Below are positions 1 through 53,346 of a DNA stretch of 53,346 nt, one piece after another; the stretch's first letter is position 1, and the number at the start of each line of letters is the position of its first letter. The notes below the pieces were generated by a model, which did not search any database, was not told the origin of the DNA, and saw only the letters and a program-made list of their open reading frames with translations. The position numbers and the translations under genes were made by a program. The stretch spans positions 1-53,346 of the forward strand of contig JALGWI010000023.1 in assembly GCA_025774245.1 (NCBI GenBank), given 5' to 3'. The DNA comes from a bacterium. GTDB taxonomy: Bacteria > Joyebacterota > Joyebacteria > Joyebacterales > Joyebacteraceae.

Positions 1-49
1 GCCGCCTCGCGCCCGCCCACGCCCTGCCGGCCATGCTCCATTCCACCAC

Positions 50-79
50 TTGCACATCTTCGCACGATGGTGCTACAAT
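50..79 (+). promoter_or_regulatory. Sigma70-type promoter for the nucleotidyltransferase gene
   Basis: TTGCAC (50-55) and TACAAT (74-79) are separated by 18 nt. The -10 is preceded by TGC, giving an extended -10 (TGCTACAAT). The predicted transcription start is near 86, about 40 nt upstream of the GTG start at 125. Seen directly in the sequence; activity is inferred. Confidence 0.65.
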
Positions 80-124
80 GAACCTGGAAATCGTTGTACG
101 ACCGTTCTCTCGGAGGTGCATCGA

Positions 125-871
125 GTGAGAGCCGTCGTCCTTGCCGCGGGCAAGGGAACGCGGATGCGAGAGATCACCGACTCGATTCCCAAGCCCATGG
201 TCGTGGTTGCCGGCAGGCCGATGCTCTGGCACGTGCTTCGGGCGCTCGCCGACGCGGGCGTGACCGAGGCCGGCATTGTCGTCGGGTACCGAGCCGAGAC
301 GATCCGGTCCTACTTCGGGGACGGCGGCGAGGTCGGCGTGCCGCTCTCCTACTTCGTCCAGGAGGTCCAGGACGGCACCGGCAGGGCGGCGGAGCCGGCG
401 AGGGAGTTCTTGAGCGACGAGCCCTTCTTCTTCTCGTTCGGGGACATCATTACCGACCCCGCGGCCTACCGGGACATGGTCGGGAACTTCCGCGAGACCC
501 CGACGGACCTCCTCCTCGCGGTGCGCCGCGTCGACGACCCGTCGCGCTTCGGCGCGGTCGCCGTCGACGACGATGATGACGCGATCCGCGACGTCGTGGA
601 GAAGCCGCCCGCGGGCGAATCGCCGTCGAACTGGGTGAACGCCGGGATCTTCATCAGCGACCCCGTGCTGTTCACGTACACCTCGAGGCTCGAGCTGTCG
701 CCGAGAGGGGAATACGAGCTGCCGGATGCGTTCCGGATGATGATAGCCGACGGCCGGGTCGTGCGAGCGCACAAGCTCCACACGTACTGGCACGACGTGG
801 GAACCCCCGAGGACCTGGCCGCGGCGGACAACCAGCTTCGCGGTACCGGCGCCGCGCTCCCGAGCGAGTGA
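125..871 (+). CDS. Nucleotidyltransferase family protein (sugar-phosphate NTP transferase)
   Basis: A 248-residue GT-A fold NTP_transferase protein. The N-terminal signature LAAGKGTRMREITDSIPKPM is the nucleotide-binding loop plus the Lys-Pro-Met motif of glucose-1-phosphate/mannose-1-phosphate nucleotidylyltransferases. FGDIITD in the middle is the metal-binding Asp region, and VEKPP and NAGIFI are the usual later motifs. It should join a sugar 1-phosphate (or similar phosphate) to an NTP in the cytoplasm. It lacks the C-terminal left-handed helix of GlmU/GlmP types, so the substrate cannot be named. I chose GTG 125 because GGAGG (112-116) lies 8 nt upstream and the family N-terminus starts there; an in-frame ATG at 50 lies inside the promoter. 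It stands alone, followed by the unrelated secreted pair. Confidence 0.88.
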   Translation: MRAVVLAAGKGTRMREITDSIPKPMVVVAGRPMLWHVLRALADAGVTEAGIVVGYRAETIRSYFGDGGEVGVPLSYFVQEVQDGTGRAAEPAREFLSDEPFFFSFGDIITDPAAYRDMVGNFRETPTDLLLAVRRVDDPSRFGAVAVDDDDDAIRDVVEKPPAGESPSNWVNAGIFISDPVLFTYTSRLELSPRGEYELPDAFRMMIADGRVVRAHKLHTYWHDVGTPEDLAAADNQLRGTGAALPSE

Positions 872-931
872 CCGATTCCCCCCTGAGACTCGTGCGGGAA
901 GCTCGCGCGGTACGGAATGGGGGTGAGCACC

Positions 932-1408
932 ATGAGATCGAGACCGACCGCACTCGCGGTAGCCGTGCTCCTGCTCGTCGTCCCGCTGGCGGCGGCGCAG
1001 CAGTGCGACGAGTCCGTCGAGTTCGTGACCTCACCGGGCAGAATCGACATCTACCACAGCCAGTCGGAGTACAACTGCTGCTCGTGGATCGGGTTCGACG
1101 TGATCCAGGACGCGTTCACGATCGAGGTCTACGAGTGGGAGCATCTGATCGGAGGTGGCTGCGACTGCCTCTGCTGCTTCGACAGCTTCATCGCCGTCGG
1201 CGGACTTGACCCGGGGGAGTACACCGTCCTCATCTACAAGGACAGCGACTACTCGGGGAGCGAGCTCGTGGGCGAGTGGACGGTCGTCGTCGAGGGAGGA
1301 TCCGAGCCGCTCGTGTACGCGTCGTACGAAGCGTGCGTGCAGGCCTCCATCGGGGAGACGAGGAAGAGCTGGGGGGGTATCAAGGGACTCTACCAGATCA
1401 GGAGGTGA
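932..1408 (+). CDS. Cys-rich secreted protein of unknown function (tandem paralog 1)
   Basis: A 158-residue protein with a clear signal peptide (MRSRPTALAVAVLLLVVPLAAAQQ, cleaved after AAA or near it). The mature part has the motifs IYHSQSEYNCCSW, FTIEVYEWE, CDCLCCFD and GGLDPGEYTV, all shared with the next gene. The paired cysteines suggest disulfides or metal binding in the periplasm or outside the cell; I know no named family. Start: ATG 932 follows GGGGGTGA (919-926). An earlier in-frame ATG at 917 has no ribosome site. The stop codon overlaps the strong Shine-Dalgarno sequence of the next gene, so the two are co-transcribed and probably translationally coupled. Confidence 0.8.
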   Translation: MRSRPTALAVAVLLLVVPLAAAQQCDESVEFVTSPGRIDIYHSQSEYNCCSWIGFDVIQDAFTIEVYEWEHLIGGGCDCLCCFDSFIAVGGLDPGEYTVLIYKDSDYSGSELVGEWTVVVEGGSEPLVYASYEACVQASIGETRKSWGGIKGLYQIRR

Positions 1409-1413
1409 TCCGG

Positions 1414-1893
1414 ATGAGAGGCGGGGTTGCGGTTCTTGCCGTTGCGATCCTCTGCGCGTTCGCCTCGCCAACTTCGGCGCAGTGGTGTGAGGAGGAGGTG
1501 TTCCTCACGGTCGGCGACGGGTCGATCGAGATCTACCACAGCCAGGCGGAGTACAACTGCTGCGGCTGGACCGACATCGAGGTCGTGCGGGATGGCTTCA
1601 CCATCGAGGTGTTTGAGTGGGAGCAGTTCGAGTACGGTCCCTGCTACTGCCTCTGCTGCTTCGACATCCAGGTCTTCATCGGAGGGCTCGATCCGGGGGA
1701 CTACACGCTCACCGTCTGGAAGACGTACAACAACTTCGACGGCACCTGGACGTACGAATCGGCCGGAACGTGGATCGTGCCGGTCGACGGCGTCTCGGAG
1801 CCGGTCGTCCTCACGAACTACATCCCGTGCGCCGACACGGGCGCACTGGACGAGCCCCTGAGCTGGGGCACGATCAAGGCCCTCTACAGGTGA
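1414..1893 (+). CDS. Cys-rich secreted protein of unknown function (tandem paralog 2)
   Basis: A 159-residue paralog of the preceding gene and clearly a tandem duplicate. It has a signal peptide (MRGGVAVLAVAILCAFASPTSAQ) and then the same landmarks: IYHSQAEYNCCGW, FTIEVFEWE, CYCLCCFD, GGLDPGDYTL and a Trp-Gly-x-Ile-Lys-x-Leu-Tyr end. All the NCC and CxCLCC cysteines are conserved. The start is decided by GGAGGTGATC (1401-1410), a near-perfect anti-16S match immediately before ATG 1414. The open frame extends upstream to 1276 only as an overlap with paralog 1. Function unknown; extracytoplasmic location is well supported. Confidence 0.82.
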   Translation: MRGGVAVLAVAILCAFASPTSAQWCEEEVFLTVGDGSIEIYHSQAEYNCCGWTDIEVVRDGFTIEVFEWEQFEYGPCYCLCCFDIQVFIGGLDPGDYTLTVWKTYNNFDGTWTYESAGTWIVPVDGVSEPVVLTNYIPCADTGALDEPLSWGTIKALYR

Positions 1894-1901
1894 CATGAGA
1901 G

Positions 1902-1922
1902 AGCCGGGCCGATGGCCCGGCT
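1902..1922. terminator. Hairpin after the paralog pair
   Basis: AGCCGGGCC-GAT-GGCCCGGCT forms a 9-bp stem with a 3-nt loop, 8 nt after the stop codon at 1893. There is no clear U-tract, so it may act as an mRNA 3' end stabiliser or weak terminator. Confidence 0.5.
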
Positions 1923-1950
1923 TCCTGCAGAGAGGGGACGTTCGAAACGA

Positions 1951-1983
1951 GCGGGCCCGCCGGATGGATCCGGCGTGGCCCGT
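1951..1983. terminator. Bidirectional terminator between convergent genes
   Basis: A long stem pairs CGGGCCCGCCGGAT with ATCCGGCG-T-GGCCCG (one bulged T, 2-nt loop GG), with TTCCGTTT following. It lies between the plus-strand paralogs and the minus-strand regulator, so it can end transcription from both sides. Confidence 0.6.
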
Positions 1984-2080
1984 TCCGTTTCTCGGGTACG
2001 GTCGGCTTGGTGCTGCGTCCGTCGGTCCGGTCGATCGACGGACGGCAGGCAGGCTCGTGGGGCAGAAGCGAGCCCGCGAC

Positions 2081-2779
2081 TCAGCCGGTGAACCGGTACC
2101 CGATCCCGCGTACCGTCGAGACGAGTTCCCGTCCGCTCGCCTCCGCGAGCTTCGACCTGAGCCTGCTCACGAGGACGTCGACCGTCCTGCCGATCACGTC
2201 GGCGTCGTCTCCCCACACGAGTCTCTTGAGCTCCTCCCGCGTGCAGGTGCGCTCCTCGTTCAGGACGAGGATCTGGAGGAACCTGAACTCCTTCCTCGTG
2301 AGGTCGATCGGCTCACCGCTCACGTCGACGGTCATGCTGGTCGGGTCGATGGTCACCTCGCCGCAACGGATCACCTCGGTGAAACGCTCCGGCGCCCTGC
2401 CTTCCGAGAGGTCGAAGATCTCGTTGACCATGGTGACGATCTGGTCGACGTGCGTCCAGCGCATGATCGCTCGCTCGTTCGTGTTGCTGGTTGTGACGGT
2501 GTCTTCCCTGGGCATCCCGGGTCCGGCCACGACGACCGCGTGGACCGGCTCCTTGTCCCCGCTGGATTCGAGGATGCGCGCCAGATCCCGACCCCGCATG
2601 TCCGGGAGGGACGTGCTCACGATCGCGAGGTCCGGCGGTTCCATCTGAACGAACCGGAGCGCCTCACGACCGCTCTCGGCCTCCCACGTCGCGTAACCGG
2701 ATGCGCGGAGCGCGTGCGAGACCTGCTCGAGCGTCTGCGGGTCGCTGTCTGCAATCAGTATGTGCCTCGGGTCCGACAT
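2081..2779 (-). CDS. OmpR/PhoB-family regulator with degenerate receiver domain
   Basis: A 232-residue protein with an N-terminal receiver-like domain (residues 5-120) and a C-terminal winged-helix Trans_reg_C domain (about 130-232, with LTRKEFRFLQIL, DVLVSRLRSKL and VSTVRGIGYRF). The receiver is atypical. The usual phosphoacceptor position in the LPDM context reads VSTSLPDM, with Ser55 in place of Asp. The conserved Lys is not visible, and the acidic pair is reduced to ADSD. It is therefore probably not controlled by phosphotransfer; no histidine kinase is adjacent. Start: GGAGG (plus-strand cctcc, 2787-2791) lies 7 nt before the ATG at 2779. It is divergent from the large redox operon, which makes that operon a plausible target (inference). 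Confidence 0.88.
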   Translation of the reverse strand: MSDPRHILIADSDPQTLEQVSHALRASGYATWEAESGREALRFVQMEPPDLAIVSTSLPDMRGRDLARILESSGDKEPVHAVVVAGPGMPREDTVTTSNTNERAIMRWTHVDQIVTMVNEIFDLSEGRAPERFTEVIRCGEVTIDPTSMTVDVSGEPIDLTRKEFRFLQILVLNEERTCTREELKRLVWGDDADVIGRTVDVLVSRLRSKLAEASGRELVSTVRGIGYRFTG

Positions 2780-3265
2780 TCCTGAACCTCCACGGGGAGC
2801 CTCCGGTCCCTGCGCCCAAGGGTCGAGCTTCGGCGCTGTCGGGTTTGTAACGTGCAAGGAGCGTGCCGAACGGTACCCCCGGGAAACCCCCAGCCATAGG
2901 GCCGGATCGGCCATTCGAGCGTCTCCGGGAAAGGCCCGGAGGGGACTCTCCGGCCTCCTCCCGACGCTATTCGGGACGGACGCGAGTTCAGGCCCAGGAT
3001 GGCCTGGCTGGCCGCCCTGACCGGGCGCCGGACGCGCGAGGTCACCGGGATCCGGCGGATGCGCGAAGGAAGAGAGGGGACGCGGGTCCCGACGGCGCGC
3101 CCATCGGGCGGCGTCGTTCCGGACCGGGAGCGATCGCGCTCGAGCCGCCATCCCCGGAGACGCGGCGGCGTCGGGGGCGCCCGAACGACACAGGGGGACG
3201 GGGCGGCGTCGGCGAGCGACGCCGGGCAGCACGGCGCGCGCGATTGGTGATCAATCAAACAGGGC
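2780..3265. other. Intergenic region between divergent regulator and redox operon
   Basis: I see no credible gene here. Open frames in it are high-GC shadows rich in Arg/Pro. Short inverted repeats occur (for example CCGGAG/CTCCGG near 2935-2960), but no promoter for the regulator could be assigned with confidence. It probably carries the regulator's upstream control region. Confidence 0.4.
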
Positions 3266-3294
3266 TTGACGCGTCCCCGCCGCTGCGCTACCAT
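3266..3294 (+). promoter_or_regulatory. Sigma70-type promoter, likely driving the Hdr redox operon
   Basis: TTGACG (3266-3271), a 17-nt spacer and TACCAT (3289-3294). The predicted start is near 3301. The first downstream gene begins at 3635, leaving a leader of about 330 nt with a strong hairpin at 3508-3534. Confidence 0.65.
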
Positions 3295-3300
3295 CGCACT

Positions 3301-3634
3301 CATCGAAACAGGAAAGGCACACCACTCCATCGGCTGGTAGATCACCACGTCTCGGGGGGCCATGGCGAACCGCCGCACGACAGCCGTCAGTTGAGTTCGG
3401 AGGCTGCGCGCGGGCTGTTGCCACGTCGCCGCTGGTCACAGGTGCGGCGAGGCGGCTCGCGGTCGTGTACGGCGGGTGTCTCCGCTGCCGGTCCTTCACT
3501 TCGCGAGGAGGCATGGTGCGAGGCACCGTGCCTCTATCTATTTGGTCGCCGGGCGAGGGGAGACCGGGAACCGGGAAACGACTTCGAGACCCCTCGTGAG
3601 AGGGGCGGAACCGGCCGCAGAGAGGAAGGGGTCA
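3301..3634 (+). ncRNA. Candidate structured leader or small RNA upstream of the redox operon
   Basis: This is the stretch between the predicted transcription start and the first gene. It has no credible ORF. It contains a 12-bp hairpin, GAGGCATGGTGC/GCACCGTGCCTC with loop GAG (3508-3534), followed by TATCTATTT, so it could end transcription early (attenuation or a separate RNA of about 240 nt). No known riboswitch class was recognised by eye. Confidence 0.35.
3508..3534 (+). terminator. Leader hairpin, possible attenuator
   Basis: A 12-bp stem with one T-G wobble and a 3-nt loop, followed by TATCTATTT. It lies 100 nt before the first gene of the operon. The U-tract is interrupted, so termination is likely partial. 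Confidence 0.45.
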
Positions 3635-4180
3635 ATGGCGAGGGACACCTGCAAGCACTCCTGGACCATGGAAGACGTCCGATACGGGTTCATCGTCGTC
3701 GAGAAGTGCTACCACTGCAACGAGGAGCGGAGCTACTTCGCCGCGGAACACACCCCACCGAAGGAGGAGTATCGGGAGGGGGAGCACTTCTGGGACTACA
3801 TGGGAAGCTCGCAGTCGGTCCAGTTCAATCTCAAGTGCGGGAAGTGCGGCGAGGTGATCCGCCTGGGCGAGCTCCTCGGGCTCATGACGTGCTCGCACTG
3901 CACGCCCGATTGCGATCTTCACCGGATCTCACGGATCTGCGAGAGCCAGCGGATCTGGGTCTACGGGGCCCTCACCTTCAGCCCCGACGAGATCGCGACG
4001 GAGGAGATGCCGCAGAAGCTCGCGACGCTGTCGCAGTACTTCAACGACCGCGTCCGGACGGAGGGGAAGAAGATCCTCGTCCTGCCCGGATGGCTCATCA
4101 AGGACATCGACGTCTGCCGCGGAACCGTGCTCAAGGACGTGGGGATGTACCAGGTCGAGGCGGAACCGCAGGAGGCCTAG
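3635..4180 (+). CDS. Zinc-ribbon-like protein of unknown function, first gene of redox operon
   Basis: A 181-residue soluble protein with several CxxC pairs: CYHC (about residue 25), CGKC (about 69), CSHCTPDC (about 87), and single Cys later (RICES, DVCRG). This pattern suggests a zinc ribbon or another metal centre; I recognise no named family. The second half (SRICESQRIWVYGALTFSPDE, ILVLPGWLIKDIDVCRG) has no identifiable catalytic motif. Start: ATG 3635 follows GAGGAAGGGG (3622-3631). It lies 101 nt before a DRTGG gene and on the same strand as the following Nuo/Hdr genes, so it is probably part of that operon and may be a regulatory or assembly factor (inference). Confidence 0.75.
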   Translation: MARDTCKHSWTMEDVRYGFIVVEKCYHCNEERSYFAAEHTPPKEEYREGEHFWDYMGSSQSVQFNLKCGKCGEVIRLGELLGLMTCSHCTPDCDLHRISRICESQRIWVYGALTFSPDEIATEEMPQKLATLSQYFNDRVRTEGKKILVLPGWLIKDIDVCRGTVLKDVGMYQVEAEPQEA

Positions 4181-4281
4181 GCGCGACGGGCGGCGCGCGT
4201 CATCCGCGTGCTCGCCCGGCAGAGGGAAGACCGAAAGCGACGGCGGGATTGACCCACGTAGTGGGAGAGGAGGCCCGAAAT

Positions 4282-4608
4282 ATGACGCTGGCTGAGCTCA
4301 AGGACAAGCTGTCTCTCAAGCCGCTGAACGACGTCTACGAAAAAGAGCTCGATGGCGCGTTCGTGAGCGACATGGTGAGCGATGTGATGGCGGGAGCGAA
4401 GCCCGGCAATGTGTGGGTGACGACGCAGACGCACAAGAACGTGGTCGCCGCCGCCAACCTGGTCGACGTCGCAGCCGTGATCGTGACCAGAGGCAGGCCG
4501 GTGTCCGACGAGACACTCGAGATTGCCAGCCGCGCGGAACTGACAGTGTTCTCTACAGATCTGGATACCTACTCCCTCGTTGGCAAGCTCCACGAGGCGG
4601 GGGTGTAG
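4282..4608 (+). CDS. DRTGG-domain protein 1
   Basis: A 108-residue protein of the DRTGG domain type. It has LKPLNDVYEKELDGAFVSDM, then DVMAGAKPGNVWVTTQTHKN, VDVAAVIVTRGRPVSDETL and a C-terminal DLDTYSLVGKLHEAG. Such small DRTGG proteins are found next to NuoE/F-like and FeFe-hydrogenase genes in anaerobes and are thought to bind a nucleotide or another small ligand; the biochemical role is not established. A paralog occurs at 20069-20431, so the pair brackets the operon. Start: GAGAGGAGG (4265-4273) precedes ATG 4282. Confidence 0.8.
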   Translation: MTLAELKDKLSLKPLNDVYEKELDGAFVSDMVSDVMAGAKPGNVWVTTQTHKNVVAAANLVDVAAVIVTRGRPVSDETLEIASRAELTVFSTDLDTYSLVGKLHEAGV

Positions 4609-4803
4609 CCGGCGCTGCACGTCGGCACCCACCGAAGGGGGACCGAGGAAAGACATCGACCACCGCGTCCTCGGTGAAGGGGCGTGATTGAACTGCGGTC
4701 GCCGTGCGAACCCAACAGGTCCGCGCGCCGCCGACACGCCCTCCACTCTACATCGAAGCTGCCGTGCTCCAGCGCGCCGGCGCCTTCGCGAGAGGGAAGC
4801 GAG

Positions 4804-5742
4804 ATGCCTGAGCTTTCGATCCTGCTCGCCGTCGCGGCGGGCGGGACCGCCAAGCGTCTCACCAAGGTGCTCGAGGGGGAGGGGTACCGGGCCGACGTGC
4901 TCGCACTCGGCTCTGAGTTGCCCGCCGCCCTCGGGGCGCGTAAGTACGACCTCGTTCTCCTCTCGGACGACCTTCCTGACGCAAGTCCCACCGAGCTGGC
5001 TCTCCACGTGATCGGCCACTCGGCCGACCTCCCGGTCGTGGTGCTCGCCCAGACCCCTTCGGTGCGAGATGCCGTCGCGGCGATGAAGCTCGGCGCTGCT
5101 CACTACATGGGCGCGGCGGACCCCAATGCGGAGTTCCTGGACGCCGTCCAGAGCACGCTCAAGGACAAGCTCGAGTTTCTCGAGGAGGAGGCACGGCGCA
5201 AGGAGCGTCAGCTCGCGAGCCTGGTCGATCTCCGGAGCGTCGATGTCATCGACACGATCATGGAGCGGCACGGATTCCGGGACTCCAGGCTCGTCGCGAT
5301 CCTCCAGGACATCCAGAGGGAGATCCGCTACCTGCCGCAGGACGCCCTGAGACACGTGTCCGAGAGGCTCGGCGTTCCCCTTCCCAGGGTCTACAGCGTT
5401 GCGACCTTCTACCAGGCCTTCAGTCTCACTCCCCGTGGCAGGCACATCATCAAGGTGTGCATGGGCACGGCGTGCCACGTGCGGGGTGCGCCGCGCGTGC
5501 TCGAGGAACTCGTGCGCAAGCTCGGGATCGGCCCCGGTGAGACGACGTACGACATGGAATACACGCTCATGACGGTCAATTGCCTCGGCTGCTGCGCGCT
5601 GGGCCCCGTGGTCGTCGTCGACGCGGAGTACCACTCAGTCAAGCCCTGGAAGGTCGGCGAGGTGCTCGGGCTGGAGGACCGAAGCCAGGTCGCGGGCGCG
5701 AGCGAGGCGCCGGCACGGGCGGAGGGGAAGGCTCTGGCATGA
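4804..5742 (+). CDS. Pseudo-receiver fused to NuoE-like [2Fe-2S] thioredoxin-fold subunit
   Basis: A 312-residue fusion. Residues 1-120 resemble a response-regulator receiver of the NtrC type (KYDLVLLSDDLPDAS, AVAAMKLGAAHYM), but the phosphoacceptor position is Ser54, the N-terminal acidic pair is absent and the signature Lys is Ala. A predicted coiled coil follows (LEFLEEEARRKERQLASL). Residues 155-295 are a NuoE/HydC-like domain with [2Fe-2S] ligands in CMGTAC (Cys-x4-Cys) and CLGCC (Cys-x3-Cys), giving electron transfer within an NADH-oxidising NuoEF-type module. AGAGGGA lies just before ATG 4804; a GTG at 4684 in the same frame adds a low-complexity stretch with no domain. It overlaps the next gene by 4 nt (ATGA). 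Confidence 0.9.
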   Translation: MPELSILLAVAAGGTAKRLTKVLEGEGYRADVLALGSELPAALGARKYDLVLLSDDLPDASPTELALHVIGHSADLPVVVLAQTPSVRDAVAAMKLGAAHYMGAADPNAEFLDAVQSTLKDKLEFLEEEARRKERQLASLVDLRSVDVIDTIMERHGFRDSRLVAILQDIQREIRYLPQDALRHVSERLGVPLPRVYSVATFYQAFSLTPRGRHIIKVCMGTACHVRGAPRVLEELVRKLGIGPGETTYDMEYTLMTVNCLGCCALGPVVVVDAEYHSVKPWKVGEVLGLEDRSQVAGASEAPARAEGKALA

Positions 5743-7607
5743 GGCGCGTGAGCGACATCGCCGACCTTGAGAAGGCGCGGGAGGAGATTCTCCGCGGCCG
5801 CGATCCGGACGCGCCCATGGTCGCCGTCTGCTGCGGCACCGGTTGCGTCGCCTGCGGCGGCGTCAAGGTCGTGGACGCGTTCCGCGAGGAGCTCGAATCC
5901 CGTGGCCTCAGCTCGAAGGTGACGCTCCTGGCGACAGGGTGTCACGGTTTCTGCGAGCGGGGGCCGCTCGTCGTCGTCCGGCCGGCCGGGATCCTCTACC
6001 AGCAGACCAAGCCCTCGGACGTCGCGGAGATCATCGAGACGTCGATCGAGGGCGACGGCATCGTCGAGCGCCTTCTCTACGTCGACCTGTCGACCGGCGA
6101 ACGGATTCAGCGGGAGGAGGACGTTCCGTTCTATAGACACCAGAAACGTCTCGTCCTCGACAGGAACGGCATCATCGACCCCACGAGCATCGACGACTAC
6201 GTGGCCACCGGGGGCTACGCCTCTCTCGCGAAGGCGCTCGGCTCGATGACGCCCGATGGTGTCGTCGGCGAGGTCAAGAAGTCCGGTCTTCGAGGGAGAG
6301 GGGGCGCGGGGTTCCCGACGGGCCTCAAGTGGGAGCTCTGCCGGAAGTCCCCCGGCGAGACGCGCTATCTCATCTGCAACGCCGACGAGGGCGACCCCGG
6401 GGCGTACATGGACAGGAGCATTCTCGAGGGGAATCCGCACAGCGTGCTCGAGGGGATGCTGATCGGCGGGTACGCCCTCGGCGCGCGGGAGGGCTTCATC
6501 TACGTTCGGGAGGAGTACCCGCTCGCGGTCAGCCACTTCTCAAAGGCGCTCACGGCCGCGGAGGAGGCGGGCCTACTCGGAGAGGACATCCTGGGCACCG
6601 ACTTCTCCTTCTCGGTCACCATCTCCCGAGGCGCCGGCGCCTTCGTCTGCGGGGAGGAGACCGCCCTCATGGCGTCGATCGAGGGCCGCGAGGGCCGTCC
6701 GCGTCCTCGCCCGCCGTATCCGGCGGAGAGCGGCCTCTGGGGATGCCCGACGAACATCAACAACGTCGAGACGTGGGCCAACGTCCCCCGGATCGTCGAG
6801 AAGGGGGGGAAGTGGTACGCGAGCCTCGGCACGGACCAGAGCAAGGGAACGAAGATCTTCTCGCTCGTCGGGAAGGTCGTGAACACCGGACTCATCGAGG
6901 TGCCGATGGGGATGTCGCTCCGCGACATCGTCTTCAAGATCGGCGGCGGCGTCCCGGGCGGCAAGGCGTTCAAGGCCGTGCAGAGCGGCGGCCCGTCGGG
7001 TGGCTGCATTCCGGAGAGCCTCATCGATCTTCCCGTCGACTTCGAGGCGCTCGCCGAGGCGGGCGCGATCATGGGCTCGGGCGGGCTGATCGTCATGGAC
7101 GAGGACACGTGCATGGTCGACGTCGCGCGGTACTTCGTCAACTTCCTGCAGGAGGAGTCCTGCGGGAAGTGCACCCCCTGCCGTGAGGGCATCAAGAGGA
7201 TGGGGGAGATACTGACCGACATCGTCGAGGCGAGGGGGAAGGCGGGCGACATCGAGCGGCTCGAGCAGCTGGCCTACGTCATCCGCGAGGCGTCGCTCTG
7301 CGGCCTCGGGAAGACGGCGCCCAACCCGGTTCTCACGACGATCCGCTACTTCCGGGACGAGTACGAGTCGCACGTTCTCCACAAGCGCTGCCCCGCCAAG
7401 GTCTGCAAGGCGATGATCGTCTACCGCGTCGTCGCCGACCGGTGCACCGGCTGCCAGCGCTGCGTCAAGGCGTGCCCCGTCGACGCGATCAGCGGGCCGA
7501 GGTCGCAACCGCACAACGTCGATCTCGAGAAGTGCATCAAGTGCGGCGCGTGCTACGAGGTCTGCAAGTTCGACGCGATCGCCGGCGACGCGATCTACAT
7601 CGAGTGA
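5739..7607 (+). CDS. NuoF/HydB-like NADH-binding flavoprotein with extra Fe-S domains
   Basis: A 622-residue protein. Domains in order: an N-terminal thioredoxin-like [2Fe-2S] domain (CCGTGCVACGG ... CHGFC), the NuoF core with the FMN/NADH motifs GRGGAGFPTGLKWEL and CNADEGDPGAYMDR, an SLBB region, the N3-type [4Fe-4S] site ESCGKCTPCREG plus a later Cys in SLCGLGK, and two C-terminal ferredoxin clusters (CTGCQRCVKACP, CIKCGACYEVCK). This is the HydB/HndC/HoxF-type arrangement of bifurcating hydrogenases and NADH-dependent complexes. It oxidises or reduces NAD(H) and passes electrons through its clusters to partner subunits. It is translationally coupled to the NuoE-like gene and lies 7 nt before the NuoG-like gene. 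Confidence 0.95.
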   Translation: MRRVSDIADLEKAREEILRGRDPDAPMVAVCCGTGCVACGGVKVVDAFREELESRGLSSKVTLLATGCHGFCERGPLVVVRPAGILYQQTKPSDVAEIIETSIEGDGIVERLLYVDLSTGERIQREEDVPFYRHQKRLVLDRNGIIDPTSIDDYVATGGYASLAKALGSMTPDGVVGEVKKSGLRGRGGAGFPTGLKWELCRKSPGETRYLICNADEGDPGAYMDRSILEGNPHSVLEGMLIGGYALGAREGFIYVREEYPLAVSHFSKALTAAEEAGLLGEDILGTDFSFSVTISRGAGAFVCGEETALMASIEGREGRPRPRPPYPAESGLWGCPTNINNVETWANVPRIVEKGGKWYASLGTDQSKGTKIFSLVGKVVNTGLIEVPMGMSLRDIVFKIGGGVPGGKAFKAVQSGGPSGGCIPESLIDLPVDFEALAEAGAIMGSGGLIVMDEDTCMVDVARYFVNFLQEESCGKCTPCREGIKRMGEILTDIVEARGKAGDIERLEQLAYVIREASLCGLGKTAPNPVLTTIRYFRDEYESHVLHKRCPAKVCKAMIVYRVVADRCTGCQRCVKACPVDAISGPRSQPHNVDLEKCIKCGACYEVCKFDAIAGDAIYIE

Positions 7608-7614
7608 GGTTCAC

Positions 7615-8247
7615 GTGATCACGTTCAAGATGGACCGACGGAAACTCAAGGTCGATGAGGAGGTCAGCATCCTCGAGGCGGCGAGGGACGCCGGTGTCTA
7701 CATCCCGACGCTCTGTCATCACCCGGCGCTCGAGCCGACGGGAGCGTGTCGTCTCTGCATCGTCGAGCTCGAGCGGAACGGGAGGAAGAGCCACGTCGCG
7801 TCGTGCGTCACGCCTGTCGAGGAGGGCATCGTCGTCAGGACCGACACCCCCGCCGTCAGGGACATTCGGAGGACCCTCCTGGATCTCCTCATAGCCCGGT
7901 GCCCCGACGTGGGAATCCTCAGGAAGCTCGCCGAGCCCCTGGGGATCAAGGAGTCTGCCTTCTCGCCCGAGAACGAGATCTGCTTCCTCTGCGGGATCTG
8001 CGTGAGGGCGTGCCGCGAGATCGTGGGGGTCGAGGCGATCGGCTTCGCGCAGCGAGGGATCGAGAGCCGCGTCCTTCCGCCATTCGAGAGGCCGTCTTCG
8101 AGGTGCATCGGGTGCGGCACCTGCACGACGGTCTGTCCGGCGAGGACGTTCGACCTCGCGAAGGTCGACGCCGTCGTCGCGCTCCACGGCGAGGGCGAGG
8201 ACAACCGGGTCAGGCGATGCATCGTCTGCGAGGAGCACTACTCGTAG
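7615..8247 (+). CDS. NuoG/HoxU-like Fe-S subunit (HydA N-terminal domain without H-cluster)
   Basis: A 210-residue protein equal to the N-terminal electron-relay part of NuoG or HydA. It has a plant-type [2Fe-2S] ferredoxin domain (CHHPALEPTGACRLCIVE, then SCVTPV), a short linker with the His-Cys region, and two [4Fe-4S] sites (CFLCGICVRACRE, CIGCGTCTTVCPA). No catalytic molybdopterin or H-cluster domain follows, so it is comparable to HoxU and should carry electrons between the NuoEF module and other subunits. The Hdr proteins downstream are the natural partner (inference). Start: GTG 7615, with GTGAGGT upstream. Confidence 0.9.
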   Translation: MITFKMDRRKLKVDEEVSILEAARDAGVYIPTLCHHPALEPTGACRLCIVELERNGRKSHVASCVTPVEEGIVVRTDTPAVRDIRRTLLDLLIARCPDVGILRKLAEPLGIKESAFSPENEICFLCGICVRACREIVGVEAIGFAQRGIESRVLPPFERPSSRCIGCGTCTTVCPARTFDLAKVDAVVALHGEGEDNRVRRCIVCEEHYS

Positions 8248-8296
8248 CTTCCGAGGGACGTCGCCCGCGGCAGCGCGGGCCGAAGAGAAGAGCGAA

Positions 8297-9973
8297 ATGT
8301 CCGGAAGCGAGCCGACGACAGGCAAGGTGGGGATCTTCCTCTGCGAGTGCGGCGGGGAGATCGCGGGGCCGATCGATCTCGACCGGCTCTCCCGCGACCT
8401 CTCCGCGCTCGGACCGGACGTCTCCGTTCAGACCACGCCGTACTGGTGCTCGGTCCTCGGCCGCCGGCGGCTCCGCGCCGCGATCGAGAAGGAGGGTCTC
8501 GACGCCGTGGTCGTGGCCGGGTGCAGCGAGCGGACGCACGGGACGACCATGGCAGAGGCGGCGGCGCAAGCGGGGGTGAACCGAAACCGCACGGTCCTCG
8601 TGAACCTCCTCGAGCACTGCGCGATGGTGCATCCCCGGAAGAAGACGGCCGCGACGTCGAAGGCGGCGAGGATGGTGAGGATCGGCGTGGCGAAGGCGAT
8701 GGAGGCCATCCCCCTCGAGCCCGTCACGACCGAGGTCCACGGCTCGGCCGTCGTCATCGGAGGCGGCGTCGCTGGGCTGTCCGCCGCCCGCGCGCTCGCC
8801 GCGAGGGGCATTCCCGTCGTTCTCGTCGAGCGCGAGCCCGAACTCGGGGGGATCCTCAGGGACGTGAACCTCCTCTTCCCCTCGTACGGGGACGCCGCGC
8901 GGTTCGCCGCCGAGATGTCCGACCGCACCGTCGCCGATGAACGCATCGACGTGCGGACCTCGTCGACGGTCGTCGACGTCGCCGGGCACGCGGGCGAGTA
9001 CGTGGTGACCGTCGAGACCGGCGGCGTCACGGAGGACGTCAGGGCGGGGAGCATCGTCCTCGCCACCGGTGCCGACGTCTTCGTCCCGCTGGGGCTGTTC
9101 GGCTACGGATCGAACGAGAAGGTCGTCACGCAGATCGAGTTCGAGAGCGTGCTCCGCGAGGGGCTGGACGACGCCAGGCGGATCGTGATGATCCAGTGCG
9201 TCGGGTCGCGCATCGCCGAGCGGCCATACTGCTCGCGCGTGTGCTGCACGGCCACCGTCAAGAACACGATCACGGTGCTCGAGAGCGTGCCCGACGCCGA
9301 GATCACGGTCCTGACGAGGGGCTTCGCTGAGTACGTCGGTGACCTCGATCGGGCCAGGGAGTCAGGAGTCGCCTTCCTGCGCTACGATCCCGAGCGGCCG
9401 CCCCGGGTTGAAGATGACGCAGTGAGGGTCTTCGACGTCATTTCGTCGGAGGAGGTCGCGATTCCGTACGACCTCGTCGTTCTCGCGACGCCGCTCGTGG
9501 CGCGGGCCGACACCGCCGAGCTCGCGCGGAAGCTCGGCCTGCCCGTTGATGACCAGGGCTTCGTGGCCGAGCCCCACACGAAGCTCCGGCCGTCGACCTA
9601 CGCGCCCCACGGCGTGTTCGTGGCCGGATCGGCGCACTGGCCGGCCACGGTCACGGAGTGCCAGAGCCAGGCGTTCAGCGCGGCGTCGCGGGTCGCGGAG
9701 CTGCTCGGCCGGGGCACGATCGAGCGCGAGCCAATGATCGCCGCCGTGGATGAGCTGACGTGCCGTGGGTGCGGCGAGTGTGTCGAGGCGTGCGCGCACG
9801 ACGCGCCCCGTCTCGTCGAGGGAGAGGACGGCATCAAGATCTCTAGGATCGACGCCCTGCGGTGTGTGGGATGCGGCGTCTGTATCCGCGTCTGCCCGTC
9901 CTCGGCCATAACACTTCAGCAGTTCACGCCGCGGCAGCTCCTGGATATCATCGGGGCCGCCGCCGAGGCGTAG
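8297..9973 (+). CDS. hdrA: HdrA-like FAD/Fe-S protein 1
   Basis: A 558-residue HdrA-family protein. It has an N-terminal domain (VGIFLCECGGEIAG; GCSERTHGTTM), a GGGVAGLSAARAL FAD-binding Rossmann motif, the family signature QCVGSRIAERPYCSRVCC, a second Rossmann part ending VAGSAHWPATVTECQSQA, and two C-terminal [4Fe-4S] ferredoxin sites (CRGCGECVEACAHDAP, CVGCGVCIRVCPSSAI). HdrA carries the bifurcating FAD in heterodisulfide reductases, and the Fe-S tail would exchange electrons with ferredoxin. The thioredoxin-reductase-like inserted Cys/Sec motif (FPTxDCSxC) of canonical HdrA is absent here, as in shorter bacterial HdrA versions. It follows the NuoG-like gene by 49 nt. Confidence 0.9.
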   Translation: MSGSEPTTGKVGIFLCECGGEIAGPIDLDRLSRDLSALGPDVSVQTTPYWCSVLGRRRLRAAIEKEGLDAVVVAGCSERTHGTTMAEAAAQAGVNRNRTVLVNLLEHCAMVHPRKKTAATSKAARMVRIGVAKAMEAIPLEPVTTEVHGSAVVIGGGVAGLSAARALAARGIPVVLVEREPELGGILRDVNLLFPSYGDAARFAAEMSDRTVADERIDVRTSSTVVDVAGHAGEYVVTVETGGVTEDVRAGSIVLATGADVFVPLGLFGYGSNEKVVTQIEFESVLREGLDDARRIVMIQCVGSRIAERPYCSRVCCTATVKNTITVLESVPDAEITVLTRGFAEYVGDLDRARESGVAFLRYDPERPPRVEDDAVRVFDVISSEEVAIPYDLVVLATPLVARADTAELARKLGLPVDDQGFVAEPHTKLRPSTYAPHGVFVAGSAHWPATVTECQSQAFSAASRVAELLGRGTIEREPMIAAVDELTCRGCGECVEACAHDAPRLVEGEDGIKISRIDALRCVGCGVCIRVCPSSAITLQQFTPRQLLDIIGAAAEA

Positions 9974-9989
9974 CTCGGAAGGCACGAAC

Positions 9990-10739
9990 GTGGTTTCTCG
10001 CAGTGGCGATCCGAACATACTCGCGCTGGTCTGCGCGTGGCATCCCCTCACCGCCGCCGACAACGCGGGCGAGGACGGGTGCACGTACTCGGCGAAGGCG
10101 ACGGTCGTCGCGGTGGAGTGCGCCGGGCGCGTGACCACCGCCGCGCTCCTGAAGGCCCTGGCAGGTCGGCCGGACGGCGTCCTCGTGGCCGCCTGCGGCC
10201 GGGGGGACTGCCACTACTCGAACGGAAACGAGTCATGCGAGAAGGTCGTCGAGGAGACCCGTGAAATCATGAGGGTCGCGGGCATCGATCCGGCGAGGCT
10301 CGGGTTCGATCTCTCCTCCGACGTCGATGGGAGGCGGTTCGCGTCCCTCATCGACGGGTTCTCGGAGGATATCTCGAAGCTGAACGGTCGTGCGGCCGGT
10401 CGGGCGAGGGCCGTCCGGAAGCCGGCCCGCACGCGGAGCGGGAAGAGGACGACGAAGAGGGTGTCGCCTAAGAAGAAGGTCGCGACGAAGCGCGCGACGG
10501 GGCGGAAGAAGGTGACTCCGAAGAAGAAGACGGCGGCGAAGCGCGCGACGGGGCGGAAGAAGGCGGCGCCGAAGAAGAAGACGGCGGCGAAGCGCGCGAC
10601 GGGGCGGAAGAAGGCGACGCCGAAGAAGACGACGGCGGCGAAGCGCGCGCCCTCGACGAGGAAGACCGCGAAGAGGGCGACCGCGAAGAAGAAGAGTGCG
10701 ACGAAGAGCCGTCGCGCGAAGTCCACAGGTCGGAAGTAG
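9990..10739 (+). CDS. MvhD-like [2Fe-2S] protein with histone-H1-like Lys/Arg tail
   Basis: A 249-residue two-part protein. Residues 8-125 match MvhD (hydrogenase iron-sulfur/delta subunit): LALVCAWH, VECAGRVTT, VAACGRGDCHYSNGNESC and GIDPARLGFDL. In MvhD the CxWC, MCSGR and GCxxGDCHY cysteines bind a [2Fe-2S] cluster that passes electrons to HdrA. Here the second Cys of CxWC is His18 (CAWH). From about residue 130 to the end comes a strongly basic, Ala/Thr/Lys/Arg-rich tail with three near-identical modules built on TAAKRATGRKK, like the eukaryotic histone H1 or bacterial AlgP/HctB tails. No stop or frame break separates the two parts. The start is GTG 9990. The tail is unexpected for an electron carrier. 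Confidence 0.85.
   Translation: MVSRSGDPNILALVCAWHPLTAADNAGEDGCTYSAKATVVAVECAGRVTTAALLKALAGRPDGVLVAACGRGDCHYSNGNESCEKVVEETREIMRVAGIDPARLGFDLSSDVDGRRFASLIDGFSEDISKLNGRAAGRARAVRKPARTRSGKRTTKRVSPKKKVATKRATGRKKVTPKKKTAAKRATGRKKAAPKKKTAAKRATGRKKATPKKTTAAKRAPSTRKTAKRATAKKKSATKSRRAKSTGRK
10470..10640 (+). repeat. In-frame Lys/Arg-rich repeats of the MvhD-like tail
   Basis: Tandem units of about 48 nt, built on a conserved core encoding KKTAAKRATGRKK, occur about three to four times within 10470-10640. The nucleotide sequence is nearly identical between units, indicating recent expansion or gene conversion. Confidence 0.75.
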
Positions 10740-10753
10740 CGCAGGGGAGAAGA

Positions 10754-11884
10754 ATGCTCGAGGAGACCATCCAGAGGACGAAGGCGTACTACTGCCTCGA
10801 GTGCGGGATCTGCACGGGAAGCTGCCCCGTCTCGCGCTACCATCCCGATTTCTCCCCGCGCCTCATGGTGGAGCGGGCGCTCCTCCGCGCCGAGGGCCTC
10901 GCCCTCGAGGACCGGGAGATCTGGTCGTGCCTGACGTGCGGAACGTGCAGCGCGCGGTGTCCGTCGCTCGTGGACTACAACGAGTTCACGCGATCGACAC
11001 GCGTCGCCGCGCGGAAGGACGGGCATCCCGGCGTCGACACGCACGCGGGGACCGTGCTCGCGTTCATGGAGCTCCAGACGAAAGGCGCGGGCGAGCGAGA
11101 CCTCTCGTGGATCGCCGACGACCTCCGCACGTCGCGGAAGGGGAAGGTCCTCTTCTTCACCGGGTGCCTGCCGTACTTCGGCGTCGTCTTCCGCGACTAC
11201 GGCGTCGACGCCGTGGGGATGGCGAACTCGACCATCCGGCTCATGAACGCCGCGGGCGTCCGTCCCGTCGTGAGCCCCGCCGAGCGCTGCTGCGGACACG
11301 ACCCGTACTGGACCGGCGACGCCGAGACGATGAAGACGCTCGCGCGCCGGAACCTCAGGATGATCGAGGAGAGCGGGGCTCGGAAGGTAGTCTTCGCGTG
11401 CCCCGAGTGCTACGCGATGTTCAAACTCGTCTACCCGGACTTCTTCGGGCGCCTCAAGTTCGAGGTCGCCCACGTGACCGAGTTCCTCGCGGCGTCCGTC
11501 GCCAAGGGCAAGCTCGCGTTCGGCGAGATGGAGGGGACGGTCACGTACCAGGACCCGTGCCGGCTCGGACGGTACGCCGGCGTCTACGACGAGCCTCGCG
11601 AGCTCCTGGCCGCCGTCCCGGGACTAGAGCTCGTCGAGATGCCGCGGGCGCGCGCCGAGGCGCTCTGCTGCGGCTCGAGCGGATGGGTGAGCTGCACGAG
11701 GGTCAACAAGCGGATCCAGCTCGAGCGCCTCACCGAGGCGGCCGGGACGGGCGCATCGACCCTCGTGACGGGCTGCCCCAAGTGCAACATTCACCTGGCC
11801 TGCGCGGCCAGGGACGGTGACATTGACGATCCGATCGAGATCAGGTTCGTGACCGACCTCATGGCCGAGGCGCTCGGGACGTGA
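10754..11884 (+). CDS. HdrC-HdrB fusion (HdrD-like) Fe-S protein
   Basis: A 376-residue fusion. The N-terminal HdrC-like part has two [4Fe-4S] motifs (CLECGICTGSCPV and CLTCGTCSARCPS). The C-terminal HdrB-like part has two CCG domains: CCGHDPYW with CPECY, and DPCRLGRYAGVYDEPRELL followed by CCGSSGW and CPKC. In methanogens HdrB/HdrD use CCG domains to bind noncubane [4Fe-4S] clusters that reduce the CoM-S-S-CoB disulfide. In bacteria the acceptor of such proteins is usually unknown. It lies between the MvhD-like gene and the Sec-HdrA, as expected for an HdrABC-type complex. Confidence 0.93.
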   Translation: MLEETIQRTKAYYCLECGICTGSCPVSRYHPDFSPRLMVERALLRAEGLALEDREIWSCLTCGTCSARCPSLVDYNEFTRSTRVAARKDGHPGVDTHAGTVLAFMELQTKGAGERDLSWIADDLRTSRKGKVLFFTGCLPYFGVVFRDYGVDAVGMANSTIRLMNAAGVRPVVSPAERCCGHDPYWTGDAETMKTLARRNLRMIEESGARKVVFACPECYAMFKLVYPDFFGRLKFEVAHVTEFLAASVAKGKLAFGEMEGTVTYQDPCRLGRYAGVYDEPRELLAAVPGLELVEMPRARAEALCCGSSGWVSCTRVNKRIQLERLTEAAGTGASTLVTGCPKCNIHLACAARDGDIDDPIEIRFVTDLMAEALGT

Positions 11885-11931
11885 CCCGGGCGCGGTCGCG
11901 GGCCGCGGATCTCGCAACCAAGGAGAGGACG

Positions 11932-13184
11932 TTGGCCAAGGACGTTCTCGTCATCGGCGGGGGGATCGCCGGGATCCAGGCGTCGCTCGATCTCGCGGAG
12001 ATGGGCATCCAGGTCCATCTGGTGGAGAAGAGCCCGAGCATCGGCGGCGTGATGGCGCAGCTCGACAAGACGTTCCCGACGAACGACTGCTCCATCTGAA
12101 TCCTCGCGCCGAAGATGCTGGATGCCGGTCGGCATCCCTGACGCGGCGAAACGGAGGGTTCCGCGCCACCGTCCTCCGGAAGGCGAGGTACGTCGACGAG
12201 GAGATCTGTAACGCCTGCGGCGACTGCGTGGCCAAGTGCCCGACGAAGGTCGCGGACTCTTTCAACGTGGGGCTCGGTGAGCGGAAGGCGATCTACCTCT
12301 ACTTCGACCAAGGCATCCCGTCGGTCATGACGATCGACGAGGACAACTGCCGCTACTTCGCGACCGGGAAGTGCAAGGTCTGCGAGAAGATGTGCAAGAA
12401 GGGCGCGGTCGACTTCGAGCAGAAGGACCACCGCGTCTCGCTCGACGTCGGCGCGATCATCCTCGCGACGGGGCTCTCGGTCATGGACCCGACGCCGCTG
12501 ACGCAGTACGGCTACGGCAGGATCCCGAACGTCATCACGGGCCTCGAGTACGAACGGCTCATCAACGCCACCGGGCCGACCGGCGGCCACCTTCTCCGCC
12601 CGTCGGACGGCGAGCTCGCGCACAGGGTAGGATTCGTCCAGTGCGCCGGCTCGCGCGACCTGAACCACTGCGACTACTGCTCGAGCGTCTGCTGCATGTA
12701 CTCGATCAAGGACGCGATGCTCGGGCGCGAGCACGATCCCGAGTCCGTCTCGCACATCTTCCACACCGACCTCAGGAACGTCGGGAAGTGGTTCCAGCGA
12801 TACCAGATCAGGGGCGAGGAAGAGTACGGGATCAAGTTCGTGCGGGGGAGGATCGCCGAGATCCAGCACGGTCCCGCCGACAACCCGGTCCTCTGGTACG
12901 AGGACACGAGGACGCGAGAGGTCGCGAGCCTCGAGGTCGACCTGGTCGTCCTCGCGACGGCCGCGCTCCCGAGCCTGGACGCGAAGGAGCTCGCGGGGAC
13001 CCTCGGCGTCAAGGTCGACAGGTACGGCTTCGTGCTGACCGACGACGCGACGCCGTCCTCGACGAACGTGAAGGGCATCTACGCGTGCGGCTTCTGCAAG
13101 GGGCCGTGCGACATCCCCGAGTCGGTCGCGCAGGCGAGCGCGGCGGCGTCGAGCGCGTCGACGCGGGTGCTCGGGAACAAGTAG
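11932..13184 (+). CDS. hdrA: HdrA 2, selenoprotein with frame break after SECIS
   Basis: TTG 11932 (AAGGAG 11920-11925) starts an HdrA with the FAD motif GGGIAGIQASLDLA and the signature KTFPTNDCSI followed by an in-frame TGA (12097-12099, residue 56), then ILAPKMLDAGRHP. Canonical HdrA has Cys or selenocysteine at this position, so the TGA is read as Sec. After GRHP the frame stops (TGA 12139-12141). The rest continues one frame away from about 12138: LTRRNGGFRATVLRKARYVD, ferredoxin motif CNACGDCVAKCP, QCAGSRDLNHCDYCSSVCC and CGFCKGPCDIPESVAQASA. About 13 residues expected between GRHP and GGF are missing, so a deletion of about 40 nt (or an assembly error) is likely. This HdrA should carry FAD at the centre of the complex, if intact. 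Confidence 0.85.
12100..12137 (+). promoter_or_regulatory. SECIS-like hairpin after the HdrA UGA
   Basis: Stem GGATGCC (12120-12126) pairs with GGCATCC (12131-12137) around the loop GGTC. The loop begins 27 nt after the UGA, inside the spacing known for bacterial SECIS elements, and a GGU-containing apical loop is the SelB recognition feature. Confidence 0.75.
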
Positions 13185-13226
13185 GCGGTCCGGCGGGCGA
13201 CGCCGGACCGGGTCAACGGAAGAGCC

Positions 13227-14969
13227 ATGGAAGAACTCAGGATCGGCGTCTTCATCTGCAACTGCGGCACGAACATCGCTGGGTTCCTCGACGCGACGGA
13301 CGTGAGCGATTACTCGCGCGGTCTTCCCGGCGTCGTCTTCTCGCGGGAGAACCTCTACTCGTGCTCGGAGGCGGGCGTCTCCGACATCAAATCCGCGATC
13401 GTCGAGAACAAACTCAACCGCGTGATCGTCGCAGCGTGCACGCCGCGGACGCACGAGCCGACCTTTCGGGCAACGTGCGAGGACGCCGGCCTGAACCCGT
13501 TCTTCTTCGAGTTCGTGAACATCCGCGAGCACGTCTCGTGGGTCCACAAGAAAGAGCGCGAGGCCGCCACGCGGAAGGCCAGGGACCTCGTCCGCATGGC
13601 GGTGGCGCGGGCGGCCCTTCTCGAGCCACAGACGCCGATCGAGGCGAGCGTGATCCGCCGCGCCGTCGTGATCGGAGGCGGGATCTCGGGACTGACCGCC
13701 GCGAGGGAACTCGCCCGGAAGGGGATCGACGTCGTGCTGATCGAGCGGGAGAGGAAGCTCGGCGGCCTGGTGTCCGGGCTCTACGTCCTCGGGCCCGTTC
13801 CGAGGGACGCCCGGGCGTACGTCGCCTCCCTCGTCGCCGACGTCAGGAAGGACAGGCGGATCAGGATCATGACGGGCGCGACCGTCGAGCGCATCGGCGG
13901 CTACATCGGGAGCTACATGGTGGGTGTCCGTTCGAGGGGGAAGGCGAGCGAAATCGACTGCGGAGCGATCGTCGTCGCGACGGGCGCGGTGCCTCTCAAG
14001 CCCGAGGGGGTCTTCGGCTACGACGGGAAGAAGGTCATCTCGCTCTTCGAGTTCCAGGACCGGCTCAGGAAGGGCAAGCTCAGGGGCAGACGGTTCGTGA
14101 TGATCACCTGCGCCGGCGCGCGCGACCGCGAGCGGATCTACTGCTCGCGGATCTGCTGCGGCTCGGCGATCAAGGACGCGCTTCTCGTGAAGGAGCTCGA
14201 TCCCGGATCTTCGGTTCACATCCTCTACCGCGACCTCATGTGCTACGGCGTGGAGAACGAGGGAATCCTGCGGGCGGCGAAGGAGGCCGGGATCCGGTTC
14301 GTCAGCTACTCGAAGGACGCGCCGCCCGTCGTCGAGGACGGCGTGGTCAGGGTCGAGGGTGACGTCATGGGGGAGGAGCTCGCCATCGACGCCGACGTCG
14401 TCGTGCTCGCGTCGCCGCTCGTGGCCGACGAGGGAGCGAGCGAACTCTCGAAGATGCTCAAGGTGCCGCTCGATGCGGACCGGTTCTTCCTCGAGGCGCA
14501 CGTCAAGCTGCGCCCGATCGACTTCGCGACCGACGGCATCTTCGTGTGCGGAACGGCGCGCTGGCCGGCGACGACGCGCGAGTGTGCCGAGCAGGCGCTC
14601 GGCGCCGCGGCGAGGGCGTCGATCCCGCTCCTCGCGGGACGGGTCGAGGTCGAGCCCGCGGTCGCGGTCCTCGGGGACGAGGATCTCTGTCGGGGCTGCG
14701 GCATGTGCGCCGCCCTCTGTCCCTACGGCGCGATCGAGATCGTCGAGACCGACAGCGGTGAGAAGGCGAGCATGATCGAGGTCGCGTGCAAGGGCTGCGG
14801 GACCTGCGCCGCGACGTGCTACATGCGCGCGATCACGATGGTGCACTACACCGACGACCAGCTCAGGTCCCAGGTGAACGTGGCGTTCGAGGAACAGGCG
14901 ACACGCGCGGGTGGCGCGGTCGCCGAGCCCGGGGCCGCTGCGCCCACGGGCGCCGGAGGTTCGAAGTGA
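13227..14969 (+). CDS. hdrA: HdrA-like FAD/Fe-S protein 3
   Basis: A 580-residue HdrA-family protein and a close paralog of the one at 8297. It has the N-terminal motif IGVFICNCGTNIAGFLD and ACTPRTHEPTFR, the FAD motif GGGISGLTAARELA, the signature TCAGARDRERIYCSRICC, GTARWPATTRECAEQA, and two C-terminal [4Fe-4S] sites (CRGCGMCAALCPYGAI, CKGCGTCAATCYMRAI). In several anaerobes a Cys/Sec-containing HdrA is followed by such a second HdrA; together they form a two-FAD HdrA unit that exchanges electrons with ferredoxin and with MvhD. Its stop overlaps the start of the selenoprotein MvhD gene. Confidence 0.92.
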   Translation: MEELRIGVFICNCGTNIAGFLDATDVSDYSRGLPGVVFSRENLYSCSEAGVSDIKSAIVENKLNRVIVAACTPRTHEPTFRATCEDAGLNPFFFEFVNIREHVSWVHKKEREAATRKARDLVRMAVARAALLEPQTPIEASVIRRAVVIGGGISGLTAARELARKGIDVVLIERERKLGGLVSGLYVLGPVPRDARAYVASLVADVRKDRRIRIMTGATVERIGGYIGSYMVGVRSRGKASEIDCGAIVVATGAVPLKPEGVFGYDGKKVISLFEFQDRLRKGKLRGRRFVMITCAGARDRERIYCSRICCGSAIKDALLVKELDPGSSVHILYRDLMCYGVENEGILRAAKEAGIRFVSYSKDAPPVVEDGVVRVEGDVMGEELAIDADVVVLASPLVADEGASELSKMLKVPLDADRFFLEAHVKLRPIDFATDGIFVCGTARWPATTRECAEQALGAAARASIPLLAGRVEVEPAVAVLGDEDLCRGCGMCAALCPYGAIEIVETDSGEKASMIEVACKGCGTCAATCYMRAITMVHYTDDQLRSQVNVAFEEQATRAGGAVAEPGAAAPTGAGGSK

Positions 14970-15760
14970 GCGGAACGTACCGACCGAGGATCATCGCCTA
15001 CTGCTGCTACTGGTGAGCGTACGGCGCAGCCGACCTCGCCGGGGTTGCGAGGCTCCAGTATCCGCCTGATATACGCGTCGTGCGAGTGATGTGCTCGGGA
15101 CGCGTCGATCCGGCGCTCATCCTCGAGAGCTTCCTCGCGGGCGCCGACGGCGTTTTCGTGGGAGCGTGTCTCAAGGGCGAGTGCCACTACTCGGTCGGGA
15201 ACCTGATGGCCGAGGGCAAGATCGAGGTGACGAAGCGGATCCTCCGGAGGTTCGGCATCGATCCGGGCAGGCTCGTCATGAGGATGATGTCGAGCGCCCA
15301 GGGCGCGAAGTTCGTCGAGTTCGCCTCCGCGTTCCAGGACGACGTCGCCGCGCTCGGGCCCGTCGGATCGAGCGAGGGCATCGACGCCGCCGACGCGAAG
15401 CTCCGTCTCGCGGCCGCGAGGAACGCCCTCGCCGACAAGAAGCTCCGATGGGTCGAGGGGAAGTGGGTCGAGTTCCAGGAGGAAGGCAACCTGTACGGGG
15501 AGCGTTTCACGCTCCACGAGCTCGGCCGCATGTACGAGGAGATCGCGCTCGACGAGTGCGCGATCCAGGAGATCCGGCTCCGGCTCGAGGGCCGAGAGCT
15601 CTCGGCGAAGGAGCTCGCGCGACAGGTCAGGATCCCCGCGTACCGCGTGCTCCGTCACCTGGCCGACATGCGACGGATGGGTCTCGTCTCGGTCGCCGCG
15701 GTCGGCGACGGCGAGCCGGTCTGGTCGTCGTGCGAACTGGAGGAGATACCCGCCGCGTGA
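14966..15760 (+). CDS. mvhD: MvhD selenoprotein with C-terminal winged-helix extension
   Basis: GTG 14966 with GGAGG (14955-14959) starts a frame reading IIAYCCYW, then TGA (15014-15016, residue 17), then AYGAADLAGVARLQYPPD, VRVMCSGRVDP, GADGVFVGACLKGECHYSVG and GIDPGRLVMRMMSSAQGAKF. MvhD has a CxWC motif at this point, so the UGA replaces its second Cys and is read as selenocysteine. Both sides are in the same frame with no other stop. These residues bind the [2Fe-2S] cluster. The C-terminal third ends in a winged-helix-like domain (LSAKELARQVRIPAYRVLRHLADMRRMGLV), a fusion also seen in other bacterial MvhD proteins. It should link HdrA to an electron donor module. Automated calling would start it wrongly at 15080. 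Confidence 0.9.
15017..15052 (+). promoter_or_regulatory. SECIS-like hairpin after the MvhD UGA
   Basis: CCTCGC (15034-15039) pairs with GCGAGG (15047-15052) around the loop CGGGGTT. The loop begins 23 nt after the UGA and contains GGU, as expected for a bacterial SECIS. Confidence 0.7.
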
Positions 15761-15803
15761 CGCCGAGGGCGTGACGCGCGTGGGAGGATTCGGGAGGAAG
15801 CGC

Positions 15804-17561
15804 GTGCCGAAGGGTGAGAACGGCAGAGAGGCGCCGGCTGCGCCGGAGACGACCGAGACGACCGCCGCAGGAGGGAACGGCGGAGGGCGATCGGTCCTCG
15901 TGGTCGGGAGCGATCTCGCGGGACTCGTGACCGCGCTCGACCTCGCCGACGCGGGGGCGAGGGTCGCGCTCGTCGACGAGTCGCCCTTCCTCGGAGGCAC
16001 GTTCAAGCGCCACGCGTTGCTCCCCGGCTCCGAGATGCCGGCCTTCTGCCGCGCCACCGAGATGATCCAGCGCGTGAAGAGCCACCCCGGAATCGAGGTC
16101 ATGACCGGCACGGCCGTCTCCCGCCTCAGGAAGAGCGACGCGGGTTTCGACGCCGCGTTCAGGACCGCGGCCACGCGGGTGACCGACGCGTGCGACGAGT
16201 GCGGCGACTGCGTGCTCGTCTGTCCGATCAAGCCGTACGACACGTTCAACGAGGGACTCGTGCTCCGCACGGCGATCGACTGGCCGAGCACGTCGTCGCA
16301 CGAGGCCCGTCCCAACATCGAGCGCGAGACCCCGATCTGCGTCGAGACCTGTCCGGTCCACATCGACATCAGGCAGTACGTCGGCCTCATCGCCGAGGGG
16401 AAGTTCGCGGAGGCACTCGCCGTCGTGCGGGAGAAGAACCCGCTCCCGGCGACGTGCGGGAGGATCTGCCCGCACCCGTGCGAGAGCGCGTGCAACCGCG
16501 GGCACCAGGACGAGGCGGTGGCGATCGACGCTCTGAAGCGGTTCGTCTCCGACTACGAGGCGGCCCTGCGACGCGAGGGCAAGCTCGACTGGCCCGCCCC
16601 GCCCAAGCGGACGCACAAGGAGAAGGTCGCCATCGTCGGCGCGGGCCCGGCGGGCCTCACGGTCGGCCACGACCTCGCCCTCGCGGGCTACGGATCGACC
16701 ATCTTCGAGGCCTCGCCCGTCCCCGGCGGGATGATGTACCTCGGCATCCCCGAGTACCGCCTGCCGCGGGACATCATCGACGAGGACGTCGACTACATCA
16801 AGAACATGGGCGTCGAGATCCTCTACGACGCGCCCGTCGGACCGGACCTCACGCTCGAAGACCTCAGAAAGAAGGGGTTCAAGGCGATCTTCCTCGGGGT
16901 CGGAGCGCACAGCGGCCTCAAGCTCAAGGTCCCGGGTGAGGACGACTTCGAGGGGTTCATGGACGCCATCGTCTTCCTGAGAAAGGTCAACCTCGGCGAC
17001 ACCGAGAAGCCGGGTGAGAAGGTCATCGTGATCGGCGGCGGGAACTCCGCGATCGACGCGGCGCGGACCGCGCTCCGCACCGGCTGCGACGAGGTTCACA
17101 TCGTCTACCGCCGGTCGCGGAAGGAGATGCCCGCGAACCCGTGGGAGGTCGACGCGGCGATGGAGGAGGGCGTCCAGATCAGCTACCTCGCGGCTCCGGT
17201 CCGGATCCTCGGCGAGAAGGGGAAGGTCGTCGGCATGGAGTGCGTCCAGATGCGCCTCGGCAAGCTCGACGCGAGCGGGAGGCGGCGGCCGGTGCCGGTC
17301 GACGGCAGCGAGTTCGTCATCGAGGCCGACATCATCGTCCCGGCGATCAGCCAGCGGCCGGACATCGAGTTCCTCGGCGACGACCACGGGCTCGACATCT
17401 CGCGTTGGGACTCGTTCGAGATCGACACGCGCACCGGACAGACGAACGTGCCCGACGTCTTTGCTGGAGGCGACGACGTGACGGGCCCGGCGACGGTGAT
17501 CGAAGCGATCGCGGCGGGACACGTCGCCGCCGGGGGCATCGTGAAGTACCTCTCCGAGTAG
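15804..17561 (+). CDS. Hybrid of degenerate HdrA FAD domain and GltD/NfnB-like oxidoreductase
   Basis: A 585-residue protein. The N-terminal 120 residues resemble the HdrA FAD domain (SVLVVGSDLAGLVTALDLAD), but the glycine motif is weakened and the Cys/Sec motif is replaced by LLPGSEMPAFC. A [4Fe-4S] segment follows (CDECGDCVLVCP), then the GltD/NfnB type: CVETCPVHIDIRQY, CGRICPHPCESACNRG, VAIVGAGPAGLTVGHDLA, GGMMYLGIPEYRLPRDII and VIVIGGGNSAIDAARTAL, ending FAGGDDVTGPATVIEAIAAG. GltD/NfnB proteins bind FAD and NAD(P)H, so this may be an NAD(P)H entry or exit site of the complex. I chose GTG 15804 (GGAGG 15793-15797); GTG 15771 in the same frame is possible. Confidence 0.85.
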   Translation: MPKGENGREAPAAPETTETTAAGGNGGGRSVLVVGSDLAGLVTALDLADAGARVALVDESPFLGGTFKRHALLPGSEMPAFCRATEMIQRVKSHPGIEVMTGTAVSRLRKSDAGFDAAFRTAATRVTDACDECGDCVLVCPIKPYDTFNEGLVLRTAIDWPSTSSHEARPNIERETPICVETCPVHIDIRQYVGLIAEGKFAEALAVVREKNPLPATCGRICPHPCESACNRGHQDEAVAIDALKRFVSDYEAALRREGKLDWPAPPKRTHKEKVAIVGAGPAGLTVGHDLALAGYGSTIFEASPVPGGMMYLGIPEYRLPRDIIDEDVDYIKNMGVEILYDAPVGPDLTLEDLRKKGFKAIFLGVGAHSGLKLKVPGEDDFEGFMDAIVFLRKVNLGDTEKPGEKVIVIGGGNSAIDAARTALRTGCDEVHIVYRRSRKEMPANPWEVDAAMEEGVQISYLAAPVRILGEKGKVVGMECVQMRLGKLDASGRRRPVPVDGSEFVIEADIIVPAISQRPDIEFLGDDHGLDISRWDSFEIDTRTGQTNVPDVFAGGDDVTGPATVIEAIAAGHVAAGGIVKYLSE

Positions 17562-17633
17562 GACGAGGGGAGCGCCGTCCGGGCACGACCGGGTCGGCCG
17601 GCAACAGCGCCGGCGACAGAGCGGGAAGAACGG

Positions 17634-20072
17634 ATGAAGAAGCCCAAGTTCATAGCCGAGTTCGACGACATCCCGACCTCGCGGGCGAAGATGCCCGAGC
17701 TCCCGCTCAACGAGCGGAAGCTCAACTTCACGGAGGTCGAGCTCGGACTCGTGCAGAACATCGCGCTCGCTGAGGCCGCGCGGTGCCTCTCGTGCCGTCG
17801 CTGCATCGGGTGCGGCCTCTGCCTCGCGGAGTGCGATTCCGACGCGATCGTGTACGACATGGAGGACACGTCGTCGAAGGCGTCGTTCGACGCCGTCGTG
17901 GCGGCGCCGGGGGCCGAGCCGTACAACCCCGCCTCCAAGCCCGAGCTCGGCTACGCGGAGAGCCCCAACATTGTGACGACCTTCGAGCTCGAGAGGGTGA
18001 TGAACCCCGCCGGTCCCTACGGTGGCCTGCCGCTCCGTCCCGGCGACGGCACGTACCCCGCGTGCGTGGCGTTCGTCCAGTGTGTCGGCTCGCGCGAAGA
18101 GGGAATCGGCGCCGCCTACTGCTCTTCGAGCTGCTGCACGCAGGCGCTCGAGCAAGCGGCCGCGCTCGCGCGGGCCGTGCCGGGTATTGCGATCACGTTC
18201 TTCCACCGCGAGATGCGGCCGCTCGGCCGGCACGGGGAGGCGCTCCTGGCGGGCGCCGAGGAGGACGATTCCACCTGCTTCGTCTTCTGCGAGGTCGTCG
18301 GCGTCTCGGGTCCCGACTGCGAGGGACCCGTCACCGTGAAGTACGACGACGGCGGGGGCGAGAAGGAGGCCGAGTTCGACCTCGTGGTGCTCTCCGTCGG
18401 ACGGCGCGCCCCGCGGTCCGTGCGGCGGCTCGCCAGGTCGATCGGAGGATCGCAGAACAAGTTCGGGTACATCCAGTCGACGCCTCTGGCTCCCGTCGCC
18501 ACGGGGGAGGGGGCAACGCCCGTCGCGGGAACCTCCGTGCGACCGATGGACGTCGGCGGCGCGGTCGCGGCCGGCGTCGCCGCCGCCTCGGCGGCCCTGG
18601 ACGGCGTCGATGCGGCAGCGGCACAGACGGCTCCCGGGGCGGCTGAGTCCGGCCGGGTCGCTCCGGCCGGTGCGGACGGGCCCGCCGTGGTCGTCCTCTG
18701 CGAGTACTGGCTCGCGACCGCGGGCCTCGACGCCGCGAGGGTCTCGGACCTCGTCGGGAAGCTCGACGGCGCGTCCGCGGTGCTCGCGTGTCCGACGGCG
18801 TGCGTGACGCCGTCGGTGAGGAGGCTCGGGAGGCTCGCGGACGAGCGCGGCGCTTCGAGGCTCCTCGTCGTCGGATGCTATCCCGGGACGCACGACGCGT
18901 TCTGGCGGGAGCGCGGCTCGTCGCGGAGCGAGAAGCTCGCGACGGTCGACGTGCTCGGCGCCGGGAGCGGGACGGACGCTGCGTCGCTCGCGCGCTCGGT
19001 GGGCGAGTGGGTCGGAGGCGGCGAAATCGAAACCTGCGGCACGAAGGCCGTTCCCCGGGAACTCTCGAAGCGGGCACTCGTCGTCGGCGGAGGCGTGACG
19101 GGACTCTCGGCCGCCGCCGAGCTCGCCAGGCGCGGCGTGGCCGTCACGCTCGTGAAGGAAGCGGGCGATCCGGCTCCCCGACTGAGGGGGGCGGCGATGG
19201 GCGACGGCGACTCCGTGGAGGCGCTCGCGTCGCTCGTCGAGCGCGTCGAGGCCGATCCCGCGATCGAGGTCGTCCCGGGCTCGACCGTCGCGTCGATCGA
19301 GCGCACGGCCCGCGGATTCGAGACGAAGATCGAGGGACGGAGCGGCACGATCGAGCACGGTGCGCTCGTCCTCGCGGGGGAGGCCACCGACTACGACGCG
19401 GCGGCCACGAAGGGCGGCCCGTCGGGCCGCGTCATCACCCAGCTCGAACTCGCCGAGAGGCTCGCCGGCGGAGCCTCCGACGTCGGCAACGTCGTCATGA
19501 TCCAGTGCGTCGGGTCCCGTACGCCCGAGCACCCGTACTGCAGCAGAAACTGCTGCGCGGAGGCGCTGACGCACGTCCACAGGATCCTCGCGGAGAACCC
19601 GGACGCCGCTCTCACGGTCCTCCACCGTGGCATCCGCGTCTGGGGTTTCGACGAGGAGATGTTCTCCGACGCGATCGATCTCGGGGTGCGCTTCGTCCAC
19701 GTCAAGGCCGAGCCCGTCGTGTCGGAGGACGGCACCGGCGTCACGGCGGTCGACGAGAGATCGGGGGAGGAGCTCTCCTTCGAGCCCGACCTCGTGGTCC
19801 TCTCGACGGGCGTCGTCGCCGCTGGTGAGAACCGGCGGATCGCCGAGGCGCTCGGGCTCGAGGTCGACGGCGACGGGTTCCTTCCGCCGGCAGACGAGGC
19901 GATCGCCCCGGTGCGCGGCCGCTGCGACGGGCCCGAGCCGTGCGAGCGTCGCTGCGAGGGCGTCTTCGTCTGCGGGACCGCCGCGTGGCCCGCGAGCATC
20001 GAGGAGAGCGTCACACAGGCGTTGGCGGCTGCCGGGAAGGCGAGCCTCTATCTCACGAAAGGCCGACGATGA
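17634..20072 (+). CDS. Double-length HdrA-like protein
   Basis: An 812-residue protein. It begins with a GltD-like N-terminal stretch (IAEFDDIPTSRAKMPELPLNERKLNFTEV cut short: the 'PELP' type entry) and a [4Fe-4S] region CLSCRRCIGCGLCLAECDSDAI. Next is the C-terminal half of an HdrA (QCVGSREEGIGAAYCSSSCC), an Ala-rich linker (about residues 295-345), a degenerate HdrA N-domain (VLACPTACVTPSVRRLG, VVGCYPGTHDAFW) and a full HdrA FAD module (VVGGGVTGLSAAAELARRG, QCVGSRTPEHPYCSRNCC, GVFVCGTAAWPASIEESVTQA). It has no C-terminal ferredoxin pair. With the preceding hybrid it appears to make a split HdrA whose halves were shuffled with GltD-type pieces. It overlaps the next gene by 4 nt. Confidence 0.85.
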   Translation: MKKPKFIAEFDDIPTSRAKMPELPLNERKLNFTEVELGLVQNIALAEAARCLSCRRCIGCGLCLAECDSDAIVYDMEDTSSKASFDAVVAAPGAEPYNPASKPELGYAESPNIVTTFELERVMNPAGPYGGLPLRPGDGTYPACVAFVQCVGSREEGIGAAYCSSSCCTQALEQAAALARAVPGIAITFFHREMRPLGRHGEALLAGAEEDDSTCFVFCEVVGVSGPDCEGPVTVKYDDGGGEKEAEFDLVVLSVGRRAPRSVRRLARSIGGSQNKFGYIQSTPLAPVATGEGATPVAGTSVRPMDVGGAVAAGVAAASAALDGVDAAAAQTAPGAAESGRVAPAGADGPAVVVLCEYWLATAGLDAARVSDLVGKLDGASAVLACPTACVTPSVRRLGRLADERGASRLLVVGCYPGTHDAFWRERGSSRSEKLATVDVLGAGSGTDAASLARSVGEWVGGGEIETCGTKAVPRELSKRALVVGGGVTGLSAAAELARRGVAVTLVKEAGDPAPRLRGAAMGDGDSVEALASLVERVEADPAIEVVPGSTVASIERTARGFETKIEGRSGTIEHGALVLAGEATDYDAAATKGGPSGRVITQLELAERLAGGASDVGNVVMIQCVGSRTPEHPYCSRNCCAEALTHVHRILAENPDAALTVLHRGIRVWGFDEEMFSDAIDLGVRFVHVKAEPVVSEDGTGVTAVDERSGEELSFEPDLVVLSTGVVAAGENRRIAEALGLEVDGDGFLPPADEAIAPVRGRCDGPEPCERRCEGVFVCGTAAWPASIEESVTQALAAAGKASLYLTKGRR

Positions 20073-20431
20073 CCCTGAACGAGGTGGTACACGTTCTCGA
20101 AGGCGAGCTTGTGTGCTGTGCCGAGAAGGACTCCATGGAGATCACGGGCGTCTGCGCGTCCGACCTCATGAGCGACGTGCTCGCCTTCGGCACGGCCGGG
20201 AGTCTTCTCATCACCGGGCTCACGAACGCGCAGTCGGTGAACACCGCCGAGGTGGCCGACGTGGTGGCCATCGCCTACGCGAGGGGGAAGCGCCCGGCCG
20301 ACTCCGTCCTGCTTCTGGCGGAGGAGAAGGGAATGCCCGTCATCCTCTGCGGGCTCTCGTTGTACGAGGCCTGCGGGAGGCTGTACGAACACGGCTTGGT
20401 GTCCGGCAGCGAGATCAGGGAGCCACAATGA
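20069..20431 (+). CDS. DRTGG-domain protein 2
   Basis: A 120-residue DRTGG-type protein: VLEGELVCCAEKDSMEITGV, then DLMSDVLAFGTAGSLLITGL, VADVVAIAYARGKRPAD and LCGLSLYEACGRLYEHGL. It is paralogous to the protein at 4282-4608. ATG 20069 overlaps the upstream stop (ATGA), and its own stop overlaps the next ATG, so it is tightly coupled to an anti-sigma-type ATPase and an FeFe-hydrogenase-like gene. This trio is known near bifurcating hydrogenases in anaerobes. A sensory or regulatory role is likely, but unproven. Confidence 0.82.
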   Translation: MTLNEVVHVLEGELVCCAEKDSMEITGVCASDLMSDVLAFGTAGSLLITGLTNAQSVNTAEVADVVAIAYARGKRPADSVLLLAEEKGMPVILCGLSLYEACGRLYEHGLVSGSEIREPQ

Positions 20432-20868
20432 GCGACGATCCTGAGATCATGCTCAGGGAGAGGTTCTCCATCCAGGGCGGAGACTTCGGCCGCGCCGGGA
20501 GGGTGTCGACGACGATCAAGTCGATGCTCAAGCAGATCGGGTTCCCGGCCCCGTTGATCCGCCGCGTCGCGATCGCGACCTACGAAGCCGAGATAAACGT
20601 CGTCGTCTACGCCGATCGCGCTGACGTGACGTTCGAGGTCACCCCGACGGTCATCCGCGTGATCCTCGAGGACGAGGGCCGCGGCATTGCGGACCTCGAC
20701 CTTGCCATGCAGGAAGGCTACTCCACCGCGACCGACGAGATCCGCGAGATGGGGTTCGGGGCGGGCATGGGCCTCCCGAACATCAAGCGCAACGCCGACG
20801 ATCTCGAGATCACGTCGGAGGTAGGCGTCGGCACGACCGTCAGGATCACGGTGCTCGCCGGCGAGTGA
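20428..20868 (+). CDS. Anti-sigma-factor-type GHKL ATPase (HATPase_c)
   Basis: A 146-residue stand-alone GHKL ATPase domain of the RsbW/SpoIIAB type. The N-box is EAEINVVVYA, the G1 box is DEGRGIADLD, and the G2 box is GFGAGMGLPNIKRNADD; a short beta-strand end follows (GVGTTVRITVL). It binds ATP; partner switching with a sigma or anti-anti-sigma factor is the family role, but none is encoded nearby. Its placement between DRTGG and FeFe-hydrogenase-like genes suggests it reports the redox or hydrogen state (inference). Confidence 0.85.
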   Translation: MSDDPEIMLRERFSIQGGDFGRAGRVSTTIKSMLKQIGFPAPLIRRVAIATYEAEINVVVYADRADVTFEVTPTVIRVILEDEGRGIADLDLAMQEGYSTATDEIREMGFGAGMGLPNIKRNADDLEITSEVGVGTTVRITVLAGE

Positions 20869-20877
20869 GGTACCGCC

Positions 20878-22143
20878 ATGGTTGCAGAAGGCTACTACCA
20901 CGCACACGAAGTCTGCCTCGAGAAGTGCGACGGCAGGATGAGGTGCCTCCGGGCGTGCCCGACCGGCGCCATCCGCGTGCGCGACGGCAAGGCCCGGATC
21001 ATCAGCGAGCTGTGCGTCGACTGCGGCGACTGCATCACGGCGTGCCCCCACAGCGCCGTCGTCCCGCTCGCCGACCGGCTCGACGAACGCTCGCCCGACT
21101 ACGTCTGCCGGATCGCCATCCCTTCGCCGGTCCTCTACTCGCAGTTCCCGTCGGACACGCCGCCGCGGCGGATCCGGGAGGGCCTGAAGCAGATCGGGTT
21201 CGACCACGTGTTCGACGTCTCGCGCGCCTGTGACTGGGCCGTCCTCGCGACGCGGATCTTCTTGAGGGAGCACACGGGCAAGTGGCCGATGATCTCGTCG
21301 TTCTGTCCGGCCGTCGTCCGGCTCATCCAGGTGAAGTACCCCGAGCTCACGGAGCACATCCTCGCGATGGAGGTTCCTCGCGAGGTGACGGCGCGGGAGG
21401 CGAAGATGAAGCTCTCGAAGGAGCTCGGAATCGCCCCGGAGAAGATCGAAGCGGTCTACGTCACCGCCTGCCCCGCGAAGGTGGTCTCGATCCGCCAGCC
21501 GGCCGAGAAGCAGAAGTCGTGGCTCGATCGCGCCGTCGCGATCTCCGAGATCTACGGGCCGCTCCGAAACGCGATGGCGCATCCCGAGAACGGCGGGACG
21601 GCCGAGCTCTTCGAGGACGCCACCTACGGTCCCGGCTGGTCGAGGCTCGGCGGCATGACGAGCGTCCTCGGGCGGGAGAAGTGGATCGCCGTCTCGGGCA
21701 CGAACGACGTGACGAAGATCCTCGACGACATCGAGAACTCGAGGCTCAGGGACGTCGAGTTCATCGAGGCGTCGACGTGCTTGGGCGGCTGCATCGGCGG
21801 CCCGCTCACGGTCGAGAACATCTACGTGGCCAGGAGCAGGACGATCAGACTCGGCGAGAAGCACGGCGGGAACATCGAGCGCTACGCGGGCCAGGTCGAG
21901 AGCCTCTACCGCTCGGGTTTCTTCGAGATGGAGAACCCGCTCGCGCCGAGGCCGCTCTCTCCGCTCGATCCCGACATCGGGAAGGCCATCGCCAAGGTGA
22001 GGAAGCGGGACGAGATCTACGAATCGCTTCCGAAGATCGACTGCGCGGCGTGCGGCTCGCCCAGCTGCATGGCGCTCGCTGAGGACATCGTGAAGGGCGA
22101 CGCCGATCGTTCCCAGTGCGTCGTCCTCCGGGCCGGCCGTTGA
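20878..22143 (+). CDS. FeFe-hydrogenase-like large subunit (sensory type)
   Basis: A 421-residue protein with two N-terminal [4Fe-4S] motifs (CDGRMRCLRACPTGA, CVDCGDCITACP), an FeFe-hydrogenase catalytic-like domain, and a C-terminal Fe-S segment (CAACGSPSCMALAEDI ... QCVV). The H-cluster signature cysteines are kept: L1 SSFCPA (Cys143), L2 TACPAK (Cys198) and L3 STCLGGCIGG (Cys301, Cys305). The first Cys of the L1 TSCCP motif, which relays protons in catalytic enzymes, is Phe142. This fits the putative sensory or weakly active groups (C/D-like) rather than a bulk hydrogen producer. Whether it carries an H-cluster is open; no hydE/F/G maturases are in the window. It is the last gene of the operon. 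Confidence 0.85.
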   Translation: MVAEGYYHAHEVCLEKCDGRMRCLRACPTGAIRVRDGKARIISELCVDCGDCITACPHSAVVPLADRLDERSPDYVCRIAIPSPVLYSQFPSDTPPRRIREGLKQIGFDHVFDVSRACDWAVLATRIFLREHTGKWPMISSFCPAVVRLIQVKYPELTEHILAMEVPREVTAREAKMKLSKELGIAPEKIEAVYVTACPAKVVSIRQPAEKQKSWLDRAVAISEIYGPLRNAMAHPENGGTAELFEDATYGPGWSRLGGMTSVLGREKWIAVSGTNDVTKILDDIENSRLRDVEFIEASTCLGGCIGGPLTVENIYVARSRTIRLGEKHGGNIERYAGQVESLYRSGFFEMENPLAPRPLSPLDPDIGKAIAKVRKRDEIYESLPKIDCAACGSPSCMALAEDIVKGDADRSQCVVLRAGR

Positions 22144-22173
22144 CCCCGAACTCCCGAAGCGATGACGAAAACG

Positions 22174-22198
22174 CGCTCCCGGCAGGTCGCCGGGAGCG
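22174..22198. terminator. Terminator between the redox operon and the hydrolase gene
   Basis: A perfect 10-bp stem, CGCTCCCGGC/GCCGGGAGCG, with a 5-nt loop. On the minus strand it is followed by CGTTTTCGTC, so it ends the hydrolase transcript; on the plus strand it lies 30 nt after the operon stop. Confidence 0.75.
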
Positions 22199-22203
22199 TC
22201 GTG

Positions 22204-23316
22204 TCATGGCAGCTCCGGCGAAGCCTCCGAGTCGGCGGGCGTCCTCGTCGCCCCAGGCGGCAGCCCCCGCAGGAACTGCGTGATCGTCCGCATCACGTAC
22301 GGTTTCCACGGGCCGCCCGGCCAGTGCGTTCCCCACAGCCACCTGAGTGGCGGCTTCCCCAGCTCGAGCCAGAGCTGCTCCGTCGCGAGGCGAGGCATGA
22401 TCGGATCGAACCTCGCGTTGATCATGAGGACAGGCCGCGTCTTGAGGTGCGACGCGAACGTGAGCGGATCGAGGAGGAAGTAGTGGTAGGGAGCCGGGAC
22501 GTCGAGCGGGTGCGGCGCCCGCCGAACTTCCCGCAGGTACTCCCCGTAGATGCGCCGCGCCTCGCGCCGGTGCCGAGGCTCCACTCGCGCGCGGTCGAGC
22601 TGTTCCTGGACGACCGTGCGGAGGATCCCCTTGAAGACGATGGCGTCGAGGTCGGCTCCCCCGAGAACCGAGACGACGCTCTCGACGCGGGGTTCGAGGG
22701 AGGCCGTGATGACCGCGACGAGGGCGCCCAGACTGATGCCCAGGAGGGCGGGCCCGGGCCTCCCGGCGTCGGCTGGCCGCTTCGCCTCTTCGAGGAGGAG
22801 CCAGTCGAGCGCCGCGCGCGTGTCGGAGGCGGCCTGCTCGTACGCCGGGAGGGAGATCGCGGCGTCGGCGCTCGAGTACGCTGCGCCGCGGTGAACGCCC
22901 GTGATCGCGCGCTCGCAGAGGAAGGGGAGGCACACGAGCATAGTCGGGAACCCGCGCGCGGCGAGCGACGTGGCGAACGACTCCCAGCACCAGAGCCACC
23001 TCGGGCCGAAGCCGTGCAGGAAGACGAGCGGCTGGCCGGGCGAGGGACCCGCGCGGCGGAAGAACCGCGCGCGAACCGTGTCGTTCTCCGGGTGTCCCGA
23101 CGGGTGGAGGCTCGCGAAGCGGACCTCGGTCATCCGGAGACGGCCCCGCCACTTCGGTGGGAAGATCTCGTACTCCTGCGGCGGACCGGGGTAGGGGTAG
23201 TGCGCGGTGTGATCGAGGTGTCTCCTGAAGCGGGCACCGTCGACGCCGTTGTCGACGGGGCCGGTGGCCCCGGTCTCGGCGGTTTCACTCGTAGCGCGTC
23301 TATCGTTCTCGTCCAT
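22204..23316 (-). CDS. Alpha/beta-hydrolase family protein
   Basis: A 370-residue alpha/beta hydrolase. It has LVFLHGFGPRWLW (oxyanion region), the nucleophile elbow GISLG (Ser in GxSxG), an Asp candidate in NARFDPIMP and a His candidate in GTHWPGG, in the right order for a catalytic triad. The substrate is not predictable; esterase/lipase-like. Start: the second Met (23316) follows GGAGG (plus cctcc 23322-23326). The mapped promoter puts the transcript start near 23327, so the first Met (23328) would fall outside the mRNA. There is no signal peptide, so it is cytoplasmic. Confidence 0.83.
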   Translation of the reverse strand: MDENDRRATSETAETGATGPVDNGVDGARFRRHLDHTAHYPYPGPPQEYEIFPPKWRGRLRMTEVRFASLHPSGHPENDTVRARFFRRAGPSPGQPLVFLHGFGPRWLWCWESFATSLAARGFPTMLVCLPFLCERAITGVHRGAAYSSADAAISLPAYEQAASDTRAALDWLLLEEAKRPADAGRPGPALLGISLGALVAVITASLEPRVESVVSVLGGADLDAIVFKGILRTVVQEQLDRARVEPRHRREARRIYGEYLREVRRAPHPLDVPAPYHYFLLDPLTFASHLKTRPVLMINARFDPIMPRLATEQLWLELGKPPLRWLWGTHWPGGPWKPYVMRTITQFLRGLPPGATRTPADSEASPELP

Positions 23317-23333
23317 TGCGACCTCCATTTCGA

Positions 23334-23362
23334 AGCGTAAGTCGCACCCGCGGGGGAGTCAA
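23334..23362 (-). promoter_or_regulatory. Minus-strand promoter of the hydrolase gene
   Basis: On the minus strand: TTGACT, 17 nt, TACGCT (plus positions 23357-23362 and 23334-23339). It gives a very short 5' leader carrying the GGAGG site. Confidence 0.65.
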
Positions 23363-23415
23363 GACGCGCGACCTTGTCGGGGCGCCGGCGCCGCCTCCGG
23401 CGTGGGCGTTCCGGC

Positions 23416-23442
23416 TTGACCGGTCCGATACCGAGGTATACG
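23416..23442 (+). promoter_or_regulatory. Weak plus-strand promoter of the membrane-protein gene
   Basis: TTGACC (23416-23421), then TATACG (23437-23442) with only 15 nt between, or TACGGT with 17 nt. It lies 35 nt before ATG 23477 and is divergent to the hydrolase promoter. Confidence 0.4.
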
Positions 23443-23476
23443 GTCGAGCGACTTGATGACGGAGGATGTGCACAGC

Positions 23477-25489
23477 ATGAGCGACCGAAGAACGTGGGCC
23501 GACGTCGTGGCCGTCGCCGTCCTGGTGGCGTCGGCCGTCGTCGTGGCGTGGCCGATCCTCGCGGGCGGCTACCTCACGTACCTCGACAACCCCGCGCACC
23601 TCGCGGAGGCGCTGAGCCTCGCGGGCGAGGGGCGCTCCGGCTGGTCGGACATCGCCTACTGCGGCTTCCCGGTGGGCCTGCTGCACTCGCCGCTCTGGTA
23701 CGGCCTCCTCGCGCTGCTCGTTCGCGTCGGAGTCCCCGCCGCGGCCGCGTACTCGTTCTTTGTTTTCTTCGGGTTCGTCGCTCCGCCGCTCGCGCTCTAC
23801 GCGGTTGCGAGGAGACACCTCACGGTTCCCCGGGCGGCGCTCCTCTCGTACGCGCTCCTCGTCCAGCGGCCGGCGATCGTCGGCATGGGATCGGCCCTCG
23901 GAGGGATGTGGACCTTCTACATCGCGGCGGCCGCTCTCGTTCTCCTGGTCGGCCGTCTGGCGCGCCCGTGTCTGAGGGCCCGCGACGCGGCGTGGATCGC
24001 GGGGCTCGTCGGCGTGGCGGGGCTCACGCATCTCTTCGCGTTCGTGGCGCTCGTCGTGCTCGCGATCGTCGATCTCGTCGTCTCGTCCGTGGTTGCCGGG
24101 CGTCGGAGGACGGCGCTCCGCAGGCTCGCGGGATGGTCTCTGGGAGTCGTCCTGGCCACCTGGTACTGGGCTCCGATGCTGCTCTCCCGCGGCAACGTGG
24201 TCGCCAGCACGCAGAACCTCTCGCCAGGGGCCGCGCTGGCGAGACTCCTCGTTCCGACCGACATGCTCCGCCTTCTCGCGGGGAGGATCGGTCCGCCGGA
24301 CGCGCTCTTCCTCGCGGAGGTCGTGCCCATCCTCGCCCTCGTCGGCCTCGGCGTGGCCGGGGCGTTTCTCCTCCGGCGCCGGCGGGACGACGTGCCGATC
24401 TACGGGCTGGCGCTCGCGGCCGCCGTGCTCGTTCTCGTCGCCGTCGTGGCGCCACTGAGCGGCACGGCCCTCTTGGGGCACGTAAGCTGGCGCCTGCTCT
24501 ACTTCGTGCGCATCGGGCTGGCGCTCGTCGCGATCCGGACCGTCGCGTCGATTCCCGCTCCGCGCGCTCTCCGGAGACCCGGTCGGGCGAACCTGCTCCG
24601 CGCCGGCGCTGCCGTCCTCGCGGTCGTGGCTCTCCTCGGCGCGACGATGTGGGGCGGCAGGCTACGCCGCGTCGTGCCGCCGGTCGACGGACCCGAGATG
24701 GCGGAGGTCCGTTCGCTCTGGAGCTGGCTCGAGTCGAACCGCGGCGACGGCTGGGGGAGGGTCTACCTGCAGGACACCTTCGCGACGCCCCCGCGCGACG
24801 CGAAGCTCGCGCGCTCGCACGTCCTCGCGATGACCGCGCACTCGGCCGGGGTGAGACAGCTGGGGGCGGCCTACGTCATTCCGTACCCGACCGCCGGGTG
24901 GACGAGCGCGGACCTGGGGAGGATCTTCGGTCTGCCGCTCGACCACCCGGACGAGATCAAGAGACTCCTCGCGTACGCGCGGCTCGGCAACACCACGCAT
25001 CTGGTCACGGCCGATCCACAGGCGGCGGCGAAGCTCTCGTCGGTCGATGCGTTCGAGGAACTCCACCGGTCGGGTCGCTTCGTGGTCTTCCGCATCCGCG
25101 GGACCGAATCCCGGTGGATCGAGCTGCTCACGGGCGGAGTCGAAGTCGAGCTCGTGGAAGGAGGGCCTGCGAGCGACGACCCAGGGTACATGGAGTTCCG
25201 CCGCAGGCCGCCCTCGCAGGAAGATGTGACGGTCCTCGTGAAAACCTCGTACCACCCGTTCTGGGAAGCGTGGGGGGAGACCGCGTGGGTCGCTCCTCAC
25301 GAGTCGGGCCTGATCGAGCTGCACGATCTCTCCCCTGGACTGAAGTCCGCAGCGCTCCAGTATCGGCCTCCGTGGTGGCCGCCGATCGTCACGATCCTCG
25401 CGTTCGTCTCTCTGATCGCTATCGCGATCGCGGGGAGTCGACCGCACGCGGAGCCCGAGGAGGCTCCCGACGCTCCGCGCGATCGTTGA
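23477..25489 (+). CDS. Large polytopic membrane protein (YfhO/GT39-like glycosyltransferase type)
   Basis: A 670-residue protein with about 10-12 predicted transmembrane segments in residues 10-395 (for example VVAVAVLVASAVVVAWPIL, IAAAALVLLVGRL, VVPILALVGLGVAGAFLL), then a large extracytoplasmic domain (about 400-640) and one final segment (PIVTILAFVSLIAIAIAG). The pattern, with an acidic short loop after the first helix (LTYLDNPAHLAEA), resembles membrane glycosyltransferases that use polyprenyl-phosphate sugars or 6-pyruvoyl-tetrahydropterin-synthase-related membrane proteins. No catalytic residue can be fixed. GGAGGATG (23461-23468) favours ATG 23477 over the ATG at 23456. Confidence 0.75.
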   Translation: MSDRRTWADVVAVAVLVASAVVVAWPILAGGYLTYLDNPAHLAEALSLAGEGRSGWSDIAYCGFPVGLLHSPLWYGLLALLVRVGVPAAAAYSFFVFFGFVAPPLALYAVARRHLTVPRAALLSYALLVQRPAIVGMGSALGGMWTFYIAAAALVLLVGRLARPCLRARDAAWIAGLVGVAGLTHLFAFVALVVLAIVDLVVSSVVAGRRRTALRRLAGWSLGVVLATWYWAPMLLSRGNVVASTQNLSPGAALARLLVPTDMLRLLAGRIGPPDALFLAEVVPILALVGLGVAGAFLLRRRRDDVPIYGLALAAAVLVLVAVVAPLSGTALLGHVSWRLLYFVRIGLALVAIRTVASIPAPRALRRPGRANLLRAGAAVLAVVALLGATMWGGRLRRVVPPVDGPEMAEVRSLWSWLESNRGDGWGRVYLQDTFATPPRDAKLARSHVLAMTAHSAGVRQLGAAYVIPYPTAGWTSADLGRIFGLPLDHPDEIKRLLAYARLGNTTHLVTADPQAAAKLSSVDAFEELHRSGRFVVFRIRGTESRWIELLTGGVEVELVEGGPASDDPGYMEFRRRPPSQEDVTVLVKTSYHPFWEAWGETAWVAPHESGLIELHDLSPGLKSAALQYRPPWWPPIVTILAFVSLIAIAIAGSRPHAEPEEAPDAPRDR

Positions 25490-25514
25490 CGCCGTCCTCG
25501 GTTCGTCCTATACT
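25486..25514 (+). promoter_or_regulatory. Strong sigma70-type promoter for the symporter gene
   Basis: TTGACG (25486-25491), 17 nt, TATACT (25509-25514). The -35 overlaps the stop codon of the upstream gene. The predicted start is near 25521. Confidence 0.75.
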
Positions 25515-25536
25515 CCGCGCGAGTTATGTCAGGCCG

Positions 25537-25573
25537 CCGGCCATCCAGACTCCTGGGTGGCCGGTGTCTCTTT
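25537..25573 (+). terminator. Leader hairpin between promoter and symporter gene
   Basis: CCGGCCATCC (25537-25546) pairs with GGGTGGCCGG (25555-25564), one T-G pair, followed by TGTCTCTTT. It begins only about 16 nt after the transcription start, as either an attenuator or a 5' stabilising hairpin. CCACC further down (about 25590) could compete with its 3' arm. Confidence 0.5.
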
Positions 25574-25610
25574 GAGAGGCGCTTCACCCACCGTCAGCAA
25601 GTGAGGGACC

Positions 25611-27326
25611 GTGTTCATCAAGGCAGCGATCGTACTGGGGTATCTCGCCGCCGTCATCGGAATCGGCATCGCCGGTCGCCGCGCCGGGCGACGCGGACCG
25701 GCGGGAGCCGAGGACTTCTTCCTGGCGGGGCGGACGCTCGGCCCCCTCGTTCTCGTCGCGACGATGGCGGCGACGAACTTCAGCGGATTCACGGTGATCG
25801 GGTTCTCGGGCGCGGGCTACCGGCTCGGGTTCTCGTTCTACCCGATCATGGCGTTCGGCACCGGCTTCATGGCGCTGACGTTCGTGATCGTGGGAATCCC
25901 CGTCCACCGGCTCGGGAAGCGCCTCGGCCTCATCACGCCGCCCGAGCTTCTGACGGCGCGGCACGGGTCGCGGCCACTGACCGTGCTCTTCGCGCTCGCC
26001 ATGGCCGTCTTCACGCTCCCGTATCTCGCAATCCAGCCGATGGCCGCGGGCTACGCGCTCCAGGCGCTCCTCGGCATCCCGTACGCGCTCGGGGCCGGGC
26101 TCGTCACGGCGCTCGTCCTGGGCTACGTCCTCCTGGGTGGCATGCGCTCGGTCGCGTGGACCGACGTCCTCCAGGGATTCACGATGTTCGCCGTCCTCCT
26201 GGTCGGGTTCCTCGTCGTGGCTGGTGGATCGGGAGGGCCGGCGGCGAGCTACGGGCAGCTCTACCGCGAGGTGCCCGAGCTCTTCATGCGGCCCGGCGCC
26301 GGGGGAGGGCTCCTTCTCGGCGTCTGGGCGAGCTACATGCTCCTCTGGTTCCTCGCCGATCCGATGTTCCCGCAGCTGTTCCAGCGGTTCTACGCCGCGC
26401 GGAGCGAGCGTTCGCTCGTGAGAACCATGATTCTCTATCCGATCGTGACAACGATCCTCTTCTTCTTTCCGGTCGCGATCGGCGTCCTGGGTCGGCTCCA
26501 CTTCCCGGGACTCGAAGGGAAGGAGACGGACACGATCCTGCCGCTTCTCATGGAGCGATTCGGGGGAAGCGGGCTCGCGGCGCTGGCTGCCGCCGGGCTC
26601 GTCGCCGCGATCATGTCGACCATGGACTCGCAGCTCCTCACGCTGGGATCGATCGTCGAGAGGGATCTCTTCGGGCGCCGCAGGGCCGGACGCGCAGGCG
26701 GCGCGGCCGACGCGCAGGCACGTCGCCGTCCCGAACTGACGACGACGCGGATCGCGCTCGCCGTCCTGGCCGTCATCGGCTACCTGCTCGCGCTCAAACC
26801 ACCTGCCACGATCCTCGCCATCGCGACCGAGACCTTCGCGGGACTCGCCGTGCTCTTCCCCGCACTGGTGGCGGCGATCTACTGGCCGCGCGCGACCGCA
26901 TGGGGGTCGTTCGCGTCGATCGCCGCGGGTGAGCTCGTCGTGGTGCTCTACCACTTCAAGCTCCTCCCGACGTTCGGGCTCCTGCCCGCGATCCCCGCGA
27001 CGGCCCTGGCCGCGGTCGTCCTGCTCGCAGCCGGCTTCCTCGCCGGAAAGGGCGACACGCGTCCCGTCGGGTGGGGCGACGTCGCCGACATCAGGATGAG
27101 CCTCCGCGAGAAGATCGGGTGGAAGCTCCTCTTCATCGCGTTCCTCGTGCTCTCGATCGACTGGTGGCGGTGGGGGAGGCTGCCGGTCCTGCTGGGCGGG
27201 ATCCCCGGGTGGGTCGCGTACTTCGCCGCGCTCGGGGTGCTCCTCGCTGTCGCGTTCGTCTTCTTCGGGAGGGCCGTGCTGGCCCGGTCGGGTGTGGACG
27301 GGGAATCGACGTCCTCCGATGCCTGA
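25611..27326 (+). CDS. Sodium:solute symporter family transporter
   Basis: A 571-residue member of the SSS (PutP/SGLT-like, LeuT-fold) family with about 13 transmembrane helices. Signatures are AEDFFLAGRTLGPLVLVATM near the N-terminus, ATNFSGFTVIGFSGAGY in the unwound TM1 region, GGMRSVAWTDVLQG, and AGLVAAIMSTMDSQLLTLGS, the helix with the Na2-site residues. It should couple sodium influx to uptake of an organic solute. The substrate is unknown; it is nearest to the proline/pantothenate-like group by motif style. Start GTG 25611 with GTGAGGGA upstream; ATG starts are absent in the first 30 codons. The gene is transcribed from its own promoter. Confidence 0.88.
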   Translation: MFIKAAIVLGYLAAVIGIGIAGRRAGRRGPAGAEDFFLAGRTLGPLVLVATMAATNFSGFTVIGFSGAGYRLGFSFYPIMAFGTGFMALTFVIVGIPVHRLGKRLGLITPPELLTARHGSRPLTVLFALAMAVFTLPYLAIQPMAAGYALQALLGIPYALGAGLVTALVLGYVLLGGMRSVAWTDVLQGFTMFAVLLVGFLVVAGGSGGPAASYGQLYREVPELFMRPGAGGGLLLGVWASYMLLWFLADPMFPQLFQRFYAARSERSLVRTMILYPIVTTILFFFPVAIGVLGRLHFPGLEGKETDTILPLLMERFGGSGLAALAAAGLVAAIMSTMDSQLLTLGSIVERDLFGRRRAGRAGGAADAQARRRPELTTTRIALAVLAVIGYLLALKPPATILAIATETFAGLAVLFPALVAAIYWPRATAWGSFASIAAGELVVVLYHFKLLPTFGLLPAIPATALAAVVLLAAGFLAGKGDTRPVGWGDVADIRMSLREKIGWKLLFIAFLVLSIDWWRWGRLPVLLGGIPGWVAYFAALGVLLAVAFVFFGRAVLARSGVDGESTSSDA

Positions 27327-27535
27327 ACACGTTTGCCTCAAGACACTTATGGCCGGTGCTCTTCCGGCGCGCAGGTCGAAGAAGTGCGGGGGGAGACGCC
27401 GTCGGTCGCACAAAGGAAGCGCATTGACCGGTCGTCGTCGAGCGCGGAGCCGATCTGGTGACCGTGGATCACAAATCACGCGGAAGTGCTCGCTGGAGGG
27501 AGTCGCCCGGCCGGGGAGTGTCGCCAGGAAAAGAC
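27327..27535. other. Intergenic stretch, no gene seen
   Basis: No ORF, promoter or terminator with good support was found between the symporter stop and the promoter at 27536. A TTGACC near 27424 has no matching -10. Confidence 0.4.
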
Positions 27536-27564
27536 TTGACCGTGCGGCGAGCGGGTGGTACATT
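27536..27564 (+). promoter_or_regulatory. Sigma70-type promoter for candidate noncoding RNA
   Basis: TTGACC (27536-27541), 17 nt, TACATT (27559-27564). The predicted start is near 27571. No convincing protein gene follows before 28147. Confidence 0.7.
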
Positions 27565-27570
27565 GTAGTT

Positions 27571-27876
27571 GCCCCACTTCTAATGGAAGGAGCGTCCGGA
27601 CCCCGAAAGGGAACCCCCCAAGACTGCAAGGGATCTTAGACGGCGACGCACCCATGAGACCGACAACGCAGATGCTCGATCCCGATGCGATCGTCTGGAC
27701 GGACCGCCCACACCTGGACAGTCCTCATCCACGGACGCACGGCCCCGAGTCGGACTCGCGGCGAATGCGGCGCGCGTATGGTACGCCGAATGCGCTCTCT
27801 TGCCCGGACGATGTTCTGCACAGACTGAGCTAGACACGAGGCCGATGGTTCGCACCATCGGCCGACGCAGTTCTTT
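27571..27876 (+). ncRNA. Candidate noncoding RNA of about 300 nt
   Basis: A strong promoter at 27536-27564 and a 10-bp hairpin with TTCTTT at 27840-27876 bracket a region without a credible ORF. CGTCCGG near the 5' end and CCGGACG near 27805 can pair, closing the RNA as in many structured RNAs. Inner hairpins such as GCGTA/TACGC are present. It does not match tmRNA, RNase P or SRP RNA by the motifs I know. A 59-codon ORF at 27654-27833 has no Shine-Dalgarno site. Confidence 0.4.
27840..27876 (+). terminator. Terminator of the candidate RNA
   Basis: GGCCGATGGT (27840-27849), loop TCGC, ACCATCGGCC (27854-27863), then GACGCAGTTCTTT. The stem is perfect and the U-tract short. Confidence 0.55.
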
Positions 27877-28028
27877 GTACATGAGATTGGCCGCTGGGGG
27901 TACGTCGAGAGAAGACGGGCTAGACTAAAGTGCCTTGAGCTAGCGTCAGCCGCAGCCCAGCTCCTACCCTTGACCGTGCCCTCGGAGGCCTCTTTCAGAT
28001 TCGGTTTTGATCAGTTCGAGTGAACGAG

Positions 28029-28055
28029 CGGGGGGAGGCGACGAGCCTCCCCCCG
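28029..28055. terminator. Strong hairpin upstream of the rubrerythrin promoter
   Basis: CGGGGGGAGGC (28029-28039) pairs perfectly with GCCTCCCCCCG (28045-28055), 5-nt loop, followed by AGCCGTTTGG. It ends just before the -35 at 28068 and can insulate the downstream operon. The rest of 27877-28028 shows nothing I can name. Confidence 0.55.
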
Positions 28056-28067
28056 AGCCGTTTGGTG

Positions 28068-28096
28068 TTGACCGGGCGTTCTCGCTTGGCTATTCT
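28068..28096 (+). promoter_or_regulatory. Promoter of the rubrerythrin-rubredoxin operon
   Basis: TTGACC (28068-28073), 17 nt, TATTCT (28091-28096). The predicted start is near 28103, about 45 nt before GTG 28147. Confidence 0.7.
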
Positions 28097-28146
28097 CAGC
28101 CAATCCACCAAGCTGAACGGGAACACCTCAGTCGGGGGAGACGACC

Positions 28147-28599
28147 GTGGAGAAGCACAGCTTCGAGGAGATCCTGGAGTTCGCCATCCAGAGCGAGCAG
28201 GATGCCGCCGACGGCTACCGGATGGCGAGCGAGATGGTCAGGAGATCCAACGTGAAGGACATGCTCCTGGAGATGGCCAAGCAGGAAGAGGGCCACAAGA
28301 TCAAGCTCCAGGGGATCACGCTCGAGAAGCTCGGGCACACCGAGGTCCGCGGCGTGCCGGATCTCAAGATCGCCGACTACGCCGACAACGTGGTGATCAC
28401 CCGCGACACGGACTACCAGGATCTCCTCACGGTGGCCATGAAGCGGGAGGAGAAGGCGCACAACCTGTACACGACTCTTGCATCCAACACGGATGAGCCG
28501 GAGCTCAAGAAGCTGTTCCAGGTGCTGGCGCAGGAGGAGGCCAAGCACAAGCTCTCGCTCGAACGGGAGTACGACGAGCACGTTCTGACGGACAACTGA
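28147..28599 (+). CDS. Ferritin-like/rubrerythrin-family protein 1
   Basis: A 150-residue four-helix protein of the ferritin-like superfamily, rubrerythrin type without a rubredoxin domain. Di-iron ligand motifs are AIQSEQDAADGY (helix 1), MAKQEEGHKIKL (ExxH), MKREEKAHNLY and LAQEEAKHKLSLE (ExxH). It should bind a di-iron centre and reduce peroxide or oxygen in the cytoplasm with electrons from the rubredoxin encoded two genes downstream. GTG 28147 follows GGGGGAGA (28134 on). It is the first gene of a four-gene run. Confidence 0.88.
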   Translation: MEKHSFEEILEFAIQSEQDAADGYRMASEMVRRSNVKDMLLEMAKQEEGHKIKLQGITLEKLGHTEVRGVPDLKIADYADNVVITRDTDYQDLLTVAMKREEKAHNLYTTLASNTDEPELKKLFQVLAQEEAKHKLSLEREYDEHVLTDN

Positions 28600-28650
28600 T
28601 CGACCCGCGGGGTGCGCGGGCGGAAAAGGCAGCGGGATCGGAGGCGGTTC

Positions 28651-29172
28651 ATGATCCAGTATCTGAACGAGGACGAGGTCTACCGGGTCGGGATCTGTAT
28701 CGAAGAGGCCGGCCTCAACTTCTACACGAAGATGGGCGAGAAGGCGGACGACCTCGCGACGAAGCGCGTGTTCAAGCGACTCGCGAGGGACGAGGAGAAG
28801 CACCTGGCGTTCTTCGAGTCGATGGACCTCAAGACGGCCGGCGGGATGGGCGCCAGGCCCGCGGACCAGGACGCCGAGCTGTCGAGCTACGTCTGCTCGC
28901 TCGTGGACGGAGGAATCTTCCAGAGCCTCTCGAAGATGGACAAGGTCGCGAAGGGCAAGTTCAACGCCGAGAAGGCGCTCGAGCTCGCGCTCCAGGTCGA
29001 GAAGGACGCCGTCCTCTATTACTCCGAGGCGTACATCGCGAACAAGAAGAAGCGCGCGAGAGAGGCGCTCGGGCGCCTGATCGACGAGGAGAAGAGCCAC
29101 GTCGTCCAGATCTCGAAGCGCCTCGACAACCTCAGGAAGCGGAAGGCGAGCGCGGCCAGGAAGGGCAAGTAG
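28651..29172 (+). CDS. Ferritin-like/rubrerythrin-family protein 2
   Basis: A 173-residue second ferritin-like protein, distantly paralogous to the first. Motifs: GICIEEAGLNFYTKM (Glu and Tyr of helix 1), LARDEEKHLAFFE (ExxH), LQVEKDAVLYYSEA and LIDEEKSHVVQI (ExxH), with a basic C-terminal tail. All four metal-ligand helices are present. ATG 28651 is preceded by GGAGGCGG. It probably acts with the neighbouring gene in peroxide defence or iron handling. Confidence 0.85.
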   Translation: MIQYLNEDEVYRVGICIEEAGLNFYTKMGEKADDLATKRVFKRLARDEEKHLAFFESMDLKTAGGMGARPADQDAELSSYVCSLVDGGIFQSLSKMDKVAKGKFNAEKALELALQVEKDAVLYYSEAYIANKKKRAREALGRLIDEEKSHVVQISKRLDNLRKRKASAARKGK

Positions 29173-29205
29173 CGCGAGGACGGGCAGCACCACGGAGGGG
29201 AACAC

Positions 29206-29364
29206 GTGAAGAAGTACAAGTGCATGGTCTGCGGATACGTCTACGACCCGGAAAAGGGCGACCCCGACTCGGGCGTCGAGCCGGGCACGCCGTTCGAGAA
29301 CATACCCGAGGATTGGGTCTGCCCGGTCTGCGGGGCCACGAAGGACCAATTCGAAGAGGTCTAG
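29206..29364 (+). CDS. Rubredoxin
   Basis: A 52-residue rubredoxin, complete and classical: [38 protein letters not shown] and TKDQFEEV. The four Cys of CMVCG and CPVCG bind one iron. It carries electrons from the NAD(P)H-rubredoxin reductase downstream to the rubrerythrin-like proteins upstream. GTG 29206 follows GGAGGGG (29194-29200). Confidence 0.95.
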
Positions 29365-29441
29365 TCCGGTCGACGAGTCGGATGGAGAGTCGTGGCGTTG
29401 CCCGCCGGCCAGGTGAGGCAGCCCCGCGCCCGTATTGAGCC

Positions 29442-30665
29442 ATGAAGATCATCATCGTCGGAAACGGTGTGACGGGAGTGACCGCGGCGAGGTCGATCCG
29501 CGAGCGCGACCCCGACTGCCTGATCGAGATCTACACGCGAGAGCCGTACCACTACTACTACCGTCCGAGGCTCCCGGAGGTCGTGGCCGGGAAGCTCGAG
29601 ATCGACGACATCGTCGCCTATCCGCCCGACTGGTACGAGGCGCGGAAGATCGACGTCCATCTCGAGACGCCCGTCGCCTCGATCGACCCCGAGGCGGGGG
29701 AGATCGTGCTCGGGGACGGCGGCCGCAGAGCGTACGACCATCTGCTCCTCGCGAGCGGCTCCGATCCGTTCATCCCGCCGGTCGAGGGCGCGGATCGGCC
29801 GGGCGTCTTCGCGCTCAGAACCGCCGCGGACGCTCTCGCCATTCGCGACTGGGCGAAGGGCGCTCGCAGGGCCGTCGTGATCGGCGGCGGGCTCCTGGGC
29901 ATGGAGACGGCGAAGGGTCTCAAGGACGCCGGCCTCGACGTCGAGGTGCTCGAGGCGCTGCCCTGGCTCATCCCGAGGCAGCTCGACCAGGACGGCGCGC
30001 GCGTCCTCCAGAAGGAGATCGAGAAGCTCGACATCAAGGTGCGCGTCGACGTCGCGACCACCTCGATCGAGGGGAACGGGAAGCCGACGGCCGTCGCGCT
30101 CAAGGACGGGACGAAGATCCCCGCCGACCTCGTGGTCTTCTCGACGGGGGTGCGAAGCACGACCGCGTTCCTGACGGAGAGCGGCGTCGCGATCGAACGT
30201 GGCGTCGTCGTCGACTGCGACATGAGGACGAACGTCCCCAGCGTCTACGCGGCCGGCGACGCGGCGGAGTACGAGGGCGTGGTCTGGGGGATCATCCCCG
30301 TCGCGCTCAGGCAGGCCGACGCCGTGGCCGGGACGATCACGGGGGACGACTCGGAGAAATCGTGCGACGTCGTTCCGTTCAACACGCTCAAGATCACGGG
30401 CATCGACGTCCTCTCGGTCGGCACGTTCTCGTGCGAGGACGAGGAGGGTTGCCGCGCGTTCGTCGAGGAGGACTTCGACCGCGGGCTCTACCGGAAGATC
30501 ATCGTGAAGGATGGTCGACCGATCGGCGCGATCGTCATCGGCTCCAGGAAGGGCGTGCGGGAGATCCAGACCCTGATCGACAACGGCGCTTCGATCGAGC
30601 GCTGGGGCGAGGCGATCGTCCGCGAGGACTTCGACTACGCGGAGGCGCTCCGGATCGCGGTCTGA
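29442..30665 (+). CDS. NAD(P)H:rubredoxin oxidoreductase-like flavoprotein
   Basis: A 407-residue FAD/NAD(P)-binding oxidoreductase of the nitrite-reductase/rubredoxin-reductase group. The FAD motif is MKIIIVGNGVTGVTAARSIR; YHYYYRPRLPEV is the second family landmark. The NAD(P) motif is AVVIGGGLLGMETAKGL, and the final FAD motif is NVPSVYAAGDAAEYEGVVWG. With rubredoxin directly upstream, the role is transfer of electrons from NAD(P)H to rubredoxin for the rubrerythrins. The start is ATG 29442; the Shine-Dalgarno site is weak. A C-terminal domain (from about residue 315) fits the GXGXXG-reductase type. Confidence 0.9.
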   Translation: MKIIIVGNGVTGVTAARSIRERDPDCLIEIYTREPYHYYYRPRLPEVVAGKLEIDDIVAYPPDWYEARKIDVHLETPVASIDPEAGEIVLGDGGRRAYDHLLLASGSDPFIPPVEGADRPGVFALRTAADALAIRDWAKGARRAVVIGGGLLGMETAKGLKDAGLDVEVLEALPWLIPRQLDQDGARVLQKEIEKLDIKVRVDVATTSIEGNGKPTAVALKDGTKIPADLVVFSTGVRSTTAFLTESGVAIERGVVVDCDMRTNVPSVYAAGDAAEYEGVVWGIIPVALRQADAVAGTITGDDSEKSCDVVPFNTLKITGIDVLSVGTFSCEDEEGCRAFVEEDFDRGLYRKIIVKDGRPIGAIVIGSRKGVREIQTLIDNGASIERWGEAIVREDFDYAEALRIAV

Positions 30666-30690
30666 GCCGACGAGGCAGGAGTACCTGAGT

Positions 30691-30723
30691 GAGATGCCCG
30701 GTCGCATTGGCGGCCGGGCACTC
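30691..30723 (+). terminator. Terminator of the rubrerythrin operon
   Basis: GAG-A-TGCCCGG pairs with CCGGGCA-CTC around an inner CGC/GCG pair, followed by GTTTGGGG. It lies 26 nt after the flavoprotein stop. Confidence 0.6.
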
Positions 30724-30809
30724 GTTTGGGGGTCGGACGGGCGGAGTAACTCCTCTTTCGTGGACTCACGGTCGCCTGCATCACCCCGACCCGCGTCATC
30801 GGTTCATTC

Positions 30810-30838
30810 TTGACGCGGATTGCTGACTGTGGTACACT
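30810..30838 (+). promoter_or_regulatory. Promoter of the repeat surface protein
   Basis: TTGACG (30810-30815), 17 nt, TACACT (30833-30838). The predicted start is near 30845, giving a leader of about 237 nt before the gene. Confidence 0.72.
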
Positions 30839-30844
30839 TTCCCC

Positions 30845-31009
30845 TCTTCCGATTACTCATCATTCGCAGAGGTAACCCTGTGCACCGGGAAGGACACGGG
30901 AGCCGACCGATGCCGCCTGCGAGCAGCAGCCAGCTGCCCGACGCGGGGAGGTGCACCCGGAGCCGCCACGATCCAGTCACCGCCGGCCAGTCCGGCGGTG
31001 TTTTGTTGT
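30845..31009 (+). ncRNA. Candidate riboregulator leader ending in an intrinsic terminator
   Basis: Between the promoter and the ORF lies a 165-nt RNA that ends in a strong terminator. It contains a CCTGTG/CACGGG hairpin with loop CACCGGGAAGGA, GCAGC/GCTGC, and a possible long-range pair GTGCACC (30880-30886) with GGTGCAC (30950-30956). This is the build of a transcriptional riboswitch or an attenuator; no known ligand class could be matched by eye. Confidence 0.45.
30978..31009 (+). terminator. Intrinsic terminator in leader of the surface protein
   Basis: CACCGCCGG (30978-30986), loop CCAGT, CCGGCGGTG (30992-31000), then TTTTGTTGT. A textbook rho-independent terminator, 73 nt before the start codon. 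Confidence 0.8.
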
Positions 31010-31081
31010 GTGCAAAGTGGAGTTGATCCGTGAGCCCCCGCTGCGGCCGGCGTCGCCGCGCACGATCCAAAGGAGGCGATG

Positions 31082-33973
31082 ATGCGCGCGTTCGTGCTCT
31101 GTTTGCTGTGCCTGATCTTCGCTGCTGTCGCGGAGGCGGGGGACAACCCCGACATCCAGATCTTCCTTGAGTTCGAGAACGGCCAGAACTACATCGAGCC
31201 CGCGGAGTGGGTTCAGTTCTCCGTCTACGTCTGCCTCGAGAACCTCGGTCCCGGTGGAGGACTGACCGGCGCCGGCCTCAAGTTCAACCGGACGTTCAGC
31301 GGTTTCGAAGTCAGCCAGACGGCCGTGCCTGTGAGCTGGCTGTCCTTCGGGGATCCCGAACTTGAGGGATGGAGCATCGGTGGCCCGTGCGTGACGCCGG
31401 ATCCGTCGGGGATTGTCGTCGCGGGCCGGGTCGACTACCTGTACACGGGCACTCCCGGCATCATCGAGCTCCTGCCGTCCGACATCGACGACAACACGGC
31501 GACGGACTGCTCTGGGGGACTGGACTACTGGTGCGTGCGGAGCGCTCCGTCCGGGCACGGCGGCGTGTGGATGTTCCCGCCGCCGGGCGACTGCGAGGAG
31601 CCTGAGCCTCCTGGCTCGGGATGGCCCCACGACCCGGCGGAGAACCTCCTCATCAGCGCCGGCGACGGCTATTCTCGCTTCCCAGGGGTCATTCCGGATG
31701 GAGCGGGCGGGGCGATCATCGTGTGGACCACGACGCCCGGTCTCGGCGATGAGGACATCTACTCGCAGCGCGTGGACGCGCGAGGACGCCTGCTGTGGGC
31801 GACGGAGGGAGTCCCCGTCTGCACGGAGAGCGGGGGCCAGCGGGGCGCCCGCCCCGCTACCGACGGCTCGGGCGGTGCCATCTTCGCGTGGACGGATCGG
31901 CGCGTCGCAGAGTCCGACATCTACGCCCAGCGTGTCGACGCGTCGGGCACTCCGCAGTGGACCACGAACGGAGTGGCCGTGTGCGCGGCCGAGGACTTCC
32001 AGTCCAGATCGCAGACGGTCTCCGATGGAGCCGGCGGTGCGTTCATAGCGTGGGCGGACGACCGGAGCGGCGACACCGATATCTACGTCCAACGCATCGA
32101 CGCGTCGGGCGTCCCTCAGTGGATGGCGGACGGAGTTCTGATCTGCGGCCAGCCGGGCACCCAGACTGCCTCCCTGCCCGTCTCCGATGGATCGGGCGGC
32201 GTCATCATCGCCTGGAGGGACCGCCGCGGTGATGACTCCGACGTCTATGTCCAGCGCATCGACGCATCGGGCAACGCGCAGTGGACGGCCGACGGGGTAG
32301 CCGTGTGCACCGCGATCGGCACTCAGTGGGAGCTGGACGCGGTTCCGGATGGGGCCGGCGGCGCCATCATCGTGTGGGCGGACGAGCGCCGCGGAGACAA
32401 CCTCGAAGATATCTACGCGCAGCGTGTCGACCCGTCGGGGGCGACCCTGTGGGCAGAAGACGGGATCGTCGTTCTCACCAATCCCAGCGATGGACTGCCC
32501 TACCAGAACATGGTGACTGACGGAGCCGGTGGCGCCATCATCACCTGGATAGACTGGAGGGGTCCTGGTGGCCCCGGCTACCGCATCTACGCCCAGCGCG
32601 TGGACACCAATGGCAACGTCATGTGGACTGAGAACGGTGAGCCCGTCTGCACGAGTCCCAGCGTCGGGGGCTTCCCAAATCTCGCCACCGACGGAGCCGG
32701 CGGCGCCGTCATCGCGTGGGGCGACGATCGCAATGGGGTGGACGTCAACATCTACGCGCAGCGCGTCAACGCATCGGGGGAGGGACTGTGGGCCCTCGAC
32801 GGTGTGGCCATCTGCACCGCGCCGGAGTATCAGAGTTCCCCCGACATCTGCTCCGACGAGGCCGGTGGCGCCATCGTCGCGTGGGAGGACAATCGGGCCG
32901 ACCAGGATGAGGACATCTACGGGCAGCGTGTGGAGCGGAACGGCTACCTGGGTTACCCGTCCGCCACCATCACCAGCGTCACCGATCGCCCCAACGATCA
33001 GGGCGGCGTCGCGATCGTGGACTGGGCAGCCAGCTATCTCGATCGGTACCCGAACGAGGTCGTGACGTACTACTCGGTCTGGATGCGCAGGACGGAGGAT
33101 CCTCCCGCATCGAGGCTCCCCGCCGGGCCGTCTGCGGTGCTCGATGACCGGATCGCGGTGTCGCTGGAAGGAGTAGGGGCGATGGACCGCTTCGGGTGGG
33201 CCCCCGTCGACACCGTGAACGCCTACTATCTTCCGGAGTACGCGCTCCACGTCCCGACCTACGGCGACTCGACCGAGTCCGGGATCCCTCTGACCGAGTA
33301 CATGGTGATCGCCCACACCGCCGACCAGTGGGTGCTCTGGGACTCCGAGGTCGAGAGCGGCTACTCGGTCGACAACCTGGAGCCCGGCGCTCCCGTCGAA
33401 CTCGTGGCGCAGCCTGAGCAGACCGACGTCGAGCTCCGCTGGTCGCCGAGCGGTTTCCAGGACGACGATCTGTCTCACTACAACATCTACCGTGGTGATG
33501 TCACCGGGTTCATTCCGGACGAGTCGACGTTCATCGACGCGACGGCGGACACGTTCTACCTCGATGTCGAGCCCGGCAGAACCACGTGGTACTACGTCGT
33601 AGCCGCCGAGGACGCGCACGGGAACGTGGGGCCTCCCTCGAACGAGGCATCGGCAGAGGTCTTGACGAGCGTCGAGGAGCCCGTGGCTCCGATGGCCTTT
33701 GCCCTCCGCGGGAGTCGTCCGAACCCGTTCAGCGGACGGACGAGCGTGGCTTTCGACGTTCCGACCGGTGGTGGCGAGGTGAGAATAGAGGTGTACGACG
33801 TTTCCGGCCGGCGCGTGCGAGTCCTGGTCGAAGGCCCCGAGTCGGCAGGTCGTCGGATGGTGGCCTGGGACGGGTCCGACGAGGGCGGTCGCCGTGTGGC
33901 GTCGGGCGTCTACTACTGCCGGATGAAGGCGGGGACGTACGAAGAGACCATCAAGATGACGTTGATCAGGTGA
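31082..33973 (+). CDS. Secreted repeat surface protein with FlgD-Ig-like C-terminal domain
   Basis: A 963-residue protein with a signal peptide (MRAFVLCLLCLIFAAVAEAG). An N-terminal domain (about 20-175) precedes eight repeats of about 50-56 residues with the pattern DGAGGAIIxWxDxRxG, DIYAQRVDASG, W, GVxVCT (31690-32951). Then comes a fibronectin-III-like domain (EPGAPVELVAQ ... HYNIYR, TTWYYVVAAED) and a C-terminal FlgD-Ig-like sorting-type domain (SRPNPFSGRTSVAFDVP, VYDVSGRRVRVL, VAWDGSDEGGRRVASGVYYC). The repeats look like beta-propeller or beta-rich modules for binding outside the cell. Of the ATG-ATG pair at 31079/31082, the second has the right distance from AAAGGAGG (31069-31076). Expression is gated by the leader terminator. 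Confidence 0.85.
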   Translation: MRAFVLCLLCLIFAAVAEAGDNPDIQIFLEFENGQNYIEPAEWVQFSVYVCLENLGPGGGLTGAGLKFNRTFSGFEVSQTAVPVSWLSFGDPELEGWSIGGPCVTPDPSGIVVAGRVDYLYTGTPGIIELLPSDIDDNTATDCSGGLDYWCVRSAPSGHGGVWMFPPPGDCEEPEPPGSGWPHDPAENLLISAGDGYSRFPGVIPDGAGGAIIVWTTTPGLGDEDIYSQRVDARGRLLWATEGVPVCTESGGQRGARPATDGSGGAIFAWTDRRVAESDIYAQRVDASGTPQWTTNGVAVCAAEDFQSRSQTVSDGAGGAFIAWADDRSGDTDIYVQRIDASGVPQWMADGVLICGQPGTQTASLPVSDGSGGVIIAWRDRRGDDSDVYVQRIDASGNAQWTADGVAVCTAIGTQWELDAVPDGAGGAIIVWADERRGDNLEDIYAQRVDPSGATLWAEDGIVVLTNPSDGLPYQNMVTDGAGGAIITWIDWRGPGGPGYRIYAQRVDTNGNVMWTENGEPVCTSPSVGGFPNLATDGAGGAVIAWGDDRNGVDVNIYAQRVNASGEGLWALDGVAICTAPEYQSSPDICSDEAGGAIVAWEDNRADQDEDIYGQRVERNGYLGYPSATITSVTDRPNDQGGVAIVDWAASYLDRYPNEVVTYYSVWMRRTEDPPASRLPAGPSAVLDDRIAVSLEGVGAMDRFGWAPVDTVNAYYLPEYALHVPTYGDSTESGIPLTEYMVIAHTADQWVLWDSEVESGYSVDNLEPGAPVELVAQPEQTDVELRWSPSGFQDDDLSHYNIYRGDVTGFIPDESTFIDATADTFYLDVEPGRTTWYYVVAAEDAHGNVGPPSNEASAEVLTSVEEPVAPMAFALRGSRPNPFSGRTSVAFDVPTGGGEVRIEVYDVSGRRVRVLVEGPESAGRRMVAWDGSDEGGRRVASGVYYCRMKAGTYEETIKMTLIR
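31690..32951 (+). repeat. Eight tandem DGAGGA-type protein repeats
   Basis: Each unit is about 155-170 nt and contains the DGAGG(A), W, DIYAQR(V/I)DASG and W motifs in the same order. The last unit is truncated at QRVERNG. Confidence 0.85.
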
Positions 33974-34013
33974 GGCCGAGGAGCGACTCGGTACTCAAGC
34001 TCCGACAGGGGGG

Positions 34014-34039
34014 GGGGCGGCGGTGCTACCTGCCGCCCC
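34014..34039 (+). terminator. Hairpin after the surface-protein gene
   Basis: GGGGCGGC-GGT pairs with ACC-T-GCCGCCCC (one bulge, 3-nt loop). It lacks a U-tract. It is 40 nt past the stop. The remaining stretch to 34101 holds nothing I can name. Confidence 0.45.
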
Positions 34040-34101
34040 TCGCCGTGTCTGGGCGCCGAGCATCCGCCCGGACGGCGGCGGAGCCTCGCTTCGCTTTCCC
34101 G

Positions 34102-34130
34102 TTGCCGGGGCCCCTCGGGGCCGCTAGAAT
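34102..34130 (+). promoter_or_regulatory. Promoter of the amylase gene
   Basis: TTGCCG (34102-34107), 17 nt, TAGAAT (34125-34130). The predicted start is near 34137; the leader to ATG 34230 contains a small CCTCCGG/CCGGAGG hairpin. Confidence 0.62.
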
Positions 34131-34229
34131 CGATAGACATCCCAGCGACCAGCGCTTCCCCATGTGGCGTGCCGCCTCCGGAGCCGGAGGGGTCGACGAG
34201 GCGCGCCTCTGCACGCACGGAGGCCCCGA

Positions 34230-36587
34230 ATGCCGAGCACAATCCAGAGGCTAGCCGTCTGTCTCGTTGCCGTCCTGATCCTCCTTCCGACCGCCGCGCC
34301 GGGTGCGGAGGGTGGGTCCGAGTCGATCCTGAGGAAGGTCCCGTTCACGTTCGCTCCGGGGGATTCCTACGGGAAGGTCTTCCTGGCGGGGACCTTCAAC
34401 GGCTGGAACGCCGAGGCCACCCTCATGACGAAGGAGGGTGCTGAGTTCGTGATCGACCTTCTCCTCCCGGTCGGGGAGTACCAGTACAAGTTCGTCGCCG
34501 ACGGCCAGTGGATCACCGACGAGAACGCCGCGCGGTTCAACCCGGATGGCTACGGCGGTCAGAACTCCGTGGTGGTGGTCGACGACTCCTTCGAGGCGGT
34601 ACCCCTCGTGCTCGGGGACGGGCAGATCGTCACGGAGCATCTGGGCCACGGGCAGAACGCGTGGGAGGTCACGCGTGCGGCCGACGGGAGCGTGTCGCTC
34701 CGGACGCGGGTGTGGACCGGCGACGTCGAGGGGATCACGGTTCGGTGGCGCGCCGTCGGGAGCGGGTTCGGCGGGACGGAGGCACCGTCGGGAGCGGTCC
34801 CGATGGAGCGCGTCGACGGCGACGGGCTCTTCGACTACTACGAGGCTCGGCTCGCGGCGGGCGACGTCTTCGACTACTTCTTCGAGATCGAGGACGGCGG
34901 GACGGTTCTCCGCCACGGCCCGGGCGGCCTCGTCGAGGCTCCCCAGTCCGCCGGGGAGTTCCGCTTCAACGCCGTCGAGTTCCCCGTCTTCGAGACGCCG
35001 GACTGGGTGAAGGAAGGGATCATCTACCAGATCTTCCCGGAGCGGTTCGCGAACGGGAACCCCGACAACGATCCCGACTTCTCCGAGTGGTACTACGAGG
35101 GGCTCACGGACCTCCCGAACTCGGGACGCTCCAACGATGAGTACTTCCACCTCGTCCACGACTGGTACGACGTCGAGGGCCTCACGGAGAGCCCGTACCG
35201 GACCGACGACAGGCCGGACTGGTACTCGTTCTACGGGGGCGACGTCGCGGGCATCCACCAGCACCTCGACTACCTCGCGAACCTCGGGATCACGATCATC
35301 TACTTCAATCCGATCTTCGAGGCGAAGAGCAACCACAAGTACGACGCTGCGAGCTACACGGAGATCGATCCGCACTTCGGGACGAACGCGGAGTTCGCCG
35401 CGTTGGTCGAGGCGTGCCACGCGCGCGGGATCCGCGTCGTGATCGACCTCGCGTTCAACCACACGGGAGAGACGTTCTGGGCCTTCGTGGACACCCGGGA
35501 CAAGGGGCCCGACTCGGAGTTCTGGGACTGGTACGAGTGGAAGAAGTGGCCGATGCCCGAGGGCTGGACGAGCGGCGGGCTCGACTACTACGACTGCTGG
35601 TGGGGTTTCGGGCAGATGCCGAACCTCAACTTCGACCTCTCTCGCCCGAATCCCGAGGAGCACATGGTCTGGGACATCGAGGACGCCGAGGTCAACTGGC
35701 CGGTCGTCGAGCACACGATCGACGCGGCGATCTACTGGCTCACCGAGATCGACGTCGACGGGTTCCGTCTCGACGTCGCCGGCGAGGTGCCGTTCTGGTA
35801 CTGGGAGCTCTTCCGCGAGCGCGTCCGGGAGGCCAAGCCCGACGCCTACATCCTGGGTGAGCTCTGGGGCGCGTCGCCCGAGTTCGTGAACGGGAAGTAC
35901 TACGACGCGGTCATGAACTACGCGTTCTTCCGCGACCCGGTCCTCGCGTTCATCGCGCGCGGCGAGATGGACGCCGCCCAGTTCGACAGCGCGATCGCCC
36001 CCGGGCGGTTCGTCTACCCCGACGAGGGCGTGAGGGCGATGATGAACCTCCTCGATAGCCACGACACGGAGCGGTTCCTGACGACGGCGTGGGGGGACAC
36101 GCGCAGGCTCGAGCTTGCGATCCTCTTCGGGATGACCTACGTCGGCGCTCCGGCGCTCTACTACGGCGACGAGATCGCCATGACGGGCGGCGGTGATCCC
36201 GACTGCCGGCGCCCGTTCCACTGGAAGTGGCGGGACGACCCCGAGCGCGCGGACGTGCACGCGTACACGAGACGGCTCATCGCGCTCCGAAAGGAGCACC
36301 CGTGCTTCGCCTGGGGCTCGTTCCGGACGCTCCTCGCCGAGGGGCGCGTGTTCGCCTACGAGCGAAGCACCACGGGTGACGACGCGGTCGTCGTCCTGAA
36401 TGCGTCCGACGCTGAGGCGGCGGTCGTGGTTCCTCTCGAAGAGGCGCCGCCGTACGGACTCTGGAATCCGATCGAGCAGACGCGCGTCGCGGTCGAGCCG
36501 TCGGGCGACGGCGCCACGTTCGCGATCACGCTGCCGCCGCTCTCGGGCGCGGTCCTCTTCCACGCGACGTCGCCGAGCGAGAGGTAG
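34230..36587 (+). CDS. Secreted GH13 alpha-amylase/neopullulanase-type glycosidase
   Basis: A 785-residue enzyme. It has a signal peptide (LAVCLVAVLILLPTAAPGAE), an N-terminal CBM48/AMPK-type glycogen-binding module (VFLAGTFNGWNAEATLM ... GEYQYKFVADGQW), a second linker domain, and the GH13 catalytic barrel with all conserved regions: DLAFNHTG (I), DGFRLDVAGE (II, nucleophile Asp515), YILGELWG (III, acid/base Glu544) and LDSHDTERF (IV, Asp612). A C-terminal beta domain follows. Length and motif order fit neopullulanase/cyclomaltodextrinase-like enzymes acting on alpha-glucans outside the cytoplasm. GGAGG (34219-34223) fixes ATG 34230. It could feed on glycogen or starch-like polymers. Confidence 0.92.
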   Translation: MPSTIQRLAVCLVAVLILLPTAAPGAEGGSESILRKVPFTFAPGDSYGKVFLAGTFNGWNAEATLMTKEGAEFVIDLLLPVGEYQYKFVADGQWITDENAARFNPDGYGGQNSVVVVDDSFEAVPLVLGDGQIVTEHLGHGQNAWEVTRAADGSVSLRTRVWTGDVEGITVRWRAVGSGFGGTEAPSGAVPMERVDGDGLFDYYEARLAAGDVFDYFFEIEDGGTVLRHGPGGLVEAPQSAGEFRFNAVEFPVFETPDWVKEGIIYQIFPERFANGNPDNDPDFSEWYYEGLTDLPNSGRSNDEYFHLVHDWYDVEGLTESPYRTDDRPDWYSFYGGDVAGIHQHLDYLANLGITIIYFNPIFEAKSNHKYDAASYTEIDPHFGTNAEFAALVEACHARGIRVVIDLAFNHTGETFWAFVDTRDKGPDSEFWDWYEWKKWPMPEGWTSGGLDYYDCWWGFGQMPNLNFDLSRPNPEEHMVWDIEDAEVNWPVVEHTIDAAIYWLTEIDVDGFRLDVAGEVPFWYWELFRERVREAKPDAYILGELWGASPEFVNGKYYDAVMNYAFFRDPVLAFIARGEMDAAQFDSAIAPGRFVYPDEGVRAMMNLLDSHDTERFLTTAWGDTRRLELAILFGMTYVGAPALYYGDEIAMTGGGDPDCRRPFHWKWRDDPERADVHAYTRRLIALRKEHPCFAWGSFRTLLAEGRVFAYERSTTGDDAVVVLNASDAEAAVVVPLEEAPPYGLWNPIEQTRVAVEPSGDGATFAITLPPLSGAVLFHATSPSER

Positions 36588-36675
36588 CACCCGGCGGCGG
36601 GCCGCCCGGGCGCTCCCGGCGGCGGCTCCGCCTCGAACCACCGAGTGCACGCACTTCGGATCACAGGAGAACGCC

Positions 36676-38064
36676 ATGCGAGATCTGCTCAAGGCGATCG
36701 TCGGCGACTCGAAACACTGGGTCGAGCTCAGGGTCCACGATCGCCGCGCGCTCCAGATCCTCGTCAGGAAGGGGATCATGGAGTCGGCGGCGTACCGGAA
36801 GAACGCGGGCATCGGTGTCCGCGTCCTCGTGAACGGGACGTGGGGGTTCTCGAGCACGGCGCGGCTCGACCGGCCGGGCATCGAGGAGGTCGTCCGCGAG
36901 GCGACCGCCTCGGCGGAGAAGTCGTCGTCGGGGCGGACCGCGAAGATCGAGAGACTGCAAGATTGCGAACTCGCCGTCGGCGACTACAAGAGCGGAGACG
37001 CCGAGGAGCTCGCGAGCCACACGGCCGAGGAGAAGACCGAGCTCGTCGTCGAAACGGAGAAGGCGACGAGGGAGTCCTCGAGGTCGATCCGGTCCGCGAT
37101 GTGCCGATACACCGAGCTCATCGACGAGAAGTGGATCGTCTCGACCGACGGGGCGGACGCGCATCTCGAGGACACGAAGCTCGAGTTTGCGGTGAGCGCC
37201 GTGGCGGGCGAGGGCGACGATATGCAGGTCGCCTATCAGGGGATCGGCGTGACGGGCGGGTGGCCCGACGTGTTCAGGAAGTGGACGCCCGAGAGCATGT
37301 CGGATCACGTGAGCCGCGTGGCCGTCGACCTCCTCTCGGCACCGTACGCGCCGGGCGGCCGGGCCACCGTCGTCATGAACCCCGAGCTCGTCGGGCTTCT
37401 CGCGCACGAGGCGATCGGCCACACGGTCGAGGCCGACCTCGTGCTTTCCGGGACCGCGGCGACCGGGAAGATCGGAGAGAAGGTGGCGAGCGATCTCGTC
37501 ACCATGATCGACAGCGGTCCGGCGCTCATCGGGGACCGGTCGGCGGGCGGGGTCGTGCTCGTCGACGACGAGGGTGTCGAGACCGGCCGGACCGTTCTCA
37601 TCGGACACGGCATTCTCAGGTCGTACCTCCACGACCGTGAGACCGCGGCGCACTTCGACGTCGCCCCGACGGGGAACGCCCGGGCGTGGCAGTACGATGA
37701 CGAGCCCATCATCAGGATGCGGAACACCTACATCGAGCCCGGCCGGTCGTCCTACGAAGAGATCATCTCGAGCGTGAAGAACGGCTTCCTCCTGAAGGGC
37801 GCCGGGAGCGGCCAGGCCGACGCCAACGCCGAGTTCATGTTCGGGGTCCAGGAGGCCTACGAGATCAAGAACGGGCAGGTCGGGCGGCTCCTCCGCGGGG
37901 CCACGATCTCGGGCGACGCCTTCGAGGTCCTCTCGAGCATCGACATGGTGAGCTCCGACTTCGAGTGGGCCATCGGAAGCGGGCACTGCGGCAAGGGCCA
38001 GGCGGCGAAGGTCGACGGCGGCGGCCCGTTCGTGCGATGCGAAGTCGTCGTGGGGGGGAGGTAG
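36676..38064 (+). CDS. tldD: TldD-family metalloprotease
   Basis: A 462-residue TldD/PmbA-family protein with the zinc motif HEAIGHTVEAD (His244, Glu245, His249). It forms a heterodimer with TldE, encoded immediately downstream. In E. coli TldD/E cleaves modified peptides such as microcin B17 precursor and degrades CcdA; here the physiological substrate is unknown. ATG 36676 is preceded by CAGGAGA. The gene order amylase-TldD-TldE is not known to be functionally linked. No promoter is visible directly upstream (36588-36675 is GC-rich and hairpin-prone). Confidence 0.92.
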   Translation: MRDLLKAIVGDSKHWVELRVHDRRALQILVRKGIMESAAYRKNAGIGVRVLVNGTWGFSSTARLDRPGIEEVVREATASAEKSSSGRTAKIERLQDCELAVGDYKSGDAEELASHTAEEKTELVVETEKATRESSRSIRSAMCRYTELIDEKWIVSTDGADAHLEDTKLEFAVSAVAGEGDDMQVAYQGIGVTGGWPDVFRKWTPESMSDHVSRVAVDLLSAPYAPGGRATVVMNPELVGLLAHEAIGHTVEADLVLSGTAATGKIGEKVASDLVTMIDSGPALIGDRSAGGVVLVDDEGVETGRTVLIGHGILRSYLHDRETAAHFDVAPTGNARAWQYDDEPIIRMRNTYIEPGRSSYEEIISSVKNGFLLKGAGSGQADANAEFMFGVQEAYEIKNGQVGRLLRGATISGDAFEVLSSIDMVSSDFEWAIGSGHCGKGQAAKVDGGGPFVRCEVVVGGR

Positions 38065-38066
38065 AC

Positions 38067-39404
38067 ATGGACAGGCTCCTCAGGGTCTGCGACCAGGCCG
38101 TCGAGAAGGCAACGGACCGCGGCGCCGACGAGGTCGAAGCGTTCGCCGTCTGCGGGAAGACCGTCAACGTCGAGGTCCAGAAGAACGACCTCCAGATCGC
38201 GAAGAGCATGAGTGGCGACGGCATCGGGATCCGCGTGTTCAAGGACTCCCGGCTCGGGTTCGCGTACGTGAACGCCTTCGACGAGGCGGGGATCGACGAG
38301 TCGGTCGACCGGGCGCTCGGTATCGCCTCGGCCGCTCCCCCCGACGAGCACAACGGGCTTCCGGACCCGACGCCGATCGAACCCCTGGGCGATCTCTACG
38401 ACGCCGCCGCTAGGTCGTTCGGCGTCGAGAGGGCCGTCGAACAGGCCCTCGAGATGCTCCACACGGCCCGCGGCTTCGACGAGCGGGTGTCGGTCGACAC
38501 GGCGGAGCTCGTGGGGCAGTACGGCGGGAAGGCGATCGCGACGTCGAAGGGCGTCAGGGCGAGCGAAGAGAGCAGCGTCTTCTACTGCTACATCATCGGG
38601 ATGGCGAAAGACGGCGAGTCGATCTCCTCGTTCGACTTCCAGTTCGACGGGGCGCGGACGGCCGGCGGCATCGACCCGGCGGCGGTCGCGCGGAAGCTCG
38701 CCGAGAACGTCGTCGGCTCGCTGGGCGCCGTGAAGGGGGAGAGCTTCAAGGGCCCCGTGATCCTGGCACCCAAGGCCGCGGCCGAGGTCGTCTCGTACCC
38801 CATCGAGTACTCGATCCGCGCGTCGGCCGTCCAGAAGGAGACGAGCAAGTTCCGCGGGAAGATCGGCGAGGCGGTAGGCGCTCCGCTTCTCAGCGTCACC
38901 GACGACGCGACGCTCAAGGACGGGTTCTCGTCGACGGCGTTCGACCGGGAAGGCGTCGCCCCGCATGTGCTTTCGATCATCGAGGACGGGGTCTTGAGGA
39001 ACTACCTCTACGACGGCTACACGGCCCGCAAGGAAGAGCGCGCGAGCTCCGGCCACGCCGGAGGGGGAGCGGGGGCGGTGCCCTCGATCTCGACCACGAA
39101 CCTCGTGTTCTCGGCGGGGGAGACCTCGCTCGCGGACATGATCGCCGGCATCGGCCGGGGCATCCTGGTCACCCGGTTCTCCGGGAACGTCGACCCGGTG
39201 AGCGGCGACTTCTCGGGCTCGGTCAAGGGCGGGAGGATGATCCGGAGCGGGAAGCTCGCGGAGCCCCTCTGCGGGACGATGATCGCGGGGAACACGTTCG
39301 ACCTCCTCACGAAGATCACCGCCGTCTCGAAGGAGCGCGAGCGGCTCTTCAGCGACGTCCTGCCGAACATCCAGCTCGAGGAAGTGACGGTGACGAGCGG
39401 GTAG
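38067..39404 (+). CDS. pmbA: TldE/PmbA-family protein
   Basis: A 445-residue TldE/PmbA protein, the partner of the TldD just upstream (2-nt gap). It lacks the HExxxH zinc motif, as TldE proteins do. Family landmarks are GIGIRVFKDSRLGFAY near the N-terminus, TLKDGFSSTAFDREGV, the small-residue stretch SSGHAGGGAGAVPSISTTN, and GRGILVTRFSGNVDPVSGDFSG near the C-terminus. It forms the closed cavity with TldD in which short unfolded peptides are cut. ATG 38067. Confidence 0.92.
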   Translation: MDRLLRVCDQAVEKATDRGADEVEAFAVCGKTVNVEVQKNDLQIAKSMSGDGIGIRVFKDSRLGFAYVNAFDEAGIDESVDRALGIASAAPPDEHNGLPDPTPIEPLGDLYDAAARSFGVERAVEQALEMLHTARGFDERVSVDTAELVGQYGGKAIATSKGVRASEESSVFYCYIIGMAKDGESISSFDFQFDGARTAGGIDPAAVARKLAENVVGSLGAVKGESFKGPVILAPKAAAEVVSYPIEYSIRASAVQKETSKFRGKIGEAVGAPLLSVTDDATLKDGFSSTAFDREGVAPHVLSIIEDGVLRNYLYDGYTARKEERASSGHAGGGAGAVPSISTTNLVFSAGETSLADMIAGIGRGILVTRFSGNVDPVSGDFSGSVKGGRMIRSGKLAEPLCGTMIAGNTFDLLTKITAVSKERERLFSDVLPNIQLEEVTVTSG

Positions 39405-39482
39405 GCGGGAGCGACGGGAAGAGGCACGGCCCAAGGCAGTGAGCCGAGGAACCGGACGACCTGCCGTCCGCGAGTCACAACA

Positions 39483-39514
39483 AAGAAGGGACCCCGCGTG
39501 CGGGGTCCCTTCTT
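39483..39514. terminator. Bidirectional intrinsic terminator
   Basis: AAGAAGGGACCCCGC pairs with GCGGGGTCCCTTCTT, a 15-bp stem with a tiny loop. It separates convergent TldE (plus) and a lipoprotein gene (minus); T-tracts serve both directions. Confidence 0.85.
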
Positions 39515-39535
39515 GCTGTAGCGTGGAACCTGGAA

Positions 39536-40270
39536 CTAGGGAATCAGCACCGCCGTCATGTTGATGGGCAGCGTCTGACCGTCGTTGATCGTGAACGGCG
39601 TGAGCGTCGGGGCGCCCCACGTGCCGCTCCCGTGCCAGGCGACGAAGTCGCCCGTGTCCCAGAAGAAGTTGAAGTTGCTGTCGAGCCAGTAGTCGATGTA
39701 CCACGCGCCGGCTGGCACGTTCGAAAGCGTATAGGTCACGCTCGCTCCGGTACCGATGACCGTGGCCGACATCGCCGGCGTGTAGCTGTTCCAGTCGGCC
39801 CAGCTCAGGTAGATGCTCACGACCCCGTTCGCGAGGTTGCCGGGGACGCCGCCCGGCAGGGCGACCGTGCCGATGATCTGGGTCGGTGCCACCGAAACGT
39901 TGAGCGAACCGGAGCTGCTGGCGCTGCCGCCGTTGCCGTCAGTCACGGTGACGTTGACGGAGTAGGCTCCCGCGGTCGCCGGGGCCGTCCAGGTCACGAC
40001 TGCGCCGGAGCCGTTGATCGCGCCGCCGGTCGGCGTGTAGCTGTACGACAGAGAGTCGCCGTCCGGGTCCGACGCCGACACGGAGACCGTCACGGTCCCG
40101 CCGGCTACCGTCGAGCCCGGTGCCACGGTGACCGAGGCGATCACGGGATTGCTGTTCGACGGAGTGCTTGCGCTGTCTTCGCTGCACCCTCCCAGCAAGA
40201 AGCATAGGGGCACAGCCGCCAACAGACACAGCACCAGCGACCGCACCACGGGCCTCGTCAGTACTCGCAC
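39536..40270 (-). CDS. Lipoprotein with Ig/PKD-like domain
   Basis: A 244-residue lipoprotein. The signal and lipobox are SLVLCLLAAVPLCFLLGGCS, with the modified Cys after LLGG. The following Ser/Thr/Asn linker leads to a beta-sandwich domain of the PKD/Big type (NPVIASVTVAPGSTVAGGTV, SASDPDGDSLSYSYT, VTVTDGNGG), then a carboxypeptidase-regulatory-like domain (IIGTVALPGGVPGNLANGVV ... NVPAGAWYIDYWLD). It is anchored to a membrane and has no enzymatic motif. GTG 40270 follows GGAGG (plus cctcc 40277-40281); a longer frame to 40345 adds a non-signal N-terminus and would spoil the signal peptide. Confidence 0.85.
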   Translation of the reverse strand: MRVLTRPVVRSLVLCLLAAVPLCFLLGGCSEDSASTPSNSNPVIASVTVAPGSTVAGGTVTVSVSASDPDGDSLSYSYTPTGGAINGSGAVVTWTAPATAGAYSVNVTVTDGNGGSASSSGSLNVSVAPTQIIGTVALPGGVPGNLANGVVSIYLSWADWNSYTPAMSATVIGTGASVTYTLSNVPAGAWYIDYWLDSNFNFFWDTGDFVAWHGSGTWGAPTLTPFTINDGQTLPINMTAVLIP

Positions 40271-40372
40271 GTCCTGCCTCCCTCTTGCGGCAGAAATGCC
40301 TCCTGCCTCGCTGACGCGGGTGAGAGAAACCCCTCGCTCACCCACCGTAGTTTCCTCAATCGAACCGCGCTC

Positions 40373-40401
40373 ACACTAGCGGGCGGGTCTCAAGCTGTCA
40401 A
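40373..40401 (-). promoter_or_regulatory. Minus-strand promoter of the first lipoprotein
   Basis: Minus strand: TTGACA (plus 40396-40401), 17 nt, TAGTGT (plus 40373-40378). It gives a leader of about 95 nt before GTG 40270. Confidence 0.68.
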
Positions 40402-40436
40402 GCCGAATCCCCCTGCCCGCCGAGCCGCGGGTCTCT

Positions 40437-41945
40437 CTACTTCGTCGCCTCGATCACGCCCGGCGGGGGCGCCATCGGCGGACTGGCGTGGTACGTGTTG
40501 TCGATGGTGAAGACGCCGGTCATCGCGTTCAGGATGCCAACGTGCCACCACCAGTTCTCGCCGCAGGTCGTCGTCGGGGCAGGAAGCTCGTGGAGGAGCA
40601 GGTTCCCCGCGTAGATCTGAACGACCGCGTTCGAGGTCGCGAGCGTTCCGTCGCCCGACCACTCGTAAATGGCGTAGGTGTAGTCGCCGGAGTACTCCGG
40701 GAGCACGGTGATGGTCTCGGGGCCGTACCCCTGAGTCTCGTCGGTGTCGAGCTGCGTGTACGGGGACTCCGTGAGCGAGCCCTCGTCCCCGAAGTACACG
40801 TGGTAGTACGTCGGAGGATCGGTCGGTATCCACATGTGCGAGTCGAGGTCGCGCGGGTCCGCGCCCCAGGTGAGCACGAAGCGGAACTCGTCCGTGTCGA
40901 CGATCGGCACGATCACGATGTTCCGCACGACGGTCGCCCCGGCGTCCACGTCGACCGTCGCCGCCTGCGGGAGGAATCCCTCCTTCGCGGCGGTCACGGG
41001 CACCGCGTCGCCCGGAACGACACCGGAGACGCTGTAGTCGCCGTTCGCGTCGGTCACCGTCGCCTCGCCGCCCACGACGACGTCGACGTCCGGAACCCCG
41101 AGCCCGCTCGTGGCGTTGGTCACCCGGCCGTGGACCGTGCCCGGAGTCTCGGTGTTCGGGCAGCCCGGATCGAGATCGGCCGGGATGATCATTGGCAGAT
41201 CGAGCGAAGTGCCGTCGCACAGTCCGTTCAGCGTCACGAGTTTCATGGTGGCGCCGTCGCAGTAGCCGCCGTTCCCGAACACGTTCGACTTGAGCTGCGT
41301 GAGGAGATCGCCGGCTTCACCCGTCTTCGAGTAGCAGACGTAGAGGTTCGCCTTGTCCTCGCGGCCCTCGCTCTTGGTGACGGCCAGGACGCCGCCCGGG
41401 AGCATCCCCTCGAGCGCGGCGATCATCGCCGCGCCGTCCAGGTCGGACTTCTGGGCACTGGCGATGTTCGTCTGCGAGCAGGCGAGCTCGTCGAAGGCCC
41501 ACTTGCCCATGGGGAAGATCCCGTGGACGCCCGTGTGCGGATTGCCGCCCCCGATCCACGGGAAGAGATCGTCGCAGCCTGGAGGCTGCATGCCGGGATC
41601 GCCCAGGACCTCGCTCTTCGGACGCGTGTTCAGGCTCGGCATCTTCGTGTGGTCGCTGACGCCGATGTAGTAGGTGTCGGTCTTCGTCTGGCTGGCCATC
41701 CCGACGACCTTGACGCCCTGCGCCGGCGTGCCGCCCACGGCGTCGCAGAACTGGGCGTGGAACGTGCCCAGCTCACCCATGTCGATGCTCACCGTCCCGT
41801 CGGTCGAGGTGGTGGCCTCGCCCGCGTACACCTGGTCGGCGCCGCTCGGGCTCGTGCTCGTCGACGAGCAGCCGCCCAGGATCAGAAGCCCCGCGGCAGC
41901 TACGGCCAGCAGGACACACGCCCGCACTCTCCAGCTTGAAGCCAT
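40437..41945 (-). CDS. Lipoprotein with carboxypeptidase-regulatory-like domain
   Basis: A 502-residue lipoprotein: VLLAVAAAGLLILGGCSSTS contains the signal and lipobox (LGG-Cys), followed by a Ser/Thr linker. Residues about 40-275 form a Cys-containing domain of unknown type (ACSQTNIASAQ, NGGYCDGATMKLVTLN). Next is a carboxypeptidase-regulatory-like beta-sandwich (GTVHGRVTNATSGLGVPDVD ... DANGDYSVSGVVPGD) and a C-terminal domain with FVLTWGADPRDLDSHMWIP, the start of a common domain in surface proteins of this kind of bacteria. ATG 41945 has AAGGAGG 5 nt upstream. The role is structural or binding, at the cell envelope. Confidence 0.85.
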   Translation of the reverse strand: MASSWRVRACVLLAVAAAGLLILGGCSSTSTSPSGADQVYAGEATTSTDGTVSIDMGELGTFHAQFCDAVGGTPAQGVKVVGMASQTKTDTYYIGVSDHTKMPSLNTRPKSEVLGDPGMQPPGCDDLFPWIGGGNPHTGVHGIFPMGKWAFDELACSQTNIASAQKSDLDGAAMIAALEGMLPGGVLAVTKSEGREDKANLYVCYSKTGEAGDLLTQLKSNVFGNGGYCDGATMKLVTLNGLCDGTSLDLPMIIPADLDPGCPNTETPGTVHGRVTNATSGLGVPDVDVVVGGEATVTDANGDYSVSGVVPGDAVPVTAAKEGFLPQAATVDVDAGATVVRNIVIVPIVDTDEFRFVLTWGADPRDLDSHMWIPTDPPTYYHVYFGDEGSLTESPYTQLDTDETQGYGPETITVLPEYSGDYTYAIYEWSGDGTLATSNAVVQIYAGNLLLHELPAPTTTCGENWWWHVGILNAMTGVFTIDNTYHASPPMAPPPGVIEATK

Positions 41946-42136
41946 GATCGCCTCCTTCGTCTCGTGGTCTGTTCCCGCGTTGCCCTCACGTCGACCGGCC
42001 GGGCGGACTCCCACGGCGCCCGGAAGGCGCTCGCCTGTGGCCGCGGACGCGCGATCGGAAGGGGCGCCTCTCGACGCAGACCGCCCTGGCGCGGAGCCTC
42101 CCGCGACCGTCGTTCGGGACCGTTAGATTCACCGCG

Positions 42137-42164
42137 AGCATATCACAGCCGGGAACGGTGTCAA
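42137..42164 (-). promoter_or_regulatory. Minus-strand promoter of the second lipoprotein
   Basis: Minus strand: TTGACA (plus 42159-42164), 16 nt, extended -10 TGATATGCT (plus 42137-42142 plus TG). The leader to ATG 41945 is about 185 nt and has no visible terminator. Confidence 0.62.
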
Positions 42165-42268
42165 TCTCTAACCGCTTGTCCCGCCGCCGGTTCGGGCGAC
42201 CGGCCCCCCCCCCGCAACCGGCGTTCCTCCGTCCCGAGCAGCGATTCTGCGGAATCCTCACGATTTTG

Positions 42269-42297
42269 TTGACAGATTCCAGAAACTGCGCTACACT
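42269..42297 (+). promoter_or_regulatory. Promoter of the giant subtilase gene
   Basis: Consensus TTGACA (42269-42274), 17 nt, TACACT (42292-42297). The predicted start is near 42304. It diverges from the minus-strand lipoprotein promoter. Confidence 0.75.
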
Positions 42298-42317
42298 GAC
42301 CTCACCGGGGAAGCCAA

Positions 42318-42353
42318 GCGGACCAGGCCTTTCAGAGGCTGGGTCCGCCTTTT
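42318..42353 (+). terminator. Intrinsic terminator in the leader of the giant subtilase
   Basis: GCGGACC (42318-42324) pairs with GGTCCGC (42342-42348), with an inner GGCCT/AGGCT helix, followed by CTTTTGCTTT. It starts about 14 nt after the transcription start and 60 nt before the ATG. Together with the promoter it makes a short RNA unless transcription reads through. Confidence 0.65.
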
Positions 42354-42409
42354 GCTTTGCGGCTCCGGCGACGCACGAGTAGGCTTAAGGAACCCTTGGA
42401 GGGCTTCCC

Positions 42410-45400
42410 ATGAGGATCCGTTCCGTCCTGCCGACGCTCGTTCTCCTCTCTCTCCTCGCAGCGAGCGCGACGTCCGGGCGCGTGCCCGGACACGAGATCG
42501 ATCTCGCGAGTCGCCGGTTCATTCCCTCCGAGAGGATCTTGGAGAAGGAGACCGACGGTCACGCCGTCATCCAGTTCCACCGCATCCCGACAGCCGCGGA
42601 GAGGCAGGAGCTCGAGCGCCGGGGCATCCGGCTCCTCGAGTACGTGCCGAACTACGCCTGGACGGCGTCCGTCAGGGGAGGAGCGACCTCGACTCTCGAC
42701 CGATCGCTCGTACGCTCCGTGTTCGAGCTCCTGCCCGAGGACAAGATCGCGGCCCGTGCGGTCGACCGCGAGGTCGTCCGCGCGTACCTCTACGGGGACG
42801 TCGAGGACGGCGCGAGCGTGGTGGCGAGGCACGGGACGATCATCGAGGAGGACCGGGAGTCGGTCACGCTGGAGCTCTCGACGAGCGTCCACGCCCTCGC
42901 GGCGGAGGACGCCGTCAAGTACGTCGACGTCGCCCGGCCCGCGATCGAGACGAACAACGACGAGATGCGGGAGAACGTCCGCGCGAACGAGGTCCAGGCG
43001 CCGCCGTACGGCCTGAGCGGCCAGGGCCTTCCCCTCGGCATCTGGGACCAGGGCAACGTTTCGGCCGACCACGACGACTTCAGCGGCAGGCTCCAGATCC
43101 CCGATCCCGCCTTCACGAATTACCACGCCACGCTCGTCGCCGGGATCATGGCCGGCGACGGGACCCGCAGCATCTTCTACGGGGGCGAGCCGCTCCAGTG
43201 GCGGGGCGTCGCGACCGAGGCCAACATCTTCTCGTACGACTGGCCGGTCAACGTCTGGGACATGGACGAGGAGCTCGGCCACGCCATCGACAACTACAGC
43301 ATCATCCTCTCCCAGAACTCCTGGGGCTGGGACCTCTGCTACGACTACTGCACCATGCTCGGCGCCTACGACGACTGGAGCCAGAACTACGACAAGATCG
43401 TCAGCGGGAGCCTGGGGAAGAAGGTCTCGGTCATCTTCTCCGCCGGGAACGAGGCCGACTGCAGTCAGTGCGCGTGGGCGCTCGACCACTATCCTTACGG
43501 CACGGTCACCGGTCCCGGCGCGACGGCGAAGAACACGATCGGCGTCGCGAGCCACGAGAGCGACACCGACAACCTGAGCGACTTCAGCGGCCGGGGACCG
43601 ACCGCCGACGGACGGATCAAGCCAGAGCTCTCGGCCCCCGGGTGCAAGGACTCCGGGGGCATCACGTCCACGTACACGAGCAACAACTACAACAGCATGT
43701 TTTGCGGGACGTCGTTCGCCGCGCCGGCCGTCTCGGGGTGCGCGGCCGTCATCCAGGAGGACTTCCTCGACAAGTTCGGGCGCGAGGCCTGGCCCTCGAC
43801 GGTGAAGGCGCTCCTGATCGAGGGAGCGCGGGACCTGGGCTACCCGGGACCCGACTACAGCTACGGATTCGGTGGCGTGGACGTCCAGAGCTCGGTCGAC
43901 ATCATCCGGGCGGACGACGGGACCGGCGACCTCATCAAAGAGAGGTCGATCACGACCGGCGAGGTCTACGAGGCCGCGATCATCGTCGAGGACGTGAGCC
44001 AGCTCATGGTGACGCTCGCGTGGGACGATTACTTCGGGAGCTACACCGGCGTGGGGAAGAAGCTCGTCAACGACCTCGACCTCGAGCTCGTGTCGCCCAG
44101 CAGGGCCGTCTACTACCCGTGGACCCTGAACCCCTCGGTCCCGTGGTCGTTCGCCAACAAGGGCGTCGACGACGTCAACAACGTCGAGAAGCTCGAGGTG
44201 AGCGCCGCCGAGGTCGGCACGTGGACCGTCCGCGTGCGCGCGACGTTCCTTCCCGAGCCCGACCAGGACTTCTCGCTCGTCACGAACATCTCCGGCATCC
44301 CCAATCCGCCGCCCGCCCCGCCCACGGGGCTCGGGGCCGTTCCCGGGCCCGACGAGGGGGGAATCTCCGTCTCCTGGGACGCCAACGCCGAGACCGACTT
44401 CCACCACTACCGTCTGGAGCGCTCGACGAGCGCGTCGTTCGGCCCGGGGACTTCCTCGTTCACGGGCACTCACACGACGTTCCGCGATTCGGGCCTCGTC
44501 CCGGGCGAGACGTACTACTACCGGGTCTTCGCCGTCGACGATCACGCACACGAGAGCGACCCGAGCGGCACGGTGTCGACCGAGGCGCTCGACCTCGTGC
44601 CGGACATCCCGACCGGGTTCGACGCCCTCTCGGGGCCCGGCGACGGTGACATCTCGCTCCTGTGGGATCCCAACGCCGAGTTCGACATCGACCACTACCG
44701 GGTGGAGCGTGACACGACGGCCCTCTTCGGGAGCGGGACGTTCTCGTTCACGACGAGCGCGACGACCGCGATCGACGGGGGGCTCCCGACGGGACGCGCG
44801 TACTACTATCGCGTGTTCGCCGTCGACAACGGCGGGAACGAGAGCGGCGCGAGCAACACGGCCTCGGCGTACTCGATCGACGCCGCGCCGGCGCCGCCGG
44901 CAGGGCTCGTGGCGGTCCCGGGTCCCGACGAGGGTGAGATCTCGCTCTCGTGGAACGCCAGTCCCGAGCCCGACTTCGCGTTCTACCGGCTCGAGCGCGA
45001 CACGACGCCCGCGTTCGGTCCCGGATCGGTATCGACCGTGACGAGCGACACGACCCTCGTGGACTCCGGCCTCGTTGCCGGACAGACCTACTACTACCGT
45101 GCGTTCGCCTCCGACGCCGCCGGCCACGAGAGCGGCTCGAGCGCGACGGCGTCGGCCCCGGCGGGGGACGCGGCTCCAGCGACGCCGACCGGCCTCGCCG
45201 CGGTGCCCGGGCCCGCCGACGGTGAGATCACCCTCTCGTGGGACGCGAACCCCGAGCCCGACATCGACCACTATCGGCTCGAGCGCGACACGACGCCGGC
45301 GTTCTCCGCTCCCGCGTCGCTCACGACCGCAAACACGGTCCTCGTCGACACGGGTCTGACGCCTGGCGTGACGTACTACTACCGCGCGTTCGCCGTCGAC

Positions 45401-48400
45401 ACGGGAGACAACGAGAGCGGCCCGAGCGGGACGGTCTCCGCCGTGCCGCAGAACCTGGGCCCGATGCCTCCTACGAACGTCGCCGCCGTCCCCGGCAGCA
45501 TGACGGGGCAGATACAGATCAGCTGGGACGCGAGCCCGGAGCCGGACCTCGATCACTACCGCGGCGAACGGTCGACCAACGACGCGTTCGGTCCGGGGAC
45601 CGTCTCCTTCGTGGCGGGCTTCACGGCGTTCCTCGATTCCGGCCTCGTGCCGGGGGGCATGTACTACTACCGCGTCCTCGCGGTCGACACCGCCGGAGAG
45701 GAGGGCGGTCCGAGCCTGCCCGCGTCGGCCACGGCGCAGGACTTCGCGCCGGACACGCCGGCCGACTTCGACGCCTCGGCGGGACCGGGCGACGGCGAGG
45801 TCACTGCGAGCTGGCGCGCGAACAGCGAGGCCGACATCGCCCACTACGTCGTCCAGCGGCACGTGAGCCCGTCGTTCGGCCCAGGCACCGTCGAGTTCAC
45901 GACGACCGACACGACCTACGTCGACGCCGGTCTCTCGTCCGGCACGGTGTACTACTACAGGGCGTTCGCCGTCGACATGTACGGCTACGAGAGCAGCCCG
46001 ACCAGTGCCAAGTGGGTCGTCTCCCAGAACATGCCGCCGGCGGCGCCGACCGGCCTTGCGGTCGTGCCGGGAGCGGCGAGCGGAGAGATCACGGTCTCGT
46101 GGGACGCCAACGACGAGCTCGACCTCGACCACTACAGGCTCGAGCGCGACACGACGCCGGCGTTCGGCGGGGGGACCGTCTCGACCACGACGACGGACAC
46201 GACGCACGACGACTCCGGCCTCGTGCCGGGCGGCACGTACTACTACCGGGTCTTCGCCGTCGACTCGGCCTCGAACGAGAGCGACCCGTCCGAGACCGCG
46301 TCGGCGGACGCAAGAGGCGCGCCGCCGGCCGCCCCGACCGGCCTCATTGCGGTGCCTGGTGCCGGGGACGGTGAGGTAGCGGTCTCGTGGGACGCCAACA
46401 GCGAGCCCGGCATCGATCACTACCGCCTCGAACGCGACACGACGCCGTCGTTCGGGCCGGGCACGGCCTCGTTCACGACGCCGGGCACGACGTACGAAGA
46501 CGCAGGCCTCGTTCCGGGCGACACGTACTACTACCGGGTCTTCGCCGTCACCGGAGCGGGGGACGAGAGCCAGCCGAGCGACACGGCGTGGTCGGAGGCG
46601 ACGGAATCGGGTCCGGCGGCTCCGACGGGACTCGCGGCAGTACCTGGACCGGGCGAGGGCGAGATCTCGGTCACGTGGGATCCCAGCGGCGAGCCCGACC
46701 TCGACCACTACCGGCTCGAGCGGGACACGACGCCGGCGTTCGGGCCGGGGACCGTCTCGCTCACGACGATCTCGACCACGCACGACGACGCGGGCCTCGT
46801 GCCCGGGGCGACCTACTACTACCGCGCCTTCGTCGTCGACTCGGACGGCGACGAGAGCGCTCCGAGCGCGACCGCCTGGGCCGAGGCGACCGATCTCCCA
46901 CCGGCCGCCCCGACCGGCCTCGCCGCATCGCCCGGCCCGGCCGACGGCGACATCGCCGTCTCCTGGGACGCGAACGGTGAGTCCGACCTCGATCACTACC
47001 GGCTCGAGCGGGACACGACGCCGGCGTTCGGGCCGGGGACCGTCTCGCTCACGACGACGTCGACCACGCACGACGACGCGGGCCTCGTTCCGGGCGACAC
47101 GTACTACTACCGTGCCCTCGCTGTCGACGCGGGAGGGAACGAGAGCGGCCCGAGCGGGACGGACTCGGCCGTCGCGACCGACCTCACGCCGGCGGCGCCG
47201 ACCGGGCTCGACGCCGTCTCGGGTCCGGGCGACGGGGAGATCTCGGTCTCGTGGGACGCGAACGGGGAGCCCGACCTCGACCACTACCGGATCGAGCGCG
47301 ACACGACGCCGGCGTTCGGTCCCGGCACCGTGTCGTTCACCGTGACCGGCACGTCGCACGTGGACCCCGCCCTGGTGTTGGGTGCGGTCTACTACTACCG
47401 CGCGTTCGCCGTGGACGCGGGCGGCAACGAGAGCGCGGCGAGCGATCCGTCGTCGGCGACCGCGCTCGACGTCGGGCCGGCGGCCCCGACGGGGCTCGCG
47501 GCCGTTCCTGGACCCGCCGAGGGCGAGATCTCGGTCTCCTGGAACGCCAACGGTGAGTCCGACCTCGACCACTACCGGATCGAGCGCGACACGACGCCGG
47601 CGTTCGGCGCCGGCACCGTGTCGATCACGACGATCGGCACGTCCCACGTCGACGCAGGCCTGGTAGTCGGCGCGACCTACTACTACCGCGTGTTCGCCGT
47701 CGATGCGGGAGCGAACGAGAGCGACCCGAGCGACACGACGTCGGCGCCTTCGCAGAACGACCCGCCGTCGGCCCCGACGGGGCTCGCGGCCGTTCCTGGA
47801 CCCGGCGAGGGCGAGATCGCAGTGTCCTGGAACGCGAACGGTGAGGCTGACTTCGACCACTACCGTCTCGAACGCGACACGACGTCGGGGTTCGGGCCGG
47901 GGACCGTCTCGCTCGCGACGACCTCGACCACGCACGACGACGCGGGCCTCGCGCCCGGGACGACCTACTACTATCGCGCGTTCGCCGTCGACGTCGGCGG
48001 GAACGAGAGCGACCCGAGCGGAACGGCATCGGCGGAGGCCTCCGACCTCGCGCCGGCAGCTCCGACGGGCCTCGCCGCCGTGTCCGGGCCAGGCGGCGGC
48101 GACGTCTCGCTCTCCTGGAACGCCAACGGTGAGTCCGACCTCGACCACTACCGGATCGAGCGCGACACGACGCCGGCGTTCGGCGCCGGCACCGCGTCGT
48201 TCACCGTCATCGGCACGGCCCACGTCGACTCAGGTCTGACGCCGGGGGAGACCTACTACTACCGCGCGTTCGCCGTCGACGCCACGGGGAACGAGAGCGG
48301 GGCCGGCGGCACGGCGTCCGCGATCGCGCTCGACGCCCCGCCTGCATCTCCGACCGGACTCTCGGCCGTCGCGGGCCCCGCCGCCGACGAGATCTCCGTC

Positions 48401-51400
48401 TCGTGGAACGCGAACGGCGAGCCGGACTTCGACCACTACCGCCTCGAGCGCGACACGACGCCGTCGTTCGGGCCGGGGACGATCTCGGTCACGACGGCCG
48501 GCACGTCTCGCGTCGACTCCGGCCTCGTGCCGGGGACGACCTACTACTACAGGGTGTTCGCGGTCGACGCGGGCGGGACCGAGAGTGACCCGAGCGGCAC
48601 GGTCTCCGCGGCGCCGCCGAGCCAGGGGCCGCTGCCTCCCGCGAACCTTACCGCCGCGCCCGCCTTCAGGCGGGGACAGATCCAGATCGATTGGGACGCG
48701 AGCGCCGATCCGGACGTCGATCACTACCGTATGGAGCGTGACACGTCCCCGGCGTTCGGGCCGGGGAGCGTCTCCTTCAACGCCGGGTACACGTCGTTCC
48801 TCGACAGGAACCTCGTGCCGGGCGACGTCTACTACTACCGCGTCTTCTCCGTGAACGGTGAGGGCGAGGAGGGCGCCCCGAGCGAGACGGCGTGGTCGAT
48901 GGCGCAGGACTTCCATCCCAGCGCCCCGACCGGTCTCGTGGCGGTCGCGGGGCCTGGCGATGGCGAGATCACGACGAGGTGGAGCGCGAACCCGGAGCCC
49001 GACGTCGATCACTACCTGCTCGAGCGGCACACGAGCCCCTACTTCGGACCGGGTTCCTTCATGTTCACCGCGCCGGAGACGACCTACGTCGACTCGGGCC
49101 TGTCGTCGGGTGTGGCCTACTACTACAGGGTCTTCGCCGTCGACACCGACGGGTACGAGAGCGACGCGAGCGAGGTCGCGGGGGCTGTCGCCCAGGAGAC
49201 GCCACTCTCGCCGCCGACCGGCCTCACGGCCGTGCCGGGCGCGGGGGAGGGCGAGATCGCAGTCTCCTGGGACGCGAGCGGTGAGCCCCTGGTCGACCAC
49301 TACAGGCTCGAGCGCTCGACCTCCGCGTCGTTCGGCGTCGGGACGAGCTCGTTCACGACCAGCTTCACGGTCTTCGAGGACTCCGGCCTGACGCCGGGGA
49401 GGACGTACTACTACCGCGTGTTCGCCGTGGCCGCGACCGGGGGCGAGAGTCCTCCGAGCGCGAGCGACTCCGCCGTTGCGACCGACCTTGCGCCCGACGC
49501 GCCGACAGGGCTCGTTGCGCTCGCGGGGCCCGCCGACGGCGACATCTCGCTCTCGTGGAACGCCAACACCGAGTCCGACATCGACTACTATCGCGTCGAG
49601 CGCGACACGCTCGTCGCTTTTGGGCCGGGCACGGTCTCGTTCACCTCGGGCACCAACTCCACCGTCGATTCGGGGCTCCCGATGGGGGGCGCGTACTACT
49701 ACCGCGTCTTCGCCGTGGACGACGGCGGCAACGAGGGCGGTCCGAGCAACATCGCCTCCGCGTATCCCCTCGACCTCCCGCCTGCGCCGCCCGCCGGGCT
49801 GACGGCGCTCTCGGGTCCCGCCGAGGGCGAGATCTCCGTCTCGTGGTTCGCCAACGTCGAGCCCGACATCGACCACTATCGGCTCGAGCGCGACACGACG
49901 CCGGCGTTCGGGCCGGGAACCGTCTCGATCGAGACGGCCGCGACATCGCAGGTCGATTCCGGCCTCGTGATGGGAGCCACCTACTACTACCGCGTGTTCG
50001 CGGTAGACGTCACCGGGCACGAGAGCGAAGCGAGCGGGACGGCGTCGGCCCCCGCGCAGGACGTCGGTCCCGCGCCGCCGACCGGTCTCGACGCCGTGTC
50101 CGGTCCTGGCGAGGGCGAGATCTCGCTGACCTGGAACCCGAACGGAGAGCCCGACTTCGATCACTACCGGCTCGAGCGCGACACGTCGCCGGCCTTCGGT
50201 CCCGGGACGGTCTCGCTCACGACGTCCGCGACGTCCCGCGTCGACGGAGGCTTGACACCGGGCGACACGTACTACTACCGCCTCTTCGCCGTCGACGCCG
50301 AGGACAACGAGAGCGGGCCGAGCGCGACCGCGTCGACGGAAGCGGCCGATCTCGCACCGTCGGCGCCCACGGGCCTCGCGGCCGTGCCGGGCGCGGGTGA
50401 GGGCGAGGTGTCGGTCTCGTGGAACGCGAACGGCGAGCCCGACATCGACCACTACCGGCTGGAGCGCGACGACACGCCGGCGTTCGGGACCGGGACCGTC
50501 TCGTCCACGACGGCCGCGACGTCCCACGTCGACGGAGGCTTGACACCGGGCGACACGTACTACTACCGCGTCTTCTCCGTGGACGCCGCCGGGAACGAGA
50601 GCGCTCCGAGCGCGACGGACTCTGCGGTCGCGACCGACCTCCCGCCGGACGCACCGACGGGGCTCGCGGCGATCTCGGGGCCGCTCGAGGGGGAGATCTC
50701 GCTCACGTGGAACGGAAGCGGCGAGCCCGATTTCGATCACTACCGGCTCGAGCGCGACACGACGCCGGCCTTCGGCCCGGGGTCGGTGTCGGCGACGACG
50801 ACCTCGACGTCCCACACCGACTCGGGACTCGCGCCCGGCGACGCGTACTACTACCGGGTCTTCGCCGTCGACGGAGGCGGCAGCGAGAGTGCCCCGAGCG
50901 GAGCGGTCTCCGGGGTGGCACTCATCGTCGGACCGCTGCCTCCGGCGAACGTCGTCGCCGTGCCGGGCGTCAGGATGGGGCGCATCCAGATCAGCTGGGA
51001 CGCCAGCGAGGAGCCCGACCTCGACCACTACCGACTCGAGCGCGGGACGTCGCCGCTCTTTGGTCCCGGGACCGTCTCGTTCACCGCGAGCTTCACGTCG
51101 TTCCTCGACAGGGACCTCGTACCTGGCGACACCTACTACTACCGCGTCTTCTCGATCGACGGGAGCGGCGAGGAGGGGTCCCCGAGCAACACCGCCTCGG
51201 GCATGGCCCAGGACTTCGCTCCCGATCCGCCGACCGGCCTCGCGGCGGTGGCCGGGCCCGGCGGCGGCGAGGTGACCGTCACCTGGAACCCGAACGCCGA
51301 GGCCGACATCGACCACTACCGGCTGCAGCGCCACATCAGCCCCTCGTTCGGGCCGGGCTCCGCGGAGTTCACGACGTCCGGGACGATGTATCTCGACTCG

Positions 51401-51808
51401 GGCCTCGCGCCGGGCACGGTCTATTACTACCGGCTCTTCGCTGTGGACGAATCCGGCTACGAGAGCAACGCGAGCGGCTTCGTCTGGGTGGTTGCGCAGG
51501 GCGGGGCGCGGTCGACGCCGTCCGCCGACGGGCCGTCGCTCTCGCTTCTGGGGCCGAACCCGTTCGTGGGGGAGACGCGATTCGCTTACGCGGTGCCGTC
51601 GCAAGGCGCACGCGTGACGCTCGCGGTCTACGACATCACGGGACGTCTCACGCGCGTGCTGGTCGACCGCCGTGTCGGCGGGGGCAGCCGCGAGGTGCGC
51701 TGGGACGGCAACGACGAGAGCGGCCGCGCGGTTCCTTCGGGAGTCTACTTCTGCCGGATCTCGATCGGGGAGTGGACCGACGCGAGGAAGATCGTGCGAA
51801 TACGATAG
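42410..51808 (+). CDS. Giant secreted subtilase with 25 fibronectin-III repeats
   Basis: A 3132-residue protein. Order: signal peptide (SVLPTLVLLSLLAASATSG), a pro-region, and an S8 peptidase domain with Asp213 (GIWDQG), His239 (NYHATLVAG) and Ser435 (GTSFAAPAVSG). The His motif HATLVAG differs from HGTHVAG. A beta-sandwich domain follows (VTLAWDDYFGSY), then 25 FN3 repeats of about 96 residues (44306-51499), each with a WxxNxExDxDHYRxER and a TYYYRVFAVD core, and a C-terminal FlgD-Ig-like domain (GPNPFVGETRFAYAVPS, VYDITGRLTRVLV, RWDGNDESGRAVPSGVYFC). ATG 42410 follows TTGGAGGG. It is probably exported and surface-bound as a long protease or adhesin, with the sorting domain at the end. Readout is modulated by the leader terminator. 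Confidence 0.93.
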   Translation: MRIRSVLPTLVLLSLLAASATSGRVPGHEIDLASRRFIPSERILEKETDGHAVIQFHRIPTAAERQELERRGIRLLEYVPNYAWTASVRGGATSTLDRSLVRSVFELLPEDKIAARAVDREVVRAYLYGDVEDGASVVARHGTIIEEDRESVTLELSTSVHALAAEDAVKYVDVARPAIETNNDEMRENVRANEVQAPPYGLSGQGLPLGIWDQGNVSADHDDFSGRLQIPDPAFTNYHATLVAGIMAGDGTRSIFYGGEPLQWRGVATEANIFSYDWPVNVWDMDEELGHAIDNYSIILSQNSWGWDLCYDYCTMLGAYDDWSQNYDKIVSGSLGKKVSVIFSAGNEADCSQCAWALDHYPYGTVTGPGATAKNTIGVASHESDTDNLSDFSGRGPTADGRIKPELSAPGCKDSGGITSTYTSNNYNSMFCGTSFAAPAVSGCAAVIQEDFLDKFGREAWPSTVKALLIEGARDLGYPGPDYSYGFGGVDVQSSVDIIRADDGTGDLIKERSITTGEVYEAAIIVEDVSQLMVTLAWDDYFGSYTGVGKKLVNDLDLELVSPSRAVYYPWTLNPSVPWSFANKGVDDVNNVEKLEVSAAEVGTWTVRVRATFLPEPDQDFSLVTNISGIPNPPPAPPTGLGAVPGPDEGGISVSWDANAETDFHHYRLERSTSASFGPGTSSFTGTHTTFRDSGLVPGETYYYRVFAVDDHAHESDPSGTVSTEALDLVPDIPTGFDALSGPGDGDISLLWDPNAEFDIDHYRVERDTTALFGSGTFSFTTSATTAIDGGLPTGRAYYYRVFAVDNGGNESGASNTASAYSIDAAPAPPAGLVAVPGPDEGEISLSWNASPEPDFAFYRLERDTTPAFGPGSVSTVTSDTTLVDSGLVAGQTYYYRAFASDAAGHESGSSATASAPAGDAAPATPTGLAAVPGPADGEITLSWDANPEPDIDHYRLERDTTPAFSAPASLTTANTVLVDTGLTPGVTYYYRAFAVDTGDNESGPSGTVSAVPQNLGPMPPTNVAAVPGSMTGQIQISWDASPEPDLDHYRGERSTNDAFGPGTVSFVAGFTAFLDSGLVPGGMYYYRVLAVDTAGEEGGPSLPASATAQDFAPDTPADFDASAGPGDGEVTASWRANSEADIAHYVVQRHVSPSFGPGTVEFTTTDTTYVDAGLSSGTVYYYRAFAVDMYGYESSPTSAKWVVSQNMPPAAPTGLAVVPGAASGEITVSWDANDELDLDHYRLERDTTPAFGGGTVSTTTTDTTHDDSGLVPGGTYYYRVFAVDSASNESDPSETASADARGAPPAAPTGLIAVPGAGDGEVAVSWDANSEPGIDHYRLERDTTPSFGPGTASFTTPGTTYEDAGLVPGDTYYYRVFAVTGAGDESQPSDTAWSEATESGPAAPTGLAAVPGPGEGEISVTWDPSGEPDLDHYRLERDTTPAFGPGTVSLTTISTTHDDAGLVPGATYYYRAFVVDSDGDESAPSATAWAEATDLPPAAPTGLAASPGPADGDIAVSWDANGESDLDHYRLERDTTPAFGPGTVSLTTTSTTHDDAGLVPGDTYYYRALAVDAGGNESGPSGTDSAVATDLTPAAPTGLDAVSGPGDGEISVSWDANGEPDLDHYRIERDTTPAFGPGTVSFTVTGTSHVDPALVLGAVYYYRAFAVDAGGNESAASDPSSATALDVGPAAPTGLAAVPGPAEGEISVSWNANGESDLDHYRIERDTTPAFGAGTVSITTIGTSHVDAGLVVGATYYYRVFAVDAGANESDPSDTTSAPSQNDPPSAPTGLAAVPGPGEGEIAVSWNANGEADFDHYRLERDTTSGFGPGTVSLATTSTTHDDAGLAPGTTYYYRAFAVDVGGNESDPSGTASAEASDLAPAAPTGLAAVSGPGGGDVSLSWNANGESDLDHYRIERDTTPAFGAGTASFTVIGTAHVDSGLTPGETYYYRAFAVDATGNESGAGGTASAIALDAPPASPTGLSAVAGPAADEISVSWNANGEPDFDHYRLERDTTPSFGPGTISVTTAGTSRVDSGLVPGTTYYYRVFAVDAGGTESDPSGTVSAAPPSQGPLPPANLTAAPAFRRGQIQIDWDASADPDVDHYRMERDTSPAFGPGSVSFNAGYTSFLDRNLVPGDVYYYRVFSVNGEGEEGAPSETAWSMAQDFHPSAPTGLVAVAGPGDGEITTRWSANPEPDVDHYLLERHTSPYFGPGSFMFTAPETTYVDSGLSSGVAYYYRVFAVDTDGYESDASEVAGAVAQETPLSPPTGLTAVPGAGEGEIAVSWDASGEPLVDHYRLERSTSASFGVGTSSFTTSFTVFEDSGLTPGRTYYYRVFAVAATGGESPPSASDSAVATDLAPDAPTGLVALAGPADGDISLSWNANTESDIDYYRVERDTLVAFGPGTVSFTSGTNSTVDSGLPMGGAYYYRVFAVDDGGNEGGPSNIASAYPLDLPPAPPAGLTALSGPAEGEISVSWFANVEPDIDHYRLERDTTPAFGPGTVSIETAATSQVDSGLVMGATYYYRVFAVDVTGHESEASGTASAPAQDVGPAPPTGLDAVSGPGEGEISLTWNPNGEPDFDHYRLERDTSPAFGPGTVSLTTSATSRVDGGLTPGDTYYYRLFAVDAEDNESGPSATASTEAADLAPSAPTGLAAVPGAGEGEVSVSWNANGEPDIDHYRLERDDTPAFGTGTVSSTTAATSHVDGGLTPGDTYYYRVFSVDAAGNESAPSATDSAVATDLPPDAPTGLAAISGPLEGEISLTWNGSGEPDFDHYRLERDTTPAFGPGSVSATTTSTSHTDSGLAPGDAYYYRVFAVDGGGSESAPSGAVSGVALIVGPLPPANVVAVPGVRMGRIQISWDASEEPDLDHYRLERGTSPLFGPGTVSFTASFTSFLDRDLVPGDTYYYRVFSIDGSGEEGSPSNTASGMAQDFAPDPPTGLAAVAGPGGGEVTVTWNPNAEADIDHYRLQRHISPSFGPGSAEFTTSGTMYLDSGLAPGTVYYYRLFAVDESGYESNASGFVWVVAQGGARSTPSADGPSLSLLGPNPFVGETRFAYAVPSQGARVTLAVYDITGRLTRVLVDRRVGGGSREVRWDGNDESGRAVPSGVYFCRISIGEWTDARKIVRIR
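44306..51499 (+). repeat. Twenty-five tandem fibronectin-III modules with higher-order repeats
   Basis: I counted 25 YYYR cores. Modules 5-6, 16-17 and 24-25 are a distinct doublet: the first has QIQISWDA/GRIQISWDA with a SFLD or AFLD core, the second VQRH/LERH/LQRH. Modules 1-3 resemble modules 18-20 (STSASFG; GLP or GLPM; GHES). This suggests block duplication on top of single-module expansion. Confidence 0.9.
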
Positions 51809-51899
51809 GGGCGGAACAGTGACGGTGCTCGCGTCGGACGCAGCCCGGAGGGGATTCGACCGGAACGGGACGCCGTCCGACAGATTCTCGGATCATCAC

Positions 51900-51932
51900 G
51901 ACGAAGCCCGCCCCGAAGGGGCGGGCTTCGTC
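51900..51932. terminator. Bidirectional intrinsic terminator
   Basis: GACGAAGCCCGCCCC pairs with GGGGCGGGCTTCGTC (15 bp, loop GAA). It lies 92 nt past the giant gene stop and about 70 nt before the convergent lipoprotein stop. Confidence 0.85.
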
Positions 51933-52001
51933 ATCTTCGAACCGGTCATGCGGCGACCGCGGACCCGCGCGACAACGCGCTCGGCGTCCCCGACCTCGCC
52001 G

Positions 52002-52631
52002 TTACGACTCCGGAATGGGATCCGGGTACTCGCCCTCGTGCGGGATGATGATCTGGATCTGGATACAACCCTCCCACTTGAAGAGCAGGGGCGTCTCGTC
52101 GGACGGAGTCGGCGTGACGGTGTCCTGCTCCGTCGTGAAGATGAGCGTCGGGTTCTCCCAGTCGAGGTAGTCCGCGAACGCGCGGTTGATGAGCGCCACG
52201 CCGGCGCCGTTGAGGGGAGCGTTGTAGACGATCCCGACCACGCCCGGGTTGATGGCCTGGCTGTCGTAGTCGACGACAACATCAGGACCGTCGCTGATGT
52301 CGCCTCTCTGGACCCTGATCATCCCCGAGATCGTGAAGTCGTCCGTGCTCGTGACCTCCGTGATCTCGTAGGTCGCCTTGACGACGTGCACGGAGATGAT
52401 GTCGTCGCGCGTCATGGGCGGGTCCATGTCCGCCAGGATCTCGTCGAGCTCTGCGGCGTAGTCCAGCGTGTCCGCCGGGTTGTTCGATACGCTCGTGTGT
52501 ATCTCCGTGAACTTGACGCACGTCCAGCCCGAGACCACAAGCTCGAGCACCTTCGTCTCCATGATGCAGCCGGTTCCACCCGCCATCAGGAAGAGGAGCA
52601 GGAGAACCGACGCAAGCAGTATCTTCTTCAT
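52002..52631 (-). CDS. Lipoprotein of unknown function
   Basis: A 209-residue protein with a lipoprotein signal, MKKILLASVLLLLFLMAGGT, then a Cys in the lipobox GGTGC. The mature part (TKVLELVVSGWTCVKFTEIH, DLDEILADMDPPMT-like acidic stretches and WEGCIQIQIIIPHEGEYPD) has no recognised domain; two additional Cys may pair. GGAGGGAG (minus strand, near 52643-52650) precedes ATG 52631 by about 11 nt. It precedes no other gene on this strand; the OMP gene lies directly upstream (27 nt apart), so the two are probably co-transcribed and may act together at the outer membrane. Confidence 0.8.
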   Translation of the reverse strand: MKKILLASVLLLLFLMAGGTGCIMETKVLELVVSGWTCVKFTEIHTSVSNNPADTLDYAAELDEILADMDPPMTRDDIISVHVVKATYEITEVTSTDDFTISGMIRVQRGDISDGPDVVVDYDSQAINPGVVGIVYNAPLNGAGVALINRAFADYLDWENPTLIFTTEQDTVTPTPSDETPLLFKWEGCIQIQIIIPHEGEYPDPIPES

Positions 52632-52658
52632 GGCAATTTTCTCCCTCCGTGGTCGCGG

Positions 52659-53346
52659 CTAGAAGCCGACGCCGACTCCGGCCCCGAAGCTCATCGTCTC
52701 GGCGAAGTTCGCCTCGAGGTTGGCGAAGACGATCCCGAGCTCGACGTTGAGTCCGATCGTGATGTGCGTGTAGAAGCCCGAGTCGAAGTTGAGCGTGGTC
52801 GGCACGGACTCACCGGTCGCCTCGCTGTCGTACTTGACGTCCATCTTGAAGGAGTCCATGGCGAACCCGCCGTACGTGTCGATGATCCAGACCTTCTTGC
52901 TGATCTGGAGCCCGAACGAGAGGGCCGTGGCGTCCCAGACATCGCCGCCCTCGAACTTCTGGTAGAACGCTCCGACGGTGAGCTCTGCGGGGATGCTGTC
53001 AGCGAAGTACTGCGAGATGTTGTGGCGGGCGCCGAATCCCATGAGCTTCATGTCGCCGATCTCCACGTCGTCGGCGAAGGCGCCTGCGATGTACCTCACC
53101 AGAACCTCACTGCCGGTCGGGATTCTGACACGGAGCTGCGGCACCGCGAGGCCGAACGAGTTGAGGTTGAATCCGCCCGGGAACGCGAACTGCGTGTTGT
53201 TGTCGCCGTCGACGGTCACGGCGTCGCCGGAACCGACGACCGTCGGGGCGTCGACGGTCTGCTGGGGCGTGAACCCGTCTTCCGTCGTCGCCGAGAACGT
53301 GGCGTCGGAACTCGGGAAGATCAGCGCCATCGCCTGGAGCTCGAAC
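52659..53346 (-). CDS. Outer-membrane beta-barrel protein, 5' end outside the window
   Basis: A partial CDS of at least 229 codons; the frame runs past the right edge (an internal Met lies at 53330, but FELQ precedes it in frame). Alternating polar/nonpolar strands (VPQLRVRIPTGSEVLVRYIAG, DDVEIGDMKLMGFGARHNIS, LSFGLQISKKVWIIDTYGGF) and a C-terminal Phe (GAGVGVGF) are typical of outer-membrane beta-barrels. It resembles the uncharacterised barrel-type proteins of FCB bacteria (DUF6588-like, tentative). Its stop is at 52659. Confidence 0.75.
   Translation of the reverse strand, partial: FELQAMALIFPSSDATFSATTEDGFTPQQTVDAPTVVGSGDAVTVDGDNNTQFAFPGGFNLNSFGLAVPQLRVRIPTGSEVLVRYIAGAFADDVEIGDMKLMGFGARHNISQYFADSIPAELTVGAFYQKFEGGDVWDATALSFGLQISKKVWIIDTYGGFAMDSFKMDVKYDSEATGESVPTTLNFDSGFYTHITIGLNVELGIVFANLEANFAETMSFGAGVGVGF

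Follow-up and report, generated by a model that had tools for sequence, protein, structure and literature searches.

The DNA analysed here (the window, 53,346 nucleotides) belongs to a genome of 3.23 Mb that is 97.4% complete. Positions 9990-10739 of its plus strand form a single intact open reading frame of 249 amino acids, in which an FlpD/MvhD core (9990-10388) runs directly into a basic C-terminal tail (10389-10736). The frame starts with a GTG preceded by GGAAGG, and its TAG stop lies 15 bases 5′ of the ATG of the next gene. The Pfam profile PF02662 (FlpD) matches residues 10-131 with an E-value of 4.5e-31 and 107.8 bits, against a gathering cut-off of 22.3, and covers positions 1-122 of the 123 in the profile, which places the protein in this family over the full domain. 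It fell short of the whole-protein cut-off of VhuD (NF045873; 55.9 vs. 215 bits). The AlphaFold (AF2) model is shallow, being built on five sequences, and has pLDDT values mostly between 61 and 85 in the core; with this low-confidence model, the best PDB matches were the MvhD-like folds 5odc_D (E 1.9e-9) and 5odh_D, at E-values of about 2e-9 and 32% identity. Judged by its sequence, the tailed FlpD is a divergent subfamily of the PF02662 domain, not a canonical MvhD. An antisense open frame at 10214-11473 was not considered real, as it lies opposite a well-supported HdrCB gene.

The neighbouring genes, all on the plus strand, point to an Hdr-type operon. Directly upstream is an HdrA-like flavoprotein with NAD(P)/FAD-binding and 4Fe-4S domains (8297-9973; domain search, syntenic in orthologues). 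Downstream, an HdrC-HdrB-like protein with a 4Fe-4S and two CCG domains (10754-11884; domain search and synteny) has a ribosome-binding site of its own and starts at an ATG 15 bp past the stop codon of the tail. It is followed by two HdrA-like genes, at 11934-13184 (comparison with orthologues) and 13227-14969 (domain search and synteny), and by a canonical MvhD paralogue with a C-terminal winged helix (14984-15760). The tailed gene would encode the electron-transferring FlpD/MvhD subunit of a soluble Hdr-type complex of the order HdrA-FlpD-HdrCB-HdrA-HdrA-MvhD. Within the HdrA-like gene at 11934-13184 there is an in-frame UGA (CSI-UGA). Some 40 bases past it, a gap of 37 bp relative to the orthologues in G002 and G018 breaks the frame; in G008, a 75-bp in-frame gap begins at the same point. 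The 37-bp gap is possibly an assembly collapse or the mark of a decayed gene.

The MvhD paralogue also has an in-frame UGA (CYW-UGA), at the fourth position of a C-x-x-U motif. This UGA is kept in orthologues and outgroups and probably encodes selenocysteine; selB was found in this genome. The winged-helix domain (about 15512-15730; HTH_5 of Pfam, 6.8e-5) gave weak fold matches (E-values of about 0.04-0.1) to ArsR-type regulators and Z-alpha domains, and also occurs in outgroups that lack the FlpD tail. The CxxU form of MvhD is known, while its fusion to a winged helix looks little described. Further downstream (20431-22143) are genes for an RsbW-like ATPase and for [FeFe]-hydrogenase-like proteins (Fe_hyd_lg_C and FeS; the hydrogenase domain was tested), which we take to resemble a sensory hydrogenase cluster.

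Cysteines of the FlpD core

Canonical members of the family have Cys at position four of the C-x-W-C motif, replaced by Sec in the known CxxU forms (PMC13188914). The tailed FlpD has CAWH instead, with His at the second Cys position, and retains C15, C44, C69, C74 and C83. The subfamily nevertheless lacks a consistent residue at this position: it is H, H, Y, H and H in five tailed orthologues (Y in G002) and H, I, N and T in four outgroup members, each time followed by Pro. C15, C44, C69 and C74, by contrast, are present in all nine members, and C83 in eight. The pattern of CxxC or CxxU plus three further cysteines is therefore not found in the tailed protein, where His occupies the second position and the other four cysteines are invariant across the nine members. 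The CAWH motif of the preliminary description is real, but a special role for its His as a cluster ligand was rejected, since the position varies between H, Y, T, I and N. The alignment is most simply read as a cluster held by the four conserved cysteines, without a ligand role for the His; these cysteines would probably suffice for a [2Fe-2S] cluster passing electrons to the HdrA flavin. ElpC/MvhD carries such a [2Fe-2S] cluster near the flavin of HdrA (PMC12350162), from which we infer that a C-terminal tail need not disturb electron transfer.

A polycationic tail, predicted to be disordered and conserved in composition

The tail consists of 116 residues drawn from a limited alphabet (A, K, R, P, T, S, G and V), with 32 Lys, 20 Arg and neither Asp nor Glu. 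Its net charge is +52, compared to -6 for the core, and from model residue 131 onwards pLDDT values are almost all below 50, predicting disorder. The earlier view of the tail as histone-H1-like is thus supported both by its composition (Lys/Ala/Pro/Thr-rich, no acidic residues) and by the predicted disorder. A repeat search and in-frame alignment showed that the middle of the tail (10455-10658) is occupied by about 3.8 copies of a 51-bp (17-aa) tandem repeat, with units such as KKVTPKKKTAAKRATGR. A protein search with the tail as query returned only its own gene as significant, because low-complexity correction suppresses matches of this kind.

Five orthologues of the tailed FlpD were found, including that of the window, in three genera of the same family; one of the relatives is recorded as Candidatus Eisenbacteria. 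All five carry the tail, in frame and uninterrupted (116 residues in the window and 118, 76, 104 and 82 in the others), which is more than chance would give, and the other four tails contain zero or one acidic residue each. As far as the contigs reach, the orthologous loci share the gene order HdrA, tailed FlpD, HdrCB, HdrA, HdrA, with the UGA-containing MvhD coming next in G018 and G014. The same fusion in five independent genome assemblies rules out a frameshift or assembly artefact. The four further orthologues showed neither the tail as a separate gene nor a stop or frameshift near 10385, the two cases that the preliminary description had named as arguing against it; its central claim, of an MvhD-like carrier fused to a Lys/Arg tail, is confirmed as a genuine and conserved fusion in one open reading frame with a PF02662 core.

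The next-nearest FlpD members in other lineages were taken from a profile search of 386 genomes. In four outgroup genomes (G153, G290, G217 and G122), the FlpD gene lies 4-5 kb from a UGA-containing MvhD, as in the window, and the tail is absent from these matching operons. The FlpD proteins of G153, G290 and G217 extend no more than about 10 residues past the core, that of G153 with a short, slightly basic end (RGRRVATSSSR). From these comparisons, the long FlpD tail seems to have been acquired in the Eisenbacteria lineage. In G122 (L081, contig 82), FlpD and HdrCB share one open frame, which suggests a direct fusion in this outgroup.

While the cores of the orthologues can be aligned, at 60-77% identity to the window FlpD, their tails cannot: they have the same composition, with different repeats in each. 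An alternative is that AAG-rich repeats expanding at gene ends have produced the tail as a tolerated by-product with little function. The 51-bp repeats, the variable length and the unalignable sequence of the tails, and the lability of the tail in a second FlpD paralogue (see below), are all consistent with this idea. Between the repeat copies, however, there are 30 replacement and only 4 silent differences, none of which introduces an acidic residue, although an alternative reading frame of the same DNA would encode 55 Asp or Glu. Moreover, tails of like composition built from unlike repeats are retained in 5/5 FlpD orthologues and, as described in the next section, in 18/18 transketolases, and dense AAG-rich tracts occur at just about five places in 3.2 Mb. 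Because no replacement is acidic and every orthologue has kept a tail despite unrelated repeats, a functionless expansion is disfavoured; we consider it an unlikely explanation.

Tails on other proteins in Candidatus Eisenbacteria

About 453 kb of this genome were sampled for Lys-rich C-terminal tails, yielding two, both on FlpD proteins, so that such tails are rare in it; this sample was not wholly blind, one stretch (contig 63) having been chosen for its FlpD gene. Genome-wide, the DNA pattern of dense AAG-AAG runs occurs at about five places in 3.2 Mb, corresponding to this FlpD, a second FlpD, transketolase, GyrB and a free-standing H1-like protein. On the basis of this sample and the DNA pattern, which together define the number of tailed proteins given here, the idea that such tails are common throughout the proteome was rejected. 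A milder, internal Lys-rich stretch was seen in the primary sigma factor of this genome.

The transketolase (L165:91-2364, G000 contig 20) bears a Lys-rich C-terminal tail of 180 residues, and was tailed in all 18 Eisenbacteria genomes in which it was found, with lengths of 32 to 180 residues (in G012 the contig ends within the tail). The tail of this enzyme matched PF07382, 'Histone H1-like nucleoprotein HC2', at 2e-8, a composition-driven match that stays below the curated cut-off; no match to this profile was obtained with the FlpD tail. The closest transketolases outside the phylum are 69-73% identical and have open frames of 674-680 residues, from which frame length it can be deduced that they lack a tail, being too short to hold one. 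GyrB (L228:814-3258, G000 contig 61) has its Lys-rich extension at the N-terminus, the GyrB domain beginning at about residue 178 of the open frame, and this extension was present in all three genomes read (the window genome, G001 and G006). The free-standing protein (L164:706-1131, G000 contig 9) has 141 amino acids, almost all of them Lys, Arg, Ala, Pro, Thr or Val, and similar proteins occur in G001 and G006.

The second FlpD paralogue has a canonical CxxC motif and lies in an HdrC-HdrB-HdrA-FlpD(tailed) operon (L170 7205-10630 and the neighbouring FlpD, G000 contig 63), which adjoins Fer2/Fer4 and FAD_binding_2 (fumarate-reductase-like) genes. About nine of 15 genomes have it with a tail, as long as 134 residues in G008 and about 170 in G012 but short in others, and about six of the 15 have it untailed, indicating that the tail is not required for FlpD function in general. 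In G012 (L171:2965-3792, contig 116), one open frame links an FlpD core with an unrelated segment that has a Lys-rich tail; this may be a true fusion or an assembly join in a genome that is 57% complete.

The presence of these sequences on the second FlpD, transketolase, GyrB and the H1-like protein makes the tail a lineage feature of a few proteins, among which FlpD and transketolase are prominent. It had been proposed that the tailed paralogue was free to diverge because the neighbouring MvhD is canonical. The MvhD does indeed keep its CxxU motif, but tails are not a mark of such a paralogue only, as the canonical CxxC FlpD, transketolase and GyrB carry them too.

What does the tail bind? 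H1-like KPAA tails of AlgP and PhaF have been described as DNA-binding and are presumed to anchor granules on the chromosome (PMC9239181), and DNA-binding proteins typically have Lys-rich low-complexity regions (PMC6821194). We propose, with about even confidence, that the FlpD tail is a disordered H1-like polycation that would bind nucleic acid non-specifically and hold the Hdr-type complex at the nucleoid, comparable to the KPAA-repeat tails of PhaF/AlgP on granules. The extended FlpD C-terminus of Candidatus Eisenbacteria is one case of a tail type that this phylum places on few proteins (transketolase, GyrB and the two FlpD paralogues). Nucleic acid is favoured as partner because GyrB, a DNA enzyme, and the free-standing H1-like protein bear the same type of tail. 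The winged helix modelled on the operon's other MvhD may be a second hint of nucleic-acid contact.

The composition of the tail would equally suit RNA, ribosomes, anionic membranes or acidic proteins, and gives no DNA specificity. Accordingly, the tail could be a solubility or electrostatic docking element for RNA or ribosomes, anionic membrane lipids or acidic partners, with the nucleoid uninvolved. That transketolase is tailed as well, with no evident reason to sit on DNA, would fit this alternative, whereas the presence of this tail type on GyrB and the free-standing H1-like protein would not. An acidic docking partner was not found among the operon proteins examined, none of which has a strongly acidic tract (at most 11 Asp or Glu per 40 residues). 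We regard docking or solubility as rather improbable overall. It counts against the nucleoid proposal that, with tails that are unalignable and variable in length, selection for a specific function is inseparable from selection for positive charge or solubility.

Binding to polyphosphate, by non-covalent lysine polyphosphate modification or association with granules, was also considered, since AlgP, whose tail is similar, is found at polyP granules (PMC9239181) and Lys-rich stretches bind polyP (PMC12077175). PPK1 (PF02503), however, was found in 0/7 and PPK2 (PF03976) in 0/9 Eisenbacteria genomes searched, including that of the window, while control genomes matched, and we give this possibility very little weight. 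The lack of both PPKs in these genomes, and of any strongly acidic stretch in those operon proteins that were examined, makes nucleic acid, or else membrane lipid, the probable partner. Of the earlier suggestion that the tail binds DNA or polyanions and tethers the complex, the DNA tether is thus carried forward as a conditional proposal, while the polyphosphate part has been weakened.

H1-like tails on metabolic enzymes across the phylum are of more interest than the single FlpD gene. Their presence on a few proteins of the phylum suggests that these enzymes may be tethered to DNA or to another negatively charged polymer. A more speculative extension, which we put forward tentatively and think doubtful, is that the whole phylum has fixed such tails on certain metabolic enzymes (transketolase, wherever it occurs, and the two Hdr-type redox subunits) as well as on GyrB, which would hold enzymes of central carbon metabolism and electron bifurcation at the nucleoid, a form of chromatin-tethered metabolism. 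Should the tails bind DNA, they would offer a straightforward example, open to experiment, of bacterial metabolic enzymes anchored to the chromosome, and the lineage would be one where H1-like sequence spreads as a module. As an easy, soluble enzyme that bore a tail in every genome where it was found, transketolase suits a test of the tether idea.

Comparison with known systems

Both the FlpD subunit and this type of tail are known; their combination was, as far as the sequences and papers compared indicate, not found elsewhere. No Hdr or Mvh subunit with such a tail was seen in solved structures, sampled outgroup genomes or the literature searched, and literature searches on Lys-rich MvhD, tailed transketolase and Eisenbacteria Hdr returned nothing relevant. 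The tailed FlpD resembles MvhD, VhuD and ElpC (PF02662; 5odc_D, 7bkb_F and 8rvu_F) in core fold, domain length, HdrA-linked gene order and four cysteines. The solved chains, however, have 129-141 amino acids, stop at the end of the core and contain CxxC, whereas the tailed protein has His for the second Cys and a further 116 polycationic residues. PhaF and AlgP of Pseudomonas likewise carry a disordered Lys/Ala/Pro tail on an unrelated functional domain (PMC9239181), but they are granule-associated proteins rather than redox subunits, and their folded part is unrelated to FlpD. Chlamydial HC2 (PF07382) shares its residue composition with the Eisenbacteria tails and is a free-standing nucleoprotein, unlike a tail fused to FlpD. 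Lastly, bacterial topoisomerase I, Ku and HU have Lys-rich terminal repeats on otherwise folded proteins, as here (PMC6821194 and work cited there); these are DNA enzymes or nucleoid proteins, which an electron carrier of a heterodisulfide reductase is not.
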